From Frankineae bacterium MT45 (GTDB lineage Bacteria; Actinomycetota; Actinomycetes; Mycobacteriales; Jatrophihabitantaceae), in contig LT629697.1 of NCBI GenBank assembly GCA_900100325.1, forward strand, positions 372,001 through 436,000: DNA of 64,000 bases. Direction: 5' to 3'. Shown in pieces: positions 1 to 64,000 of this stretch. Position numbers and translations under genes: made by a program. The notes below the pieces were generated by a model. That model was not told the DNA's origin. It saw only the letters and a list, made by a program, of their open reading frames with translations, and ran no database searches. Numbering within the stretch: position 1 is the stretch's first letter; each line of letters begins with the position of its first letter.

Positions 1-76
1 AGTTGATGGCCTCAAGGTCCACCGGGTCAAGCGGGTCGACCTGGTCGAGGTTTGGCGTGGGCGTGGCCGTGGTCAT
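1..76 (-). CDS. N-terminus of an unidentified protein, cut by the window edge
   Basis: Only the first 25 codons are inside the window. Reading leftward from the ATG at 76-74 gives a protein starting MTTATPTPNLDQVDPLDP, with an AGGAG ribosome binding site about 8 bases before the start. The visible part is a low-complexity Thr/Pro/Asp leader with no recognisable domain. It is transcribed divergently from the TetR gene at 174, and the shared intergenic region carries two palindromes, so it is the likely repression target of that regulator. Its function cannot be told from this fragment. Confidence 0.6.
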   Translation of the reverse strand, partial: MTTATPTPNLDQVDPLDPVDLEAIN

Positions 77-114
77 TTTGATCGGCTCCTCGCAGTGCGG
101 TACTGACGATTGAG

Positions 115-160
115 TAGACAGGTCTGTCTAACAAGGCTTCACAGTAGACAGATCTGTCTG
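115..160. promoter_or_regulatory. Twin TetR operators between divergent genes
   Basis: Two palindromes lie exactly 30 bp apart: TAGACAGGTCTGTCTA at 115-130 and TAGACAGATCTGTCTG at 145-160. The second has a perfect AGACAGATCTGTCT core. Spacing of about three helical turns puts both on the same DNA face. A possible -35 (TTCACA, 138-143) and -10 (TACTGT, 162-167) for the downstream regulator would overlap the second site, predicting autorepression and a start of transcription at or beside the ATG. Seen directly: the palindromes and spacing. Inferred: binding by the adjacent TetR protein. Confidence 0.75.
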
Positions 161-173
161 GTACTGTCAAGCC

Positions 174-770
174 ATGCCCAACAAGGCCCTGGTCACAGAT
201 GCGCGTCCCGGCTCCGCCCGGGATCGGCTGCTCGCCGCCGCGAACGAGCTCTTCTATGAGGAGGGCGTGCACACGGTCGGCATCGACCGGGTCATCGAGC
301 GGGCCGGGGTCGCCAAGGCCTCGCTGTACAACACGTTCGGCAGCAAGGAAGAGCTGATCCGCGAGTACCTGGCCGGTCGTCAGGCCACCCTGCGGGCCCG
401 CATCACCCGCGAGTTGGCGGCGCGCTTCGACACACCCCGCGCGAAGCTGATCGGCCTCTTCGAGATCCAGGGTGAGAGCTTCGCCCGTCCCGGCTACCGG
501 GGCTGCGCCTTCGTCGGGGCCAGCGTCGAGTCACGTCCGGGGGGATGCGAGGAGAAGGCGTCGGCCGACTACCGCGGCTGGCTGCGCTCGCTCATCACCG
601 AGCTGGCCACCGACGCTGGTGCCGCCGATCCGGCCGGACTGGCCCAGCAGCTCGTCTTTCTCTACGACGGCGCCTCGATCTCGGCCTGGCTCGACCACAA
701 CCGCGACGCCGCCGAACAGGCTCAGCTGATGGCCACCCTGCTGGTGCAGAGCGCGCTCGGCGAGGCCTGA
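174..770 (+). CDS. TetR/AcrR family transcriptional regulator
   Basis: A 198-residue protein with a TetR helix-turn-helix at about residues 14-60 (RDRLLAAANELFYEEG, then the GVAKASLYNTFGSKEEL recognition segment). The ligand domain has the YRGCAFVGAS segment common in AcrR-type TetR proteins of this length. ATG at 174 is the first start after the two palindromes and lacks a clear ribosome binding site, consistent with a leaderless message. It faces the truncated gene at the left edge and precedes the transporter pair by about 100 bases. It most likely represses itself and the divergent gene; the inducer is unknown. Confidence 0.85.
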   Translation: MPNKALVTDARPGSARDRLLAAANELFYEEGVHTVGIDRVIERAGVAKASLYNTFGSKEELIREYLAGRQATLRARITRELAARFDTPRAKLIGLFEIQGESFARPGYRGCAFVGASVESRPGGCEEKASADYRGWLRSLITELATDAGAADPAGLAQQLVFLYDGASISAWLDHNRDAAEQAQLMATLLVQSALGEA

Positions 771-866
771 GGCCGGTACCGCCTGGTCACTCTGACGGGG
801 TGATGCGAGCCGGGCCCGCATCCCGGATTGTTCAGACGGTGCCGACGATGAGTCCCAGAGGTTGCT

Positions 867-2147
867 GTGGCTAGGTCGCAGTCCAGCCGGGCCGCCGACT
901 CGAGCGCGGTACTGGCACCCCTGGTGCTGCCGGCGGCGCTCGTCGGGAGCGGCTGCGCCTTCATGCTCGTGGCCCTCAGCGCCCTGGCCAACCGCCTCGA
1001 GCACGTCCTCTGGACGACCCTCCCGAAGGCCCTCGGAGTCTCCGGCGAATCGGCCTGGTGGATCATCACGATCCTCACCGCCACCGGCTTAGCGGTCGGA
1101 CTCGTGGTCTGGCTCGCCCCGGGCCATGCCGGGCCCGATCCGGCGTCCACCGAGCTCGTCGGGGCGCCACTGCCGCTGGGCACGCTCCCGGGGCTGGCCG
1201 CGGCCCTGGTCCTCGCGCTGGCCGGCGGCGTGAGCCTCGGCCCGGAGAATCCGATCATCGGCGTGAACGTAGCCCTGACGGTGGTGCTGATGCGACGCCT
1301 GCTGCCCAAGGCACCACCGCAGCTCGGCATGCTGGTCGCGGTATCGGGGACGATCGCCGCGATGTTCGGCACGCCGGTGGCCGCAGCCCTTCTCGTTACC
1401 GAAATGGCCGCGATGTACCGCAACGGCCAGCTGTGGGACAACCTCTTCGTCCCGCTGGTCGCCGCTGCGGCCGGAAGCATCACCATGGATTTACTGGGTA
1501 AACCGGTCCTGTCGGTGTCGGTTGCGCCGTACCACAATCCTCGCGTCGTCGATCTCTTCACCGGTTCGGCGGTCGCGCTCGTAGCAGCGGGCCTGATGCT
1601 CGCCGTCGTCTACGCGTTCCCGCTGGCGCATACCGCTTTTCGCGCTCTCCGCCATCCGGTCCTGATGATCACGGCCGGAGGTCTGGTGCTTGGGCTGCTG
1701 GGCGCGCTCGGCGGCACCATCTCCCTCTTCAAGGGCCTGGACGAGATGAAGGAGCTCACCGCGAACGCGGCGGACTACTCCACCGGCAAGACGCTGCTCA
1801 TCACCCTGGTAAAACTCACCGCCCTGCTGGTCGCCGCGAGCAGCGGCTTCCGGGGCGGCCGAATCTTCCCCTCGGTATTCGTCGGCGTCGGAGTTGGGCT
1901 CACAGCGCACGATCTCGTTCCGTCCGTGCAGCCAGCGCTCGCCATCAGCTGTGGCGTGCTCGGCACGGTCATCGTCGCGGCGCGCGACGGCTGGTTGGCG
2001 CTCTTCCTGGCCGCAGCGACGGTCGCTGACGTGAACCTATTGCCGATGCTCTGCGTCGCGGTGCTCCCAGTGTGGCTACTCGTGCGACGACGCCCGCTGC
2101 TACTCATCGAAGCACCGGCCAACGTCCCGCAGGCAGCACCGAGTTGA
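867..2147 (+). CDS. CLC-family ion channel/transporter, YfeO-like
   Basis: A 426-residue polytopic membrane protein. CLC signatures are a GPENP segment near residue 122, corresponding to the GxEGP loop with the gating glutamate kept but the second glycine changed to Asn, and GGRIFPSVF near 330, matching the G-x-F-x-P selectivity loop. The overall layout resembles the divergent YfeO branch. The GTG start at 867 follows an AGAGG site by five bases. It ends 7 bases before the SulP-type gene, so the two are probably co-transcribed. Likely substrate is an anion such as chloride or fluoride, but this is inferred only from the family. Confidence 0.8.
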   Translation: MARSQSSRAADSSAVLAPLVLPAALVGSGCAFMLVALSALANRLEHVLWTTLPKALGVSGESAWWIITILTATGLAVGLVVWLAPGHAGPDPASTELVGAPLPLGTLPGLAAALVLALAGGVSLGPENPIIGVNVALTVVLMRRLLPKAPPQLGMLVAVSGTIAAMFGTPVAAALLVTEMAAMYRNGQLWDNLFVPLVAAAAGSITMDLLGKPVLSVSVAPYHNPRVVDLFTGSAVALVAAGLMLAVVYAFPLAHTAFRALRHPVLMITAGGLVLGLLGALGGTISLFKGLDEMKELTANAADYSTGKTLLITLVKLTALLVAASSGFRGGRIFPSVFVGVGVGLTAHDLVPSVQPALAISCGVLGTVIVAARDGWLALFLAAATVADVNLLPMLCVAVLPVWLLVRRRPLLLIEAPANVPQAAPS

Positions 2148-2154
2148 GCCACCG

Positions 2155-3819
2155 ATGAACCTCGGCCGTCCGAGCGGGCGGGACGTGCTCTCGGGATTGG
2201 TGACCGGCCTCTTCTCCATCCCGGAGGGGATGGCCTACGCCAGCATCGGGGGCTTCAACCCGGTCGCCGGTCTCTACGCCGGCATGGTTCCGACGCTCGT
2301 CGGCTCCTTCTTCGCCCGGACCGTCCTGATGGTCACGACGCTCACCAGCGCCATCGCGCTCTCCTCGCACAGCGTGCTGAAGTCCGCCGGCCTCGACCCC
2401 TCCGACCCCGCGAATGTCGCGGCACTCGCCCTCTGCGTGGGCGTCGTGATGGCCGTCCTCGGGCTGGCCCGGGGCGGGTCGATCATGAACTTCGTCTCGA
2501 ACGCGGTGATGACCGGCTTCACCACCGGAATCGCCCTCCAGATCATCGCCGGGGTGATCAAGGACGCCACCGGCTACGCCCCGACCAGCGGCAACACCGT
2601 CGGCAAACTCCTGCAGGCGATCGGACACATCGGGTCGTGGGACGGCTCGGCGGTCGCGGTCTCGGTGGCGACGATCGCGGTCTGGGGCGTCTTCCACTTC
2701 GTCAAACCGGTGGCCTCCCTGGCCACCCTCATAGCGCTGCTGGTCGTCAGCGTGGTCGTCTACCTGGCCAAGGTTGACGTCGAGACGGTAGGCGACATCG
2801 CCTCCATCCCCAACAGCCTCCCGAAGCTCACCGGACCGGCCTGGTCGGCCATCCCGCACGTGGCTCTCGGGTCGGTGGCGGTGGCACTGGTCGCGCTCGC
2901 CCAGGCCGCCGGCATTTCAGCCGCCGTCCCCAACCCGGATCGCTCCCGCCCCAACGCGTCGCGGGACTTTCTCGCCCAGGGACTGGCCAACGTCGCCGGG
3001 AGTGCCTTCGGTGCTCTTCCGGCCGGCGGGTCGTTGTCGCGAACGGGTGTTGCCGTGTCGGCCGGTGCCCGCACGCGCTGGGCCGGCATCCTCGCCGGCG
3101 TCTGGCTGATCGTGCTGGTCGCCGTCATGGGTTCGGCGGCCGAGCACATCCCGATGCCGGTGATCGGTGGGTTGATCATGGTGATCGGCGTCGAGCTCGT
3201 CATGGGACGGTTGCCCGACATCATCCTCGTCGTCAAGACCGCGCCGCTCTCCACGGTCGCGATGGTGATCACCTTCGCTGCGACGACCCAGCTTCCGCTG
3301 CAGTACGCGATCCTCATCGGCGCGATCGTGTCGCTCGTCCTCTACTGCGTCCAGGCCGCGCGGCAGAGCAGCCTGCTGGCCCTGGAGAAGCTCCCCGGCG
3401 GCTCCTGGCGGACCATTCCCGTTCCGCAGAAGTGCCCGAGCCGGGACGTCACCGTGCTGTACTACGGCGGGGTCGGGCTGTTCGCCGAGGTGCCGCACCT
3501 GGACGAGCTGTGGCCGAGTACCGACGACACCCACGGGGCGGTCGTACTGCTCAGCCTGCGGACGCTCCCCGACGTGCCCTCCACCGCAGTTGTCCGGGAG
3601 ATCGAGAAGCGAGCCGGACAGCTGACGGCCAACGGCAGCAAGCTGATGATCGTCGGGGTGACGCCCGAGCTCGAACGAATCCTCACCCGCTCCGGTCTGG
3701 TCGCGACCCTCGGCGCGAGCAACGTCGTCCCGGCCACCGACGAACTCTTCGGCGCGCTCAACCGTGCGGTGGAGGAGGCGCGAGAGTGGATCGCCCGGCA
3801 GCCCAACCGATCCGGCTGA
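2155..3819 (+). CDS. SulP family anion permease with C-terminal STAS domain
   Basis: A 554-residue inner-membrane transporter. The N-terminal signature GLFSIPEGMAYASIGGFNPV is typical of SulP proteins, followed by roughly 10-12 hydrophobic segments to about residue 405 and a soluble STAS-like domain (about 425-545) that usually regulates transport. Members move sulfate, bicarbonate or other anions; which one applies here cannot be decided. It starts 7 bases after the CLC-type gene, without a strong ribosome binding site of its own, which suggests translational coupling. The two anion transporters in tandem may balance charge or pH, which is an inference. Confidence 0.87.
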   Translation: MNLGRPSGRDVLSGLVTGLFSIPEGMAYASIGGFNPVAGLYAGMVPTLVGSFFARTVLMVTTLTSAIALSSHSVLKSAGLDPSDPANVAALALCVGVVMAVLGLARGGSIMNFVSNAVMTGFTTGIALQIIAGVIKDATGYAPTSGNTVGKLLQAIGHIGSWDGSAVAVSVATIAVWGVFHFVKPVASLATLIALLVVSVVVYLAKVDVETVGDIASIPNSLPKLTGPAWSAIPHVALGSVAVALVALAQAAGISAAVPNPDRSRPNASRDFLAQGLANVAGSAFGALPAGGSLSRTGVAVSAGARTRWAGILAGVWLIVLVAVMGSAAEHIPMPVIGGLIMVIGVELVMGRLPDIILVVKTAPLSTVAMVITFAATTQLPLQYAILIGAIVSLVLYCVQAARQSSLLALEKLPGGSWRTIPVPQKCPSRDVTVLYYGGVGLFAEVPHLDELWPSTDDTHGAVVLLSLRTLPDVPSTAVVREIEKRAGQLTANGSKLMIVGVTPELERILTRSGLVATLGASNVVPATDELFGALNRAVEEAREWIARQPNRSG

Positions 3820-3830
3820 TCGGTGTTCGG

Positions 3831-4457
3831 TCAACGGGGCCAATCGAGCACGACGAGCTGCGGCCATTCGGCTGACCATCGGGCTGCCTTCGTCCTGTAA
3901 ACGTCCGCTGGTGCGAGCACGGGGTTGGGCCGCAGGATCATGTTGAACACGTCCGACAGGCCGTGGGGCGCATAGATCTGCCAGGCGCCGTCAGCTGCGA
4001 GTCGCACGCCAAGACAGCAGGTAGTCGCGGCGAAGCTGTCGATCGCGGACTCCGTCGAAGTGTGCGGAGGGCAAGCGACGCCGAACCTCTGCTCGTACCA
4101 CAGGTGGACCCGGGCCTCGTTGCGAACCTCTACTTCTATGGGTAGATCGGCGAACAGAGCGGCGACCCGCTTGACGACTATGTCCTCTGCGTCCCAAGAC
4201 AGGTCACGATCGTCGAAGTAGAACAGGTCGTAGTCCTTGATGCCCAGATCAGGGTCACGGCCACTCACCACGTTCCAGACCGTTTGAAAGACGCATCCGG
4301 CGGTCAGGTACCAACCCGGCAAGCTCAGCGAAGCGGACCGGGAGAGGACCTCAACGAGCGTGGTGTTCCGCTCGAGCATGCTCCGCAGGACGGAGAGCTG
4401 GTCGTCGACGGGGAGCCGACCGAACTTGCCTGCGCGATCTGCTTTCGTCACGGACAC
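3831..4457 (-). CDS. Nucleotidyltransferase-like protein (NTP_transf_6 type)
   Basis: A 208-residue soluble protein. The segment GIKDYDLFYFDDRDLSW around residues 72-88 has the acidic D-x-D pattern of the nucleotidyltransferase-like family with members near 200 residues, and the preceding LTAGCVFQTVWN matches its glycine-containing strand. The C-terminal part (HGLSDVFNMILRPNPVL, then YRTKAARWSAEWPQL) is also typical of this family, whose substrate is unknown. Start is taken as GTG at 4457. It converges with the SulP-type gene, leaving 11 bases between stops. Function is a family guess only. Confidence 0.72.
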   Translation of the reverse strand: MSVTKADRAGKFGRLPVDDQLSVLRSMLERNTTLVEVLSRSASLSLPGWYLTAGCVFQTVWNVVSGRDPDLGIKDYDLFYFDDRDLSWDAEDIVVKRVAALFADLPIEVEVRNEARVHLWYEQRFGVACPPHTSTESAIDSFAATTCCLGVRLAADGAWQIYAPHGLSDVFNMILRPNPVLAPADVYRTKAARWSAEWPQLVVLDWPR

Positions 4458-4477
4458 CGACGCCGTTCAGTAACTAG

Positions 4478-4551
4478 TGGAGCGGGTGACGGGAATCGAA
4501 CCCGCGCAATCTGCTTGGGAAGCAGAGACTCTGCCATTGAGCTACACCCGC
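4478..4551 (-). tRNA. tRNA-Gly (anticodon CCC), CCA encoded
   Basis: Reading the minus strand from 4551 gives a cloverleaf: acceptor arm GCGGGTG pairing with CACCCGC, a D-arm with AGCTC...GCAGAG, anticodon stem TCTGC/GCAGA around the loop TTCCCAA (anticodon CCC, decoding GGG), a short variable region, and the T-arm GGGTTCGATTCCC. The 3' CCA is encoded at 4480-4478. Length is 71 bases plus CCA, normal for tRNA-Gly. It sits divergently upstream of dcd, as I recall for mycobacteria. Confidence 0.96.
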
Positions 4552-4640
4552 GAACAGCTCGCGACACGCGCGAACACTCGTGAACTGGGAAAATGCTACA
4601 CGAAGCCCAGTGTTTGCCAGGTTCCCGATTTCGCGGGCGT

Positions 4641-4656
4641 TATAGGGTCAGCCTCG
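4641..4656 (+). promoter_or_regulatory. Promoter of a leaderless dcd transcript
   Basis: A good -10 element TATAGG at 4641-4646 ends nine bases before the GTG at 4656, putting transcription initiation at or within a few bases of the start codon. No ribosome binding site lies between them. This indicates a leaderless mRNA, common in actinobacteria. No convincing -35 was seen. Confidence 0.55.
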
Positions 4657-5234
4657 TGCTACTCAGCGATCGTGACATCAAAGCAGCCGTGACCGCCGGG
4701 CGCCTGGTGCTGGAGCCCTGGGATGAGGGCCTGGTCCAGCCCTCCAGCGTCGACGTGCGTCTGGACCGCTTCTTCCGGGTCTTCAACAACTCGCAGTACA
4801 CGCACATCGACCCGGCCGAGCAGCAGGACGAGCTCACCACCCTCGTCGAGCCGGCCGGCGATGACCCCTTCGTGCTTCATCCGGGCGAGTTCGTCCTCGG
4901 CTCCACGCTGGAGGTCGTCACCCTCCCCGACGATCTGGCCGGGCGGCTGGAGGGGAAGTCCTCACTGGGACGCCTCGGCCTCCTCACCCACTCGACGGCC
5001 GGCTTCATCGACCCGGGCTTCAGCGGGCACATCACGCTGGAACTCTCGAACGTGGCCAACCTGCCGATCACCCTCTGGCCGGGCATGAAGATCGGCCAAC
5101 TCTGCCTCTTCAAGCTCTCCTCGGCCGCCGAGCACCCGTACGGATCGGCCGTCTACGGATCCCGCTACCAGGGTCAGCGCGGTCCGACACCGAGCCGGGC
5201 CCACCTCAATTTCAAGCGCTGGCCGACGGGCTAG
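4656..5234 (+). CDS. dcd: dCTP deaminase, probably bifunctional dCTP deaminase/dUTPase
   Basis: A 192-residue enzyme of pyrimidine deoxynucleotide synthesis converting dCTP to dUTP and, in actinobacterial forms, on to dUMP for thymidylate production. The core segment from about residue 107 ([18 protein letters not shown], then [15 protein letters not shown]) carries the family nucleotide-binding motif and the catalytic glutamate, and the C-terminus ([16 protein letters not shown]) closely follows the mycobacterial bifunctional enzyme as I remember it. The start is GTG at 4656, chosen because it gives the normal length and lies just after the -10. Longer in-frame starts would run back towards the tRNA region. 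Confidence 0.95.
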
Positions 5235-5238
5235 CCGA

Positions 5239-6828
5239 CTACCGCGGGGAGGAGATCTCCCCGAGGTTGACGGTCGTCGCCGGGAACGCACGGGCGGGGA
5301 CGTCGACCACAACCTGGTTCCGGCCGCCCTCCTTGGCCCGGTATAGCGCGGCGTCGGCTCGCGCCACCAGGTCGTCGAGACCCGCCCCGTCATCGGCCTG
5401 GGCCAGCCCGAGCGAGATGGTAACCGGCAGCGGCTCCTTTTGGGCGTGCACCTTGATCCGCATCCCCTCGGCCACCTCGAAGGCCTCCTCCGACGTGGTG
5501 TTGGTGAGGATGACGACGAACTCCTCGCCGCCGTAGCGAGCCACCAGATCGTCGGGGCGGGCGCTCTTGTCGATGAGACCGGCGACCGACTGCAGCACCG
5601 TGTCACCCATCTGGTGGCCGTGCACGTCGTTCACCGACTTGAAGTGGTCGATGTCGACCAGGAAGAGCGAGATGGGCAGGGCCTCCGGCGTCACCCGCAG
5701 CTTGGCCACCGTCTCGTCGAAGGTCCGGCGGTTGGCCACACCGGTGAGACCGTCGGTGGTGGCGGCGCGGCGCAACTGGGCGAGGATCGCGGTACGGGAG
5801 GCGGCGAGACCGGCCGCCACACAGGCCTGCGAAGCGCTGCTGATGACCCGTCGCTCCAGGCGGTTGCCGCGTCCCTGGTGCTCGAGCACGACCCATTCGG
5901 TCCCCTCGACGGCAGCGATCGGCAGTGCGATGAGGCGACGGGCGTCCGGGAAGAGCGAGGCGAGCCACTTGTCGTCCGGGCCGAGTCGATAGACGACCCG
6001 TGGTGGCGCGGTGGCCGAACCGGAGCGGAGCAACTCGGAGAGGAAGACACCCGTCTCATGCTCGGCCTTCTCGTCGAGGCCAAGACCGAGGTCGAGGGTG
6101 AAGCCGTGCTCAGACGGGGAGATCCAGGCCGCCCGGCGCACGTCCATCTCGTCATGGCAGAACTGCAGCAGCAGTTGACGAACGTCGTTGACCCGCTCGA
6201 CGCCGGCCAACTTCACCGCGAAGAGACGGAACGATTCAGCGTCGTAGCGGCGGCGGCGCAGTTCCCGCTCGTTCAGCGACGCGAACTGCGCGGTGGCGAT
6301 GACGGTCAGCCAGAGCACGGCGAGGTAAGCCAGCACCTCCGACTGGTCCTTGATCTCCAGCGACGGGTGCGAGATCGACCCGATCAACGCCGCCTGCCGA
6401 ATCATGAAGACGAGCAGGCTGTGCCAGAGCGCCACCTTCAGACCGGTCCGGAACGAGACGAGGAGGCAGACGGCAACCAGGTAAGCGGCGATGACGATGT
6501 CGAGGCCGACCGGCGTGCCGAAGATGCGCTCGCCCTGCAGGAAGACACCGTCGACCAGCAATGAGAGGCCGAATGTCCGCAGAGCCAGGCCACGTCGTGC
6601 GGTGAGTACCGGTGCGCTCAGCATCGAGGTCGTGAGCAGGTACAACACCACGACGAGCCACTGGGCGACGGCGCTCGAGTTCGGCACCAGCAGGACCTGC
6701 AGCAGGCCGATGGTGATCGCCGCGACGAAGCGGAAGGACATCAGGACGAGGACGCGCTCCGAGAGCGGGACGATCTCGTCGGCCTGCTGGCTGCGCAGGC
6801 CCTTGGCGCCGGCGGAGAGTGCGCTCAC
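5239..6828 (-). CDS. Membrane-bound diguanylate cyclase (GGDEF) with GAF-like region
   Basis: A 529-residue protein expected to make c-di-GMP from two GTP. Residues about 28-190 hold five or six hydrophobic segments; a soluble, GAF-like sensor region follows (about 205-345); the GGDEF domain occupies about 355-505. The active-site GGEEF is intact at about 433-437, and an RxxD product-inhibition site (RPDD, about 424-427) sits five residues upstream, so an active, feedback-limited cyclase is predicted. The GTG start overlaps the stop of the preceding membrane protein gene by four bases, so the two are translationally coupled. It is the last gene of the TasA-like/SipW-like cluster, suggesting that c-di-GMP signalling is tied to surface fibre production. 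Confidence 0.92.
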   Translation of the reverse strand: MSALSAGAKGLRSQQADEIVPLSERVLVLMSFRFVAAITIGLLQVLLVPNSSAVAQWLVVVLYLLTTSMLSAPVLTARRGLALRTFGLSLLVDGVFLQGERIFGTPVGLDIVIAAYLVAVCLLVSFRTGLKVALWHSLLVFMIRQAALIGSISHPSLEIKDQSEVLAYLAVLWLTVIATAQFASLNERELRRRRYDAESFRLFAVKLAGVERVNDVRQLLLQFCHDEMDVRRAAWISPSEHGFTLDLGLGLDEKAEHETGVFLSELLRSGSATAPPRVVYRLGPDDKWLASLFPDARRLIALPIAAVEGTEWVVLEHQGRGNRLERRVISSASQACVAAGLAASRTAILAQLRRAATTDGLTGVANRRTFDETVAKLRVTPEALPISLFLVDIDHFKSVNDVHGHQMGDTVLQSVAGLIDKSARPDDLVARYGGEEFVVILTNTTSEEAFEVAEGMRIKVHAQKEPLPVTISLGLAQADDGAGLDDLVARADAALYRAKEGGRNQVVVDVPARAFPATTVNLGEISSPR

Positions 6829-7733
6829 AGCTGCACCTCCGACGGGCGCAGGGTGAAGCGCAGGTCATCGTTGCGCACCGGGGCCAGGGCCAGCTTCGGG
6901 TCGCGCCGGTCGACGCTCTCCTGAGCGATGAAGAAGGCGAAGGCCAGCGCGAGGAGGATCAACGGGTACTGCGGGTGACGCAGCAGGGCGGCCGAGACCG
7001 CACCCGCGGTGGAGACAGCCTTACTGAGCCACGGCTGCGCGGGGCGGCCGAGGGTGACCGTCGGGTTCTCCGGGTGCGCGGGAGGGTTCGAGTTCCCCGT
7101 CGGCGGCTGCGGGCGGTGCGGCGGCACGGCGGCCGGGCGTGGGGTGACCGTCGGGTGGACCGTCGGCTTCGGAGTCGGTGCCGGGACGGTCAGCGGGGCC
7201 GTGTCGTAGTGCCAGGCGAAGGATGCCTGCGCGGTCGAGACGAGCGGCACCTCCTCGGCGGCCTTGACGGTGATCCGGAATCGCCAGGTCGGGGCGCTCT
7301 TGGGCAGCCAGCCGGTGACGACCCCCTTCTCGGGGTGGTCGGAGGAGACGGCGAGACCAGTGAGCGGGCCCTGGTAGATCTGGGTTCCGGTGAAGTCGGC
7401 GCAGCTGCTGCTATCAGCCGGTCCAGCGATCACGGTGACGGTGAGGAACTTGGCCAGCGGGCCGGAGATCTCCTGGCCGGCGAAGGCGACAGAGTCGGCC
7501 GGCCCAGCGTTCTCTACGGTGACGTCGGTGCAGGCGGTGTTCTGCTGGCCGGCCAACATGTCGTTGACCGTGAAGAGCGGCTTGCCGTCATTGTCACCGA
7601 ACATCGAGACGGTCCCGTCGGAGAGGGTCGGCGTCGGGGTCGCCGAGGCGACGCCGGCAACGACGAGGAAGAAGAGTCCGGCGAGTACTGCAGGCACGCC
7701 TATCCAGCTACGCAGGAGCCGTCGCCATGCCAC
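6825..7733 (-). CDS. Secreted, C-terminally anchored TasA/camelysin-like protein
   Basis: A 302-residue protein with a signal peptide (RRLLRSW, hydrophobic about 12-28, VASA cleavage area). The mature part has a beta-rich domain whose start (FGDNDGKPLFTVNDMLAGQ, then ACTDVTVENAG) resembles the fibre-protein pattern of the gene at 9109 (AMFNVTNLSPG, then KCIEVDYTG). A Pro/Thr-rich stalk (about 185-230) leads to a transmembrane segment near 252-270 and a cytoplasmic tail of about 30 residues. It would be an envelope anchor or assembly partner for the fibre protein. It overlaps the cyclase gene by four bases. No family was recognised with confidence; the relation to TasA-like proteins rests on motif similarity only. 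Confidence 0.7.
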   Translation of the reverse strand: MAWRRLLRSWIGVPAVLAGLFFLVVAGVASATPTPTLSDGTVSMFGDNDGKPLFTVNDMLAGQQNTACTDVTVENAGPADSVAFAGQEISGPLAKFLTVTVIAGPADSSSCADFTGTQIYQGPLTGLAVSSDHPEKGVVTGWLPKSAPTWRFRITVKAAEEVPLVSTAQASFAWHYDTAPLTVPAPTPKPTVHPTVTPRPAAVPPHRPQPPTGNSNPPAHPENPTVTLGRPAQPWLSKAVSTAGAVSAALLRHPQYPLILLALAFAFFIAQESVDRRDPKLALAPVRNDDLRFTLRPSEVQL

Positions 7734-7767
7734 TCACCTCAACTCCAATCCGTCTCTTGAGGGTTTC

Positions 7768-7787
7768 ACCGGAGGTCCGTCTCCGGT
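7768..7787. other. Hairpin in the gap between signal peptidase and anchor genes
   Basis: A perfect inverted repeat, ACCGGAG at 7768-7774 and CTCCGGT at 7781-7787 with a six-base loop, lies in the 144-base gap between the two minus-strand genes. No T-run follows on the minus strand. It could be an attenuator, an RNA-processing site or a weak terminator separating the fibre genes from the anchor/cyclase pair. Confidence 0.4.
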
Positions 7788-7877
7788 TCTCGCTATCGGT
7801 TTATCGGCACAGAATCCCCACAACTGAGGCCCAGTGCCGCGCTCAGGGCTCAGTCGGCGGTCAACAGCGCGGACCCG

Positions 7878-9095
7878 TCACCGGAGTTCTTCTTCGCTCT
7901 CGGCGTCGGCCCGCCAGAGGCGCCGCAGGATCAGGGTGAGAGCAGCCGCCGCGATGAGGAGGACGGCGATGCTGCGCCCGAGCGATGACCCCAGATCTGA
8001 GAGCCAGCGCCCGACATAGTTGACGTGAAAGACGCCGAGGCCGAGCTTGGAGTTCACCGGCACCTGCCAGTGCTCGCTGACCTTGTTGGCGTCACCGCGA
8101 GTTTCGAAGTCCATGGTCGCGCCGTCCCGGTGCATCGAGACGATGCGGTGGGTGACGCTCTGGTTGTGCAGCGCCGGGCTGCGGAAGGTCACCAGGTCAC
8201 CGGGATGCAACTGCTCCGGCGACACCGAACGGCTGATGACGAGCGCCCCGACCTGCATCGTGGGGCGCATCGATCCACTGAGGACCACGGCGCCGCGGTA
8301 GCCCATGGCCGCACCGACGAAGCAGCCGAGGATGCCGACGATGGTGGCCAGCAGCGCGACCGTGATGGCGATGCTGGTGCCCCGGCGGACGAAGAAGGTA
8401 CCGACGTGACTGAGGCGGACCGCCAGCGACGGAGGTGCCGAGTGGCGAGCCCGATAGCGGGCCTGCTCCTTGGATTCCAGGGCGAGTTGCTCGGGGGCGG
8501 CGCGCAGCATGGCCCGTTCGACCTGCTCGTTGGCCAGCTCCTGCTGCACCTGCGGGTCTTCGATCAGCGCACGGACGAAGGCCGGGGCCTGTTCGGCGGC
8601 GATCTCGGCCGCGCGGTTCAGCGAGACCTCGGGGAGCGGTGCCTCGGGGAGGTACGCCTCAGGCTCGGTGAGCTCAGGCAGGACGACCTCAGGCAGCACG
8701 ACCTCTGGCCGTGGCAATTCAGCTTGCATGACTTCCGCCGCAACCAACGGGGGGAGGGAGACCTCCACCCGAGGCGTCTCCGCGCGGGAGACGCTCGAAA
8801 GATTGCCGGCATCGACGACCGTCGGACCGAACGTGGTCGGGCCCCAGTCGGGTCGGTCGATCGACAAGCGCTGCAGTAGCGACATCGAGTCCGGTCGCGC
8901 CTCGACGGCGGGTTCGACGGTGGGCTCAGCAGTGCGCTCGGCAGTCGCGAACCGCGCGTGCGGTTCGGCCACCTCGGCCGGGGTCGGCTCTTCGGCGGCG
9001 TGTCGCCCGCGGGTGCGCGCAGGCAGCGGCGAAGCCGCGCCGACCTTGGTGGTCGGCGCGGCTTCGCCCAGCGGGGCGTCCACAACGGAAGTCAT
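7878..9095 (-). CDS. SipW-type signal peptidase I (S26B) with long N-terminal region
   Basis: A 405-residue protein. The C-terminal third is a signal peptidase of the archaeal/ER/SipW class: hydrophobic segment at about 240-262, VLSGSMRPTM with catalytic Ser near 275, VTHRIV with His near 316 (Ser-His dyad rather than Ser-Lys), a GDANK segment and a second membrane segment at about 375-392. The first 230 residues are an unusual cytoplasmic region rich in Glu, Pro and Ala with repeated LPEV-like units. It starts 13 bases after the stop of the TasA-like gene, the same pairing as sipW-tasA in Bacillus, so it is probably the dedicated peptidase for that substrate. Confidence 0.88.
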   Translation of the reverse strand: MTSVVDAPLGEAAPTTKVGAASPLPARTRGRHAAEEPTPAEVAEPHARFATAERTAEPTVEPAVEARPDSMSLLQRLSIDRPDWGPTTFGPTVVDAGNLSSVSRAETPRVEVSLPPLVAAEVMQAELPRPEVVLPEVVLPELTEPEAYLPEAPLPEVSLNRAAEIAAEQAPAFVRALIEDPQVQQELANEQVERAMLRAAPEQLALESKEQARYRARHSAPPSLAVRLSHVGTFFVRRGTSIAITVALLATIVGILGCFVGAAMGYRGAVVLSGSMRPTMQVGALVISRSVSPEQLHPGDLVTFRSPALHNQSVTHRIVSMHRDGATMDFETRGDANKVSEHWQVPVNSKLGLGVFHVNYVGRWLSDLGSSLGRSIAVLLIAAAALTLILRRLWRADAESEEELR

Positions 9096-9108
9096 CGTGC
9101 GGGTCCGA

Positions 9109-9816
9109 TCAGGTCGCGGTGAGGGTCCAGGTCAGCGTGACCGTGATCGTCTGGTTGCAGTAGGTGGCGCAGTTGGTGTCGGCACCGGGCAGGCCACTGA
9201 CGGTGAACTTGTACCAGGTGTGGTTCATCGTCGAAGCCGTGTAGTTAGTGCCGTTGGCCCAGGTGGCCAGCGTCGCGCCCTGCGTTCCCATGTTGTTGTC
9301 AGTGCCGCCCGGGTAGCTGGTGCAGGCACCGTTGTTGGTGTTCGTCCCAGGGGTCGTCACTGCCGCGCCGGCCGTCGAGTTGTAGACGGCGGTGTTCATC
9401 GTCAGCTGCGACTGCAGGGCGGCCTGACCGGCGCCACCGAGGGTGCCCGAGAGGGTCATGCCCGTCGCTGTGCCGGTGTAGTCCACCTCGATGCACTTGG
9501 TAGTGGCGGCAGAGCCCGGCGAGAGGTTGGTGACGTTGAACATCGCGGTACCGGTAGCGGTCGCCGAGCCAGCCTCACCACCCTGGTTGTCGTCGATGAG
9601 GATCGTCGAGGTCGTGAAGGTGTTACCGCCGTTCACGTCCTGCGCGGTCCACGCGGCCCACGTGCCGGCTACCGCCAGCGAGCCCACGGCGAGGAGCGCC
9701 GCGATACTCATGAGCAACTTGGTCTTGGAGAGCTGCAGCAGGTTACGCGGGGAGATCAGAAAGAAGGCCCCGCGCCTCCGCCGATTGGTGTCGCCTGATT
9801 CCTTGGCGTTTCTCAT
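9109..9816 (-). CDS. TasA/camelysin-like secreted protein with SipW-type signal peptide
   Basis: A 235-residue exported protein. A basic N-region (NRRRRG) precedes a hydrophobic core at about 34-50 and then GTWAAWTAQD at 51-60, the signature following SipW-dependent signal peptides. The mature portion is rich in Thr, Asn, Gly and Ala with paired cysteines and repeats the FNVTNLSPG and KCIEV elements seen in TasA/CalY-type proteins, which form surface fibres or remain membrane-linked. A GGAAGG ribosome binding site precedes the ATG at 9816. It is first in the minus-strand cluster, downstream of a long intergenic region. Polymerisation is an inference from the family. Confidence 0.83.
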   Translation of the reverse strand: MRNAKESGDTNRRRRGAFFLISPRNLLQLSKTKLLMSIAALLAVGSLAVAGTWAAWTAQDVNGGNTFTTSTILIDDNQGGEAGSATATGTAMFNVTNLSPGSAATTKCIEVDYTGTATGMTLSGTLGGAGQAALQSQLTMNTAVYNSTAGAAVTTPGTNTNNGACTSYPGGTDNNMGTQGATLATWANGTNYTASTMNHTWYKFTVSGLPGADTNCATYCNQTITVTLTWTLTAT

Positions 9817-10376
9817 GTCAGTACCTTCCGTGTACTTGGTCGTCGCTGCCAGCGCCCGATTTCCCGCTGTATCGGTGGTATCGGTCGCGTGAGAAAAAAG
9901 TTAAGGCAATACCTCAAAAACTTCTTGTTGATCTTGTTTTTCGTTTGCCAGGGGCGTATACCGCACTACTTCTTTGATCGGCTGGTGGCACATCGTGACG
10001 GAAACTACGGAACGCGCACAAAATGCTTCGCTGACGCCCGGTACCAGGTAATTTGCGCCAGTCCGCCGCGGGCCCGCGCACGTAAGGGCATACGGCGGAT
10101 CCGTCAACTCGAGTTCTTGAGACCTCGGCAACACAACAGATCCAGGCCACTGAATGCCCTAGTTTTACTGGGTATTTGGGCCAATAGCCGAGTCACGACT
10201 CCCACTGCAGGAGACTGCATAAGAGTGCAGCCGAGGGGATGGATCCTGGCACGCTGCTCAGATGAGCGCATACTTTACTGCGAAAGCAACGGGCTCGGTT
10301 CCGTATATTTCAAGAGTAATTCGGCGTCGATCGATAGTCACCGGTCGCCGGAGATTCGCTAGAACGCCAATCGTTT
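9817..10376. other. AT-richer 560-base intergenic region upstream of the TasA-like operon
   Basis: No credible gene was found on either strand; the short open frames here lack normal actinobacterial codon bias. Base composition drops visibly compared with neighbouring genes, with A/T runs such as GAAAAAAG near 9892 and several TATA-like words. It separates the marR stop (10377) from the TasA-like start (9816) on the same strand, so it probably holds the operon promoter and a long 5' leader. I looked for GEMM and ydaO riboswitch cores on the minus strand and did not find a convincing one. Confidence 0.5.
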
Positions 10377-10916
10377 TCAGTGAGCGCGGAGTCCCGCCAC
10401 GATCTTGTCCAGCAGAACGGCCAGTTGACGTCGCTCGTCGTCGTCCAGCGGGGTAACCAGGTTCGACTCGACCACGTCAGCCTCGGTGACGGCTCGCCGG
10501 AAGAGCTCCCAGCCGGCGGGCGTGAGGGTGACCTGCATCCGCGTCCGGTTGCTGGTGTCGGGCTCCCGGGCCACCAGTTCGCGAGCCACCATCCCGTCCA
10601 GGCGGTGGGTCATCGTCGATGGCGAGACACCGCATACGTCGGCGAGGTGCGACGGCGTCGAGTGCCCCTCCGGCCCCTCGACGGCCAGACAGGTGAGCAC
10701 GCTCCACTCGCCAGGGGAGATATCGAGGTCGAGGAACTGCTGCCGGTAGTAGATGTCGAGGCGGCGCCCGACCCGGCTGATGGCCGTCACAATGCGCTGC
10801 ACCGACTCCTCGCCGCCGGCCGCGGTGTAGACGGCGACGGCCCGTTCGAACTCGGCATACGGGGTGGCCGGCTTGGCTGTGGCGGAGCTATCAGATTTTC
10901 GCTTTGCCGGGGCCAT
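10377..10916 (-). CDS. MarR family transcriptional regulator
   Basis: A 179-residue winged-helix regulator. The DNA-binding core spans about residues 65-130 (DISPGEWSVLTCLAVEG, then CGVSPSTMTHRLDGMVARELV with the basic wing DTSNRTRMQVTLTPAG). Start is set at the ATG at 10916 (MAPAKRKSDSS), because the longer frame to 10976 would run through the palindromic operators and the opposite promoter. A TACAGT -10-like box lies 7-12 bases before this ATG, suggesting a leaderless transcript. It is divergent to an MFS exporter, the classic MarR arrangement, and likely represses both genes until an effector binds. Confidence 0.87.
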   Translation of the reverse strand: MAPAKRKSDSSATAKPATPYAEFERAVAVYTAAGGEESVQRIVTAISRVGRRLDIYYRQQFLDLDISPGEWSVLTCLAVEGPEGHSTPSHLADVCGVSPSTMTHRLDGMVARELVAREPDTSNRTRMQVTLTPAGWELFRRAVTEADVVESNLVTPLDDDERRQLAVLLDKIVAGLRAH

Positions 10917-10927
10917 GGCTCTACTGT

Positions 10928-10970
10928 ACTTTCGATAGTGTACTTCGAAATCGAAGTTTGAAATCAAACT
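10928..10970. promoter_or_regulatory. Cluster of MarR operator palindromes
   Basis: Two overlapping perfect inverted repeats with an AA centre: ACTTCGA-AA-TCGAAGT at 10942-10957 and AGTTTGA-AA-TCAAACT at 10955-10970. They share AGT at 10955-10957. A third imperfect element, ACTTTCGATAGT, is at 10928-10939. Together they cover the regulator promoter and the region upstream of the exporter ATG at 10993. MarR proteins bind such 16-base palindromes, so dual repression is expected. The binding protein is inferred from position. Confidence 0.72.
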
Positions 10971-10992
10971 TGACAACTAGACAGGACTTGAA

Positions 10993-12234
10993 ATGCGCTC
11001 CGCCCGCGGCAAAGTTGCCGTGCTGCTCATCGGTTCATCCCTCGCCTCCGGCGGCTGGGGAGCAGTGCTCCCCTTCATCTACTCCGACATCAGCACCACC
11101 CGACACCTCGGCGGCATGGTTGCCGCCGCCACTTTCATCGCCTTCGCCATCGGCTCGCTGCTGGCCGCACCCAGTGCTGGTGCCGCCGCCGACCGTGGCA
11201 ATCCGGTTCGAGTAGCCACCACCGCCCGTCTGGTGATGGCGCTGTCGGTCCTCGCCCTCGGACTCAGCACGTCGGCGATCGGTGTCTGGTACAGCGCGGC
11301 CGCCCTCGGCGCCGGCGTCGCCTTCACCCAGCCGTCGGTTTCGGTACTTCTCCTCGCGGGCACCCCGCAGCGTCGACACCGTGACGTCTTCGCCTGGCAG
11401 TCCATCACCCAGAACCTCACCCTGGCCGTCGGCGGATTCTTCGGCGGCTTGATCATCGACCTGCATACCCCGGCCGGGGCGCACCGCGTCTACTACCTGG
11501 CCGCCGTCGCCGCCGTCGCCAGTGCGCTCACCGTCTATGCCGCCGGGCGCCGCATCCACACCACCCGCGTCCCGTCGAAGTCCGCGGTCGAGGCCCCGGC
11601 CGGCTACCGCACGATGCTCGGCAACCGCAACCTGCGTCTCCTGCTCGGCGTCACCATGCTCATCACGCTGGCCTGCTACGCCCAGTACGAATCGGGGCTA
11701 CCGGCCTTCGCGATCAACGCCATGCACGTCTCGCCCAAGATCATCGGAATCGCGGTTGCGGTGAACGCGATCATGGTCGCGGTCCTCACCGGCCCGGTCG
11801 TGAGCATGACCCGGCGGCACGCCCCGACCAACCTGCTGGCCGCTTGCGCCTCGATCTGGATCGGCTGCTGGCTGATCATCGCCGTCCCGCTTTTCCTGCA
11901 CGGGATGGCGTCGGTCGCCCTCATCACCGGCCTGGCCACCATCTCGGTCGGTGAGACGATGCTCGCCCCGGTGCTGAACCCGCTCGCCGCATCACTCGCC
12001 CCCGACGGCGCGGTCGGCCGGACGCTGGCCATGGTCAGCGGATCCACCACGCTGGCCTGCGCTATCGGCCCCGCGCTCTCCGGAGTGCTCATCGCCAGCG
12101 GCGTCCCGTCCGGCTTCATCGTGCTGCAGCTCTCCTGCTGTGTCGGCGCGATCCTGCTCGCCCGTCGCCTCGGCGCCCTCATGCGCCGGCAGCGGCAGCA
12201 CGCCGAGGTGGAAGCCTTCGACCTCGCTGCGTGA
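10993..12234 (+). CDS. MFS transporter, probable drug or metabolite exporter
   Basis: A 413-residue major facilitator with about 12 hydrophobic segments in two halves separated by a basic loop (RRIHTTRVPSKS, about residues 190-205). The first intracellular loop has the degenerate motif-A stretch AAADRGNPVRVATTARL. An AGGA ribosome binding site lies seven bases before the ATG. Its divergence from a MarR regulator with shared operators suggests inducible efflux of a toxic compound, but the substrate is unknown. Confidence 0.83.
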   Translation: MRSARGKVAVLLIGSSLASGGWGAVLPFIYSDISTTRHLGGMVAAATFIAFAIGSLLAAPSAGAAADRGNPVRVATTARLVMALSVLALGLSTSAIGVWYSAAALGAGVAFTQPSVSVLLLAGTPQRRHRDVFAWQSITQNLTLAVGGFFGGLIIDLHTPAGAHRVYYLAAVAAVASALTVYAAGRRIHTTRVPSKSAVEAPAGYRTMLGNRNLRLLLGVTMLITLACYAQYESGLPAFAINAMHVSPKIIGIAVAVNAIMVAVLTGPVVSMTRRHAPTNLLAACASIWIGCWLIIAVPLFLHGMASVALITGLATISVGETMLAPVLNPLAASLAPDGAVGRTLAMVSGSTTLACAIGPALSGVLIASGVPSGFIVLQLSCCVGAILLARRLGALMRRQRQHAEVEAFDLAA

Positions 12235-12244
12235 GCAGCAGCAG

Positions 12245-13021
12245 TTAGGTGAAGCGGCGGACGAGCCGTAGCGGTGCGTTGCGGGTGATCACGGCGATCG
12301 CCCGCCACGGCCAGGGCGGCACGATCGCAGTGGCGCCTTCGCGCTGGATCGCCTTCACCATCGACCGGCAGCCGGTCTCGTTGTCGACCATCAGCGGCAT
12401 CTTGCGGGTGACCTTGTCATTCATCTCGGACTCGATGTACCCCGGGAAGAGCGTGGTCACGACGATGTCATGGCCTCTCTGACCGAGCAGGTCCGAGCGA
12501 ATGCCCTCACCCAGCGCCGCGATCCCCGACTTGGTGGCGGCGTAGACGGTCGCGGCTCCCGGCATGCCCCGCATCGCCGACATCGATGAGACGATGACCA
12601 GATGCCCCGACTTCCGGGCATAGAAGTGAGTCATCGCCGCCTCGCACTGGGCGAGCGCGGCCACGAAGTTGGTCTCCGCGGTCTGCCGGTTGGCAGCAAA
12701 CTTGCCGCTGCCGACGCGCCCGCCCTTGCCGAGCCCGGCGTTGACGATGACCCGGTCCAGGCCGCCCAGGTCGGCCGCCGCCTTCTCGAAGACGGTGAAG
12801 ACCGCATCGTGATCATTGACGTCCAACTGGTGGCAGACGACGACGATGCCCGGATGGCGGGCCGACAACTCGTCGCGCAGTGCCTCCAGCCGATCCAGGC
12901 GCCGCGCCGTCAGGGCCAGGTTGTGACCGGCGGCCGCGAAGAGGCGAGCCATCCCCTCGCCAAGGCCCGCGCTGGCCCCGGTGATGAGAATGTTCCGGCG
13001 AGCGAGCCCCTGCTCCGGCAC
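12245..13021 (-). CDS. Short-chain dehydrogenase/reductase
   Basis: A 258-residue classical SDR. TGASAGLG (about 14-21) is the NAD(P) glycine motif, VNAG follows near 92, the catalytic serine is in VIVSSMS, and YAATK (about 160-164) supplies the catalytic Tyr and Lys. The C-terminus (PWPWRAIAVITRNAPLRLVRRF) is hydrophobic/basic, a tail seen in membrane-associated SDRs acting on lipid substrates. A GTG start lies 4 bases after the ilvE stop on the same strand, so the two are probably co-transcribed, although no shared pathway is evident. Confidence 0.87.
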   Translation of the reverse strand: MPEQGLARRNILITGASAGLGEGMARLFAAAGHNLALTARRLDRLEALRDELSARHPGIVVVCHQLDVNDHDAVFTVFEKAAADLGGLDRVIVNAGLGKGGRVGSGKFAANRQTAETNFVAALAQCEAAMTHFYARKSGHLVIVSSMSAMRGMPGAATVYAATKSGIAALGEGIRSDLLGQRGHDIVVTTLFPGYIESEMNDKVTRKMPLMVDNETGCRSMVKAIQREGATAIVPPWPWRAIAVITRNAPLRLVRRFT

Positions 13022-13025
13022 GCGT

Positions 13026-14123
13026 TCAGCCTGCCGCGACGAGCTGGTGGATCCAGCCGTGTTCGTCGGCCGAGTGGCCCGTCTGAATGCTCAGCAACTC
13101 CTTGCGCAGCGCCACGGTGACCGGGCCGGGAGTACCGTCGCCGATGCTCCATCCGCCGGCGGCGCTCTTCACCACACCCACCGGCGTGATGACGGCGGCC
13201 GTCCCGCAGGCGAAGACCTCCGTGATCGCGCCTGAAGCGCAGCCGGCCTGCCAGTCGTCGGTGGAGATCTTCCCCTCCTCGGCCGTGTACCCGAGGTGCG
13301 CGGCCAGGCTGAGCAGGGAGTCGCGGGTGACGCCGGGTAGCAGCGTGCCGGTGAGGGCCGGCGTGACGATGCGCGCCGAGGGCCCACTGCCGTAGACGAA
13401 GTAGAGGTTCATCCCGCCCATCTCCTCGACCCAGCGGTGCTCCACAGCGTCCAGCCAGACCACCTGGTCGCAGCCATGCGCAGCCGCGGCGGCCTGGGCC
13501 ACCAGCGAGGCGGCGTAGTTGCCACCGCACTTGGCTTCGCCGGTACCGCCCGGTGCGGCGCGGGTGAACTCGGTGGAGAGCCAGACCGTCACCGGCTGGA
13601 CGCCGCCCTTGAAGTAGGCACCGGCCGGGGAGGCTATGAGCAGGAATGTGTAGGCATTGGCCGGACGCACACCCAGGCCGACCTCGGTGGCGATCATGAA
13701 CGGGCGCAGGTAGAGCGCGGCCTCACCGTCGCTCGGGACCCAGGCCTGGTCGGCCTCGACGAGGAGGCGGACAGCCTCCACGAAGAGCTCGTCCGGTAGC
13801 TCAGCCATGGCCAGCCGGCGGGCCGAGCGGCGGAAGCGGGCAGCGTTGGCGTCCGGGCGGAACGTGGCGATCGAGCCGTCGGCCTGGCGGTATGCCTTGA
13901 GCCCCTCGAAGATCTCCTGCCCGTAGTGCAGCACCATCGTCGCCGGGTCCAGCGTCAGCGGACCGTAGGGCACGAGCTCTACATCGCCCCAGCCACCGTC
14001 AGCGGTCCAGTCGATGCGAACCATGTGATCGGTGAAGTACCGGCCGAAGCCGGGGTCGGCGAGAATTGCCGCCCGTTCTTCGGCACTGCGCGGCTGCGGG
14101 TTGAGGGTGACGGTGGTGGCCAT
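13026..14123 (-). CDS. ilvE: Branched-chain amino acid aminotransferase
   Basis: A 365-residue PLP enzyme of fold type IV that transaminates Leu, Ile and Val with 2-oxoglutarate. Diagnostic segments are [14 protein letters not shown] (about 66-79), [10 protein letters not shown], the PLP lysine in [12 protein letters not shown] (about 200-211), EEMGGMN and the phosphate-binding [23 protein letters not shown] region split by short loops. Length agrees with actinobacterial IlvE. It is followed by the SDR gene and faces the VWA gene at 14218. Confidence 0.95.
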
Positions 14124-14217
14124 GGGTTCGATCTTAGTTCGCCGAAACGCTATGCGTCACAGGGTTTTGCTGGCACTCTGACCTATCTACTCGCCAGTAC
14201 AAGAGAGGCACCAACCC

Positions 14218-16014
14218 GTGCGGCCGTCGAAGAAACAAATCGTGTTAGCCGTCCTGGTCATCGGGCTCGGCACCTTCGCCGGCCTGAAGTACCACGCAGA
14301 TCACAGCAAGAAGGAGCCGATCGCTGCGATCACCCCGCCGCGGCCCGGCTGCGACACGGTGACCGTCGCCGCGGCGACCGAGACCGCTCCGCTGCTGGCC
14401 AAGATCGCCGACACCTACAACCACAGCGGGCGGACGCTCAACGGCAAGTGCTTCGGGATCAAGGTCGACGCGGTCGACTCCGCCGACGCCGAGTCCCAGC
14501 TGGTCGCCGGGTGGAACGTTCAGCGCGGCGACGCCCCGGACGTCTGGGCCCCCGCCTCCTCCAGCTGGCTGGCGATCTTCGGTGACGACGCGGCGAAGGC
14601 CGACCACTCGACGACGCTGGTGCCGTCGACGGCCGATTCGATCGCCTCCACCGCCCTCACGGTGGCGATGCCCAAGCCGATGGCCACCGCGCTCGGCTGG
14701 CCGGCCGTCCCGATCAGCTGGCGGGAATTGGCCGCACTGGCCAAGAACCCGGCCGGCTGGGGAGCCAAGGGGCACCCGGAGTGGGGTGCCTTCACGTTCG
14801 TCAAGGCGAATCCGAACTATTCGACGTCCGGGCTGAACGCCACCATCGCCTCCTTCACGGCGGCCACCGGCTCGCCCACCCCGCTCAGCTCCGGCAGCGT
14901 GGCCTCGACCAGCGTCCGCAGCACGGTCGCGCCGCTAGAGCAGGCGATCGTCAATTACGGAGACGATCCGACCGCCTTCCTGCGCACCCAGCAGCGGGCC
15001 GATGCCGAGGGGAAGCCGCTCAGCTACGCCAGTGCCTTCGCCGTCGACGAGAAGTCCGTGCTCGACTACGACGCCGGCAACCCGAGCGGCGACCCGGCGA
15101 CGGCGGGGTCGCACGCGAAGCCGCGCGTGCCACTGGTCGCCATCTACCCCTCGGACGGGACGCTCTACAGCGACAACCCCTACGCGGTGCTGAACGCGAC
15201 CTGGTCGACGCACGACCGTCAGGCCGGGGCGAAGGACTTCTTCGACTACCTGGTGATGCCGGCCCAGCAGCGGGTCTTCACCGACGCCGGTTTCCGCACC
15301 CCGACCAAGCAGCCGGGTACCGCCATCTCCGCCAGCCCCTACCTGAAAGCGGCGGGCCCCAGCCTCACTCTGACGGCGCCATCAGGGAGCACCATCGCCG
15401 CCCTCCGCTCGGCCTGGAGCCTGCTCCGCAAGCCGGCCCGGGTGCTGCTGATGATCGACGTCTCCAGTTCGATGGGTGACAGCACCGCCGAGAACGGGCC
15501 GACCAAGCTGGAGCAGGCCAAATCGGCGGCGCTCAGCGCACTGGACGAGTTCACGGGGGCCGATGAAGTCGGTCTCTGGCAGTACAGCTCGGGCCTGCCG
15601 ACCGCGGCCCGGACGTATCAGGAACTGGTGCCGGTGGGGCACTTCGACATCGACAAGAGCCAGATCAGCGCGGCGATCTCGACCCTCACGCCGAAGAACG
15701 ACTCCACGCTCATCCCGGCCGTCCGCTCGGCGATGAGCCAGCTGACCGATGACGTGGAGCCCGGACACATCAACGCCATCGTGGTGCTCAACAACGCGAA
15801 GAACGATTACCCGGCCGACAACGATCAGGCCGGGCTCGTCAGCAGCCTGCAGAAGGGGACGGCCGGGGTGAAGATCTACTCGATCGCCTACGGCACTGGC
15901 GCCGACAAGGCGGGGCTACAGTCCTACGCCGACGCCACCAAGGGCCAGCTCTATGACGCCACCGACACCTCGACGGTGGCCGGGGCATTCCAGAGCGCCT
16001 TCTCGAATTTCTGA
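14218..16014 (+). CDS. Membrane-anchored solute-binding-like protein fused to a VWA domain
   Basis: A 598-residue envelope protein. A short basic start and one hydrophobic segment (about 8-24) form a signal anchor. Residues about 45-385 resemble an extracellular solute-binding protein (TVAAATETAPLLAKIADTYN; NAKGHPEWGAFTF-type region; PYAVLNATW). Residues about 405-598 are a von Willebrand factor A domain with the MIDAS pattern DVSSSM near 413 and a later Asp/Thr-containing strand (TLTPKNDSTLIPA). GTG at 14218 follows AGAGAGG. Such fusions occur in actinobacteria with unknown ligands; metal-dependent protein contact is the expected VWA role. Confidence 0.83.
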   Translation: MRPSKKQIVLAVLVIGLGTFAGLKYHADHSKKEPIAAITPPRPGCDTVTVAAATETAPLLAKIADTYNHSGRTLNGKCFGIKVDAVDSADAESQLVAGWNVQRGDAPDVWAPASSSWLAIFGDDAAKADHSTTLVPSTADSIASTALTVAMPKPMATALGWPAVPISWRELAALAKNPAGWGAKGHPEWGAFTFVKANPNYSTSGLNATIASFTAATGSPTPLSSGSVASTSVRSTVAPLEQAIVNYGDDPTAFLRTQQRADAEGKPLSYASAFAVDEKSVLDYDAGNPSGDPATAGSHAKPRVPLVAIYPSDGTLYSDNPYAVLNATWSTHDRQAGAKDFFDYLVMPAQQRVFTDAGFRTPTKQPGTAISASPYLKAAGPSLTLTAPSGSTIAALRSAWSLLRKPARVLLMIDVSSSMGDSTAENGPTKLEQAKSAALSALDEFTGADEVGLWQYSSGLPTAARTYQELVPVGHFDIDKSQISAAISTLTPKNDSTLIPAVRSAMSQLTDDVEPGHINAIVVLNNAKNDYPADNDQAGLVSSLQKGTAGVKIYSIAYGTGADKAGLQSYADATKGQLYDATDTSTVAGAFQSAFSNF

Positions 16015-16032
16015 TTCCTGAAGGAACGGATC

Positions 16033-17100
16033 TCAGGCAGCGGCCGGCTGCAACTGGGTGCCGATCGGAGCCGCGAGCACCAGCTCAACCTCGGCCTCGG
16101 TCAGTTCGTCGCCGGCCCGCATCGAGATGCGGCGCAGCCCGGTCGCCGCGTGCTGCCCGCGCCGGAAGCTCAGGTCGTCCGGCTGCACGCTGACCACGGT
16201 GACGTCACCCTCCAGGGCCGCCAGGAGTTCGGCGATGGGCTGCGGGTCGGTGACCAGCAGGACCACCTCGTAGCGCCGGTCACCGAGAGACCGCTGGATG
16301 CTCAGCAGGCTCTGCAGCAGCATGAGCTGGTCGCCGTCGCAGCGCACCAGCACGCTCAACGGGTACGCCCGGTCGAGCTTGGCCCGGTAGAGCTCGCCGT
16401 TACCCTGCTGCACGCTGTACCAGTCGATCCCGTTTGCGTCGAACGTCGAGTGGTACTGGTGGTAGACGTACGCCGACTCGGCCATCACCAGCCGCCAGCC
16501 GGCGAGCAGCATCCGGGTGCAGAGATCGTCGTCCTCGTAGCCCCCCTGCCCGTAGCAGAGGTCGAAGCCGCCGAGCTCACGGAACGCCTCGGTGCGCACG
16601 GCCAGGCAGAAGCCGACCAGTCGCGACACCTCGCTCCAGGTGGCCCCGGCCCGGCTGCGGAGTTCGGCGACCACCGCGGCGGCGGTGTCGTCCACGACCG
16701 CGGCACCGTTGGCGTCGCGCACCTGCTGGGTTCCGCTGACGGCGTTGCTCATCGGCCCGGCACCGCCGATCGCCTCGTCGACGAAGGGGGCGGTGAGGTC
16801 CTCGATCCACCCGGTGGCCGGGATCGTGTCGTTGTTCAGGAAGATGACCAGTTCGTGGCGGGCGGCCGCCGCACCGTCGTTGCAGGCGGCGGCGAAGCCG
16901 AGATTGGTCGGGTGGGTGACCACCTCGATCCAGTCGCCGTGGGCGGCCAGTGCCGTCGGGGTCGAGTCGGTGGAGCCGTCGTTGACGACGATCACCTGGT
17001 CGCCTGGGGCGAGCGTCGGGCGCAGCGCGGCCAGGCACTGCAGCGTTACCTCGACGGCGTTCCAGACCGGGACGACGATGCTTACCGGGGCACGACTCAT
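16033..17100 (-). CDS. Family 2 glycosyltransferase
   Basis: A 355-residue protein with a GT-A fold: VSIVVPVWN at the start, VIVVNDGSTDSTP near 38-50, NLGFAAACNDGAAAA near 66-80, and LNNDTIPATGWIE with the D-x-D-like acidic pair near 88-100. The ED of GGYEDDDLCTRMLLAGW (about 185-201) fits the catalytic base segment of rhamnosyl/galactosyl-type GT2 enzymes. No membrane segment is seen. It converges with the VWA gene. The role is probably cell-envelope polysaccharide or glycolipid synthesis; acceptor and donor sugars are unknown. Confidence 0.87.
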   Translation of the reverse strand: MSRAPVSIVVPVWNAVEVTLQCLAALRPTLAPGDQVIVVNDGSTDSTPTALAAHGDWIEVVTHPTNLGFAAACNDGAAAARHELVIFLNNDTIPATGWIEDLTAPFVDEAIGGAGPMSNAVSGTQQVRDANGAAVVDDTAAAVVAELRSRAGATWSEVSRLVGFCLAVRTEAFRELGGFDLCYGQGGYEDDDLCTRMLLAGWRLVMAESAYVYHQYHSTFDANGIDWYSVQQGNGELYRAKLDRAYPLSVLVRCDGDQLMLLQSLLSIQRSLGDRRYEVVLLVTDPQPIAELLAALEGDVTVVSVQPDDLSFRRGQHAATGLRRISMRAGDELTEAEVELVLAAPIGTQLQPAAA

Positions 17101-17142
17101 ACCTCACTGATCGGCAGGCAGTCTGGGTAGTTGAACTCCTCG

Positions 17143-18804
17143 CTACCGGGCCCGCACCGTCACCGTGTGTAGGCCGGTCGCCCCCGACGGATAGGGCTCG
17201 GCCCGATCGCTCGTCTGCACCTTGCCGCTGGCATCGGTCGCGCGGACGCGCAGGGTGTGCGGGCCGGTGCCGGTGACCGTCCACGGGTAGACCCACTGCC
17301 GCCAGGTGTCGACGGACGGGACGCCGGCCAGCCGGGCACTCTGCCAGGGCGAGTCGTCGACCTGCACCTCGACCTTGGAGACCCCGACGTGCTGGTCCCA
17401 GGCCACCCCGGCCACGGCGACGGTCGCGCCAACCGCCACCACCTGGTTCGGCGATGGGGTGTCGATGCGGGAGGAGAGCAGGATCGGCCCCTGCTGCGCC
17501 CAGCCGCCCTGCACCCAGTAGGCCTGCTCAGCGGCGAAGGTCGTCGCCTCCAGATCGACGATCCACTTGCAGGCCGAGACGTACCCGTAGAGTCCGGGGA
17601 CCACCATCCGCACTGGGAACCCGTGTTCGGTCGGCAGCGGCTCGCCGTTCATCCCGACCGCCAGCATGGCGTCGCGGCCGTCCATGACGACGGCGGTGGG
17701 TGAGCCGATCGTCATCCCGTCACTCGAGCGGGCGATGAGCTGGTCGGCCTGTGGGTGCACGCCGGCCTCGCGGAGCAGGTCAGCCAGCCGCGCGCCGCGG
17801 AACTTGGTGTTGCCGATCAGATTCCCGCCGACCTCGTTGGAGACGCAGGTGAGGGTGATCCAGCGCTCGATGAGGGGGCGGGCCAGCAGGTCGTTATAGC
17901 TGAGGGTGATCTCGCGGTCCACCAGGCCGTGAAGGTGCAGCCGCCACTTCGCCGGGTCGATCTGCGGTACCGAGAGCGCGGTGTCGATCCGGTAGAAGTC
18001 CTTGGACGGGATCAGGAACGGGACGCCGCTCTTGCCCAGGTCGTAGGTGGCGGCGTTGGCGTTGACGCCGAGATCGGCCGCCGTCGCCGGCACGGGCGTG
18101 GCCGCCTCACTCGCCGGGGGCGGGAGGGTGATCGCGGCCCGGGCGGCTGAGGCGTTGAAGCGGCTGCGCTGCAGGGCCCGTCCGCCGAGACCGCCGATGA
18201 GCGCGACGCCGGCCGCGACCAGGGTGCCCTGCAGGAAGAGGCGACGGTCGGCGACCAATCCGTCGGTGGTGCCCGCCTCACCGTCCGCCGGCGCGCTGGC
18301 GATCGTCGAGAAGAGGAACCAGATAGTCACCATGCCGGCCAGGGCGGCACAGATGGCCGGTACCGCGTCGCCGGGACGGTGCGCGTTGGTGGTGAGGGCG
18401 GCATAGACGCCGAGGACACCGAAGATGGCGAAGCCGATGACGCCGTAGATGCGCCGGCGCAGCGACAGCAGGCCGAGGAGCATGGCCAGGATCGCGATGC
18501 CGGCGTAGATGCCAGTGAGGAGCGTCGACTTGTCGTTGGTTCCGAACTCGTGGATCGCCCAGCGCTTCACCGACTCCGGCGTCAGCAGAATGGTGCGGTT
18601 GCCGACGACGATGATGGGCGAGGCGGCGGGGCGCACGAAGGCCGCGACGAACTCGCCAACCCCGATGCCGACACCGGCGCTCAGCAGCCCGAAGAGAGCT
18701 CCGATGCTCCAGCGGGCCCACCGCGGTGGGCCGGGGTTCACCGCAGCGGTCATCCTCCGATACTGCGCCGATTCACTGTGAGGCGCCGCAGGAATCGACG
18801 CCAC
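17143..18804 (-). CDS. Membrane-anchored molybdopterin oxidoreductase, sulfite-oxidase fold
   Basis: A 553-residue protein. About five hydrophobic segments lie in residues 30-215, the last with ADRRLFLQGTLVAAG resembling a twin-Arg-like region. The catalytic domain (about 245-430) has the sulfite-oxidase pattern: WRLHLHGLVDREITLSYNDL as strand start and WITLTCVSNEVGGNLIGN containing the Mo-ligating cysteine. GFPVRMVVPGLYGYVSACKWI follows. The C-terminal 110 residues are an Ig-like Mo-co dimerisation domain (VAVAGVAWDQHVGVSKVEVQVD). The domain probably acts outside the membrane. Starts at GTG 18804 or ATG 18753 are possible; GGAGG abuts the latter too closely to decide. Confidence 0.87.
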   Translation of the reverse strand: MASIPAAPHSESAQYRRMTAAVNPGPPRWARWSIGALFGLLSAGVGIGVGEFVAAFVRPAASPIIVVGNRTILLTPESVKRWAIHEFGTNDKSTLLTGIYAGIAILAMLLGLLSLRRRIYGVIGFAIFGVLGVYAALTTNAHRPGDAVPAICAALAGMVTIWFLFSTIASAPADGEAGTTDGLVADRRLFLQGTLVAAGVALIGGLGGRALQRSRFNASAARAAITLPPPASEAATPVPATAADLGVNANAATYDLGKSGVPFLIPSKDFYRIDTALSVPQIDPAKWRLHLHGLVDREITLSYNDLLARPLIERWITLTCVSNEVGGNLIGNTKFRGARLADLLREAGVHPQADQLIARSSDGMTIGSPTAVVMDGRDAMLAVGMNGEPLPTEHGFPVRMVVPGLYGYVSACKWIVDLEATTFAAEQAYWVQGGWAQQGPILLSSRIDTPSPNQVVAVGATVAVAGVAWDQHVGVSKVEVQVDDSPWQSARLAGVPSVDTWRQWVYPWTVTGTGPHTLRVRATDASGKVQTSDRAEPYPSGATGLHTVTVRAR

Positions 18805-18887
18805 AGACCATTACTGATCCCTTACGACCTCTGCCGCTCCCTTACGACTTTGCCGCGGCTCGGGACGGCGCGTTCTCCAAGTCTCGG

Positions 18888-19265
18888 TCAGATGTCGCGG
18901 GCCGGCATCGGGCGGGAGATGGCCAGGACGACGAGTGCGAGCACTGCGACCAGCGGGTGGACGAGGCGGTCACGCATGTCAACAGGGATGAGTCCGAGCA
19001 GGTCGTCTGAGTGAGTGAGCTCGAGGATGGTGGCGGTGGCGTAGAGCGCGCCTACCGCCGTGACGCAGGCTCGCAGCCATTCCGGCCTGAGCAGTCCCGT
19101 CACCAGCAGAGCCACCGCGAGGAGCTGGAAGAGCGAACGCCAACCCGTCCCCGGCGTCGCGAAGGAGGCGCCGTGCACGAGGGTTGTCACCGCTCGGATC
19201 GCGAAGAAAGTAGCGATCAACACCGCATACCAACGCAGCGCCGAACCTCGGCTCGTCCAGTTCAT
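18888..19265 (-). CDS. Small four-helix membrane protein, function unknown
   Basis: A 125-residue protein with about four hydrophobic segments (ALRWYAVLIATFFAIRAV, SLFQLLAVALLVTGLL, VTAVGALYATATIL, VHPLVAVLALVVLAI). No conserved motif was recognised. GGGAGG precedes the ATG at 19265 by four bases. It is divergent from a TetR gene, and one TGCCA-N3-TGGCA operator lies in the short gap, so it is probably repressed by that regulator together with the protease gene downstream. Confidence 0.72.
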   Translation of the reverse strand: MNWTSRGSALRWYAVLIATFFAIRAVTTLVHGASFATPGTGWRSLFQLLAVALLVTGLLRPEWLRACVTAVGALYATATILELTHSDDLLGLIPVDMRDRLVHPLVAVLALVVLAISRPMPARDI

Positions 19266-19280
19266 GATGCCTCCCGATCG

Positions 19281-19300
19281 TTATTGCCAGTGTGGCATTA
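19281..19300. promoter_or_regulatory. TetR operator 1 (TGCCA-N3-TGGCA)
   Basis: TGCCA at 19285-19289 and TGGCA at 19293-19297 flank GTG, preceded by TTAT and followed by TTA. The site lies between the membrane protein start at 19265 and the TetR start at 19325, and matches the two sites before the protease gene. It probably mediates autorepression and control of the divergent gene. Confidence 0.75.
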
Positions 19301-19324
19301 GCGTACACGGGTGATACTTCGACG

Positions 19325-19909
19325 GTGACCGAACGACGCAGACGCTCTCCCGACGAAGCCCGACGAGAGATCATCGAGGCTGCAGAGTCCTTACTCCGCG
19401 AGCGTCCGGCCGCTGAGGTCACCGTGCTGGCGATCATGGAGCGCACGACCCTCTCCCGGAAGTCGTTCTACGTCTACTTCCGCGATCGCAGCGAGGTGAT
19501 CACGGCCCTGGTTCGACCACTGCGAATCGATGCCGATGCGGCCATCCTGGAGTGGAGTCGCTCCACCGACCCGCGCGCTGCAGGACGGGCCGCTCTGGCG
19601 AGCGCGGCCCGCACCTATCGGGAACACAACGCTGTGCTGCGCGCAGTCTTCTGGGCGGGCAATGACGACCCGGATCTGGTTGCGGTACGCAGTCAACTGA
19701 CCCAGCCGGTGATTGACGCCGGCGCCCGAGCCATCGAGCTCCTTGGACCGAAGCAGCTCAAAGCGAGGGCGACGGAGCTCGCCCAGGTTCTGGTGACGAT
19801 GAACGTCCACACTTTGTTGGGTATCTCCGCAACCGCGACGGACGCCGAGCTGGACCGCGTCGTCGACACGCTGAGCACCGCCTGGGAGCGTGTGATCGGC
19901 CTCGACTGA
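19325..19909 (+). CDS. TetR family regulator of the membrane protein/protease locus
   Basis: A 194-residue protein. The N-terminus is basic (TERRRRSPDEARREIIEAA), followed by the TetR recognition area TTLSRKSFYVYFRDRSEVI at about 38-56. The C-terminal domain ends in the AQVLVTMNVHTLLGISATATDAELDRV pattern found in actinobacterial TetR proteins. GTG at 19325 is chosen rather than the GTG at 19292 because the latter lies inside the operator; a GATACT -10-like box ends seven bases before it, suggesting a leaderless message. Three matching operators nearby define its predicted targets. Confidence 0.85.
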   Translation: MTERRRRSPDEARREIIEAAESLLRERPAAEVTVLAIMERTTLSRKSFYVYFRDRSEVITALVRPLRIDADAAILEWSRSTDPRAAGRAALASAARTYREHNAVLRAVFWAGNDDPDLVAVRSQLTQPVIDAGARAIELLGPKQLKARATELAQVLVTMNVHTLLGISATATDAELDRVVDTLSTAWERVIGLD

Positions 19910-19934
19910 TCACCCCCGAATTTCTTCGACGGAG

Positions 19935-19990
19935 TTATTGCCACTATGGCAGTGGTGTGCCAGGATCCTTCCTGCCAGAGTGGCAATAAC
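19935..19990. promoter_or_regulatory. TetR operators 2 and 3 upstream of the secreted protease
   Basis: Two copies of TGCCA-N3-TGGCA: 19939-19951 (centre CTA, preceded by GTTAT) and 19973-19985 (centre GAG, followed by ATAAC). Centres are 34 bp apart. With the copy at 19285-19297, the consensus is TTATTGCCA and its mirror image around any three bases. They lie within the 103-base gap between the regulator stop and the protease ATG at 20013, where a repressor would block transcription. Confidence 0.78.
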
Positions 19991-20012
19991 TCTCCCGAAG
20001 GACGGAACTGCG

Positions 20013-21764
20013 ATGACAGCGACCGCAAAGCGGCTCACCCGGAAGATCGGTATCCCCACCCTGGTCGCGGCGCTCGCGGTCACTGCGTACGCCGCGGCCC
20101 CTCAGGCCGCCGACGCGGTGGAGGGCCCCGGCGCCGTGAACACGACCACGACGCCCGTTCCGCCCTACCCAGGCAGCACTCGTGCCGTGGACGCCTGGAA
20201 GCTGGCCGGCATTCCCACCGACGGCAAGACTCTGGGCGCCTCCGGCTCCCAGGTTGCGCCGCAGTGGATCGTCACCGCGCACCACAACGCCCTACCGGTC
20301 GGCGACACCTTCACCAACGCTCTCGGTACGGCCACGATCGACGCCACCTATGCCGCACCCGGGTCAAGCAACACCGCCGGCGGCTACGACTGCTCGACCG
20401 CGGCCGGAGGTCCGGACATCTCGATCTCGCACCTGGCGACGCCGATCGCCGGGCCGGCCGGTGGCTTCCCGACGCTGCTCACCGACCCGCTACCCAGTCT
20501 CGATGTCGGGTTGCCGGGCTACGCCCTCTCGGCCGGCGAGGGGGGGTTCACCGGTTACATCAAGGCGGCTTGGAGTGACACGAGCGGTGCCTCCGTCACC
20601 GATCCGTCTCAGGCGATCACCGCGATCGGAGGCGACAGCGGCGGAGCGTCGTACTGGTATCCGAACTGGAACTCCGCGCCGATCCTGGCCAACGTGCTCG
20701 TCTACGCCGGGGTCGCGTTCGGCCAGTCGACCGCGCAGTTCGCCGGGCACTGTGGTTCCGTCGCCGACGTCAAGGCCTGGGTCGACAGTGTCTTCGCGAA
20801 GTACCCGACACAGCAGCGCCCGGCGACCACCACGCTCGCTGCGGCCGATCCGATCGCGAACCGGGCTCCAGTCCGGCCTGGCGCGCTGACACCGCTTGCC
20901 TCGACCGCAAGCTCCTTCTCCTTCACGCTCACCCCGTCGCCGTCGTACTCGGGTTGGTCTGCACCGGCACCCACCGGCTACCGCGTCGCGCTGGTTCCAC
21001 CGGCAGGCTCCGGCCTCAGTCCGCAGGGAACGAACGTAACGGCGGCCGCCCTCGGCGCCGGCGGCACGGTCACCGTCACCGGACTCACGCCTGGGGTCGC
21101 GTACACGCCGGAGGCCTGGGCCCTCGCCCCTGGGGGAGCCGTCAGTTCCACCCTCCGCGGCTCCGCGGTGACCCCCCAACCGGCACCCGGCGCGCTGTCG
21201 TCTGTGCGGGCCGAGGCGTACGGCACCTACAACTCCTCGGCCAAGACGACCGAATTCTGCGTCCACTTCAGCTACGCGGCACCCGCTACCGGTGCGCTAC
21301 CGACGACGGTGCAGATCAGTGGCGCCGGGGCGAATGTGACCGTGCCGTGGAGCAGCAACACGGCGGAGTTCTGCCACCTGACGGCCGCCACCACCTTCAC
21401 CTGGAGCGTCGCCCCGTACAACGGCTACACACCAGGCCCAGTGTCGACCCTCAGCACGACCACGCCTGCGGGTCCGACCGGCGAGCCCACCTCGGTGACG
21501 GCGGCGTTCGGAACGGATCACTGCCTCACCCTGAGCTGGACCCGCCCGGCAACTCCCACCGCCGGCGGAACGCTGCTCTCCTACACGGTCGGCACCACGC
21601 TCTCAGATGTCACGTCGAGCCTCGCGGCTTCGGCGACCTCCTGGCACACATGCAGCCTGCCGGCCGGCACCGCGGTAGGGATCTTCCTGAACGCGAATTG
21701 GAACCGGGACGACGTACCCGGAACGACCTACGTCTTCTTCACTGTTCACACTCCGGCCGCGTGA
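20013..21764 (+). CDS. Secreted trypsin-like serine protease with fibronectin-like repeats
   Basis: A 583-residue exported protein. The signal peptide spans about residues 1-35 (KRLTRKIG, hydrophobic LVAALAVTAYAAA, then APQAADA). The peptidase S1-like domain has WIVTAHH near 84-90 (His), PDISI near 133 (Asp) and IGGDSGGASYW near 204-214 (catalytic Ser), so the triad looks complete. From about 290 the protein is built of fibronectin III-like beta domains rich in Thr, Ala and Pro. The start is the ATG after a GAAGGAC site; the longer frame begins within the operators. It is predicted to be released or wall-bound and induced when the adjacent TetR lets go. Confidence 0.83.
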   Translation: MTATAKRLTRKIGIPTLVAALAVTAYAAAPQAADAVEGPGAVNTTTTPVPPYPGSTRAVDAWKLAGIPTDGKTLGASGSQVAPQWIVTAHHNALPVGDTFTNALGTATIDATYAAPGSSNTAGGYDCSTAAGGPDISISHLATPIAGPAGGFPTLLTDPLPSLDVGLPGYALSAGEGGFTGYIKAAWSDTSGASVTDPSQAITAIGGDSGGASYWYPNWNSAPILANVLVYAGVAFGQSTAQFAGHCGSVADVKAWVDSVFAKYPTQQRPATTTLAAADPIANRAPVRPGALTPLASTASSFSFTLTPSPSYSGWSAPAPTGYRVALVPPAGSGLSPQGTNVTAAALGAGGTVTVTGLTPGVAYTPEAWALAPGGAVSSTLRGSAVTPQPAPGALSSVRAEAYGTYNSSAKTTEFCVHFSYAAPATGALPTTVQISGAGANVTVPWSSNTAEFCHLTAATTFTWSVAPYNGYTPGPVSTLSTTTPAGPTGEPTSVTAAFGTDHCLTLSWTRPATPTAGGTLLSYTVGTTLSDVTSSLAASATSWHTCSLPAGTAVGIFLNANWNRDDVPGTTYVFFTVHTPAA

Positions 21765-21793
21765 GATAGGCCGGGCCGCGCCCGGCGATGCGA

Positions 21794-22936
21794 CTACCGG
21801 TACTCGATGTCTCCGGTGACGCCGTCCTTGGCGAAGATGAAGACGAAGAGGCGGGCTCCCGGTAGCACGCTGCCAAGATCGACGATGGCGTCCTGTCCAA
21901 CGCGGGTCGTCCCGTCGCTGAGGATGACCCGGGCTCGGCTGGCCGCCGAATCGGCGGTGAGCCAGGCAAGGACGGTGCCGTGTCGATGCTCGCCGATTCG
22001 GCATATGTCGAATGGGCTTACCGGGAGTAGATGCTGCGGCGAGAAGTTCAGCTGATCACGGCACGCCGCGTCGGCCCGCCCACTTGCTAGGAAGAGAAGC
22101 GTGTTCGGGTCGGCGAGCCGGGCCCAGAACGTCTCGCCGCTGGCCAGACCGACTCTGCGGTAGCCGGCCTGGACAGGATCGGCGTCCAGAACCGAAGGAG
22201 GTTCCTGCACCGCTCGGAGAACCAGCGGGACCTGAGACAGCACCTGGAAGCCGACCAGAGTCGCCGCGAGGAGACCTACAACAAAGACACCGAACGATCG
22301 GGCCCGCGCGTGCGAGTCGTACGCGATCGCCGGGGCGCTGGGCTCGTCGCTCAGGGGCAGACCGAGCACCTCCCGCGCGCGACGTTCGGCGAAGTGCGCC
22401 GCGATCTGGATGCGCTCCTGCTTCTCCTCCCGCCAGGGGAGTTGGAGCTCTCCCTGCCACACGCCGACGACACCGGCGGCGATGGCGAAGACCAGCGGGG
22501 CGTGGCTGACTGTCGCGGTGACGATGAGAGCGGCGCCGATCACCGAGACGGCCACGGTCGACGGGTTCAGCATGCGGCGACGGGCGTCAGTCCGGGTCAT
22601 CGCGACGTACTCGAGCATTGCCCGAGCGAGCCGCGGATCGTCCGGGGAGGTCCAACTGTTGAACGCCCCGACTACAGTGCGACGCTCGCGAGATGTCAGC
22701 CGACCCAATCGACGCATCCGCCAGCCGGTAACGAACATGGACGCCAAGCCGCAGGCCAGCCCGGCGGCCAAGCCCTGCACAACGCCAGCCGCGACGCTCC
22801 CCGAAATCGCTCCCTGCGCGATCCCCTCCGCGATGCCGATTCCAGTCAGGAGCGCGAAAGTTGCACTGCGGCTACGGGCCAGCGGTAGATAGCTCGGTTG
22901 GTCGACCCCTCCCGGTGGATCCAAGTCGGTGGCCAT
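21794..22936 (-). CDS. Membrane protein of unknown function
   Basis: A 380-residue protein with paired hydrophobic segments near 28-70 (glycine/alanine-rich), another pair near 128-158 and one near 215-232, followed by a soluble C-terminal domain of about 145 residues with two cysteines (DAACRDQ and FDICRIG). A basic cytoplasmic loop (RRLGRLTSRERRTVVGAFNSW) lies between pairs. No family was recognised. It converges with the protease gene and is followed on the same strand by nothing co-transcribed. Confidence 0.7.
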   Translation of the reverse strand: MATDLDPPGGVDQPSYLPLARSRSATFALLTGIGIAEGIAQGAISGSVAAGVVQGLAAGLACGLASMFVTGWRMRRLGRLTSRERRTVVGAFNSWTSPDDPRLARAMLEYVAMTRTDARRRMLNPSTVAVSVIGAALIVTATVSHAPLVFAIAAGVVGVWQGELQLPWREEKQERIQIAAHFAERRAREVLGLPLSDEPSAPAIAYDSHARARSFGVFVVGLLAATLVGFQVLSQVPLVLRAVQEPPSVLDADPVQAGYRRVGLASGETFWARLADPNTLLFLASGRADAACRDQLNFSPQHLLPVSPFDICRIGEHRHGTVLAWLTADSAASRARVILSDGTTRVGQDAIVDLGSVLPGARLFVFIFAKDGVTGDIEYR

Positions 22937-23028
22937 CTACAGATAGTCCCGGCTACATCACGGATTCGTCCCGTTCCGGGTCGCTAACTTCATCCCCTGT
23001 TTACCTACGATGCGGCCCTTTGGTGACC

Positions 23029-23652
23029 TCAGCCTTCGACGTCGGCCGCGGCGCCGGCTGCGCCGGCGAGGGCGAAGAGGGCGTTGGCCAGTAGTTGCAT
23101 CAACTGCTCGCGGGAGGTGGTGTTGGGGCGCCCGGCGCGAAGCCAGCGGACGATGACCTCCTCGGCGAAGGCGACCCAACCATGCACCGCGAGTTCGACC
23201 TCCGCCGTCGCTGTGACTCCGAACTCGGGCGCCGAGTTCAGGATTCGGTTGGCGTGCGCCGAACGGGTCGCGTCGAAGAGGGCCCGCAGTTCCGCGTCTC
23301 CGCTGGCGGCACCGCGGACAAGGGAGATGTAGGTGTCGGAGTTCTCGGTGACGTAGTCGATCATCTTGCCCAGCGAGAAGACGAGGCGCTGGTCAGCGGG
23401 CAGGGCCGGGTCCGGCGCCGTCAGTTCGAGCATCTGGCGGGCCGCCTCGGTGGCCACGGCCAAATGGAACTCCTGCTTGGAGCTGAAGTAGTGAAAGAGC
23501 AGCCCCCGCGAGATGCCGGCCTGATCGGCCAGTTCCTCGACCGAGAGCTCCTCCAGCGGACGCGTGGCAAGCATCTGCAGCCCGAGGGCGATGAGCTGAG
23601 CTCGCCGCTCCTCTGGGGCAAGTCGCACCCGCTTCACCGTCGTCACCGGCAC
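23029..23652 (-). CDS. TetR family regulator of the BVMO operon
   Basis: A 207-residue protein with a TetR DNA-binding domain at about 12-58 (APEERRAQLIALGLQML; ELADQAGISRGLLFHYFSSKQEF). The effector domain contains TENSDTYISLVRGAASGDAELRALFDATR, a pattern common in mycobacterial-type TetR proteins. It is divergent from the monooxygenase gene, and an ATTGA-N7-TCAAT repeat overlaps that gene's predicted -35. The recognition helix is close to that of the TetR at 36809, and the two intergenic regions share a long element. Confidence 0.87.
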   Translation of the reverse strand: MPVTTVKRVRLAPEERRAQLIALGLQMLATRPLEELSVEELADQAGISRGLLFHYFSSKQEFHLAVATEAARQMLELTAPDPALPADQRLVFSLGKMIDYVTENSDTYISLVRGAASGDAELRALFDATRSAHANRILNSAPEFGVTATAEVELAVHGWVAFAEEVIVRWLRAGRPNTTSREQLMQLLANALFALAGAAGAAADVEG

Positions 23653-23685
23653 ACCCTAACTCTCTTACTGACGATCTGTCATTAA

Positions 23686-23708
23686 CTATTGACTGACGTT
23701 CAATGGCG
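23686..23708. promoter_or_regulatory. Operator/promoter of the BVMO operon
   Basis: ATTGA (23688-23692) and TCAAT (23700-23704) form an inverted repeat around seven bases. The -35 candidate TTGACT (23689-23694) lies inside it, and the -10 candidate TACTCT (23713-23718) follows after 18 bases, placing initiation at or near the ATG at 23725. TetR binding here would occlude RNA polymerase. The stretch from 23686 matches 36751-36774 at about 20 of 24 aligned positions. Confidence 0.68.
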
Positions 23709-23724
23709 GTATTACTCTACCTCC

Positions 23725-25266
23725 ATGACCGCACACTCGCAGCTGGCCGCAGACCCGGCCACCACCCCGCGCCACGTGCGCGTGCTCATCGTCGGCAGCG
23801 GCTTTGCGGGGCTCGGCACCGCGATCCGCCTCACCCAGCGCGGTGACCGCGACTACCTCGTCATCGAGCGGGGCAGCGAGGTCGGCGGCACCTGGCGTGA
23901 CAACACCTACCCGGGCGCGGCCTGCGACGTCCCATCGCACCTCTACTCCTTCTCGTTCGAGCTGAACCCGAACTGGAGCCGCTCCTTCTCGCCGCAGCCG
24001 GAGATCCAGCAGTACCTGCGCGCGACGGCCAAGAAGTACCGCGTCCTGAACAACATGCTCTTCAACACCGAGGTGAACTCCAGCAACTGGGACTCCGAGA
24101 CGAACACCTGGATCGTTGAGACCTCCAACGGAACCTTCACCGCCGACGTCCTGGTGAGTGCCAGCGGAGCGCTCTGCGAGCCGTCCCTGCCCGACATCAA
24201 GGGCATCGAGACGTTCACTGGAGACTTCTTCCACTCCGCGCGCTGGAACCACGACATCAGCCTCGAAGGGAAGCGCGTCGCCGTCATCGGCACCGGCGCC
24301 TCGGCCATCCAGATCGTCCCCGAGGTGGCCAAGGTCGCCGGCCGGTTGGACGTCTACCAGCGCACCGCCCCGTGGATCATGCCGCGCAGCGACCGTCCGT
24401 ACTCCTCAGTCGAGCGGCAGATGTTCAAGCGCCTCCCGATCACCCAGCGCATCGCCCGCTCGTCGATCTACTGGGCCCGCGAGTTGATCGTGCTCGGCAT
24501 GGCCAAGAACCCGAAGCTTCTCAACGTCCCGCAGCGCATCGCCGAGCGTCACATCGCCCGCCAGGTCAAGAACGCCGACCTGCGTAAGAAGGTGACCCCG
24601 ACCTGGCAGATCGGTTGCAAGCGCATCCTGATCTCGAACACCTGGTACCCGGCCCTGCAGCGGGAGAACGTCGAGCTCATCACCGACGGCATCGCCGAGG
24701 TCCGTCCGAACGCGATCGTCAGCCGCGACGGCACCGTCCGCGAGGTCGACGCGATCATCCTGGCCACCGGCTTCCACGTCACCGACCCGCCGATCGCCGA
24801 CGCCGTCAAGGGCCCGGACGGCACCACCCTCGGCGAGGTGTGGCGCACCAGCGGTCAGCAGGCCTACAAGGGCACGGCGGTCGCCGGATTCCCCAATCTT
24901 TTCTTCCTGGTTGGCCCGAACACCGGTCTTGGGCACAGCTCGATGGTCTACATGATCGAGTCCCAGATCAACTACCTGCTCTCGGCCCTGGACACCATGC
25001 GCAAGCATGACCTGGCCACCGTCGAGGTCCGCAAGGACAAGCAGGACGCCTTCAACAAGTCAGTGCAGAAGAAGATGAGCAAGAGCGTCTGGACCACCGG
25101 CGGCTGCGCCAGCTGGTACCTCGACGCCCACGGCAACAACACCACGCTCTGGTCGAGTTTCACCTTTAGTTTCCGGGCCATCACCCGCAACTTCGACCTC
25201 GCGGCCTATCGCAGCACCGCGCACAACGACCGTCGTGCGCTCACCTCAGTGAAGGATGCTTCATGA
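23725..25266 (+). CDS. Flavin-containing Baeyer-Villiger-type monooxygenase
   Basis: A 513-residue FAD/NADPH monooxygenase. GSGFAGLG (about 23-30) binds FAD, EVGGTWRDNTYPGAACD is the conserved BVMO segment, FTGDFFHSARWN near 167-178 corresponds to the fingerprint FxGxxxHxxxW(P/D) but ends in Asn, and GTGASAIQ near 192 binds NADPH. ATGF(H) occurs near 346. The sequence resembles mycobacterial MymA/EthA-type enzymes. The ATG at 23725 fits the promoter and a leaderless mRNA. The stop overlaps the next start (ATGA), so it heads a three-gene operon; the substrate is likely a lipid-derived ketone, aldehyde or thiocarbonyl. Confidence 0.92.
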   Translation: MTAHSQLAADPATTPRHVRVLIVGSGFAGLGTAIRLTQRGDRDYLVIERGSEVGGTWRDNTYPGAACDVPSHLYSFSFELNPNWSRSFSPQPEIQQYLRATAKKYRVLNNMLFNTEVNSSNWDSETNTWIVETSNGTFTADVLVSASGALCEPSLPDIKGIETFTGDFFHSARWNHDISLEGKRVAVIGTGASAIQIVPEVAKVAGRLDVYQRTAPWIMPRSDRPYSSVERQMFKRLPITQRIARSSIYWARELIVLGMAKNPKLLNVPQRIAERHIARQVKNADLRKKVTPTWQIGCKRILISNTWYPALQRENVELITDGIAEVRPNAIVSRDGTVREVDAIILATGFHVTDPPIADAVKGPDGTTLGEVWRTSGQQAYKGTAVAGFPNLFFLVGPNTGLGHSSMVYMIESQINYLLSALDTMRKHDLATVEVRKDKQDAFNKSVQKKMSKSVWTTGGCASWYLDAHGNNTTLWSSFTFSFRAITRNFDLAAYRSTAHNDRRALTSVKDAS

Positions 25267-26177
25267 CATTCAGCGGCAGAGTCGCGGTCATCACCGGCGC
25301 GGGATCAGGCATCGGACGGGCGCTCGCGCTCGACCTGGCGCGGCGCGGCGCCAAGCTCGCCATCAGCGACGTCGACGCCGCTGGCCTTGAGGAGACGGCG
25401 GCCAAGGCTCGGGCGCTCGGGGCACCGGTGAAGTCCGACCGTCTTGACGTCACCGATCGGGCGGCCTTCTTCGCCTACGCCGACGCCGTCGTGGCCGAGT
25501 ACGGTTCCGTCGAACTCGTCATCAACAACGCCGGCATCGCCTTCACCGGCGACATCAAAGACATGACGTTCGATCAGATCGAGCGCGTCATCAACGTCGA
25601 CTTCTGGGGCGTCGTCAACGGCACGAAGGCGTTCCTGCCGCACCTCATCGCCTCGGGTGACGGCCGGCTGGTCAACGTCTCCTCGCTCTTCGGCATCCTC
25701 TCGGTGCCGGGCCAGGGCGCCTACAACGCCGCGAAGTTCGCAGTCCGTGGCTTCACCGAGGCGCTGCGTCAGGAGATGCTGGTGCAGGGCCACCCGGTGA
25801 AGGTGACCTGCGTGCACCCCGGTGGCATCAAGACCGCGATCGCTCGCAATGCCGGCGCGGTCGACGGGCTGGACGCGGCAGTGCTCGGGAAGATCTTCGA
25901 CAAGAAGCTGGCCATCACCTCACCGGAGGCCGCGGCCAAGATCATCCTGCGGGCCTCCGAGCGCGGCCGGGCTCGGGTCCTCGTCGGCCCGGACGCCAAG
26001 GTCCTCGACCTGCTGGTCCGTACCGTCGGCTCGGGCTACCAGCGCTTCGGTGCTCGCTACGCCCGCAAGACGATGCCGCAGCGCAAGGTGCCCACCCAGA
26101 AGCTGCCCACCCAACAGCTCGGCACCCAGAACGCGTCCGCACCCAAGGTGGCGACCAGCGTCGCCGACGGCGAATAG
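25263..26177 (+). CDS. Short-chain dehydrogenase with a repetitive C-terminal tail
   Basis: A 304-residue SDR. TGAGSGIG (about 11-18), NNAGI (about 89-93), the serine in VNVSSLFG and YNAAK (about 157-161) supply the cofactor and catalytic sites. The C-terminal 40 residues after KTMPQRK repeat PTQKLPTQQLGTQ units and look disordered. It overlaps the monooxygenase gene by four bases and abuts the hydrolase gene, as sadH sits with mymA and lipR in mycobacteria. It probably reduces or oxidises the alcohol/ketone handled by the monooxygenase. Confidence 0.9.
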   Translation: MTFSGRVAVITGAGSGIGRALALDLARRGAKLAISDVDAAGLEETAAKARALGAPVKSDRLDVTDRAAFFAYADAVVAEYGSVELVINNAGIAFTGDIKDMTFDQIERVINVDFWGVVNGTKAFLPHLIASGDGRLVNVSSLFGILSVPGQGAYNAAKFAVRGFTEALRQEMLVQGHPVKVTCVHPGGIKTAIARNAGAVDGLDAAVLGKIFDKKLAITSPEAAAKIILRASERGRARVLVGPDAKVLDLLVRTVGSGYQRFGARYARKTMPQRKVPTQKLPTQQLGTQNASAPKVATSVADGE

Positions 26178-27197
26178 ATGAAGCCTCGTTACCTGCCTCG
26201 GGGCGCGGTCGTCGCCTCGCTCAAGCCGATGTACTGGTTCACCCTGCATCACCGGCTGCCCACCACCGCGTCTCGCCGCATCCTGGACTTCACCGGCGCC
26301 AGTCAGCCGCTTCCCTCCGGGAGCGTGGTCGAGCGACTGACGCTCGGTGGACGTCCGGCTGAGCGGATCACTGTGGGTGCCACCGAGCGCCCGCGCGCCG
26401 TCCTCTACCTGCACGGTGGCGGGTACACCGTCGGTTCGCTGACCACGCACCGTTCGCTGGCCGCCTTCCTGGCCCGCGAGAGTGGTGCCGTGGTCTTCGC
26501 GCTGGATTACCGCCTGGCCCCGGAGCACCCGTACCCGGCGGCCGTCGATGATGCGGTGGCCGCGTTCATGGATATTGTCCGGGCCCACGGTTTCGCCCCC
26601 GACCAGATCGCGATCAGCGGTGACTCGGCCGGCGGCGGTCTCGCCGTGGCCACCACGCGCCGCCTCATCGACGATCACGGGGTGACTCCGGGTGCGCTGG
26701 CGCTGCTGTCGCCCTGGACCGATCCGAGCGACGAGCACGTGACGAAGAGCCGCGATCTGGTGGTGAACCAGGCCTGGGGACGCAAGAACGCAGCCGCCTA
26801 CCGCGGTCAGGCCGATCCCAAGACCCCGGGTTACGCGCCGATGTACGCCAGCATGAGTGGCCTGCCACCGATGCTGGTTCATGTCGGCACCTCCGAGCTG
26901 CTGCTGCCGCAGATTCGCCGCTTCGTGGAGACGGCTCGCGCCGGCGGGGTCGACGTCGAATACCGCGAGTTTCCCGAGCTCTGGCACAGCGGTCACACGC
27001 AGGCGGGCATGGTTCGCGAAGCGGCGGACGCGGTGCACGCGGTTGGCGTTTTCATCCGGGCCCATCTCGACTCGGCGTATGCGGCATCGGCCGCCCGCGC
27101 GGGTCAGTCAGGGGCCCCCACAGACGGCGAGGCGATCCCAGCGCCGCGTCGACGGCGGCGGGCAACGAGCGCTTCGGCGCCCAACCCGACCGCTTAG
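26178..27197 (+). CDS. Alpha/beta hydrolase, hormone-sensitive lipase type
   Basis: A 339-residue esterase/lipase. LYLHGGGYTVGS near 76-87 forms the oxyanion hole, DYRLAPEHPYPAAVDD near 110-125 is a family signature, GDSAGG near 153-158 has the nucleophile Ser, and acid and histidine candidates occur later (GTSELLLPQ; WHSGHTQ). The C-terminal 35 residues are Ala/Arg-rich and likely disordered. It begins on the base after the SDR stop. In the pathway it could cleave the ester made by the monooxygenase. Confidence 0.9.
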   Translation: MKPRYLPRGAVVASLKPMYWFTLHHRLPTTASRRILDFTGASQPLPSGSVVERLTLGGRPAERITVGATERPRAVLYLHGGGYTVGSLTTHRSLAAFLARESGAVVFALDYRLAPEHPYPAAVDDAVAAFMDIVRAHGFAPDQIAISGDSAGGGLAVATTRRLIDDHGVTPGALALLSPWTDPSDEHVTKSRDLVVNQAWGRKNAAAYRGQADPKTPGYAPMYASMSGLPPMLVHVGTSELLLPQIRRFVETARAGGVDVEYREFPELWHSGHTQAGMVREAADAVHAVGVFIRAHLDSAYAASAARAGQSGAPTDGEAIPAPRRRRRATSASAPNPTA

Positions 27198-27243
27198 GGG
27201 TTCGTGGTCTCGCCTGCCCCGTGATGGCGAGACCAGGAAGCCA

Positions 27244-27279
27244 GGAAGCCGCCGCCCGAGAGATCGGGTGGCGGCTTCC
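27244..27279 (+). terminator. Terminator hairpin after the BVMO operon
   Basis: A 16-bp stem (27244-27259 with 27264-27279, one G-T pair) closes a GAGA tetraloop, about 45 bases after the hydrolase stop. There is only a weak T-rich stretch afterwards, as usual in actinobacteria. Confidence 0.75.
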
Positions 27280-27374
27280 GTCGTTCTAGGCCGACATCTG
27301 AGACGGCAGCTGCCCACACTCTCCGCCGAGCCCGCGGCACGGTATACAGCGCAGCCAGGACGCATGGCTGGAGA

Positions 27375-27416
27375 CAGCACATTGCCCGCCGGCCGGAGCC
27401 GACGGGCAATGTGTTG
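27375..27416. terminator. Second hairpin, probably terminator for the minus-strand wall-protein gene
   Basis: The arms 27375-27388 and 27403-27416 pair over 14 positions with one G-T pair around a GC-rich loop that can itself fold (GGC/GCC). It lies 45 bases beyond the stop of the sorting-signal protein at 27461 and could also act as a backup for the plus-strand operon. Confidence 0.65.
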
Positions 27417-27460
27417 TAGCGCCTTGTTCGTGAGTTGCTGGCCGTCAGGCCGGCGGGGAC

Positions 27461-28963
27461 TTACCGGAGGTTGTCGAACCAACCGGAGAAGTAGTTGGCC
27501 CCGGCGTCGTGAGCAGGCGTCGCGGTACGTCGCCGCTGGCTGTACACCAGCAGGAAAATCCCGCCGATGACGAGCGCAACGCCGCCGTAGACCTCGGGCC
27601 GCGAGTCGTATCCGGTGCTGGCCAGGTTCGTGTCAGCCGGCACCTGGGTAACCACTAGCGGATCCACGGCCGAGGCGTCGGTCGCGACCACGAAGTCGAA
27701 CTCGGCACTCGTGCCCCCGCCGGTGAAGACCACCTTGTGCGCACCCGCCGCGAGGCCGGTCGGCACGGTGAACGGGTACGTGATGTTCCCGGACGCGTCG
27801 GTGGTCGTGGTGCCGAGGTTCTGCGGGGTCGAGTGGAGGACGACGTCCATGCTCGTGTTCGGAGCGCCGCCGCTGAGGTGGATGGTCACCGCCTGGCCAG
27901 GCACCAGCGTTGAGCCGTTAGCCACTGGCGAGCCGGAGGCGTCGGTGGCGCCGACTACCGGAGGAACCGGCGTGGCGGTGGGAAGCGGGGTGGCGGTGGC
28001 AACCGGCTCAGGCGTTGCGGTGGCAACCGGCTCAGGCGTTGCGGTCGCGACCGGCTCGGGAGTAGCAGTGGCGACCGGCTCAGGCGTCGCGGTGGCGACC
28101 GGCTCAGGGGTGGCCGTCGGTGCCGGGGTAGCGGTCGGCTCCGGCGTTGCGGTTGCAACCGGCTCTGGCGTCGCGGTCGCGCCTGGCTCCGGCGTGGCCG
28201 TCGGTGCCGGGGTAGCGGTGGGCTCCGGGGTCGCGGTGGGCTCCGGTGTCGCCGTCGGGGCGGGGGTGGCTGTGGGAGCCGGGGTAGCGGTCGGCTCCGG
28301 CGTGGGAGTCACTACCGGGCCTGCGGCCGTAACCGGGATCGAGCCGAGAACCAGGTTCGCACCCGAGTCGTACGTGCACGGGATGGTCCTCTTCCCCAGC
28401 GGAAGGACGCTGGTTCCCCCGGCGTCCTTCGGGTCGAAGAATGCGGCCACTGTCGTCGCGGTCAGCGTGGCCGTCCCGACCGACGTCAGGGTCGCAGTCG
28501 GGGAGGGTCCGGTGGCGGTGATGGAGAACTCCGGGCCGTCACCGTTCGCGTCCTGGGTCTGCGGAACCTGCGTCGTCGGAACGGTTGCTGTGATGGAGAG
28601 GTTCGGCGGGTTGGCGTTGGTCAGCGAGGCACCGGCGGTGATCGTGCCCTGGAGTGTGGTGGCACCGAGAATCTGCAGCGCGTCGGTGGTCGCGACGTTC
28701 AGCCTGATGCTGATGGAGAAGTTCTGCAGGGTGACCTGGTCCCCGACCTTGGCCGTCGCTGGGATGTCAGCCTTGACGCTGGCGACGTACGGCTCTGAAC
28801 CGGCAACAGGAATCGTGCAGTGCGTAGGAACCGTGGCATTTAGCGTTGTCAGCGCGGAGGCACTACTCGCCCCGGCGACCACCCCGGCCACACTCAGCGC
28901 AACCCCGCCGATGACGGCGACGATCCCTACCGGCTTCGTGACTGCGATTCGCTTCTGAAACAT
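27461..28963 (-). CDS. Wall-anchored Pro/Thr-repeat protein with LASTG sorting signal
   Basis: A 500-residue surface protein. A signal peptide covers about residues 1-38. An N-terminal beta-rich domain (about 40-215) begins TLNATVPTHCTIPV and ends with a paired cysteine. A low-complexity stretch of about 115 residues made of TPEP, TPAP and VATATPEP units follows, then an Ig-like domain (about 335-425). The C-terminus has LASTG near 447-451, a hydrophobic segment near 457-475 and QRRR, which is the LAXTG pattern used by class E sortases. Unusually, 20 further residues follow the basic stop. The ATG at 28963 follows a G-rich site. No sortase gene is in the window. Confidence 0.85.
   Translation of the reverse strand: MFQKRIAVTKPVGIVAVIGGVALSVAGVVAGASSASALTTLNATVPTHCTIPVAGSEPYVASVKADIPATAKVGDQVTLQNFSISIRLNVATTDALQILGATTLQGTITAGASLTNANPPNLSITATVPTTQVPQTQDANGDGPEFSITATGPSPTATLTSVGTATLTATTVAAFFDPKDAGGTSVLPLGKRTIPCTYDSGANLVLGSIPVTAAGPVVTPTPEPTATPAPTATPAPTATPEPTATPEPTATPAPTATPEPGATATPEPVATATPEPTATPAPTATPEPVATATPEPVATATPEPVATATPEPVATATPEPVATATPLPTATPVPPVVGATDASGSPVANGSTLVPGQAVTIHLSGGAPNTSMDVVLHSTPQNLGTTTTDASGNITYPFTVPTGLAAGAHKVVFTGGGTSAEFDFVVATDASAVDPLVVTQVPADTNLASTGYDSRPEVYGGVALVIGGIFLLVYSQRRRTATPAHDAGANYFSGWFDNLR
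27964..28305 (-). repeat. Tandem coding repeat for the Pro/Thr stalk
   Basis: About 340 bases are built of related 18- and 24-base units that encode TATPEP/TATPAP and then VATATPEP. The last block repeats the 24-base unit at least five times with only third-position changes. Variation in copy number between strains is to be expected. Confidence 0.85.
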
Positions 28964-29109
28964 CTGTTCCCATCCCCCGACTCGACTACGTTGTCTGCCT
29001 GGTTCCCACCAACGCTACTCATGAGTTGGCCGAAATTCACCGAGGCACGAGAGGTGGATCACCCACAGACCGCTCAAACTACCCGACAGTAACGTCCCTC
29101 ACAACACCA

Positions 29110-29149
29110 GAGAGCCAGCCTGTGGATATTGCTCTACAGGCTGGCTCTC
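29110..29149 (-). terminator. Terminator of the thiolase/reductase/dehydratase operon
   Basis: A perfect 14-bp stem (29110-29123 with 29136-29149) with a 12-base loop lies about 40 bases past the MaoC-type stop on the minus strand. Further flanking ACCA/TGGT complementarity with one bulged base lengthens it. The rest of the 28964-29186 gap holds the upstream region of the wall-protein gene; no further element was recognised. Confidence 0.75.
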
Positions 29150-29186
29150 GTGGTAATGCGTCGTGTTTTGCGGCAACTACTGGCAG

Positions 29187-30086
29187 TTAGTAGACCGTCC
29201 CGGTGAGGTGTGGTTTTCCGGTCTTCGCGTTTCGTACGTCCAGCGACCACGAGGAGCCGAGCTGCTCCGACCGAAGCGCCACTCGGGCCGGCAGGAATAC
29301 CGGCGTCTTGAACGCGACATCAACCGTGAAGCTGTCGGCCAGCCGACCCTCGAGCGAGGCGATCGTCCGAGCCTTGAGCCACATGCCGTGCGCGATCGCA
29401 CCCTTGAAGCCGAAGGCCTTCGCGGTGAGGTTGTGCAGGTGGATCGGGTTGCTGTCGCCCGAGACCCCGGCGTAGCGCCGACCGGTGTCGCCTGGAACCT
29501 TGATCAGCGCGGCAACCCCGCTGGGCAGGTCCTCGGCGGCACGAACCTTCGGCTTGCTCGTCGACTTCTCGCCCGTCTCACCGGCCGGCTTACCCCGGCG
29601 CAGGTACGTGCTGCGATCCGTCCAGACCAACTCGTCGCCGACGAACGCCTCGGAGACCAGGTCGATCTGGCGCCCTGAGTCGTGCGGCCGCAGGTTCTCG
29701 GCGTGCACGCGCAGGTTCACCACCTCGTCCAGAGTCACCGGACGCAGCTGGCTGATCGTGTTGTTGACGTGCACGGTGCCCGGCGCGGGGAACGGGAACT
29801 CCGGCTCGACCATCAGCGACATCTGCAGCGGAAACGCCAGCACATGCAGGTAGGTGACCGGAAGCTCGTCGCGCCCGCCGAACCCACAGACGCTCTGGTA
29901 GGCGGCCAGGTGCGCCGGGTCGATGCTCTGCTTGTCGAGGGTGAAGACCGTCGACGGTGCCGTCTTGCCGTGCGGGCCACGCGAACCGAGCGCGGCCCGC
30001 AGGAAGAGCGGACCCATCTTCGGTGACTCGCTCAGCGCGCGGATCTTCGGCGGCAGGGCCGCGGAGTTCTTCACGGTGGCGGTCAT
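29187..30086 (-). CDS. MaoC-like dehydratase, HtdX type
   Basis: A 299-residue double hot-dog protein. The C-terminal half has the hydratase-2 motif: YAGVSGDSNPIHLHNLTAKA then FKGAIAHGMW, with Asp and His as catalytic pair. It is expected to interconvert trans-2-enoyl and 3-hydroxyacyl thioesters. The ATG at 30086 is used; GTG at 30095 is an alternative. A 13-base element (TGCCTGAGATGAC) occurs twice in tandem around the start. It is the third gene after thiolase and FabG4-type reductase, the same content as the Rv0241c-Rv0243 region. Confidence 0.88.
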   Translation of the reverse strand: MTATVKNSAALPPKIRALSESPKMGPLFLRAALGSRGPHGKTAPSTVFTLDKQSIDPAHLAAYQSVCGFGGRDELPVTYLHVLAFPLQMSLMVEPEFPFPAPGTVHVNNTISQLRPVTLDEVVNLRVHAENLRPHDSGRQIDLVSEAFVGDELVWTDRSTYLRRGKPAGETGEKSTSKPKVRAAEDLPSGVAALIKVPGDTGRRYAGVSGDSNPIHLHNLTAKAFGFKGAIAHGMWLKARTIASLEGRLADSFTVDVAFKTPVFLPARVALRSEQLGSSWSLDVRNAKTGKPHLTGTVY

Positions 30087-30118
30087 CTCAGGCACCCGTC
30101 ATCTCAGGCAGCGACATC

Positions 30119-31441
30119 TCAAGCTCCAACTAGGTTCTGGCCGCAGACCCGAAGGACCTGGCCGTTCACCCCACCGGCCGACGAGGACGCGAACCAGGCC
30201 GCCGTCTCGGCCACGTCCACCGGCAGGCCGGCCTGCTGCAGAGCGTTCAGACGACGAGCAACCTCCCGAGTAGCAAAGGGGATTGCGTGGGTCATGTCGG
30301 TGTCGATGAACCCCGGCGCGATGGCGTTGATGGTGGCGCCGGTCTTGGCGAAGGCCGGCGCGAAGGAGCGGACCATGCCGATGACGCCGGCCTTGCTGGC
30401 CGCGTAGTTGGTCTGGCCGCGGTTGCCGGCGATGCCGCTGGTCGAGGCGAGGCAGACGATCCGCCCGTCGTCGCTGAAGACGTCACTGGCCAGCAGGGCC
30501 GCGTTGACCCGGAGCTGCGACTCGAGGTTCACCGCCATCACCGACGACCAGACCTCGGGCTTCATGTTGGCCAGCAGCTTGTCGCGGGTGATCCCGGCGT
30601 TGTGGATGACGATGTCGAGCTTGCCGTAGCGCTCCTTGGCCAGTTCGAGCATCCGCTCGGCCGCATCGGGCGCGGAGATGTCCAGCTGCAGGGTGGTCCC
30701 GCCAACCTTGTTGGCCACCTTGGCCAGGTTGTCACCGGCCGACGGAAGGTCGGCGCAGATCACGGTTGCTCCATCGCGGGCGAGCACCTCGGCGATGGCG
30801 GCACCGATACCGCGGGCGGCCCCGGTGACGACGGCGACCTTGCCGGCCAGCGGCTGGTTCCAGTCGGCCGGCGCCGGAGCGGCCCCGGCACCGACACGGA
30901 CGACCTGACCGTCGACGTAGGCCGACCGGCCCGAGAGGAAGAAACGCAGCGCCGACTCCGGCGAGGCGTCACCCTCGAGCAGCACCAGGTTGGCCGTAGC
31001 ACCGCCACGCACCTCCTTGGCCAGCGAGCGGATGAAGCCGTCCAACCCATGACGGGCCGCATCGCGCACCGGGCTTTCACCGTCGGGCACGCGGCCGAGC
31101 ACGACCACCCGACCGCCGCCCTTCAGGCGCCGCAGGGCGCCGCCGAAGAACGACTGCAGACCGGCCAGATCGGCCGGCGTCTCGGCCCCCGTGGCATCCA
31201 GAACCAGGGCACCCCACTTGGCGGTGTCGGAGTCCTCCGTCTGCACGTCGGCTCCGGCATCGCGCAGGATGTCACTCAGTTCCTTGACGCCCTCGCCGAT
31301 CGCGCCGACGAGCACCGGACCGTTGACCAGCGGGGCACCCGCCTTGTAGCGCCGCAGAATCGCCGGACGCGGCAGGCCGAGCTTGGTGGCGACGGTCTTG
31401 CCTACGCCGCCGCTGACGATCTCCTGGTACTTGTCACTCAT
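30119..31441 (-). CDS. High-molecular-weight 3-oxoacyl-(ACP) reductase, FabG4-like
   Basis: A 440-residue SDR. Residues about 1-200 form a flavodoxin-like N-terminal domain; the catalytic domain has TGAARGIG near 207-214, HNAGI near 283-287, the serine in CLASTSG and YAASK near 347-351. This two-domain layout is that of the NADH-dependent FabG4 (HMwFabG). It would reduce 3-ketoacyl-CoA or -ACP to 3-hydroxyacyl. ATGA overlaps the end of the thiolase gene, so it is translationally coupled. Confidence 0.92.
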   Translation of the reverse strand: MSDKYQEIVSGGVGKTVATKLGLPRPAILRRYKAGAPLVNGPVLVGAIGEGVKELSDILRDAGADVQTEDSDTAKWGALVLDATGAETPADLAGLQSFFGGALRRLKGGGRVVVLGRVPDGESPVRDAARHGLDGFIRSLAKEVRGGATANLVLLEGDASPESALRFFLSGRSAYVDGQVVRVGAGAAPAPADWNQPLAGKVAVVTGAARGIGAAIAEVLARDGATVICADLPSAGDNLAKVANKVGGTTLQLDISAPDAAERMLELAKERYGKLDIVIHNAGITRDKLLANMKPEVWSSVMAVNLESQLRVNAALLASDVFSDDGRIVCLASTSGIAGNRGQTNYAASKAGVIGMVRSFAPAFAKTGATINAIAPGFIDTDMTHAIPFATREVARRLNALQQAGLPVDVAETAAWFASSSAGGVNGQVLRVCGQNLVGA

Positions 31442-32745
31442 TTCGCTGCACTCTCCAGAATCGCGACGACACCCTGGCCGCCGGCTGCACAGATTGAGAT
31501 AAGGCCCCGCTTGCCCGGGCCGGCTTCGTGAAGTTGCTTGGCCAGCGACGCGACGATGCGTCCACCGGTTGCCGCGAAGGGGTGCCCCGCGGCCAGCGAC
31601 GATCCGTTGACGTTCAACTTGCTGCGGTCGATCGAGCCGAGCGGCGCGTCCAGGCCGAGGCGCTCCTTGCAGAACGCCGGGTCCTCCCAGGCCGCGAAGT
31701 TGACCAGGACGACCGAGGCGAACGCCTCGTGAATCTCGTAGAAATCGAAGTCCTGCAGCGTCAGTCCATTGCGGGCGAGCAGCCGCGGCACGGCGTAGAT
31801 CGGGGCCATCAGCAGGCCGTCGTCCTTGATGTCACCGTGGACGTAGTCAAGCGCCGAGGTCTCGGCGTCAGTGAGGTATGCCCAGACCGGCAGCTTGTGC
31901 GCAGCGGCCCACTCGTCGGTCGAGAGCAGCACCGCGGAGGCGCCATCGGTGAGCGGCGTGGAGTTGGCGGCCGTCATCGTCGGGTGGTCCAGCCCCTTGC
32001 CGAAGACGGGCTTCAGCTTGGCCAGCTTCTCGACCGTCGAGTCACCGCGCAGGTTGTTGTCCTTGGAGAGCTTGCGGAACGGCGTGATCAGGTCATCGAA
32101 GAATCCGCGATCGTAGGCGGCGGCGAGCTTCTGGTGGCTCTCGACGGTGAGCTGGTCCTGTGCTTCGCGGGTGATGCCCCACTGCTCAGCGGTGATGGCC
32201 GCGTGCTCGCCCATCGACAGGCCGGTGCGCGGCTCCGAGTTCTCCGGACGCTCCGGCGCCAGGTGGCCCGGACGGACGCCGAGCAGCGTCTTCAGCTGGG
32301 CCGGCACGCCCTTGGCCCGGTTCGCGTCGAGCAGCGTCTTGCGCAGGTCCTCCGAGAGCGCGAGGGGGGCGTCCGAGGTGGTGTCGGTGCCGCCGGCGAT
32401 GCCCGAGTCGATCTGGCCGAGACGGATCTTGTTGGCGACGAGGATCGCCGTCTCCAGGCCGGTGCCGCAGGCCTGCTGCACGTCGTAGGCCGGGGTCTGC
32501 GGGCTCAGCTTCGAGCCGAGGACACACTCCCGGGTCAGGTTGAAGTCGCGGGCGTGCTTGAGGACGGCGCCAGCGGCGACCTCGCCCAGACGCTCACCCT
32601 GCAGCCCGTAGCGCGCGACCAGTCCGTCGATGGTGGCCGTGAGCATGTCTTGGTTCGACGCGTGTGAGTACGGCCCGTTCGACCGGGCGAACGGAATGCG
32701 ATTGCCGCCGACGATGGCGGCCCTTCGCGCTTTTGCAGTGGCCAC
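31438..32745 (-). CDS. Acetyl-CoA C-acyltransferase (thiolase), FadA2-like
   Basis: A 435-residue thiolase. The nucleophilic cysteine lies in VQQACGTGLE near residue 92, the histidine in EIHEAF near 343-348 and the second cysteine in ISICAAGGQG near the C-terminus; NGSSLAAGHPFAATGGR is the family signature. It cleaves or condenses 3-ketoacyl-CoA. The start is GTG 32745, six bases after AAGGGAAGGA; longer frames run into the operators. It heads the three-gene operon, completing with reductase and dehydratase most of a beta-oxidation/elongation cycle. Confidence 0.93.
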   Translation of the reverse strand: MATAKARRAAIVGGNRIPFARSNGPYSHASNQDMLTATIDGLVARYGLQGERLGEVAAGAVLKHARDFNLTRECVLGSKLSPQTPAYDVQQACGTGLETAILVANKIRLGQIDSGIAGGTDTTSDAPLALSEDLRKTLLDANRAKGVPAQLKTLLGVRPGHLAPERPENSEPRTGLSMGEHAAITAEQWGITREAQDQLTVESHQKLAAAYDRGFFDDLITPFRKLSKDNNLRGDSTVEKLAKLKPVFGKGLDHPTMTAANSTPLTDGASAVLLSTDEWAAAHKLPVWAYLTDAETSALDYVHGDIKDDGLLMAPIYAVPRLLARNGLTLQDFDFYEIHEAFASVVLVNFAAWEDPAFCKERLGLDAPLGSIDRSKLNVNGSSLAAGHPFAATGGRIVASLAKQLHEAGPGKRGLISICAAGGQGVVAILESAAK

Positions 32746-32778
32746 AACTGGTCCTTCCCTTGCCTGCTGATTTATAGA

Positions 32779-32814
32779 GTTACTCGGGGGTAACATACTT
32801 GAGTTTGCGAGTAT
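32779..32814. promoter_or_regulatory. Adjacent TetR operators between the thiolase and regulator genes
   Basis: GTTAC-N6-GTAAC occupies 32779-32794, and directly next to it ATACTTG-N6-CGAGTAT occupies 32795-32814 with one mismatch. The centre-to-centre distance is about 18 bp. Both lie between divergent starts, covering the probable promoters. Confidence 0.7.
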
Positions 32815-32831
32815 CGGCTACCGTGAGACAC

Positions 32832-33806
32832 GTGAAGCGTCCAACGTCGGGTCCCGCCGCGGCAATAGTCGAAGCAGTTCAGGATGGCGTCGCCAATGTT
32901 GTCGGCCACACAGTGGGTACGGCAGTCGGCACCGCCAATGATGTCGTGGAGGCTGCCACGTCCAGCGTGCGCCGTCCGCCCGGTGATCGGCAAGCGGCCG
33001 ATTCCGCCAAGAAACACGGGGGAGCGCGCACCGACGGGCGCCGCGAACGGTGGGCTGAGCACCGCAAGGCGCGCCGGTCGGAACTGATCGACGCGGCCAC
33101 CGATGCCGTCATCGAGTACGGCGCCAACGTCGGTATGGACCAGATCGCGGCCACCGCCAAGACGAGCAAAACTGTGATCTATCGCTACTTCAGCGACAAG
33201 GCCGACCTGCACCAGGCAGTGGCTGAGCAGGCCGCGACGCACCTCATCGAAGGCCTGGTGGCGGCCCTGGAGGGCGTCACCCTGCCCCGCGACACGCTGG
33301 CGGCCGGGGTCAATGCATTCCTCACCGAGATCGACGAACGCCCCGAGGTGTACCGCTTCGTGATGATGCGGGTGGCCCAGAACAGCGAGGCCCTGTCGCC
33401 GCGCGACGAGCGGCGCCGGGTCCTCGACTACCCGAGCATCATCGGCGAACTCGTCAGCATGCAGATCGCGTTCTACATGAAGATCAGCGGTCTGGACCCG
33501 ATCCGGGCCCGTCCCTGGGGTGTGGCCATCGTCGGTTTCATCCGCAGCGCTGGCGACTGGTGGCTCGAGCACCGCGATTCGATGTCGCGGGACGAGCTCT
33601 CCGAATACCTCTCCGCGCTGCTCTGGAGCGGCATGGGTGGTCTCTACATCTCCGCCGGCATGGAGGTCGAGATCTCGCCGCCGCCCGGGATCTTCCCGAT
33701 CCTGCCCAAGGACGCCCGCATCGAGGCCCGCGCCATGGCCGAGAAGAACACCGGAACCGACATCGACGCCGCCATTCAGAGCGTCCGTCAGGCCTTCAGC
33801 GAATAG
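32832..33806 (+). CDS. TetR family regulator with long N-terminal extension
   Basis: A 324-residue protein if started at the GTG at 32832 (GTG at 32823 is also possible). The TetR helix-turn-helix begins only near residue 80 (RSELIDAATDAVIEYG; IAATAKTSKTVIYRYFSDKADL). The preceding 75 residues contain an Ala/Val-rich helical stretch (AAAIVEAVQDGVANVVGHTVG) and a basic linker, absent from ordinary TetR proteins. The C-terminal domain is large. It is divergent from the fatty-acid-type operon and probably represses it, perhaps responding to acyl-CoA. Confidence 0.85.
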   Translation: MKRPTSGPAAAIVEAVQDGVANVVGHTVGTAVGTANDVVEAATSSVRRPPGDRQAADSAKKHGGARTDGRRERWAEHRKARRSELIDAATDAVIEYGANVGMDQIAATAKTSKTVIYRYFSDKADLHQAVAEQAATHLIEGLVAALEGVTLPRDTLAAGVNAFLTEIDERPEVYRFVMMRVAQNSEALSPRDERRRVLDYPSIIGELVSMQIAFYMKISGLDPIRARPWGVAIVGFIRSAGDWWLEHRDSMSRDELSEYLSALLWSGMGGLYISAGMEVEISPPPGIFPILPKDARIEARAMAEKNTGTDIDAAIQSVRQAFSE

Positions 33807-33825
33807 GCGAACCCGTCTGCTGCTG

Positions 33826-33849
33826 ACGCCGCCCGATCGAGGGCGGCGT
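33826..33849 (+). terminator. Hairpin after the TetR gene
   Basis: A perfect 9-bp GC-rich stem, ACGCCGCCC with GGGCGGCGT, around a six-base loop, 20 bases after the stop and followed by a weak T-rich stretch. Confidence 0.65.
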
Positions 33850-33900
33850 AGTCCTGTTGTTCAACTCATAGCTATCGGTTGGTCATCTGCTGCCCGAACG

Positions 33901-33944
33901 TGATGTATCGTGCTGATACATCAAGCTATCGCGGTGATACATCA
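33901..33944. promoter_or_regulatory. PadR operator upstream of padR-ino1
   Basis: TGATGTATC (33901-33909) and GATACATCA (33915-33923) form a perfect 9-base inverted repeat around five bases. A second half-site GATACATCA recurs at 33936-33944, exactly 21 bp on, opposite a shortened TATC at 33927-33930. PadR proteins bind ATGT...ACAT palindromes, so autoregulation of the following operon is likely. Confidence 0.78.
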
Positions 33945-34016
33945 GGCCGTCACATCCGTTGACACCTGAACTTCCGATTTTGTTCGGACGCGATGGCACC
34001 GGGGACGAGTACGCCG

Positions 34017-34607
34017 ATGGGGGTGAGTCAGTTGCTGGAGATCGCGATCCTGGGCCTGTTGAACGAGAGCCCGATGCACGGATACGAGCTTCGCAAACGA
34101 CTCTCCGGTCTGCTGGGGACGTTTCGCGCGTTCTCCTACGGCTCGCTCTACCCGACCCTGCGCAAGCTCTCCGAAGCTGGCTGGACCACCGAAGAAGAGG
34201 TCACGCCGACGACGGGTGCCGGCGGGCGGGCACGGCGCGGCAAGCGCGTCTACATGCTCACCGCCGAGGGTAAGGAACGCCTGGCTGAGCTGCTCAGCGA
34301 GGTCGGCCCCGACGCCTTCGACGACGAGGGATTCGGCGCCCGGCTGGCGTTCTTCGCCCAGACGAGGTCGGAGATCCGGATGCAAATCCTGGAGGGCCGG
34401 CGTCGTCGGGTCGAGGAGCAGCGGGACGGGATGAAGAGTGCCCTGGCTCGCACGCGAGAGCGTCTCGACCGCTACACCCTAGAACTGCAGGAGCACGGCT
34501 TGGAGTCGGTGGACCGTGAGGTCCGTTGGCTGAACGAACTGATTGAGAACGAGAAGTCCAGCAGTACATCAACCCAGAGAATCACCAATCCGAAGGAGGA
34601 CCGCTGA
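34017..34607 (+). CDS. PadR family regulator, partner of inositol phosphate synthase
   Basis: A 196-residue protein. The winged helix begins almost at the N-terminus ([24 protein letters not shown]) with [17 protein letters not shown] as recognition part; a coiled-coil C-terminal dimerisation helix follows ([23 protein letters not shown] split by short turns). Start options are ATG 34017, GTG 34023 and ATG 33993; the first agrees best with related proteins. TGATG joins it to ino1. The same PadR-ino1 pair occurs in mycobacteria (Rv0047c-Rv0046c). Confidence 0.88.
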
Positions 34608-35707
34608 TGGTCTCGCATAACGCGACCGGCGGCAGAATTCGCGTCGCCATTGTTGGCGTCGGCAACTGTGCAGCATCCCTGGTCCAGGGCGTGCATTACT
34701 ACAAGGACGCCGACCCGGCGGGCAAGGTTCCCGGCTTGATGCACGTCAAGTTCGGTCCGTACCACGTCAGTGACATCGACTTCGTCGCCGCGTTCGACGT
34801 GGACGCGAAGAAGGTCAACCGCGACCTCTCCGAGGCGATCGTCGCCAGTGAGAACAACACGATCAAGATCTGCGACGTCCCGCCACTCGACATTCCGGTG
34901 CAGCGCGGCCACACCCTCGATGGTCTCGGCAAGTACTACCGCGAGACGATCGAAGAGTCGGACGAAGCGCCCGTCGATGTCGTCGCCGCGCTTCGCGAGG
35001 CCAAGGTCGACGTCCTGATCTGCTACCTCCCGGTTGGTTCCGAGGCGGCCGCGAAGTTCTACGCCCAGTGCGCCATCGACGCCAAGGTCGCCTTCGTCAA
35101 CGCCCTCCCCGTCTTCATCGCCGGCACCCCGGAGTGGGCCGCCAAGTTCGAAGAGGCCGGTGTCCCGATCGTCGGTGACGACATCAAGTCGCAGGTTGGT
35201 GCCACCATCACCCACCGCGTGCTGGCCAAGCTCTTCGAAGACCGCGGCGTCGAGGTTCAGCGCACCATGCAGCTGAACGTCGGTGGAAACATGGACTTCA
35301 AGAACATGCTGGAGCGCGACCGTCTCGAGTCGAAGAAGATCTCCAAGACGCAGTCGGTCACGTCGCAGATCGACCGCGACCTCGGTGCCGACAATGTCCA
35401 CATCGGTCCGTCGGACTACGTTGCCTGGCTCGATGACCGCAAGTGGGCCTTCGTCCGCCTGGAGGGCAAGGCGTTCGGTGACGTGCCGCTGAGCCTTGAG
35501 TACAAGCTCGAGGTCTGGGACTCGCCGAACTCGGCCGGCGTCATCATCGACGCGCTGCGGGCCGCGAAGATCGCCCTCGACCGGGGCATCGGGGGACCGA
35601 TCCTGTCGGCCTCCTCGTACTTCATGAAGTCCCCGCCGGTGCAGTACAACGACGACGAGGCTCGCCGCGCGGTCGACGACTTCATCGCCGGAACCGTAGA
35701 GCGCTAA
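34607..35707 (+). CDS. ino1: myo-Inositol-1-phosphate synthase
   Basis: A 366-residue NAD-dependent enzyme that converts glucose 6-phosphate to inositol 1-phosphate, the entry into phosphatidylinositol, mannosides and mycothiol. [17 protein letters not shown] is the NAD-binding loop, [13 protein letters not shown] and [15 protein letters not shown] are family signatures, and [12 protein letters not shown] with the lysine pair [12 protein letters not shown] completes the active site. Length is typical for the actinobacterial type. It overlaps padR by one base and is followed by a strong terminator. Confidence 0.97.
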
Positions 35708-35719
35708 GCGCGCAGACGT

Positions 35720-35754
35720 GAGAAGGGGCGGACCGATTCGGTCCGCCCCTTCTC
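35720..35754 (+). terminator. Terminator of the padR-ino1 operon
   Basis: A 16-bp perfect stem (35720-35735 with 35739-35754), GC-rich in the middle, with a three-base loop and followed by GCATTTCGT. It begins 13 bases after the ino1 stop. Confidence 0.88.
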
Positions 35755-35782
35755 GCATTTCGTCAACAATTAACGGGTGATT

Positions 35783-36673
35783 CTAGGCCGCCCCATTGGG
35801 CAGGACCCGCAGTTCGCGGTAGGCGGTGAGCACGTTGCCGACCAGCCGCTCGGGCTGGTCCCACTGCCGCCACCGTTCGAACTCGGCCGAGCGACTCATC
35901 AGTCGTGCTGCGTGTACCGGGTCATGCCCGCCAGCGCAGAGCTCCCGTGATTCGCTGGCCACCCAGCTCCAGTAGTCCCGCGCAGCCCGCACGTCACGAC
36001 ACTTCGCGACCGGACCGTGCCCGGCGACCACGACCTGCGGAGCCCACTCCAGCACCAGATCGAGCGCGGCGAGCACGTTGCTGATCGGCCCGTGCCACGC
36101 CACCGGCGTACTACCGACGGAGAGCAGATCACCGACGAAGACGACGCGGCGGTCACGCACATGCACGACTACGTCGCCGGCTGAATGCCCAGGTCCGACC
36201 TCGATGAGCTCCACGTGCCTTCCGCTCACGTCGAGAATCAGTCGGTCGGTGAAACTGCTATCCGGCAGCCTTCGGCCGGCGGGCGCAGCGACGCTGGCGT
36301 CGGAGCGCATCTCGGCCAGGCTGGCGGCGCTGGTGACGATGGTGGCGTCGGCCGGCATCGCCGTGTTGCCCCACCAGTGGTCACCGTCGGCGTGCGTATT
36401 CACCACGGTCAGGGCCGCGGGATCGCAGAGCATCGGCTGCATCGCGGCCAGCATCGCGCCGGCCTGCGCCTCGTCCCAGAGCGTGTCGACGATCAGCGCC
36501 GAGTCCCGCCCGCCGACCATGCCGGCGTTGGCCTCGCCCCGGCACTGAACCGGGTAGAGCCAGGCCCAGACATCAGGCGCCACCTCTTCCAGGCTCGGCG
36601 CCGCTCGCCCAGATTCGGATCTGCGCGCCGTGGGACGCGTCAGCTCCCCTCTGTGTACGACCCTCCCAGTCAT
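35783..36673 (-). CDS. Metallo-beta-lactamase-fold hydrolase
   Basis: A 296-residue MBL-fold protein. THADGDHWWGN (about 95-105) holds the metal site HxDxDH in the form H-A-D-G-D-H; GPGHSAGDV near 163-171, GDLL near 182 and AGHGP near 216-220 provide the remaining ligands. GGGAGG six to seven bases before ATG 36673 supports this start rather than the longer frame to 36808. It is divergent from a TetR gene and may be its target. The substrate (thioester, lactone or similar) is unknown. Confidence 0.85.
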   Translation of the reverse strand: MTGRVVHRGELTRPTARRSESGRAAPSLEEVAPDVWAWLYPVQCRGEANAGMVGGRDSALIVDTLWDEAQAGAMLAAMQPMLCDPAALTVVNTHADGDHWWGNTAMPADATIVTSAASLAEMRSDASVAAPAGRRLPDSSFTDRLILDVSGRHVELIEVGPGHSAGDVVVHVRDRRVVFVGDLLSVGSTPVAWHGPISNVLAALDLVLEWAPQVVVAGHGPVAKCRDVRAARDYWSWVASESRELCAGGHDPVHAARLMSRSAEFERWRQWDQPERLVGNVLTAYRELRVLPNGAA

Positions 36674-36750
36674 GCCACACCTCCCGCCGCCGAAGACGCC
36701 CAGACACCCCAAACACTCGATGAAGTGGCGTCGATATGTCCCGCTGGCGT

Positions 36751-36774
36751 CTATTGTACGACGTTCCAATGGCG
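36751..36774. promoter_or_regulatory. Putative TetR operator sharing sequence with the BVMO promoter
   Basis: The stretch starting CTATTGTACGACGTTC and continuing AATGGCG after one extra base matches the BVMO operator (23686-23708) apart from three central bases and one insertion. It contains an imperfect ATTG...CAAT inverted repeat. It lies between the divergent MBL-fold and TetR genes. Confidence 0.6.
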
Positions 36775-36808
36775 CCCGGTGCCCTGAAACTAGTAGCGTC
36801 TCAGACAA

Positions 36809-37423
36809 ATGTCCAATTCCCCTCCGCCAGCGGACCGGGCCTCCGGACTCACCGGCGCCCGGCTCCCCCCTGAACAGCGCCGCGAGCAGCTAATCGATAT
36901 CGCCATCGATCTCTTCGGCGACCCGACCAAGGACAACGTCTCACTCGACGACGTCGCCCGCGCGGCCGGAATTTCACGCAACCTCGTCTATCACTACTTC
37001 CCCGGAAAGACGGCATTGATCGCCGCGGCCGTCCGGACCGAGAGCACCCGGCTCGCACACATCACCGACGAGGACCAGACGCTGCGTGGCCCAGCCCGGC
37101 TCGCCGCGGCCCTGAACGCGTACTTCGACTACGTCGAGGCCCACCCGCACGCGTACCGCCTCATCTACCGGTTCGCCGCCGCCAACGCCGAGACCCGCGC
37201 GCTGCTGGACAACAACCAGGACGTCTACAGCAAGCGGATCCTGAGCTGGCTCGACGACCCGTCGCCGGCGACCGAGTTGGCGGTCCGCTCGTGGATGTAC
37301 TTCCTGACCTCGACTTGCCTGCGCTGGCTCGACACCCCGGAGGTGAGCCGGCAGGAGGTGATGCACCTCTGCGGCCAGATGCTGGTGGCCGCGCTCGCCG
37401 CCTCCGGGCACGAGCTTCCGTAG
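36809..37423 (+). CDS. TetR family regulator
   Basis: A 204-residue protein with a Pro/Ala-rich start and a TetR DNA-binding domain at about 20-70 (PEQRREQLIDIAIDLFG; VARAAGISRNLVYHYFPGKTAL). The C-terminal domain includes YFDYVEAHPHAYRLIYRFAAAN and a Trp-rich helix (VRSWMYFLTSTCLRWLD). Its recognition segment is near-identical in key positions to that of the TetR at 23029. Predicted targets are itself and the divergent MBL-fold gene. Confidence 0.86.
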   Translation: MSNSPPPADRASGLTGARLPPEQRREQLIDIAIDLFGDPTKDNVSLDDVARAAGISRNLVYHYFPGKTALIAAAVRTESTRLAHITDEDQTLRGPARLAAALNAYFDYVEAHPHAYRLIYRFAAANAETRALLDNNQDVYSKRILSWLDDPSPATELAVRSWMYFLTSTCLRWLDTPEVSRQEVMHLCGQMLVAALAASGHELP

Positions 37424-37489
37424 CCGCTGCCTGCCCTTCGTCTATCCCCGACGGGTTTCGCTGGTCGGGTGCTCGGGCAGGCTGCGACC

Positions 37490-38413
37490 GTGACCCTAGT
37501 TCCGCGCGTGCTGGTGGCCGGTGCCTCCGGCTTTGTCGGCTCGCGCCTCACCCCGGCCCTGGTCGACGAGGGGTACGAGGTGCGGGCCATGACGCGTCAC
37601 CCCGAAAGCTATGACGGCGCCGGGACGCCGGTCGCCGGTGACGTCTCGGATCCCGGGAGCCTGACCGCTCCGTTCGACGGGGTGAGCGCCGCGTACTACC
37701 TGGTGCATTCGCTGGATTCGGCCGACTTCGTGAAGACCGACGCCGAAGCGGCGCGAGCCTTCGGCGCCGCCGCCGGGGCGGCCGGGGTTCAGCAGATCAT
37801 CTATCTCGGCGGGCTGGGCACCGACGATGAGGACCTCTCCGATCACCTGCGCTCCCGGCGCGAGGTTGAGCGGCTGCTCGGCGAGGCCGGAGTGCCGGTG
37901 ACGGTGCTGCGGGCCGCCGTGGTTATTGGGCACGGCGGGATCTCGTGGGAGCTCACCCGCCAACTGGTGGCCCACCTGCCGGCGATGATCACGCCGCGCT
38001 GGGTCTCGACCCGCACCCAGCCGATCGCGCTCCCCGACGTGATCCGCTACCTCGTTGGCGTGCTGGGGATGCCGGAGGCGCTGGGCCAGGTGTATGAGAT
38101 CGGTGGACCGGAGGTGCTGCGCTACGCAGACATGCTGCAGCGCGCGGCCCGGCTGCAGAACCACCGGCCGCTGCCGATGCTCCCGGTCCCGCTGCTCACC
38201 CCCAACCTCTCCTCGCTGTGGCTGGCCTTCGTCACCGACGTCAACCTCACCACCGCTCGCAACCTGGTCGATTCGATGAGCAACGAGGTGGTCGTGCATG
38301 ACGATTCGATCCTCGACCTCCTCCCCGGCGAGCGAATCGGGTACGACGATGCGGTGCGCCTTGCGCTGGCCGAGCGAGCGGCCGCAGAGGCCAATTCGGC
38401 GGTGGCCCCATGA
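37490..38413 (+). CDS. NAD(P)-binding protein of the atypical SDR/NmrA type
   Basis: A 307-residue Rossmann-fold protein. VLVAGASGFVGSRL at the N-terminus is the extended-SDR glycine motif (GxxGxxG); AAYYLVHSLDSADF and IIYLGGLG are typical of the NAD(P)H-binding family often annotated near oxidoreductases, and the classical YxxxK is absent. GTG 37490 is chosen because it leaves only four residues before the first strand; GTG 37469 is possible. ATGA overlaps the CPBP protease gene. Confidence 0.8.
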   Translation: MTLVPRVLVAGASGFVGSRLTPALVDEGYEVRAMTRHPESYDGAGTPVAGDVSDPGSLTAPFDGVSAAYYLVHSLDSADFVKTDAEAARAFGAAAGAAGVQQIIYLGGLGTDDEDLSDHLRSRREVERLLGEAGVPVTVLRAAVVIGHGGISWELTRQLVAHLPAMITPRWVSTRTQPIALPDVIRYLVGVLGMPEALGQVYEIGGPEVLRYADMLQRAARLQNHRPLPMLPVPLLTPNLSSLWLAFVTDVNLTTARNLVDSMSNEVVVHDDSILDLLPGERIGYDDAVRLALAERAAAEANSAVAP

Positions 38414-39132
38414 CGCGTGCTCCGGCCGGCCTCGTGCGGGCCGTTCATCGCGTCCTCGGCCCGGCCCTGGTCGAGCGGGTGCCGCGCGACCACTCCCAGC
38501 CCGACCGGGAGTTCCTCCGTCGCCGTGTCACCGTCGCTACCACCCTGGTCGTGGGCGCGGTGGTGCTCGGCTTCTCGCTCGCCGTGCCGCCGGGAAGCGC
38601 TGCCTTCTACCCACTGACGCTGCTGCTGGCCGCGGTCTGGACGATCGGTGGGTTCCTCTCCGGCCCGCTTCACCTCGGCTGGATCGGCTGGCGAGGCGGG
38701 CTGCGGCGACCGCTGGTGACCCCGGTCGTCGTCGGACTGGGTGCGGCCGCGATCTTCGTGGTCGGGGCTCTCGTCGTACGTGAGATTCCGGCTCTGCGCG
38801 ACCTCACCGACCATGTCCTGGCCCACGCCCGGAAGGGCTCGACGCCCCTGGTGCTGCTGGTGACGGTGCTCAACGGCATCGCGGAGGAGATCTTCTTCCG
38901 CGGTGCGCTCTTCGCCGCGATCGGCCGCCGTCATCCGGTGGCCATCTCCACGCTGATCTACGCGCTGGTCACGATCGCCACGCTGAACCCGATGCTGGTC
39001 TTCGCCGCCATCACGCTCGGACTGGTGCTCGGCCTGCAGCGGCGCGCGTCCGGGGGAGTCCTGGCCCCGGCGCTGACCCACGTCACGTGGTCGGCCGTGA
39101 TGCTCTTCGCGCTGCCGCCACTCTTCGCCTGA
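38410..39132 (+). CDS. CPBP family membrane protease (CAAX-type)
   Basis: A 240-residue membrane protein with about six hydrophobic segments. NGIAEEIFFRGALF near 155-168 contains the EExxxR metal-site motif, and LTHVTWSAVM near the C-terminus supplies the second histidine motif. Such proteins are intramembrane glutamic-type proteases, some giving bacteriocin immunity; no bacteriocin gene is nearby. It is translationally coupled to the preceding NAD(P)-binding gene. Confidence 0.85.
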   Translation: MTRAPAGLVRAVHRVLGPALVERVPRDHSQPDREFLRRRVTVATTLVVGAVVLGFSLAVPPGSAAFYPLTLLLAAVWTIGGFLSGPLHLGWIGWRGGLRRPLVTPVVVGLGAAAIFVVGALVVREIPALRDLTDHVLAHARKGSTPLVLLVTVLNGIAEEIFFRGALFAAIGRRHPVAISTLIYALVTIATLNPMLVFAAITLGLVLGLQRRASGGVLAPALTHVTWSAVMLFALPPLFA

Positions 39133-39153
39133 CCGCAGCCCGATGGAGCAGGT

Positions 39154-39747
39154 CTAGTTCAGCCCGACCTCGGACGGGTAGGTGGAGACGAGACTCAGCG
39201 GCGGACCCTGGCGGCGCAGCACGTCGCGCCAGAGCGTCTGGGGATTCTCGGCGAAGACGTCGTCGGGGGAGCCCTCGACGACGAACCACGACCCCTCGCT
39301 GAGTTCGCTGTCGAGCTGGGCCGGCGCCCAACCGGCGTGACCGGCGAAGACCCGCAGCTTGGTGGTGGCTGAGCTGACCAGCTCCACGTCGGCGTCCAAG
39401 TCGACCGTGCCCAACTCATCCGACACCACCCGGACGCTCTCCCGGCCGAGCAGCGCCGCCTCCGCCTCGCGCAGCGCCCCGATGCAGAGGGCACCGTCGG
39501 GGAGCACCGGGCCACCGGTGAAGACGACCTGCGGCTCGCTCACCGCCTCATGCCAGTCCGGCAGCACCTGCCCGACCGGGGTCCGGGACGGGCGGTTAAG
39601 GATCACCCCGACCGTGCCGCCACCGTCGTGCTCGAGCAGGAAGATGACGGTACGGCTGAAGGTGGACTCGATCAGCGACGGTGCCGCGACGAGGAGTCGT
39701 CCGGATGCAGGGGGCAGCCCGATCCAGGGCTCCTCCGCGTCCGCCAC
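39154..39747 (-). CDS. YqgE/AlgH family protein
   Basis: A 197-residue soluble protein of the conserved UPF0301 family. SGRLLVAAPSLIESTFSRTVIFLLEHDGGGTVGVILNRPS (read in parts) is the family N-terminus, followed by FTGGPVLPDGALCIG and FAGHAGWAPAQLDSELSEGSW. Biochemical role is not established. GTG 39747 is chosen; the longer frame to 39849 overlaps the divergent MFS gene. Confidence 0.9.
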   Translation of the reverse strand: MADAEEPWIGLPPASGRLLVAAPSLIESTFSRTVIFLLEHDGGGTVGVILNRPSRTPVGQVLPDWHEAVSEPQVVFTGGPVLPDGALCIGALREAEAALLGRESVRVVSDELGTVDLDADVELVSSATTKLRVFAGHAGWAPAQLDSELSEGSWFVVEGSPDDVFAENPQTLWRDVLRRQGPPLSLVSTYPSEVGLN

Positions 39748-39831
39748 GTGGACTATCTTGCCTGGTCCCGGCCGGAGATGTCTGCGCACCCTCCACGGCG
39801 ACCCTTCGCAACGAGCACTAGCGTGGCAGGG

Positions 39832-41154
39832 GTGAGTCATCGCGGGCATCTACGCGCCGCGTTTCGACGAGCCGGTTTCCAGCGTCTGCTCTCGACCCGG
39901 CTGCTCGCCCAGCTCGGCGACGGAGTCTTCCAGGCCTCCCTTGCCGGGGCCGTCCTCTTCAACCCCGACCGTGCGACCACGCCCCGGGACGTGGCGGCGG
40001 GCTTTGCGGTGATCCTGCTGCCGTACTCCTTCGTCGGCCCCTTCGCCGGCGTCCTGCTCGACCGCTGGTGGCGGCAGCGGGTACTGGTTTTCGCCAATAT
40101 TGTCAGGGCAATCTGCATCGTCGGGGTGGCCGCGGAGATCGCCAACGACGTCCACGGGCAACCCTTCTTCGCCAGCGCGCTCGTCGTCATCTCGGTGAAC
40201 CGGTTCTTCCTCTCCGCCCTCTCGGCGTCGCTGCCGCATGTGGTCGACGACGCCGAACTGGTGACGGCCAACGCCTTCTCGACGACGGCCGGGGCCATCG
40301 CCACCACCATCGGTGGCGCCACCGCGATCGGTGTCCGGCACTGGCTGGCTGACTCCGACAAGAGCTACGCGATAGTCGCGGCGGCAGCGATCGTGCCGTA
40401 CCTCGTCTCGGCCCTGGCCGCCCACGGTTTCGGGCGCACCGCGCTCGGGCCGGACGATGTACAGCGCAGCGCTCGCGAGACCCCCCGCGTGGTGCTCGCC
40501 GGGTTGATCGCCGGCGCCCGCCACATCGCCTCGCACCCGCCCGTTGCCCGCGCCCTCACCATGATCGGCGTGCAGCGCTTCTGCTACGGCATCACCACGA
40601 TCTGCACACTGCTGCTGTACCGCAATTACTTCGCCGACGACGGCCTCTTCCGGGCCGGGATCGCCGGGCTGGCCCAGGTCGTCGGCGCCACCGCCCTCGG
40701 CGGGGGGCTGGCCGCGGTGGTGACGCCGACGTCGGCCCGCCACCTCGGCTACGTCCGCTGGCCGGCCATCCTGCTCTTCTTCGGGGCCGGACTGCAGGTG
40801 ATCTTCGGGCTCCCCTTCACGATGCCGATGCTGCTCATCGCCGCCTTCGGTCTGGGGTTCGTGGCCCAGGGCGTGAAGATCTGCGTCGACACCCTGGTCC
40901 AGCAGCAGGTCTCGGACGAGTTTCGCGGGCGGGTCTTCTCCCTCTACGACACGCTCTTCAACCTCACCTTCGTCAGCGCGACGGTGGTGACGGCGATCGT
41001 GCTGCCGGCCAACGGGCACTCCCCGACCGCGGTGATCGTGATCGGGCTGACCTACGCCCTCACCGCGCTGCTCTACCTGCGTTCGGCCGAGGGGGATCCC
41101 CGCGGCGGGGAGGACGCCTCGCTGCCCCGGACCGACCTCGTCCCCGACAGCTGA
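39832..41154 (+). CDS. MFS transporter
   Basis: A 440-residue major facilitator with about 12 hydrophobic segments. The N-terminus (FQRLLSTRLLAQLGDGVFQASLAGAVLF) and PYSFVGPFAGVLLDRWWRQRVL motif-A region resemble Bcr/macrolide-type exporters. GTG 39832 follows a TAGCGT -10-like box (39819-39824) by seven bases, compatible with a leaderless transcript. It faces the AlgH-type gene. Substrate is unknown. Confidence 0.83.
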   Translation: MSHRGHLRAAFRRAGFQRLLSTRLLAQLGDGVFQASLAGAVLFNPDRATTPRDVAAGFAVILLPYSFVGPFAGVLLDRWWRQRVLVFANIVRAICIVGVAAEIANDVHGQPFFASALVVISVNRFFLSALSASLPHVVDDAELVTANAFSTTAGAIATTIGGATAIGVRHWLADSDKSYAIVAAAAIVPYLVSALAAHGFGRTALGPDDVQRSARETPRVVLAGLIAGARHIASHPPVARALTMIGVQRFCYGITTICTLLLYRNYFADDGLFRAGIAGLAQVVGATALGGGLAAVVTPTSARHLGYVRWPAILLFFGAGLQVIFGLPFTMPMLLIAAFGLGFVAQGVKICVDTLVQQQVSDEFRGRVFSLYDTLFNLTFVSATVVTAIVLPANGHSPTAVIVIGLTYALTALLYLRSAEGDPRGGEDASLPRTDLVPDS

Positions 41155-41194
41155 CCCCTACCCAGCCGCTGGCCCCAACCCCGGCCGCTACCGC

Positions 41195-42178
41195 TTACCC
41201 GGCCGCGGCCGCCGCGGCGTCGAAGCCGGCCGGGATCTCATAGATCTTGCCGTCAAACCCGGCTCGATAGAGATGCCCGGCCGCGAACCCCTGCCGGCTC
41301 TTTCCGTAGACGACCACACTGGAGTTGGTGATGCCGCTGGCCAATTCGCAGGTGACCCCCGGCCGCTCGATCCGCAGCACGACACCGCTGACGTCGGTGG
41401 GGACCACCGGCCGGTCAGCCGAGTCGAGCGTGAGCCCGTCGGGGGCGTCGAAGGTGTGTGAACCGGTGAGGTCGAGGAGGCTCTCGGGCTGATCGGGGTG
41501 GGCGATCGGGATCCGGCTCACCCCCGGGTTCACGAATGTCCTGGAAACATAGAGGTATTTGTCGTCGTGACTGAGCACCGCGCCATTGGCGCTGAGGAAG
41601 TGGGCCCACTCCGGATTCACCACCCCGGTCGGTGAGACTCGCCCGATCTGGCCCCCGAAGTCGTTCGTGGCATAGATCGTGCCGTCGTGAGCGACCGCCA
41701 GACCGTCAGCCGCACTGAACCCCGAGGCGAGTTGGGTGAGCTGGCCGGTGCTCACGTTGACCTTCGAAATGGCCCCCGGACGCAGCAGATCACCCAGAAA
41801 AACACGGGCATCCGCACCGGTGCCGACGATGAGTGTCCCGTCGTTGAGCAGCGCCAACGCCCCGGCTCCCGAGCCTCCCGGCAGGGTGGCGATCACCGTC
41901 GGCGCAGCACCCGGGTGGTCGAAGCGCAGCACCCGTCCGCCGAAGAGGTCGGTGACATAGAGCCGGCCGTAGTTGTCGACGACGGCTCCCTCGAGAGCGA
42001 CGCCACCGGTGTCACCGACCTGGACCGGCGGTTTCTCGACCGGGCAGGTGACGCCGGTCGAGGCCGAGGCGGCGTTCGCTCCGGTGGCGATCACGGAGAC
42101 CAGCGCCGAGCCGGTGATGACGGCTGCGGCGGCAGCACCGCAGCGACGGATGGAACTGGGACGGGTTGATCGGGCCAT
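41195..42178 (-). CDS. Secreted beta-propeller protein (SMP-30/NHL-like)
   Basis: A 327-residue exported protein with a signal peptide (RRCGAAAAAVITGSALVSVIA, cleaved near ANAAS). The mature protein consists of blade-like repeats such as AVVDNYGRLYVTDLFGGRVLRF, ALLNDGTLIVGTG, AVAHDGTIYATNDFGGQIGRV and LDSADRPVVPTDVSGVVLRI, as in six-bladed propellers of the gluconolactonase/ScyD type. A single Cys pair is seen. Ligand or enzymatic role is unknown. The upstream 117 bases before pcnA hold a TTGAAC box that may be its -35. Confidence 0.8.
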   Translation of the reverse strand: MARSTRPSSIRRCGAAAAAVITGSALVSVIATGANAASASTGVTCPVEKPPVQVGDTGGVALEGAVVDNYGRLYVTDLFGGRVLRFDHPGAAPTVIATLPGGSGAGALALLNDGTLIVGTGADARVFLGDLLRPGAISKVNVSTGQLTQLASGFSAADGLAVAHDGTIYATNDFGGQIGRVSPTGVVNPEWAHFLSANGAVLSHDDKYLYVSRTFVNPGVSRIPIAHPDQPESLLDLTGSHTFDAPDGLTLDSADRPVVPTDVSGVVLRIERPGVTCELASGITNSSVVVYGKSRQGFAAGHLYRAGFDGKIYEIPAGFDAAAAAAG

Positions 42179-42295
42179 CGATGAACCTCCACGTAGGCGG
42201 GCCGCGGCCTCATGGCGGCGACTCCAGCGGTTACTACGCGGTAGCTATACCCCTAGTTCAACGGTTACATGCATGTCTGACGGTAAATTCCACGT

Positions 42296-43714
42296 TCAGC
42301 TCTGCGTCGCGTACCAGTCGTGCAGGGCCGCCACCGCATCCTCGTGCGACAGCGGACCCCGCTCCATCCGCAGCTCCAGCAGGTGTCGGTAGGCCTTTCC
42401 CACCAGTGGTCCGGCCGGGATCCCGAGCAACCGCATGATCTCGTTGCCGTCGAGGTCCGGACGTACCGCCTCCAACTCCTCCTGCTCGCGCAGGATCGCG
42501 ATCCGCTGCTCCAGCTCGTCGTAGGCGTCGGAGAGGGCGGCCGCCTTGCGCTTGTTGCGAGTCGTGCAGTCCGATCGCACCAGCTTGTGCAGACGCTCCA
42601 GCAGCGGACCCGCGTCGACGACGTACCGGCGCACCGCGGAGTCCGTCCACTCGCCGCGTCCGTACCCGTAGAAGCGCAAGTGCAGGAAGACCAGTTCGGC
42701 GATGTTCTCGGTCATCTCCTTGGGGAACTTCAGAGCGCGGAGCCGGGCCCGCACCATCCGCGCCCCCTCGGCCTCGTGGTGGTGGAACGTCACCCGGCCG
42801 CCGGCCTCGAAGCGCCGGGTGTTCGGCTTGCCGATGTCGTGCAGCAGCGCCGCCCAGCGCAGCACGAGGTCGGGGCCGTCGGTCTCCAGGTCGATCGCCT
42901 GCTCCAGCACCTGCAGGGTGTGCGCGTAGACGTCCTTATGCTGCCCGTGCTCGTCGGAGGACATGCGCAGCGCGGGCAGCTCCGGCAGCACGACGTCGGC
43001 CAGGCCGGTGTCGACCAGCACCTGCAGCCCGGCCCGGGGGTTGGCCCCGAGCAGGAGTTTCGAGAGCTCCACCTGGACCCGCTCGGCGGTGATCCGGGCG
43101 AGCTCGGGGGCCAACTCGGTCATGGCGGCCAGTACCGGCTCGGCCACCGTCACGCCGAGGGTCGAGGCGAAGCGAGCCCCCCGCAGCATCCGCAGCGGGT
43201 CGTCGGCGAAGGACTCCTGCGGCGTCGCCGGCGTGTTCAGCACGCCCCGGGCCAGGTCGGCGAGGCCACCGAAGGGGTCGCTGAACTGGGCCGGGGTCCC
43301 CTCCGGGTGCGACACCGACAGCGCCATCGCGTTCATGGTGAAGTCCCGGCGCAGCAGGTCGTCATGCAACGAATCGCCGAAGGCCACCTCCGGGTTGCGG
43401 GTTACCCGGTCATAGCGGTCGGCCCGAAACGTGGTGATCTCCAGCAGTTGCCCCTCCAACTGCACGCCGACCGTGCCGAACTCGATGCCGGTGGTCCAGA
43501 TCGCGCTCGAGAGGGGTTCGACAACGCTGAGAATCTGCTCCGGACGGGCATCGGTCGTGAAGTCGAGATCGTCGGCCGGGCGCCCCATCAGAGCGTCTCG
43601 TACCGGGCCGCCGACCATGTGCAGCTCGAACCCGGCGGCACGGAACGCCGCCCCGAGGCGGGTCGCCACCGGTGGTATTGAAATGAGGTCGGAAGGTCCA
43701 CGGGCCGGTGTCAC
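42296..43714 (-). CDS. pcnA: CCA tRNA nucleotidyltransferase
   Basis: A 472-residue class II tRNA nucleotidyltransferase that adds or repairs the 3' [15 protein letters not shown] near 33-44 and [13 protein letters not shown] near 49-61 form the head domain with catalytic aspartates; [10 protein letters not shown] near 121 and [14 protein letters not shown] near 170 follow. An HD domain ([12 protein letters not shown] near 285-296) is fused at the C-terminus, as in actinobacterial versions. It is divergent from the NUDIX gene, a conserved arrangement. The start is GTG 43714. Confidence 0.95.
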
Positions 43715-43752
43715 GAGCCCCCACGGTACTGCCCGCCAGTTACCATCAGCAG

Positions 43753-44262
43753 ATGCCCTCCTCGCAGAAACCTGAGCGTGGCGCGAGCATCGGTCGTGAC
43801 GGTGGCAGATCCGGCCACACGCGACGCCTGCAGCGGGTCGAGGAGACGAGCGCGGGCGGACTGGTCGTCGATCTCAGCGGTGCGGAACTGATGGGCGCGC
43901 TCATCGGTCGCACCGACCGCCGTGGGCGGCTGCTCTGGTCACTGCCGAAGGGGCACCTGGAGAGCGGCGAGACCGCTGAGCAGGCGGCGGTCCGGGAGGT
44001 CGAGGAGGAGACCGGCATCCAGGGCGAGATCATGGCCCGCCTCGGCAGCGTCGACTACTGGTTCATCGCCGGCGAGCGACGAATCCACAAGACTGTGCAT
44101 CATTTCCTGCTCCGGGCCACCGGCGGTGCGCTCTCGGATGCCGACATCGAGGTGACCGAGGTCGCCTGGGTTCCGCTCAGCGAGATACCCCGGCGGCTGG
44201 CCCACGCGGACGAGCGGGACCTGGTCGACACGGCCGGACGGTTGCTCGCGGAGAGCGCGTGA
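43753..44262 (+). CDS. NUDIX hydrolase
   Basis: A 169-residue hydrolase of nucleoside diphosphate derivatives. The segment [20 protein letters not shown] followed by TGI is a complete Nudix box (GX5EX7REUXEEXGU) near residues 77-99. ATG 43753 is preceded by a TACCAT -10 box (43741-43746) at the spacing of a leaderless transcript. GTGA overlap links it to the DUF6049 gene, so it opens the operon leading to murJ. Confidence 0.92.
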
Positions 44263-46523
44263 CACCAGTTCGGCCCAACCGACCCGCCGGGAGCTACCGC
44301 CTCGCAGGCCACCACCGTTTCGCGGGTCTCCTGGCCCTGGCCCTGACGCTCTGGCTCAGTTGTTCGTTCGGCGGCATCGGCGCCGCCGCGACTCCGAGCC
44401 CCAGCCCGGCCGCGCTGACCGATACCAGCGTCACCCTGCAGGTCGTCAACTTGAGCCCGACGACACCCGCCATCTCGGCGACGCCCCAGCCGCTGCGGTT
44501 CACGCTCTCCCTCACCAACACCACGGCGGTGCCGCTCAACAACCTCACTCTTTCGGTTCACCGTGACGTTCCGACCACCCAGCTGGCTAGCCTCGAGGAC
44601 GACTTCGGCAGCCCGTCCCAGGCGTCGCCGACCGCGATCGTGATGCACTCCGAGCAGCTCGCGCCGCTGCCGGCCCACACGACCCGCACGGAGACCTACG
44701 TCGCGACCGCGAGCACCCTGGATGACGGCTCCTCCGACATCTGTCTCTGCGCCACCGGCATCTACCCGATCGACTTCACCATCTCGGCGTCGGCGAGCAG
44801 TGACGGCTCCACCACCACCGTCGCCCGGGCTCAGAGCTACGTGCCGTCCTTCCTGCAGTCCCCGGTGCCGATGAAGGTCAGCTGGGTCTGGCCGCTGATC
44901 GACCGTCCGCACCGCGTCACCGCCGACCAGACCTTCTTCGACGACGATCTGGGTGCCTCGGTCGCCCCCGGTGGACGTCTCTACCGCTCGCTCTCGGTGC
45001 TGGAGGGTATTCAGAGCTTCGCCCGGGTCACCCTGATGGTGGATCCCGAGCTCATCTCCGAACTGCTGGCGATGTCCGATCGGTACGAGGTGACGGCCGC
45101 GGGCACCCCGGGTGCGGCCACCCCCGCCCCGGCCTCGGCGTCGGCCTCGACCACCCCGTCCAGGGGCGTCGTCGACGGCACACACAGCCAGGACGCGGCC
45201 AACTGGCTGGCCCGCTTCCACAATGTCGCCGCCGTCGATCAGGTCGAGTTCACGCCCGATGCCGACCCCGACACCGAATCGATGGTGCGGGCCAACCTGC
45301 AGTGGAGCACCACGGTGGATCCGTCGGTGGCCGGACAGGCCACCGGAGTGGGCGCTCACGACCTCGCCTGGCCGGCCGATGGGGTCGCCACCGAGGCCGG
45401 CATCAAGTCGTTGATCGCCGGCGGTGCCCAGACGCTCATCCTCAGCGACTCGGTGCTGCCGGCGATGAGCGGTTCGAGTGTCCCGCCCTCATCCGCCGCC
45501 CTGCTGGATCAGACCCGCCCGGACGGCAGCAAGGCCCAGGCCGTGGTCACCGACTCGGTCGTCCAGGACCTCGCCGCCACCGCCGTCGGGGTGAGTACCC
45601 AGTCCAGCGTCAACACCGCCGCCCTCCCCAAGCTCGTCTCGGCCGTCGCCATGCGGGCGGTCGCGGACCCCACCAACCCGTCGTACCTGGTCATCACCGC
45701 GCCCCGCGACGTCGACCCGTCAGTCGCCGCCGCCGTCCGGGCGATCCGCGAGACGAGCGCGACGTACTGGTCCTCGCCGATCACCGTCAATGACGCCGTC
45801 AGCACGCTCACGCCGGACGAGCGTGACTCCCTCACCGCGCCCGGTGACGGCTCCAGCACCTCGGCGACGATGATCCACACCAGCGCCACCACCGCCGACT
45901 TCGTGCGCGACTTCACCCCGATCTTCGTCTCGGCGGCCGACGCCGCACGGGTACTTACCGGCTACCCGGCGGCCGCCCAGCGCGCCGCATCCAACGGATG
46001 GCGCGGCCACGACGTTGCCGCCCAGACGTTCAACAGCACGTTGAACCGGCAGGTCGACACCCTGCAGTCGGCGGTGCGGATCGTCCGTCCGACCACCGGC
46101 AGCTACACCCTCGCCTCCTCCGATGCGCCGCTGTTCGTGAGCGTCCTCAACACCCTCGCCTACCCGGTTCGGGTCAAGATCGCGATCGCCACGGTCGGGA
46201 CGGTTCGGGGTGTCACCACCGATGACACCGGGGTACACCTCATCCAGGGCAACGGCAGTCAGGTGACGCTGCGGATCCCCGCTCACGCGCAGCGACCGGG
46301 GCGCTTCGTCGTCCAGGCGACCCTCCTCACCCCGCTCGGCGCCAGCCTCGGCGATCCGGTTCAGCTCGACGTCCGCAGCACAGCCCTCGGCGGTGTCGGC
46401 GTCGTCATCACGGTCATCGCCGCCGTGGTGCTGGCCGTGGCCCTGCTGCTGCGGTTGATCCGGCGACTGCGCCGCGGCCGGACGCCACCCCCCTCGGAAC
46501 CGCCGGCGCCGCTGCATGCCTGA
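44259..46523 (+). CDS. DUF6049 family secreted membrane-anchored protein
   Basis: A 754-residue envelope protein. The signal peptide region ([21 protein letters not shown]) is followed by a large extracytoplasmic portion starting with a beta-rich domain ([20 protein letters not shown]) and containing a Ser/Ala/Pro-rich insert near 285-305. A C-terminal transmembrane segment ([20 protein letters not shown], near 715-735) is followed by a basic tail. Position just before murJ is conserved (Rv3909 in mycobacteria), suggesting a role in wall synthesis that is not defined. Confidence 0.85.
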
Positions 46524-48537
46524 GACGGCGGAGGAGGACGACTGGGGCACACCGTCGGTCTACGGACGTGGCCTGGTCACCATCGAACCCAATCTCTACG
46601 TCGGGGCCGAGCCGATCCCCGGAGTCATGCTTCCCGGTTGGCAGCAGCTGACGGACGCCGAGGAGGCCGCCGCGGCGGAGGCTCAGTGGAGCCAGCCGAC
46701 CTACGGCGGGCGGCGCAAGTACCGCCCGCGCCGGGAGGCGAAGGCCGACGCGGCGGCACCGGCCACCGCACCACCGGCCCAGCCAGCCCCGCTGGCCCAC
46801 GAAGACGACGGGCCGATGACGACGATCTTCGGTCCTATCGACGCCGAGCTCGCGCCGGACGAGATAGGTGCACCCCCAGCGACGGGTGCGCCGGAGATCA
46901 GTGTCGAGCAGGTGCTGGCCGACCAGATCGGCACCGGAGAAGGCACCGGTGAGTCGAACCGGCGCGTCCTGGCCTCCAGCCGGACGATGGCCATCGCCAG
47001 TCTGGTCAGCCGCCTCACCGGCTTCGTCCGCAGCCTGCTCCTCATCGCCGCGCTCGGGTTCGCGGACGTCGGTGACGCCTACAACACGGCGAACAACTTC
47101 CCGAATATCGTCTACGAGTTGCTGCTGGGCGGTGTCCTCTCCAGCGTCCTCATCCCGGTGATCGTGCGGGCCCAGGAGCACGATCACGATCATGGGGTCG
47201 CCTACACACAGCGGCTGCTCTCGATAGCCACCGCCGCACTGGCCGTCGCCACCCTCGTAGCGGTGGCCGCGGCCCCGCTGATCGCCGCCGCCTACGTGCA
47301 ACCGGGCTCCAAGCGTGAACTCACCAGCATCTTCGGCACCCTGCTGCTCCCCGAGATCTTCTTCTACGGCCTCGGCGCGCTGGTGGTCGCGGTGCTCAAC
47401 ACTCGCCGCGTCTACGGCCCGGGGGCCTGGGCGCCGGTGCTCAACAATGTCATCGTCATCGCCACCGTCGGGGTCTTCTGGATGATGCCGGGGCCGGCCA
47501 CCCTGAACCCGACGACCATCACCACCGCCCAGATCCTGGTCCTCGGCATCGGCACCACGATGGGAATCGTCGCCCAGTCGGTGATCCTGCTCCCCTTCCT
47601 GCGGCGATCCGGCTTCCACTGGGAGTGGCGATTCCGGGCCCGACCCGAGGAGCGGGGACGCCTGGGTGAGGTGGGCGGCCTCGCCGGCTGGGTGATCGGC
47701 TACGTCGTGGCCAGCCAGATCGGTCTCTGGCTCGTCTTCAAGGTGGCCAACCGCCACGAAGGGGGTGCGGCCGCGTTCGCCGCCGCCGACCTGATCTTCC
47801 AGATGCCGTACGGCATCATCGGCGTCTCGCTCCTCACCGCGCTGATGCCGCGGATGTCACGCTCAGCCGCACGCGGCGAGACGGCGGCGGTGATCCGCGA
47901 TCTCTCCCTCGGTGCGCGCCTCTCCAGCGTCGCGCTGATCCCCATCACCGCTGGCCTGATGGTCCTCGGACCGACCCTCGGCACGGTGCTCTTCGACCAC
48001 GGCGCCAACGGGGCGGATAAGGCCCGGCACGCCGGGGTCGCCATCGCGCTGGCCGCCTTCGGCTTGGTCCCCTTCGCGCTGGTGATGCTGCAGCTCCGCG
48101 TCTTCTACGCGATGCGCGACGCCAAGACCCCGACCGTCATCAACATCGGCATGGTCGCGGCCAAGATGGTGCTGGTTCTGCTGGCCGCAGCGACGCTCGA
48201 CTCCGATCACATCGTCGAGTCGCTCAACGTCGCCACCTCCGCCTCATACCTGGTCGGCGCCGTGGTCGGGCATCAACTTCTGAAGAGACGTCTGGGCAAC
48301 CTCGAGTTCGGCAGCGTCTGGCGCACCATCCTCCAGGTGGGGGCGGCCTCGGCCGTCGGGGCGCTGGTCGCCTACGCCGTCCTGAAAGGGGTCACCGCCG
48401 CGGTCGGCACCGGCATGATCGGCAACGCACTGGGGCTGCTGCTTGCCTCAGTGGTCGGCCTGGCCGTGATGGGCCTGGTGGCGGTGCGTATGCGGATCCC
48501 CGAAGTGCAGGACATCGCCCGGATGGTCCGGCGCTAG
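46516..48537 (+). CDS. murJ: Lipid II flippase MurJ with N-terminal extension
   Basis: A 673-residue member of the MVF/MOP superfamily that exports lipid II for peptidoglycan synthesis. The membrane core begins near residue 155 (TMAIASLVSRLTGFVRSLLL) and has about 14 hydrophobic segments; NIVYELLLGGVLSSVLIPV and GIIGVSLLTALMPRMSR are family signatures. The first 150 residues are a Pro/Ala/Glu-rich, cytoplasmic, probably disordered region. No C-terminal pseudokinase as in mycobacterial Rv3910 is present. The ATG lies 8 bases inside the end of the previous gene. Confidence 0.93.
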   Translation: MPETAEEDDWGTPSVYGRGLVTIEPNLYVGAEPIPGVMLPGWQQLTDAEEAAAAEAQWSQPTYGGRRKYRPRREAKADAAAPATAPPAQPAPLAHEDDGPMTTIFGPIDAELAPDEIGAPPATGAPEISVEQVLADQIGTGEGTGESNRRVLASSRTMAIASLVSRLTGFVRSLLLIAALGFADVGDAYNTANNFPNIVYELLLGGVLSSVLIPVIVRAQEHDHDHGVAYTQRLLSIATAALAVATLVAVAAAPLIAAAYVQPGSKRELTSIFGTLLLPEIFFYGLGALVVAVLNTRRVYGPGAWAPVLNNVIVIATVGVFWMMPGPATLNPTTITTAQILVLGIGTTMGIVAQSVILLPFLRRSGFHWEWRFRARPEERGRLGEVGGLAGWVIGYVVASQIGLWLVFKVANRHEGGAAAFAAADLIFQMPYGIIGVSLLTALMPRMSRSAARGETAAVIRDLSLGARLSSVALIPITAGLMVLGPTLGTVLFDHGANGADKARHAGVAIALAAFGLVPFALVMLQLRVFYAMRDAKTPTVINIGMVAAKMVLVLLAAATLDSDHIVESLNVATSASYLVGAVVGHQLLKRRLGNLEFGSVWRTILQVGAASAVGALVAYAVLKGVTAAVGTGMIGNALGLLLASVVGLAVMGLVAVRMRIPEVQDIARMVRR

Positions 48538-48591
48538 CGGCGCGGCTGGCGCACAACGGCCGCTGAGGGACGGCGCAGCGGAGTGACGGCC

Positions 48592-48618
48592 GGAATGAGC
48601 GACCCCCTTACGATTGTT
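48592..48618 (+). promoter_or_regulatory. SigR/SigH-type promoter of trxB
   Basis: GGAAT at 48592-48596 and GTT at 48616-48618 are separated by 19 bases, matching the thiol-stress sigma factor consensus (GGAAT, about 18, GTT). The trxB GTG lies 38 bases downstream with its own GAGGA site. The sigma factor gene is not in this window. Confidence 0.65.
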
Positions 48619-48655
48619 CCAAGCCCCGGGATATCTCCGACGATTTGAGGACGAC

Positions 48656-49666
48656 GTGAGCAGTACATCGAGCAACCACCGCAATGTGATCATCATCGGC
48701 TCCGGCCCTTCGGGGTACACGGCCGGGCTCTACACCGCCCGGGCCGACCTGAAGCCGCTCCTCTTCGAGGGCTCGCAGTACGGCGGTGCGCTGATGAACA
48801 CCACGGAGGTCGAGAACTTCCCCGGCTTCACCGACGGGATCATGGGCCCGGACCTGATGATGAACATCCGGGGCCAGGCCGAGCGCTTCGGCGCCGAGAT
48901 CGTCAGTGACGACGTCACCTCGGTCGACCTCACCGGCACCGTTAAGATCGTCCGGACGCTGGACGCCGAGTACACCGCCGACGCGGTCATCCTGGCCACG
49001 GGTTCGGCCTACCGCAAGCTCGGGATCGAGCGCGAGGATGAGCTCTCCGGACGCGGTGTCTCCTGGTGCGCCACCTGTGACGGCTTCTTCTTCCGCGATC
49101 AGGACATCGTGGTGGTCGGCGGCGGTGACACCGCGATGGAGGAGGCCACCTTCCTCTCCCGCTTCGCCAAGTCGGTGACGGTGGTGCACCGCCGGGACAC
49201 GCTGCGGGCCAGCCGGGTGATGTGCGACCGGGCCGAGGCCGACCCGAAGATCCACTGGATCTGGAACAGCGCCGTTGTCGGCATCCAGAGCGACGCCGAC
49301 AACAAGGTCTCCGGGCTGCGCCTGAAGGACACGGTCACCGGCGAGGAGCGTGACTTCGCCGCCACCGGACTCTTCATCGCGATCGGGCACGAGCCCCGTT
49401 CAGAGCTGGTCGCCGACCAGGTCGAGCTCGATGCCGAGGGGTACGTCGTGGTGCAGGCCGGATCGACCCGCACCAGCCTCCCGGGCGTCTTCGCGGCTGG
49501 CGATCTCGTCGACCACACCTACCGGCAGGCCATCACGGCGGCCGGCACGGGCTGTGAAGCCGCCTTGGACGCGCAGAACTACCTGGCCGACCTCGAGCAC
49601 TCGCTCGTCGCCGGCGAGCCGGCCGACTTCACCGACGCAGCCCGCACCGCGGCGGCGAACGTCTGA
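48656..49666 (+). CDS. trxB: Thioredoxin reductase
   Basis: A 336-residue NADPH/FAD enzyme that reduces thioredoxin. [11 protein letters not shown] near 10-20 binds FAD, WCATCDG with the redox CxxC sits near 137-143, [12 protein letters not shown] near 154-165 binds NADPH and [15 protein letters not shown] is the C-terminal FAD site. The GTG start at 48656 follows GAGGA by six bases. In most actinobacteria sigM lies before trxB and trxA directly after it; here murJ is upstream and two foreign-looking genes precede trxA. Confidence 0.96.
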
Positions 49667-49964
49667 GCAGAATCACAGGCTGATCTCGCGTTTTCGGCCG
49701 ATCGACTGAAAGCGTCGAGTCGAGTCGTGCTGGCGGCGCTGGTCGCCAGCCGACTCGACGATCAGCGACGGCCTGCGTTTCGATCGCTGAAATCCGCAAC
49801 GACGCCCCACTGCGTCGCCCCGCTCCGACGCCGTCGGATCCCCCGTCTGGGTGCCACTTTGCCCGACTTTTCCTGGTAGAAGTATCAGAGCCTCGCCGCA
49901 CTTCTCTTCCTGTTGAGAAGGTATTTCGACGCAGCGGTGGCATCTGACGACTCCCGGGAGAGTT
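49667..49964. other. 298-base gap between trxB and the decarboxylase gene
   Basis: No gene is apparent. A stable hairpin occupies 49720-49758: TCGAGTCG pairs with CGACTCGA and CTGGCG with CGCCAG, separated by a two/one-base internal loop. It is probably the trxB terminator, without a T-run. The second half (about 49860-49960) is less GC-rich and should contain the decarboxylase promoter. No riboswitch was recognised. Confidence 0.5.
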
Positions 49965-51197
49965 ATGTACAGCACCAACGAGCTACCGCTGCTCGCCGAC
50001 CGGTCCGCCGTGGCGTCGGTGAGTGATCGAGCCGACGAGTTCATCGCGACCAACCCCACCCTCGCTACCCCGTTCCTGGTGGTGGACCTCGACGTGGTCG
50101 CCGACCGCTACCGGCAGTTGTGTGCGAGCTTGCCCTCGACGTCGGTCTTCTATGCGGTGAAGGCGAACCCGGCGCCTGAGGTGGTCCAGCTGCTCGTCTC
50201 TCTCGGCTCCTCCTTCGACGTGGCGAGTCCGGGTGAGATCGACCTCTGCCTGGATCTGGGCGCTGACCCGGCTCGCCTCTCCTACGGCAACACGATCAAG
50301 AAGGAGCGCGACATCGCCTACGCGGTGTCGCGGGGCATTCGGATCTTCACCGTCGATTCGCCGGCCGAGTTGCAGAAGGTGGCGGCGCAATTGGAGGCCG
50401 TCACCGGGGAGATTCGGGGGACGGTCTACGTCCGCATCGTCACCGACGGCGCCGGTGCCGACTGGCCGCTCTCCCGCAAGTTCGGCTGCAGCCTGGACGA
50501 AGCCTGGCCGCTGATGCTGCGCGCCGCGCAGGCCGGGTTGGACGTCGGCGTCTCCTTCCATGTCGGCTCCCAGCAGCGCAACCCGCAGGCCTGGGATGAG
50601 CCGCTGCGCCAGGTCGCCTCGCTCTTCGAGCGGCTGCGCGTCCGGGGTTACACGCCGGCCGGGATCAACCTGGGAGGCGGCCTGCCGAGCACCTACACCG
50701 ACCCGACGCCTGAGGTGCAGGCCTACGGCGAGGCGATCAACGCGGCGCTGGTCCGCCACTTCGGCACCGAAGACGCCTACCTCACCATCATCGAGCCCGG
50801 GCGGTACCTGGTAGCGGACGCCGGCGTGATCCAGGCCGAGGTGGTCCTCATCGCCGAGCGTGACTCCGACCCAGGACGTCGCTGGGTCTACCTCGATCTG
50901 GGCATGTTCAACGGTCTCACCGAAGCCCTCGGCGAAGCCATCCGCTACCGCGTGCGCCACTACGGCGACGGTGCTGAGTGCGGCCCGGTGGTCCTGGCCG
51001 GACCCTCCTGCGACAGCGCCGACGTCCTCTACGAGACCTACGAATACCAGCTGCCGCTGGACCTCAAGATCGGTGACCGTATCGAGTTCCTCTCTACGGG
51101 CGCCTACACCTCCTCGTATTCGTCGGTCTGGTTCAACGGCTTCACACCACTCGTCTCGCACTACCTGCCCGTCTCGACCTCCGCGACGGACCGGTAG
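49965..51197 (+). CDS. Type III PLP decarboxylase (ornithine/lysine/diaminopimelate type)
   Basis: A 410-residue fold-type III enzyme. FYAVKANP near 60-67 holds the PLP lysine, FHVGSQQRNP near 197-206 and GGGLP near 230 bind the phosphate, EPGRYLVADAG near 276-286 follows, and GPSCDSADVLY near 346-356 carries the catalytic cysteine of ornithine decarboxylases (GPxCDSxD). A polyamine- or cadaverine-forming activity is thus more likely than diaminopimelate decarboxylation. GGGAGAG precedes the ATG. It probably forms an operon with the EamA exporter starting 14 bases after its stop. Confidence 0.9.
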   Translation: MYSTNELPLLADRSAVASVSDRADEFIATNPTLATPFLVVDLDVVADRYRQLCASLPSTSVFYAVKANPAPEVVQLLVSLGSSFDVASPGEIDLCLDLGADPARLSYGNTIKKERDIAYAVSRGIRIFTVDSPAELQKVAAQLEAVTGEIRGTVYVRIVTDGAGADWPLSRKFGCSLDEAWPLMLRAAQAGLDVGVSFHVGSQQRNPQAWDEPLRQVASLFERLRVRGYTPAGINLGGGLPSTYTDPTPEVQAYGEAINAALVRHFGTEDAYLTIIEPGRYLVADAGVIQAEVVLIAERDSDPGRRWVYLDLGMFNGLTEALGEAIRYRVRHYGDGAECGPVVLAGPSCDSADVLYETYEYQLPLDLKIGDRIEFLSTGAYTSSYSSVWFNGFTPLVSHYLPVSTSATDR

Positions 51198-51211
51198 GCG
51201 GCAGCGATGTA

Positions 51212-52156
51212 ATGGCCGCCAGCCCACGGGCGCCGATCTTGGCGCTCGTCCTCGCGGCCAGTACCTGGGGCGCTGCCACCACGGCGACGAAGTACGCCCT
51301 GGGCGGCCTGGCTCCGGTGACGCTGCTGGCGATTGAGCTGTTGGCAGCCAATGTTTTACTGTGGATTCTCGTTGTCGGGCGGGGCTACCGACGTCCTCGC
51401 TCCTGGCCCCGGGTCGCATTGCTCGGGCTGCTGGAGCCGGCGCTGGCGTATCTGAGCGAGACGGCCGGTCTGGCTCGGACCACCGCATCCAACGGCGCTC
51501 TGCTCCTGGGTCTGGAGTCGGCTGCCGTGGTGATTCTGGCTGCGCTGCTCCTACGCGAGCCGATGACGCGCAGTGTCACCGCAGCGGTTGCACTAGCCGC
51601 GGCCGGGCTCGCGGTGCTCGAGGGTTCGGATGCGTTCAGCGGGCCCGGACTCGGTGACCTGCTGGTCGTCGGCGGTGTGGTCTGCGCGGCGTTGTTCACC
51701 ATCGTGGCCCGAGGCGGCGCCACTGAGTCGTCACCGGCGGACACACTCACCCTCACCGCCCATCAGTTCGCCGTCGCCTCGCTGGTCATCACCCCGGCGG
51801 CACTGCTGCAGTGGCGACGAGGGGCCGAACCTGTCCCGCTGCACGTACCGCTCGGCTTCTGGCTCGCCGCGCTCGGCGTGGGGACCATCGGGTATGCCTT
51901 CAGCTTCATCCTCTACAACTGGGCCATCGTTTCGGTCGAGGCCGGCCCATCGGCGATCATCCTGAACCTGATCCCGGCCTTCGGGCTACTCACCGCCGTG
52001 CTCTTCCTGGGCGAGGCGATGACCGTGCAGCGGGCAGTGGGGGCCGGACTGGTCGCCGGGTCGGTCCTGCTGTTCGGAGTGGTCGAACGGGAATGTTCCC
52101 CGACCCCGGTAGGTTCTACTCATCAGCTACAGCCGACACTTACCAACACTGGCTAA
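51212..52156 (+). CDS. EamA/DMT family exporter
   Basis: A 314-residue transporter with ten hydrophobic segments in two EamA repeats; SLVITPAALLQW and the second-repeat GPSAIILNLIPAFGLLTAVLFLGE are family signatures. Its position after the decarboxylase suggests export of the amine produced or import/export of the amino acid, as an inference. The last 70 bases of this gene contain the trxA promoter, so its 3' end is constrained. Confidence 0.85.
   Translation: MAASPRAPILALVLAASTWGAATTATKYALGGLAPVTLLAIELLAANVLLWILVVGRGYRRPRSWPRVALLGLLEPALAYLSETAGLARTTASNGALLLGLESAAVVILAALLLREPMTRSVTAAVALAAAGLAVLEGSDAFSGPGLGDLLVVGGVVCAALFTIVARGGATESSPADTLTLTAHQFAVASLVITPAALLQWRRGAEPVPLHVPLGFWLAALGVGTIGYAFSFILYNWAIVSVEAGPSAIILNLIPAFGLLTAVLFLGEAMTVQRAVGAGLVAGSVLLFGVVERECSPTPVGSTHQLQPTLTNTG
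52090..52115 (+). promoter_or_regulatory. SigR/SigH-type promoter of trxA
   Basis: GGAAT at 52090-52094 (with a further G before it) and GTT at 52113-52115 are separated by exactly 18 bases, a full match to the SigR consensus. It lies inside the end of the EamA gene, 57 bases before the trxA ATG. Confidence 0.72.
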
Positions 52157-52171
52157 CCAGGAGAGAGATAG

Positions 52172-52501
52172 ATGAGCGCAAACACCGTCACCGTCACCGA
52201 CGCCACTTTCGCCACCGACGTACTGCAGGCCGACGGGCCGGTCCTGGTGGACTTCTGGGCGGAGTGGTGTGGCCCGTGCCGCATGGTCGCCCCCGTCCTC
52301 GACGAGATCGCCGGCGAGTACAAGGGCAAGATCACGATCGCCAAGGTCAACATCGACGAGAACCCGGGCATCGCCCGTGACTACCAGATCCTGTCGATCC
52401 CGACGATGAACGTCTACTCGGGTGGCCAGGTCGTCAAGTCGATCGTCGGCGCCAAGCCGAAGGCGGCCATTCTCAAGGATCTCGCCGACTACATCAGCTA
52501 A
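52172..52501 (+). CDS. trxA: Thioredoxin
   Basis: A 109-residue thioredoxin with WCGPC at 32-36, the buried Asp in VLVDFWAEW and the cis-proline loop SIPTMNVYSGG. It reduces protein disulfides and is recycled by the reductase encoded 2.5 kb upstream. AGGAGAGAGAT before the ATG is a strong ribosome binding site. The SigR-type promoter and a classic terminator make it a self-contained unit. Confidence 0.97.
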   Translation: MSANTVTVTDATFATDVLQADGPVLVDFWAEWCGPCRMVAPVLDEIAGEYKGKITIAKVNIDENPGIARDYQILSIPTMNVYSGGQVVKSIVGAKPKAAILKDLADYIS

Positions 52502-52544
52502 TACCGGTCAGGCGCCATTCGGCCGCCGACCAGCCGCACTTCAG

Positions 52545-52589
52545 GTGCTGGGGTGTTCGCTCACGCGAGCACCCCAGCACTTTTTGTTT
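52545..52589 (+). terminator. Rho-independent terminator of trxA
   Basis: A 16-bp stem (52545-52560 with 52565-52580, one T-G pair) with loop TCAC is followed by TTTTTGTTT. This is the most canonical intrinsic terminator of the window. Confidence 0.92.
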
Positions 52590-52603
52590 GTCGGGGTCCG
52601 GAC

Positions 52604-53083
52604 TCAGCGGACCGCTCGCCAGGCCACCGTCATCGCGAAGACGTCCTCGGCTACCGCACCCGGCAGATCACTCGGCAGGCCGGTGATGCCGGCGACCCGG
52701 CTCGCGGCCAACGCCCGGTACCGCGGGCCGGCCAGGCTGGTCACCGCGGAGCCAGCGACGCCGAGTGCCGCGCTCAGCAGCCGGGAGGCTCCGGTGCGTT
52801 CAGCCAGCGCGTAAGCCGCCACCCCGCCGAGGAACAGACGACCGGCCAGCGGCCCGGGGGTGCTGCGACTTGGAGCGGACGGCACCTTGTCACCGATCAG
52901 CTCTCCGCCAAGGGCCAGCCCGGTCGAGGCGCGGGACCACCGGTGGTCGAGGAGGCCCGAGATGCCACCCGAATCCGCCGAGCCGCTAGCTGTTCGGCCC
53001 GGCGTCCAGGCCAGGGCAGCCAGCCCGGACTGGCTGCGGCATCCGGTGGCGAGACCGATCATGGTGGCTCGTAGATAGCTCAT
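52604..53083 (-). CDS. DUF4126-like small membrane protein
   Basis: A 159-residue protein. The start at 53083 is fixed by AAGGAG seven bases before the ATG. It begins MSYLRATMIGLATGCRSQSG, has hydrophobic stretches near 7-30, a LAGRLFLGGVAAYALAERTG segment near 80-100 and a glycine/alanine-rich end. The pattern fits small DUF4126-type membrane proteins, function unknown. It ends close to the trxA terminator and follows hrpA on the same strand. Confidence 0.7.
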   Translation of the reverse strand: MSYLRATMIGLATGCRSQSGLAALAWTPGRTASGSADSGGISGLLDHRWSRASTGLALGGELIGDKVPSAPSRSTPGPLAGRLFLGGVAAYALAERTGASRLLSAALGVAGSAVTSLAGPRYRALAASRVAGITGLPSDLPGAVAEDVFAMTVAWRAVR

Positions 53084-53108
53084 GAATCTCCTTGTTTTTA
53101 TTGCCGAT

Positions 53109-56100
53109 TTACGGAACGATCGCGTCGATCGCCCGATAGATTCGCTGCTCGGACACCGGACGGGGCGTCCCCAACTGCTGGGCGAAGAGGCTGACCCGCA
53201 ACTCCTGCACCTGCCAACCGATCGCCCGGACATCCTCCTCCGACGCGCGGAGAGGGGAGAGGGCACTCAGCAGTTTCCGGTACGCCTCCTGAACCTGGTG
53301 AACGCGGAGCATCCGGGCCCGATCAAGCTCCACATCGCGCGGCAGTTGCTCGAGACGTCGGTGCATCGCCGCGAGGTAGCGCTGCAGGTCGCGCACCCGG
53401 TCGGCCCCGACGGCGGTGATGAAGCCAGCCGGCATGAGTTCTCGCAACTGCTGGCGCACGTCGAGCACGGACTCCTCGGCGGCCGGCGGAACCTTCTCGC
53501 TCAACTGGCTGCGCACTTCGTGGGCCTCGCCCAACACCTTCTCCACCGTCTTCAGCAGGTCGGCGGCCCGTCGGGGGAGCTCGCCCTGGGCCCGGGCCAG
53601 CAACTGGTCGAAGCCGCCGCGCTGGAAGATCGGCGCGGTGATCATCCCGGCCAGGCAAGCCTCGATCAGATCCTCGACGAGCTGGTCGAGGCCGCCGTCG
53701 GGGTTGCTGGCGAGCACGAGACGGGAGCGGGTGGAGAGCCCACCGACCAGCGCCCGCTCGGATAGGCTGACCCGCCGTCGGAGCAACCGGCGCAGGCCGA
53801 GCAGGTGAGAGGCCCGCCGCTCCGCTTCGCTGGCGAAGATCCGCAGCTCCACGCTCTGGCCGGCCACCTGAAAGCCGGGGAAGCCGCGCACCAGCTGCCC
53901 CTGCACGCTCTCCTCGACGACCCGCGGGATCTCCTCCAGGTCGGCCGGCCAGTCGATCAGCCCGCTTCGCTGCAGGTCGGCACCGAGGACGGAGGCCACC
54001 GCAGCCCGGGCCGGGGCGGCCAGTTCGGCCTGCAGCGCACCCAGATCCCGGCCCGTGGCCAGCACCTGACCGTCCGCCGACTCGACGGCGAAGTTGAGGC
54101 GGAGATGGGCCGGGATCCGGCTCAGGTCGAAGGCATCCAGCGGCACCAGGACCCCGCGCAGACGATGCAGCTCACGCTGTACGACTTCGGTCAGGGGCTC
54201 ATCGGACGGCTCCTGCGACCCGGCCCCACCCATCGCGGCCAGTACGGCGCGGGCCGTGTCCGGTGCCGGGACGAAGTTGCGGCGCAGGTCCTTGGGGAGG
54301 CTCTTGATGAGCGCGATCACCAACTCTTCACGCAGCGCCGGAACCTGCCATCCGAACTCCGCCCCGCCGAGCCGGGCCAGCACGGCCACCGGGATGTGCA
54401 CCGTCACCCCGTCGTCCTCGGCCCCGGGCTCGAAGCGGTAGCTCAGCGGCAATTCCACGTCGCCCTGTTGCCAGCGGTCCGGGTGCTCCTCGTCGACCAC
54501 GACCCGCAGCAGATCCTCCCGGGTAAGCGTCAACAGGTCCGGACGCTCTCGCCGCGCCTGCTTCCACCAGCTGTCGAAGTGCCGGACCGAGACCACCTCG
54601 GGGCCGACCCGCTTGTCGTAGTACTCGAAGAGGTCCTCGTCGTCGACCAGCAGATCGCGGCGGCGAGTCCGCTCCTCCAGTTCGCGCAGCGATTCGACGA
54701 GCTCGGTGTTGGCGGCGAAGAATTTCTGGGTCGTACTCCACTCGCCGAGCACCAGCGCGTGGCGGATGAAGAGCTCACGCGAGACGGGTTGGTCGATGGA
54801 TCCGTAGTTGACGCGCCGGCGGGCGACCAGCGGGACTCCGAAGAGCGTCACCCGCTCATACGACATCACCGCACCGCGGCGCTGATCCCAATGCGGCTCG
54901 CTGTAGGTGCGCTGCACGAGGTGGCCGGCCAGCTTCTCTACCTGCACCGGATCCACCCGGGCGACCATCCGGGCGTAGAGCCGGGACGTCTCCACGATCT
55001 CGGCGGCGACGACCCACTGCGGGGGTTTGCGAGCCAGTGCCGAAGCCGGGGCGAGGATGAACCGCGAATTGCGGGCACCCGTGTACTCGCGACCCTCGCC
55101 GCTGCGGAGCCCCACATGAGAGAGGAGCCCGGCGGTGATGGCGCTGTGCACGGCGTTCTCGGCCGCCGGTTCGCTGTTCTCCCGCAACTCCAGAGACTTG
55201 GTTAATTGGCTTAGCTGACCCCGCAGGTCCTGCCACTCGCGGATTCGCAGATAGTGCAGGAACTCCTCCCGGCACATCCGGCGGAACTGATTTCCCGAGC
55301 GGTCAGCTCGCTGTTCGGCCAGATAGTTCCAGAGGTTGAGAAGGCTGAGAAAGTCGGAGGTCTCGTCGGCGAATCGGGCATGTTTGGCCGCAGCGGCCTG
55401 CGCCTGTTCGGCCGGTCGCTCCCGCGGATCTGGAATCGAGAGGGCAGCGGCGATGGTGAGGATCTCCCGCACACACCCCTCGGCTCCGGCCTGCACGATC
55501 ATCCGTCCGATACGCGGATCCACCGGCAGCCGGGATACCTGCCGGCCAATCGGGGTGAGTCCGCCGGCATCGTCGACCGCACCCAGTTCATGCAGCAGGG
55601 CCACACCGTCACGGATCGCCCGCGGGTCCGGCGCGTCCAGGAACGGGAAGTCGGCCACCTCACCGAGGCGTAGTGCGGCCATCTGCAGGATCACCGAAGC
55701 GAGGTTGGTCCGTAGGATCTCGGGCTCGGTGAACTCGGGGCGGGACGCGAAATCCTTCGCAGAATAAAGGCGAATGCAGATGCCGTCGGCGATCCGGCCG
55801 CAGCGTCCGGAGCGTTGATTGGCCGAGGCCTGCGAGATGGGTTCGATGGGAAGCCGCTGCACCTTGGTGCGGTGGCTGTAGCGCGACATGCGGGCCGTGC
55901 CCGGATCGATGACGTAGTGGATCCCCGGCACGGTCAGCGACGTCTCGGCGACGTTGGTGGCCAGCACGATGCGGCGGGTGCTGTGCGGGGCGAAGACCCG
56001 ATGCTGTTCGGCGGTGCTCAGACGGGCGTAGAGCGGCAGCACTTCGGTGTTGTAGAGGTCGAGGGCGTTCAGGGCGTCCGCGGTGTCACGAATCTCCCGC

Positions 56101-57014
56101 TCGCCGCTGAGGAAGACCAGGATGTCGCCGGTGAGTCCGGGGGCACTCAGCTCCCGCACCGCGTCGACGATCCCCTCCACCTGGTCACGCTCCGGCCGCG
56201 GCGCTTGGTCGTGGTCCGGGTCGTCGGGGTCGTCGGCGTCTGTGGCTGTGGAGTCTTCGTCGGCCGCCTCGACTCCCAGCGGGCGGTAGCGGATCTCGAC
56301 CGGATACGTCCGCCCGGAGACCTCGACGATCGGCGCGTCGTTGAAATGCTTGGCGAATCGCTGCGGATCGATGGTGGCCGAGGTGATGATCAGCTTCAGC
56401 TCGGGGCGCTGGGGGAGCAGCCGCTTCAGGTAGCCGAGGAGGAAGTCGATGTTCAGGCCCCGCTCGTGCGCCTCGTCGAGGATCAGCGTGTCGTAGCGAC
56501 GCAGTTGCGGGTCACGCTGGATCTCGGCCAGCAGGATGCCGTCGGTCATCAGTTTGATCAGCGTGGTGTCGCGGACCTGGTCGGTGAAGCGGACCGCGAA
56601 TCCGACCGCCTCGCCCAGCGGCACGTCCAACTCGTCGGCGATGCGCTGGGCCACTGTCCGGGCGGCGAGGCGCCGAGGCTGGGTGTGGCCGATCATGCCG
56701 GTGATGCCGCGACCGAGCTCGAGGCAGATCTTCGGCAGCTGGGTCGTCTTCCCGGAGCCGGTCTCGCCGGCCACGATCACCACCTGGTGGGCCGCTATCG
56801 CGGCGGCGATGTCGTCGCGTCGGGCCGAGACCGGAAGCTCGGCCGGGTAGGTCACCGGCGGCAGAGCTGCGGCTCGCCGGGCGAGCAGCTCAGCCGACAT
56901 CGGCTTTGGTCCCCGCGTGCTGCGGTCACCCGTCCCGCCGCGGGGGCGGCGGCGCTGCCCTCGGCCGCCTGCTCGCCCGGCCTTTGCCGGCTGGGTGGTC
57001 TTCTCCTCGGCCAT
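53109..57014 (-). CDS. hrpA: ATP-dependent RNA helicase HrpA
   Basis: A 1301-residue DEAH-box helicase. GETGSGKTTQ near 83-92 is the Walker A, DEAH at 180-183 the Walker B, SAT near 213-215 motif III, and QRSGRCGRI motif VI near 405. The HA2/OB region is followed by the long HrpA-specific C-terminal domain (about 650-1301). A basic, Gly/Arg-rich N-terminal tail of 38 residues probably binds RNA. The ATG overlaps the oxidoreductase stop by one base, so the genes are coupled. In other bacteria HrpA resolves stalled ribosomes and mRNA structure. Confidence 0.95.
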   Translation of the reverse strand: MAEEKTTQPAKAGRAGGRGQRRRPRGGTGDRSTRGPKPMSAELLARRAAALPPVTYPAELPVSARRDDIAAAIAAHQVVIVAGETGSGKTTQLPKICLELGRGITGMIGHTQPRRLAARTVAQRIADELDVPLGEAVGFAVRFTDQVRDTTLIKLMTDGILLAEIQRDPQLRRYDTLILDEAHERGLNIDFLLGYLKRLLPQRPELKLIITSATIDPQRFAKHFNDAPIVEVSGRTYPVEIRYRPLGVEAADEDSTATDADDPDDPDHDQAPRPERDQVEGIVDAVRELSAPGLTGDILVFLSGEREIRDTADALNALDLYNTEVLPLYARLSTAEQHRVFAPHSTRRIVLATNVAETSLTVPGIHYVIDPGTARMSRYSHRTKVQRLPIEPISQASANQRSGRCGRIADGICIRLYSAKDFASRPEFTEPEILRTNLASVILQMAALRLGEVADFPFLDAPDPRAIRDGVALLHELGAVDDAGGLTPIGRQVSRLPVDPRIGRMIVQAGAEGCVREILTIAAALSIPDPRERPAEQAQAAAAKHARFADETSDFLSLLNLWNYLAEQRADRSGNQFRRMCREEFLHYLRIREWQDLRGQLSQLTKSLELRENSEPAAENAVHSAITAGLLSHVGLRSGEGREYTGARNSRFILAPASALARKPPQWVVAAEIVETSRLYARMVARVDPVQVEKLAGHLVQRTYSEPHWDQRRGAVMSYERVTLFGVPLVARRRVNYGSIDQPVSRELFIRHALVLGEWSTTQKFFAANTELVESLRELEERTRRRDLLVDDEDLFEYYDKRVGPEVVSVRHFDSWWKQARRERPDLLTLTREDLLRVVVDEEHPDRWQQGDVELPLSYRFEPGAEDDGVTVHIPVAVLARLGGAEFGWQVPALREELVIALIKSLPKDLRRNFVPAPDTARAVLAAMGGAGSQEPSDEPLTEVVQRELHRLRGVLVPLDAFDLSRIPAHLRLNFAVESADGQVLATGRDLGALQAELAAPARAAVASVLGADLQRSGLIDWPADLEEIPRVVEESVQGQLVRGFPGFQVAGQSVELRIFASEAERRASHLLGLRRLLRRRVSLSERALVGGLSTRSRLVLASNPDGGLDQLVEDLIEACLAGMITAPIFQRGGFDQLLARAQGELPRRAADLLKTVEKVLGEAHEVRSQLSEKVPPAAEESVLDVRQQLRELMPAGFITAVGADRVRDLQRYLAAMHRRLEQLPRDVELDRARMLRVHQVQEAYRKLLSALSPLRASEEDVRAIGWQVQELRVSLFAQQLGTPRPVSEQRIYRAIDAIVP

Positions 57015-57916
57015 CAGCTGATGTGCAGGATGATCCGCCCGGATGCGCGACCACTCTCGCTCAGGGCCTGGGCCGCGGCGGCGTCGGCCAGCGGGAAGGT
57101 CTCGCCGATGGCCAGCGTCAGCTCGCCGGCGGCCAGCTTCGTGACCAGTGGTTCCAGGCCGCCGGACTCTCCACCGGCCGAGAATCGCACCCCGTGTTCG
57201 GCCGCCGCCGGGTCGGCGATGGTGATGACGTGCTCCGGTGTGCCGGTGAGTGCGATGAGAGTGGGCAGGTCACCGCGCCCACCGAGGTCGAAGGCCCGGT
57301 CGATGCGCTCCGACACCTGCCGGACCCGCTCGGCCAGACCCTCGCCGTAGACGACCGGGGTCGCCCCGAGCGCGCGTAGCTGCTCCTGGTTGGCCGGGCC
57401 GCCGCTACCGATGACGTTCACTCCGGCCGCGACCGCCAGTTGCACGGCCAGCTGCCCGACGGCCCCGGAGGCGCCGTGGATCAGGAGCGTCTGACCAGGC
57501 TGGACGTCCAGCTGACGGAGCACCCGGGCGGCGGTGGCGGCAACGGAGGCGAACCCGCCGGCCACCTCCCAACTGACCGACGGGGGCCGGCGCGTCAACT
57601 TGGCCGGATCGGCCAGCGCCACCTCGGCGTAGGCGCCGCTGAAGCCATTGCCCAGGACCTCATCACCGACGGCGAACTCCGTGACGTCGGCACCGACCTG
57701 GTCCACCACTCCGGCCGCGTCATAACCGGGGATCGACGGGAGGGATGGCGGCAGGTTCGGCTGGAGGAAGCCCCGCCGCACCTTGTTGTCGAACGGGTTG
57801 ACGGCCGCGGTCCGTACCCGGACTCGCACCTGCCCGCTGCTGGCCTGGGGCTCGGGAAGCTCGACGAGACTCAGCACGTCCGGGCCGCCGAATGCGGCGA
57901 AGCTGATGGCCTTCAT
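57014..57916 (-). CDS. NADP-dependent quinone-oxidoreductase-like protein (MDR, zinc-free)
   Basis: A 300-residue medium-chain reductase. PGYDAAGVVDQVG near 63-75 and LLIHGASGAVGQLAVQLA near 143-160 (the nucleotide loop) are the family signatures. The zinc-ligand cysteines of alcohol dehydrogenases are absent, as in quinone oxidoreductases. It probably reduces quinones or activated alkenes with NADPH. It lies directly upstream of hrpA with a TGATG junction, an association of unknown meaning. Confidence 0.9.
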   Translation of the reverse strand: MKAISFAAFGGPDVLSLVELPEPQASSGQVRVRVRTAAVNPFDNKVRRGFLQPNLPPSLPSIPGYDAAGVVDQVGADVTEFAVGDEVLGNGFSGAYAEVALADPAKLTRRPPSVSWEVAGGFASVAATAARVLRQLDVQPGQTLLIHGASGAVGQLAVQLAVAAGVNVIGSGGPANQEQLRALGATPVVYGEGLAERVRQVSERIDRAFDLGGRGDLPTLIALTGTPEHVITIADPAAAEHGVRFSAGGESGGLEPLVTKLAAGELTLAIGETFPLADAAAAQALSESGRASGRIILHIS

Positions 57917-57995
57917 ACCGGTAACGCTACGCGGCGATGCGGCGTGAATTCAGCGGCCCGCGTAGGCGTCGCGGGCGGGTCGGTCCTCCGGCGGG

Positions 57996-59225
57996 TCACT
58001 CGTCCGGCGGGTCACTCGACGATTCGGCATGGACGTGCTCGGAGACCGGAAACTCCGAGACGTCCGAGTCGTCCGGCTCCTCGTAGTCGTCACGGAGGGC
58101 CTTGATCGCTGTGTTCAGGAAGGCGACCAGTGGCACCGCGATGAGCGCGCCGGCGATTCCGGCCAGCGCCGTGCCACTGAGGACGGAGATCGCGACGGCC
58201 AGCGGGTGCACTTCGACCGCTCGACTCATGATCAGCGGCTGCAGCACCTGACCCTCGACCTGCACCAGCACGATGATCGCGATGGCGACGACGACGGCTG
58301 AGGTGACGCCGTGCTCGAGGAGCGCGACGACGACGCAGAAGGCGCCAGTGACCGTGAGGCCGATGAGCGGGACGAAGGAGCCGAGGAAGATGAGCACGCC
58401 AAGCGCAGCGGCCAGCGGGACGTGCAGGATCGCCAGCACCAGCGCGATGCTGACGCCGTGGAAGCCCGCGATGAGAACCGTCCCCCGCATGTAGCCACCG
58501 AGCGTGCGCCACCCCAATCGGCCGGAGCGGTCGAACCGAGGATGCGCGGCCCGGGGCAGCAGGCTGACGACCCACCTCCAGATCAGGTCACCGTCGCGGA
58601 GCATGAAGAAGGTCGAGAGCAGCACCAGCAGGGCGGCACCGAGGATCTGGCCGAAGGTCTGCAGGGTGGCGATCGCGCCGTTGACCAGGTCCGACTGATG
58701 GGACTTGATGGTGTCGGTGATGTTGTTCGTGAGCTGGTCGAAGTCCGCCTGCTTCAGCTTCAGCGGCCCGGTCTGCAGCCAGTTGCGGGTCCGGGTGACG
58801 AACGCGCTGAGCTGATCGGCCAGTTGGGTGGAGTGGGTGGTGATCTGCCAGGCGATGAACCAGGCGATCGCCCCGAGGACCACGACACCGAAGAGCAGGG
58901 TGAGGGCGGCCGGGAGCGACTTCGGTCCGGGGAGCACCCGGCGCAGACGCCGCTCGACCGGGTGCAGGACCGAGGTGAAGAGCAGCGCCACGACGACGGA
59001 GAAGGCGACGAGTTCCACGGCCTGCACCACTCGCAGGGCGAGGTAGATGCCGATGGCCAGGATGATGAGGCGCCACGTCCAGGCGGCGGCCACCCGGACC
59101 GGCCAGGTCACCGCCTCGACCGCGTCGCGTCGGGTGTCCGAGAGCACCGGCGTGGTGATCGCGGGCGCCTGATTCTCCGGCCCCGGCGCAGACTCGTCGG
59201 GGCGCTCCGGGTCAGTTGTGGTCAT
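57996..59225 (-). CDS. AI-2E family transporter (PerM-like)
   Basis: A 409-residue membrane protein. An acidic Pro-rich start is followed by two hydrophobic segments, a large soluble loop (about 130-210) and five to six further segments including LGSFVPLIGLTVTGAF and the signature VEGQVLQPLIMSRAVEVHPL with the GALIAVPLVAFLNTA end. Members may export peptides, signals or ions. ATG 59225 (MTTTDPERPDES) is preferred; the frame to 59414 overlaps the start of cwlM. Confidence 0.85.
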   Translation of the reverse strand: MTTTDPERPDESAPGPENQAPAITTPVLSDTRRDAVEAVTWPVRVAAAWTWRLIILAIGIYLALRVVQAVELVAFSVVVALLFTSVLHPVERRLRRVLPGPKSLPAALTLLFGVVVLGAIAWFIAWQITTHSTQLADQLSAFVTRTRNWLQTGPLKLKQADFDQLTNNITDTIKSHQSDLVNGAIATLQTFGQILGAALLVLLSTFFMLRDGDLIWRWVVSLLPRAAHPRFDRSGRLGWRTLGGYMRGTVLIAGFHGVSIALVLAILHVPLAAALGVLIFLGSFVPLIGLTVTGAFCVVVALLEHGVTSAVVVAIAIIVLVQVEGQVLQPLIMSRAVEVHPLAVAISVLSGTALAGIAGALIAVPLVAFLNTAIKALRDDYEEPDDSDVSEFPVSEHVHAESSSDPPDE

Positions 59226-59412
59226 TGCAGCAGCGTCCGTCCGAGGTCCGATTTTCCTTGTCTCTTCGACGATATCGGCCCGGCGTCCGGTACCGCTCCT
59301 CTGCTGCTTCCGCCACGCGCGCGGAGTCGGTTGGTTTAGGAAGCTCGATGCCTGGGGCACAATGGGAAGCGGTCCGTATCGCCCGATCTGAGTCAGTGAG
59401 GTTCCGCTTTTC

Positions 59413-60531
59413 ATGCAGCCAGCGCGTCGCGACGATCACGGACCGTTGGTCGCTGAGGTCCGCCGAATTCTGGCCGGGCTGGGCCTGCTGGCCAACACTG
59501 ATCCTGGCGCTGAGGCGCTCTACGACCGCTCCACCGAACTCGCCGTGCGTCATTTCCAGCAGCGGCGCGGACTGGTCAGCGACGGTGTCGTCGGGGTCGA
59601 GACCTACGCGGCCCTCTCGAGTGCCCGCTGGCGCTTAGGCGACCGGGTGCTGGTCCACAATGCCAGCGCGCCCATCTTCGGTGACGACGTCAGCGAACTG
59701 CAGGCCCAACTCCAGGAGATGGGTTACAACCTGGCCCGGGCTGATGGTCTCTTCGAGCGGCACACCGAGGAGGCACTGCGGGGGTTCCAGCGCGACTACG
59801 GTCTGGTGGCCGACGGGGTCTGCGGTCCAGAGACGCTGCGAGCCCTCAAGCAGTTGGGGCGGCGGGTGGTAGGCGGACGGCCGCAGTTGCTGCGGGAGAT
59901 GGTCGCCGTGGCTGAGGCGGGCCCGAGCCTGCTCGGCAAGCGCATCGTCCTCGACCCGGGTCACGGCGGTCAGGACACCGGCGTCCGGACGGACGAGTTC
60001 GACGAATCCTCGATCGTCTGGGATCTGGCGACCCGTCTGGAAGGGCGGCTCTCGGCGGTCGGCGTCACCACACTGCTGACCCGCGGTCCGCAGAACGGCG
60101 GCGCCGACGACGAACGGGCACGCTTCGCCAATGAGGTGGGGGCGGACCTGCTCCTCTCGCTCCACGTGGATGCCTCCGCGAACCCGCTGGCCAATGGTGT
60201 CGCGAGCTACTACTACGGCACCGGCGGGGTCGTCTCGACGATGGGCGAGCGGCTCGCCGAGTTGGTCCAGCGCGAGATCGTCGCCCGCACCCGCCTGCTC
60301 GACGGCCGGGTGCATGGCAAGACCTGGTCGATCCTGCGGATGACGCGCATGCCGGCGGTTCGGGTGGAGTTGGGGTACATCAGTTCCCCGACCGACCGTG
60401 CACGCCTCATTGACCCGGCCTTCCGGGATACCGTCGCTGAGGGTCTGCTGGTCGCGATTCAGCGCCTGTACCTGCCGTTGGCTGACGATCCGCCGACCGG
60501 TGTCATGAGAATCCCGGCTATCGCGTCGTAG
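59413..60531 (+). CDS. cwlM: N-acetylmuramoyl-L-alanine amidase-like CwlM
   Basis: A 372-residue protein without a signal peptide: two peptidoglycan-binding (PG_binding_1) domains at about 10-70 and 88-148, then an Amidase_3 domain at about 177-355. Zinc and catalytic residues appear present: DPGHGG (His 184), a Glu near 198, SLHVDAS (His 251) and VELGYISS (Glu 319). In mycobacteria the homologue stays cytoplasmic and, when phosphorylated, stimulates MurA. The lack of an export signal here agrees with such a role. It is in its usual place after trxA, but separated by hrpA and three other minus-strand genes. Confidence 0.92.
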   Translation: MQPARRDDHGPLVAEVRRILAGLGLLANTDPGAEALYDRSTELAVRHFQQRRGLVSDGVVGVETYAALSSARWRLGDRVLVHNASAPIFGDDVSELQAQLQEMGYNLARADGLFERHTEEALRGFQRDYGLVADGVCGPETLRALKQLGRRVVGGRPQLLREMVAVAEAGPSLLGKRIVLDPGHGGQDTGVRTDEFDESSIVWDLATRLEGRLSAVGVTTLLTRGPQNGGADDERARFANEVGADLLLSLHVDASANPLANGVASYYYGTGGVVSTMGERLAELVQREIVARTRLLDGRVHGKTWSILRMTRMPAVRVELGYISSPTDRARLIDPAFRDTVAEGLLVAIQRLYLPLADDPPTGVMRIPAIAS

Positions 60532-60831
60532 ACGCCATCGGATCAGCGTCAATATTTGATGTACCGCGAGCGTGGTAGTCGCATTTCAATCCAACGTCGT
60601 ATCGCGGGCACGCGAGGTGCCGGCTGGATTCCGCGCCCAGTAATTAGTTGCGTGCTCAAGGAACTGCAATTAGTTACCGGTGGGTGAGTGGTACGCCCAG
60701 TACTTTGTAAATAGTGGTCCCCCTATTGCTTGCCTAGTTCGGCAGGCAAAATCCGCGTTAAGGTGCGAGACTCTAATTCCCCCCCTTGTTGTCTAGGAAA
60801 CTAACAACATGAGAAACAAAGTCGGAGTGTC
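60532..60831. other. AT-richer 300-base leader before the GGDEF-EAL gene
   Basis: No gene was found. The stretch includes two AATTAGTT copies near 60640 and 60670, a short TTGCCT/AGGCAA hairpin near 60730-60755 and poly-C/poly-T runs, then GGAG before the ATG at 60832. It probably contains the promoter and a structured 5' leader. No known riboswitch consensus was recognised. Confidence 0.4.
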
Positions 60832-62685
60832 ATGGAAGCGAGTACTGCTGCGGAGCGCGTTCAGCATCGGCGCCCAGATCATGAGGACCACCGGTCACTC
60901 GGTGATATTGCCCGACGCGTTCAGACGTCCGCCGCGCTGCGCCCGGCTGTAGCGACGCGACAGATCTTCGCCAAGACCACCGGGCTTCTCTATGCCGCCA
61001 GCGGAAGCCTGGGCCTGGCCATGATCCTCAGCTCCAATCCGATGCCGTCCAACGCTGTCTCCTTGCTCGCTATCGCTGGGCTCTGCGTCTTCTCCGGCAC
61101 TTTCATGATGCTCCGGGGGGAGCGTCTGGAAGCCTGGACCCACCACTTCTTTATTGCACTCGGTACGGTTTTGATTGCGTCGGGTGTATATCTGGCCGGT
61201 GGTGGGGCCCGCTCTGTGGGGCTGGCCAGCCTCTTCATGTTCGTGTCGCTCGGCTGCTTCTTCTGCTTCGCCTGGTCAGTCGCGCTCGTCCACCTCGCCT
61301 TTATCGAGCTCTGCTCATTCCTCGCCTTCACCGGCGCCGGCGTGAGTGAGTCAGACGTCATCGTGCAGCAGGGCTGCATGCTCGCGGTCGGCATCATCGT
61401 GGGCTACATGACGCGCGCCACCGCCGCCGCCGAGCGTGACCTGCTCACCGGCCTGCTGAACCGCCGAGGCTTCGACCGGCGACTCCGCGAGGCGATCCTC
61501 GATGCTCAGCACACCGGTCAGAGCCTCTCGGTACTGCTGCTAGACCTCGACAACTTCAAGGCGATCAACGAGCAGCACGGCCACAGCGACGGGAACCGTG
61601 TGCTGCGTCAGGTCGCCAACGTCTGGAAGACCCTGATCACCGATGACATGCTGCTCTCCCGCCCGGGTGACGACGAGTTCGCGATCATGCTCCCCGGCTA
61701 CACGGCGAATCGCGCCGCCGCCTTCGCAGATCAACTGCGTGAGTCCGTCGCCGCCGAGACCTCCTGCTCTGCGGGTATCGCGGAGATGCAGGCCGAGGAC
61801 TCCCGCTCCATGCTCGTCGGGCGGGCCGAGGTCGCGCTCTATGAGGCCAAGCGGAACGGCGGAGGCAACTCGATGCAGTTCGGCGTCGTGGACGCCGCCG
61901 ACGGCGACGCGATCCACGCCGGCCTGAAGCTCGGCCAGTTCGAGGTGTACTACCAGCCGATCATCGACCTCAACCTGCGGGAAGTGATCGGCGACGAGGC
62001 CCTGATCCGCTGGAATCACCCGACCCGGGGCCTGGTCGCGCCGGACGAGTTCATCCCGGCCGCCGAGAAGAGCGGCGCGATTCACGCCCTCGGCCAGTGG
62101 ATCCTCTACGAAGCCTGTGCCGGAACCGCCGAATACATCAAGACATCCGGCCTCCCGCGCCGCGTGTCGGTGAATGCCTCGGGTCACGAGCTGAAGAGCA
62201 CCGACTACGCCGGCAACGTCGCCGAGGTCCTCGCCTCCACCGGTCTTCCGGCGTCGGCCCTGGTTATCGAGGTCACCGAGTCGACCTTCGACGCCGACCA
62301 CCCGCACGTCATTTCGGTGCTGCACGATCTCCGCCAGCTGGGCGTCGGCATCGCCATCGACGACTTCGGCACCGGCTACTCCTCGCTGAACCGGTTGGAC
62401 CACCTGCCGGCGAACGTGCTGAAGATCGACCGTTCCTTCGTCGCCGCCATTCCGGTGACCGGGGCAGAAGTGCCGATTCTCAAGGCGATTGTGGCTCTGG
62501 CTGATGCGCTCGGACTGCGCATCATCGCGGAGGGCGTCGAGACGCTGCACCAGGCCGAGGTGCTGGCCGGTCTCGGTTGCTCACACGCCCAGGGCTACTA
62601 CTTCGGACGTCCGCACCCGGACCAGCAGGCGACCAAGGTTCCCGAGACGCTCTCGATCGTCGAGAACATCGAGTCGGCGGCCTGA
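60832..62685 (+). CDS. Membrane GGDEF-EAL protein, probable c-di-GMP phosphodiesterase
   Basis: A 617-residue protein with six hydrophobic segments (about 48-195), a GGDEF domain (about 200-350) and an EAL domain (about 360-600). The GGDEF signature is altered to GDDEF (279-283), so cyclase activity is doubtful. The EAL domain keeps its key elements: EAL 389-391, EVTES near 480, IDDFGTG 509-515, K531, AEGVE 566-570 and the late QGYYFGRP. It should hydrolyse c-di-GMP, with the GGDEF part sensing GTP. It follows cwlM and may oppose the cyclase encoded at 5239-6828. Confidence 0.9.
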   Translation: MEASTAAERVQHRRPDHEDHRSLGDIARRVQTSAALRPAVATRQIFAKTTGLLYAASGSLGLAMILSSNPMPSNAVSLLAIAGLCVFSGTFMMLRGERLEAWTHHFFIALGTVLIASGVYLAGGGARSVGLASLFMFVSLGCFFCFAWSVALVHLAFIELCSFLAFTGAGVSESDVIVQQGCMLAVGIIVGYMTRATAAAERDLLTGLLNRRGFDRRLREAILDAQHTGQSLSVLLLDLDNFKAINEQHGHSDGNRVLRQVANVWKTLITDDMLLSRPGDDEFAIMLPGYTANRAAAFADQLRESVAAETSCSAGIAEMQAEDSRSMLVGRAEVALYEAKRNGGGNSMQFGVVDAADGDAIHAGLKLGQFEVYYQPIIDLNLREVIGDEALIRWNHPTRGLVAPDEFIPAAEKSGAIHALGQWILYEACAGTAEYIKTSGLPRRVSVNASGHELKSTDYAGNVAEVLASTGLPASALVIEVTESTFDADHPHVISVLHDLRQLGVGIAIDDFGTGYSSLNRLDHLPANVLKIDRSFVAAIPVTGAEVPILKAIVALADALGLRIIAEGVETLHQAEVLAGLGCSHAQGYYFGRPHPDQQATKVPETLSIVENIESAA

Positions 62686-62713
62686 GCCGGTCCGCTACCT
62701 GATCACCCGTGAA

Positions 62714-63925
62714 TTACTGGCGATAGTCGGCCAGGAAGTCCCCGAGCCGGCTGATCGCCTCGGTGAGCATCTCGACCGGTGGCAGCGTGACGATGCGTAG
62801 GTGGTCGGTGTCGTACCAGTTGAAGCCCGTGCCCTGAACCAGCAGAACATGCTTCTCGCGGAGCAGATCCAGCACCAATTGCTGGTCATCCTTGATCGGG
62901 TACATGTCCGGGTCGAGTTTGGGGAAGACGTAGAGCGCGCCCTTGGGCACGACGCAGGTGACCCCGGGAATCTTGGTGAGCGCGGCGACGGCGGCGTCGC
63001 GCTGATCCCGCAGCCGCCCGCCCGGGAGGACGAGGTCGTTGATGCTCTGCCGTCCGCCGAGGGCCGTCTGAATCGCATGCTGCCCCGGGACATTCGAGCA
63101 GAGCCGCATGTTGGCCAGGATCGTGATGCCCTCGAGGTAGCTGGCCGCCCGCTGCGTGCGTCCACGAACCATCATCCAGCCGGAGCGGAAGCCGGCCAGC
63201 CGGTAGGCCTTGGATAGTCCGTTGAAGGTGAGCGAGAGGACGTCGGGGGCAACCGCGGCGAAGGGCGTGTGGGTGGCGCCGTCGTAGAGGATCTTGTCGT
63301 AGATCTCGTCGGCCATGACGACGAGGTCGTGCTTGCGGGCGAGCTCCGCGATCTGCTCGAGAATCGAGACCGGATAGACGGCACCGGTTGGGTTGTTCGG
63401 GTTGATGACGACAATCGCCTTAGTTTTACTGGTGATCTTCGACGCGATGTCGTCGACGTCGGGGTACCAGTCGGCCGATTCGTCGCAGCGGTAATGCACC
63501 GGAGTGCCACCGGCAAGGCTCGTCGATGCGGTCCAGAGCGGGTAGTCGGGAGCCGGGACGAGCACCTCGTCCCCGTCGTCCAGCATCGCCTGCAGGGCAA
63601 TCGTGATGAGTTCACTGACGCCGTTGCCGAGCCAGATGTCGTCGACGTCGCGGATGTCTATGCCGCGGGACTGGTAGTGCTGGGCGATCGCGGTGCGAGC
63701 CGAGAAGAGACCCTGTGAGTCGGAATACCCCTGTGAATTGGCCAGATTCGCCACCACGTCGATGAGGATCTCCTCCGGGGCGTCAAAACCGAAGGGGGCC
63801 GGGTTGCCAATGTTGAGCTTGATGATGCGCCGCCCGAGTGCCTCCAGCCGCTTTGCCTCGTCGAGGACTGGGCCTCGGATGTCGTAACAGACGTTGGAGA
63901 GCTTGCGCGACTGGGTGAGTTCCAC
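62714..63925 (-). CDS. AlaA-like alanine/aspartate aminotransferase (class I/II PLP)
   Basis: A 403-residue PLP enzyme. KLNIGNPAPFGFDAPEE near 36-52, LGNGVSELITIALQAML, VINPNNPTGAVY near 176-187 and the PLP lysine in FNGLSKAYRLAGFR are seen. The sequence follows actinobacterial alanine-synthesising transaminases (Rv0337c type) over its full length. GTG 63925 is chosen by comparison with that family; the frame extends to 63982. Likely reaction: glutamate plus pyruvate to alanine plus 2-oxoglutarate. Confidence 0.9.
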   Translation of the reverse strand: MELTQSRKLSNVCYDIRGPVLDEAKRLEALGRRIIKLNIGNPAPFGFDAPEEILIDVVANLANSQGYSDSQGLFSARTAIAQHYQSRGIDIRDVDDIWLGNGVSELITIALQAMLDDGDEVLVPAPDYPLWTASTSLAGGTPVHYRCDESADWYPDVDDIASKITSKTKAIVVINPNNPTGAVYPVSILEQIAELARKHDLVVMADEIYDKILYDGATHTPFAAVAPDVLSLTFNGLSKAYRLAGFRSGWMMVRGRTQRAASYLEGITILANMRLCSNVPGQHAIQTALGGRQSINDLVLPGGRLRDQRDAAVAALTKIPGVTCVVPKGALYVFPKLDPDMYPIKDDQQLVLDLLREKHVLLVQGTGFNWYDTDHLRIVTLPPVEMLTEAISRLGDFLADYRQ

Positions 63926-64000
63926 CCCCACACGATCCCACAGTGGGCGAGCCCTTCGAAACCGAATTCCTAGCGACGGCACTCAGGTTGTCGCGGGAGG

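Follow-up and report, generated by a model that had tools for sequence, protein, structure and literature searches.

A TasA-like candidate surface-fibre cluster of an actinobacterium in which an anchored paralogue adjoins a predicted c-di-GMP sensor-cyclase

The window analysed here is a 64,000-nt stretch of Frankineae bacterium MT45 (contig LT629697.1, positions 372,001 to 436,000), in which four minus-strand genes encode a secreted TasA-like protein, a SipW-like signal peptidase, a membrane-anchored protein and a sensor-cyclase (Table 1). All four open reading frames were found where a first-pass annotation had placed them (within 5239-9816), and the four-base overlap that it had described between the anchor and cyclase genes is present in the sequence. 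The cluster is not a chance assembly, since its gene order is kept, with one extra gene, in a genome of the same genus (G018), and all four parts are present, in a different context, in a genome of another genus (G009). An Rfam search of positions 3500-11500 at the gathering score found no c-di-GMP riboswitch, the sole match being a tRNA (4481-4551). Furthermore, no promoters of the type scanned for were found in 5000-10400, and the only repeats in 9817-10400 were short imperfect ones.

Table 1. Positions of the genes and features of the cluster (numbered from the first letter of the window).
Feature	Position	Strand	Remark
Secreted TasA-like (presumed fibre) protein gene	9109-9816	-	235 aa
Putative N-terminal donor strand of the fibre protein, AAWTAQDVNGGNTF	9616-9657	-	Absent from the anchored paralogue
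SipW-like signal peptidase gene	7878-9095	-	405 aa
Anchored paralogue gene	6825-7733	-	302 aa
Predicted TasA-fold ectodomain of the anchor, about residues 35-178	7200-7631	-	Aligns with 5of2 over model residues 37-182
TM helix and cytoplasmic tail, residues 256-302	6828-6968	-	F...Q...DRRDPKL motif
Four-base GTGA overlap, anchor stop/cyclase start	6825-6828	-	Read from sequence
Sensor-cyclase gene	5239-6828	-	529 aa
GGDEF domain with GGEEF and RPDD I-site	5314-5763	-	PF00990 and motif reading

The secreted protein, for which a SipW-dependent-type signal peptide had been proposed, does pass the NCBIfam model of that name (TIGR04088 'SipW-dependent-type signal peptide', 21.7 bits against a cut-off of 19), a model that matches just 2 of the 11 fibre-family members at E ≤ 1; for the L146 protein the score is under the cut-off, and for the G009 protein there is no match at all. 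In Pfam the secreted protein has no match, nor does it match, at E ≤ 1, the TasA equivalog NF046066, for which two of its relatives reach 16.5 (L118) and 14.2 bits (L124) against a cut-off of 450. When the PDB was searched with phmmer, the only match was an antibody chain (E 0.18), and in a profile search with the fibre family an antibody chain (VHH, E 0.017) again ranked above TasA (0.84-0.96). Since these PDB searches favour antibody chains, the link of the secreted protein to TasA is not proven by sequence alone. A TasA fold is nevertheless likely, as predicted from a low-confidence model (pLDDT 59), whose top VIA row is TasA (Z 8.0, 123 residues, 2.8 Å) in a tie with unrelated beta-sandwich folds at 7.8, and which in Foldseek gives TasA at rank 19.

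Behind its signal peptide, the secreted protein carries a segment (AAWTAQDVNGGNTF) that aligns in position with the AFSATT.N.GNSF segment of its relatives and that may, by likeness to TasA as portrayed in an excerpt of PMC9674648, act as a donor strand. A donor-like signature (A-x-[FW]-[ST..]-x-T) was found in 20 of 28 non-anchor matches, several of which are spurious frames, and in 0 of 15 anchors, where absence was judged on sequence; L087, which forms one record with L146, was dropped from the count. At the corresponding position, the anchors of L028, L086 and L146 have different linkers. The number of residues from signal peptide to first strand (medians 34 vs 17, four further matches without the motif having been dropped) was rejected as evidence, because the strand hit by the motif differed between the groups, and because several of the non-anchor frames were spurious.

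The next gene had been described as encoding a Ser-His signal peptidase, and its product passes both Pfam PF10502 (24.2 against 22.9) and NCBIfam TIGR02228 (75.5 against 51.85 bits), the latter placing it with the SipW/archaeal-type signal peptidases I. Its SGSM motif and His316, whose Ser and His we take to be the catalytic residues, are invariant across three aligned relatives (alignment A4). With 55.9 bits it stays under the cut-off of 190 of the Bacillus SipW equivalog NF046067, and it carries an N-terminal extension of about 240 residues. The earlier label 'dedicated' for this peptidase is unproven, as two other proteins of the genome exceed the TIGR02228 cut-off.

In the anchored protein we found a hydrophobic segment at the N-terminus, a stalk rich in Pro, a second hydrophobic segment at residues 256-274 and a tail of 28 residues, in line with the stalk, C-terminal membrane segment and tail read from the sequence before. 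Pfam and NCBIfam gave no match for it. Its AF2 model, on the other hand, matches TasA best in the PDB (5of2; Foldseek E 8.7e-4, probability 1.00), and in VIA it aligns with TasA at Z 10.3 over 131 residues at 3.0 Å, the best non-TasA row being at 8.4. That is, prediction gives the anchored ectodomain a TasA fold, and the unrelated fold that the first-pass annotation had named as an adverse outcome did not appear. The two TasA-like proteins had also been said to share sequence elements; an F..L.(P/A)G....C..V element is indeed common to both, and a conserved Cys is found in both families, but paralogy is visible by profile comparison only. BLASTP detected no similarity between the two proteins of the window (E 0.74), whereas hhalign joined the fibre and anchor families with a probability of 99.6 (E 1.9e-24, 144 columns), and by this measure the families are homologous.

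These results bear on whether the secreted protein is a fibre subunit. It could instead be a soluble or wall-bound cargo of the SipW-type pathway, whose TasA-like fold is just a shared beta-sandwich. Such a reading would suit the weak model and its tied TasA match, and the cargo may vary, since the G018 cluster holds an additional Gly-rich secreted protein. It accords poorly with the SipW-type signal and the donor-strand-like segment, with TasA being the only non-antibody match, albeit a weak one, of the PDB profile search at E ≤ 10, and with the clear TasA likeness of the homologous anchor, and we regard it as quite improbable.

By sequence, the last gene encodes a predicted diguanylate cyclase (Pfam PF00990, 1.8e-41) with a GGEEF motif and an RxxD I-site, RPDDLVARYGGEEF (RPDD), as anticipated when it was described as a membrane GGEEF cyclase with an intact inhibition site. 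Six hydrophobic segments of PilS-like arrangement are followed by a GAF-like region and then by the GGDEF domain, and six hydropathy peaks lie before residue 200 in the sensor alignment (A6). The N-terminus of the window sensor has no Pfam match. Among its relatives, the model PF25323 (6TM_PilS, cut-off 27 bits) is passed over the same stretch by three of the four kinase-type sensors scanned (L066, L063 and L069; 33.4, 29.1 and 30.8 bits), is below the cut-off in L081, L087 and L145, and has no match in L128. GAF was found by Pfam in some of the aligned homologues, and the I-site is missing from three Kineosporia-type sensors and from L128.

A survey that started from the N-terminal domain of the sensor only found a gene for an anchor-type tail directly upstream of the sensor in 41 of 42 loci; the remaining locus, L140, is truncated by its contig end. 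With the window and L021, L028 and L098 included, the tail gene is upstream in 45 of 46 loci, or in 36 of 37 clusters when loci are grouped at 70% identity, and a possible start at -4, giving the four-base overlap, exists in 39 of the 45 loci (30 of 36 clusters). The contig scan behind this survey used a single peptide pattern, RTG[LIM]K[IVL]A[LAI]W, which matched 54 stretches, 42 of them confirmed. A sample of the phylum (396 genomes) was searched both ways, that is, with the sensor alignment A6 and with an alignment of tails (A7, 30 rows), in which F, Q, D and L are invariant and for which 30 of the 31 collected tails were used, the tail without DPKL (L147) being excluded. This sample held 19 strong sensor places (at least 284 bits), 18 with an adjoining tail, and 22 tail places, 18 with an adjoining sensor and four without. 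At most 5 candidates per genome were scored with A6 and at most 17 with A7; among the candidates scored, A6 matched at E ≤ 0.001 in 77 of the 396 genomes, and only the 19 places were counted as sensors, the next best having 165 bits and the sub-threshold matches being mostly partial, over the GAF-like part. The two surveys are not independent, since 13 of the 42 sensor-first records (13 of the 18 pairs of the phylum sample) are shared, as judged by the length of the contig and the position on it, and the sample's genomes also supplied some of the A6 and A7 rows. Seven weaker sensors (L213-L219; 67-257 bits) were not counted; the upstream gene was viewed for five of them, and by eye L213-L216 clearly, and L217 less clearly, follow a protein that ends in a hydrophobic segment without DPKL.

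The constant unit of these loci is a surface protein with one membrane helix and a QxxxDRRDPKL tail, followed by a sensor in which a putative PilS-like six-helix domain and a GAF-like domain precede an output. Both ends of the pair vary: the ectodomains are TasA-like, Ig repeats, NHL propellers or stalks, and the outputs are GGDEF, GGDEF-EAL or histidine kinase (6 of 46). One tail gene precedes a REC-EAL gene, again with an ATGA overlap. The cyclase was found to adjoin the anchor in other genera and in another phylum, as the pair occurs in Actinomycetota and also in records titled Chloroflexi, whose placement is open to binning error because they are MAGs. The proposal of an actinobacterial system therefore holds for the occurrence in actinobacteria, but not for a confinement to them.

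Gene order and overlap of this kind would also result from co-regulation. The anchor could simply tether the fibre or another surface protein and the cyclase could sense the membrane or a GAF ligand, c-di-GMP and surface protein rising together from the same operon, and the GAF domain of sensor relatives and the tails that lack sensors agree with this. However, the pair stays adjacent though ectodomain and output change, and it is helix and tail that anchors of different ectodomain types have in common, a conservation for which simple tethering would give little reason; co-expression only seems rather unlikely to us. Control might also run from the inside out, with the sensor or local c-di-GMP acting on the tail and governing whether the surface protein is displayed, released or assembled. 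Conservation of a cytoplasmic tail motif and the overlap of one tail gene with the REC-EAL gene would be in keeping with this. On the other side, histidine kinase outputs are hard to read as tail effectors, and no known domain was found on the window anchor, although ligand binding by so short a tail is conceivable. We consider inside-out control improbable. A quite possible reading, if a slightly doubtful one, is that the pairs form an unnamed class of two-part receptor, in which a swappable ectodomain on a conserved helix and tail is combined with a PilS-like sensor with a swappable output. Here the receptor would be plugged into a TasA/SipW fibre through an acceptor-only TasA paralogue, with fibre occupancy or load setting c-di-GMP.

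A SipW-like peptidase together with a separate fibre-like gene occurs in 14 of the 15 TasA-type loci, and a separate gene of the secreted-protein family is present in 13 anchor-sensor loci other than that of the window; the TasA-type pair of Motilibacter (L155) has neither a peptidase nor a separate fibre gene within the stretch examined. In the other 30 of the 45 pairs the ectodomain was not detected as TasA-like, and a SipW-like peptidase lies within the stretch examined in 1 of these and is absent from it in 29. Frames around anchor and fibre are broken or unclear in L127 and L128, and L128 was placed in the 'other' class, a choice that weakens rather than favours the link between TasA type and peptidase. 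Moreover, six loci have a fibre-like gene and a peptidase with no sensor in the stretch examined (L062, L065, L075, L083, L084 and L090). Given the 29 peptidase-free pairs and the six sensor-less loci, the cyclase is tied to the anchor and not to fibre and peptidase. Of the coupling between fibre anchoring and cyclase proposed earlier, the part that concerns the anchored protein stands, whereas linkage to the fibre/peptidase pair does not.

We find it, on balance, just about probable that the cluster encodes a TasA-like surface-fibre system connected through the anchored paralogue to a receptor with c-di-GMP output; the earlier reading of a surface-fibre system with a genetically coupled cyclase is supported in so far as neither the structure nor the neighbourhood check contradicted it. 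The fibre protein would polymerise through its N-terminal donor strand, like Bacillus TasA. Lacking such a strand, the anchored paralogue might accept but could not donate, and would therefore cap one fibre end and tether it at the membrane. The helix and tail of the paralogue may pack onto the sensor's six-helix domain and report fibre binding or load to it, in the way that PilA signals to PilS, and the sensor would then alter its c-di-GMP output, limited by its I-site.

The Bacillus subtilis tapA-sipW-tasA operon, which an excerpt of PMC5422440 names without a cyclase beside it, resembles the cluster in the TIGR04088 signal peptide, the SipW-like peptidase, the TasA fold predicted for the anchor and the donor-strand-like segment after the fibre signal peptide; the cluster differs in its TasA-fold paralogue with TM helix and tail and in its membrane sensor-cyclase. 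According to an excerpt of PMC6058289, PilS of Pseudomonas aeruginosa type IV pili contacts the pilin PilA by way of six TM segments; the present pair, with PF25323 matched in relatives of the sensor, would likewise combine a six-helix sensor with a membrane-held appendage subunit. Here, in contrast, the output is GGDEF, GGDEF-EAL or a HisKA_3 kinase, the partner is anchored C-terminally with a cytoplasmic tail, and the genes adjoin and mostly overlap. CapP/TasA/CalY of Bacillus cereus is likewise a sortase-independent filament system with an accessory protein, and the excerpt of PMC13082335 mentions no TasA paralogue that is TM-anchored and linked to a cyclase. GAF-GGDEF and HisKA_3-type membrane sensors share the output domains and GAF, the difference being the upstream partner gene with conserved TM helix and tail.

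In searches of the open-access literature, preprints aside, none of the titles and opening parts of abstracts found described actinobacterial SipW/TasA loci with a cyclase or the tail-sensor pair. If the pair works as read here, it would link a donor-strand fibre directly, at the molecular level, to c-di-GMP, would give a function to a gene pair of many actinobacteria and Chloroflexi records, and would predict which surface proteins of those genomes are receptor subunits. This reading can be tested, since the TasA-type set is present in named isolates, i.e. Geodermatophilus obscurus and four sister species, and two Kineosporia strains.

The conserved anchor-sensor pair emerged as more important than the four-gene cluster that was originally noticed. 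Relatives were sought with the sensor N-terminus alone (residues 1-348, GGDEF excluded), and tails were sought with a profile of the transmembrane segment and cytoplasmic tail, seeded with the window, G018 (a genome of the same genus) and G009 (another genus) and iterated across the loci found. Scanning of the genome collection relied on one peptide pattern and yielded 42 named loci, from Geodermatophilus (5), Cellulomonas marina and Motilibacter deserti, Kineosporia with a close MAG (3), and MAGs titled Frankiaceae, Pseudonocardiales, Acidimicrobiales, Solirubrobacteraceae, Nitriliruptorales, Chloroflexi and others. In 41 of the 42 loci a tail gene lies directly upstream of the sensor gene and on its strand; the remaining one (L140) starts at a contig end. 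With the window, L021 (the G018 locus), L028 and L098 added, this holds for 45/46 loci, or 36/37 clusters at 70% identity, and in 39 of the 45 loci (30/36 clusters) a start is possible at -4. In a phylum sample of 396 genomes, searched from the sensor and from the tail, strong sensors occurred at 19 places in 18 genomes (at least 284 bits; next score 165) and tails at 22 places in 19 genomes, forming 18 adjacent pairs, 13 of which are records also in the 42-locus scan, so that the two surveys overlap. The exceptions were G234, with one sensor and one tail on separate contigs, G069, with a partnerless tail, G367, where the tail is followed by another secreted-type protein, and G107, where the tail stop overlaps a REC-EAL start by ATGA. 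By this overlap (locus L082) the tail class pairs also with a phosphodiesterase-type output. Tail proteins in L212 and L086 that are not directly followed by a sensor are listed in the table, and four distant sensors (L213-L216, 138-257 bits) are preceded by surface-type proteins that end in a hydrophobic segment and lack DPKL.

Coordinates of features in the window, its genome (G000) and surveyed loci
Feature	Sequence	Position	Strand
Presumed fibre protein	window	9109-9816	-
Peptidase	window	7878-9095	-
Peptidase N-terminal extension	window	8373-9095	-
Anchor	window	6825-7733	-
Cyclase (sensor)	window	5239-6828	-
GTGA shared by anchor stop and cyclase start	window	6825-6828	-
Probable GGDEF-EAL protein	window	60832-62685	+
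Genome matches of the same protein	G000	433402-434613	
TIGR02228-passing peptidase	G000:C1	557449-557862	
TIGR02228-passing peptidase	G000:C1	994612-995070	
Gly-rich secreted-type protein	L021	7741-8694	+
Tail protein whose stop overlaps a REC-EAL start	L082	2-1000	-
Tail protein, no sensor directly downstream	L212	6165-7109	-
Tail protein, no sensor directly downstream	L086	1-867	+

In the window itself the original observation was right as a whole. The ORF check recovered all four minus-strand genes; the first product carries a SipW-dependent-type signal peptide that passes NCBIfam's own cut-off, the second is, by family models and alignment, a SipW/archaeal-type signal peptidase, and the third is a single-pass protein anchored C-terminally; the fourth, whose start overlaps the anchor stop by four bases, is a GGDEF membrane protein that has GGEEF and an RxxD I-site. 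The constituent parts all belong to known families, and no description of this arrangement was found in the open-access literature searched. An Rfam scan found no c-di-GMP riboswitch at the cluster. The catalytic part of the peptidase is preceded by an extension of about 240 residues with PEVVLPEVVLPEL-type repeats; by alignment, G018 has a similar one and G009 none. Two further SipW/archaeal-type peptidases are encoded in the genome. Among the 24 genomes of the family searched, anchor matches were limited to the window's genome, G018 and G009. The order in G018 is fibre, peptidase, an additional Gly-rich secreted protein (no match in an NCBIfam scan), anchor and cyclase. In G009, whose proteins are 29-37% identical (alignments A1-A4) and whose neighbours differ from the window's, fibre and peptidase are divergent from anchor and cyclase, the latter two again overlapping by four bases.

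A model of the anchor, computed along with ten named-genome relatives (mean pLDDT 69; blocks of 72-91 over residues 51-180 and 57-61 over residues 31-50), predicts strands and one helix followed by stalk, transmembrane segment and tail. The TasA fold was recovered from this prediction: TasA 5of2 ranked first of 350,542 PDB chains (E 8.7e-4, probability 1.00, the sole match below 0.001), TasA 5of1 was tenth, also with probability 1.00, and in VIA the TasA entries reached Z 10.3 and 9.7, ahead of 8.4 for the entry that follows. The model of the fibre protein was poor (mean pLDDT 59), with TasA as the top VIA row (Z 8.0), the TasA fibre 8aur at 7.4, unrelated folds at 7.8, and 8aur at rank 19 in Foldseek. 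Profile comparison (99.6%, E 1.9e-24) shows the fibre and anchor families to be homologous, from which we infer that the fibre protein shares the anchor's TasA fold.

The constant parts of the pair are the tail and the sensor N-terminus. In tail alignment A7 (30 rows, L147 excluded) F, Q, D and L are invariant, and D, P, K, A and F occur in at least 90% of rows. The sensor N-terminus has six hydropathy peaks ahead of residue 200; the PilS-like PF25323 passes its cut-off in L066, L063 and L069 and falls below it in L081, L087 and L145, and GAF passes in L066, L081 and L087. The six transmembrane segments of PilS are described as contacting PilA (PMC6058289). Because of the conserved tail, the probably PilS-like six-helix sensor and the PilS-PilA contact, the pair may, by analogy rather than proof, be regarded as a receptor.

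What varies is the ectodomain, the output and the peptidase. TasA-like ectodomains occur in 15/45 pairs; among about six non-TasA loci scanned, L121, L122, L149, L157 and L132 have Big_13 Ig repeats, while L123 has NHL and FN3 and L089 (record identical to L120) NHL and Ig. Many others appear, from sequence, to be short low-complexity stalks. The output is GGDEF in 40/46 sensors and a HisKA_3/HATPase-type kinase in six, all of one clade; L145, a Chloroflexi-titled sensor that was scanned, has GGDEF-EAL. Of the 40 GGDEF sensors, 35 keep an intact I-site; the Kineosporia group (3) and L128 have lost it, and L123 has no GG[DE]EF in its frame. A SipW-like peptidase is encoded in the same stretch in 14/15 TasA-type loci versus 1/30 others (L128), and the same 14 have a separate fibre-like gene. 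Conversely, L062, L065, L075, L083, L084 and L090 combine fibre-like gene and peptidase with no sensor within the locus stretch. This distribution indicates that TasA/SipW is a module plugged into the anchor-sensor pair.

Each subunit of a TasA fibre is completed by an N-terminal strand of the preceding one, the first strand being thought to come from TapA (PMC9674648). Following their signal peptide, the fibre proteins have a segment ..AAF(S/T)ATT.N.GNSF..GTV.L or similar, which runs from shortly before the stretch weakly matched by the TasA profile into that stretch. Among the anchors, those of the window, L021, L118, L155, L143, L124-126 and L135-138 lead almost directly from the signal-peptide end, which we take to be AxA-like (the SipW cleavage site is likewise assumed), into the first strand, and in L028, L086 and L146 dissimilar linkers lie in between. 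This near-direct passage leads us to propose the anchor as an acceptor. That is, it would accept a donor strand and be unable to donate one, and would thereby end the fibre at the membrane.

The reading as a fibre system coupled to a cyclase is supported, and we infer, with a little more belief than doubt, a TasA-like surface-fibre system wired to a c-di-GMP receptor. What lowers confidence slightly is that the SipW-type signal model does not recognise most fibre relatives and that the surveys overlap. The cyclase query had 23 matches in the window's genome, nearly all over the GGDEF part, and there were 19 EAL matches, so that a local rather than a global signal is likely. A probable GGDEF-EAL protein is also encoded elsewhere in the window.
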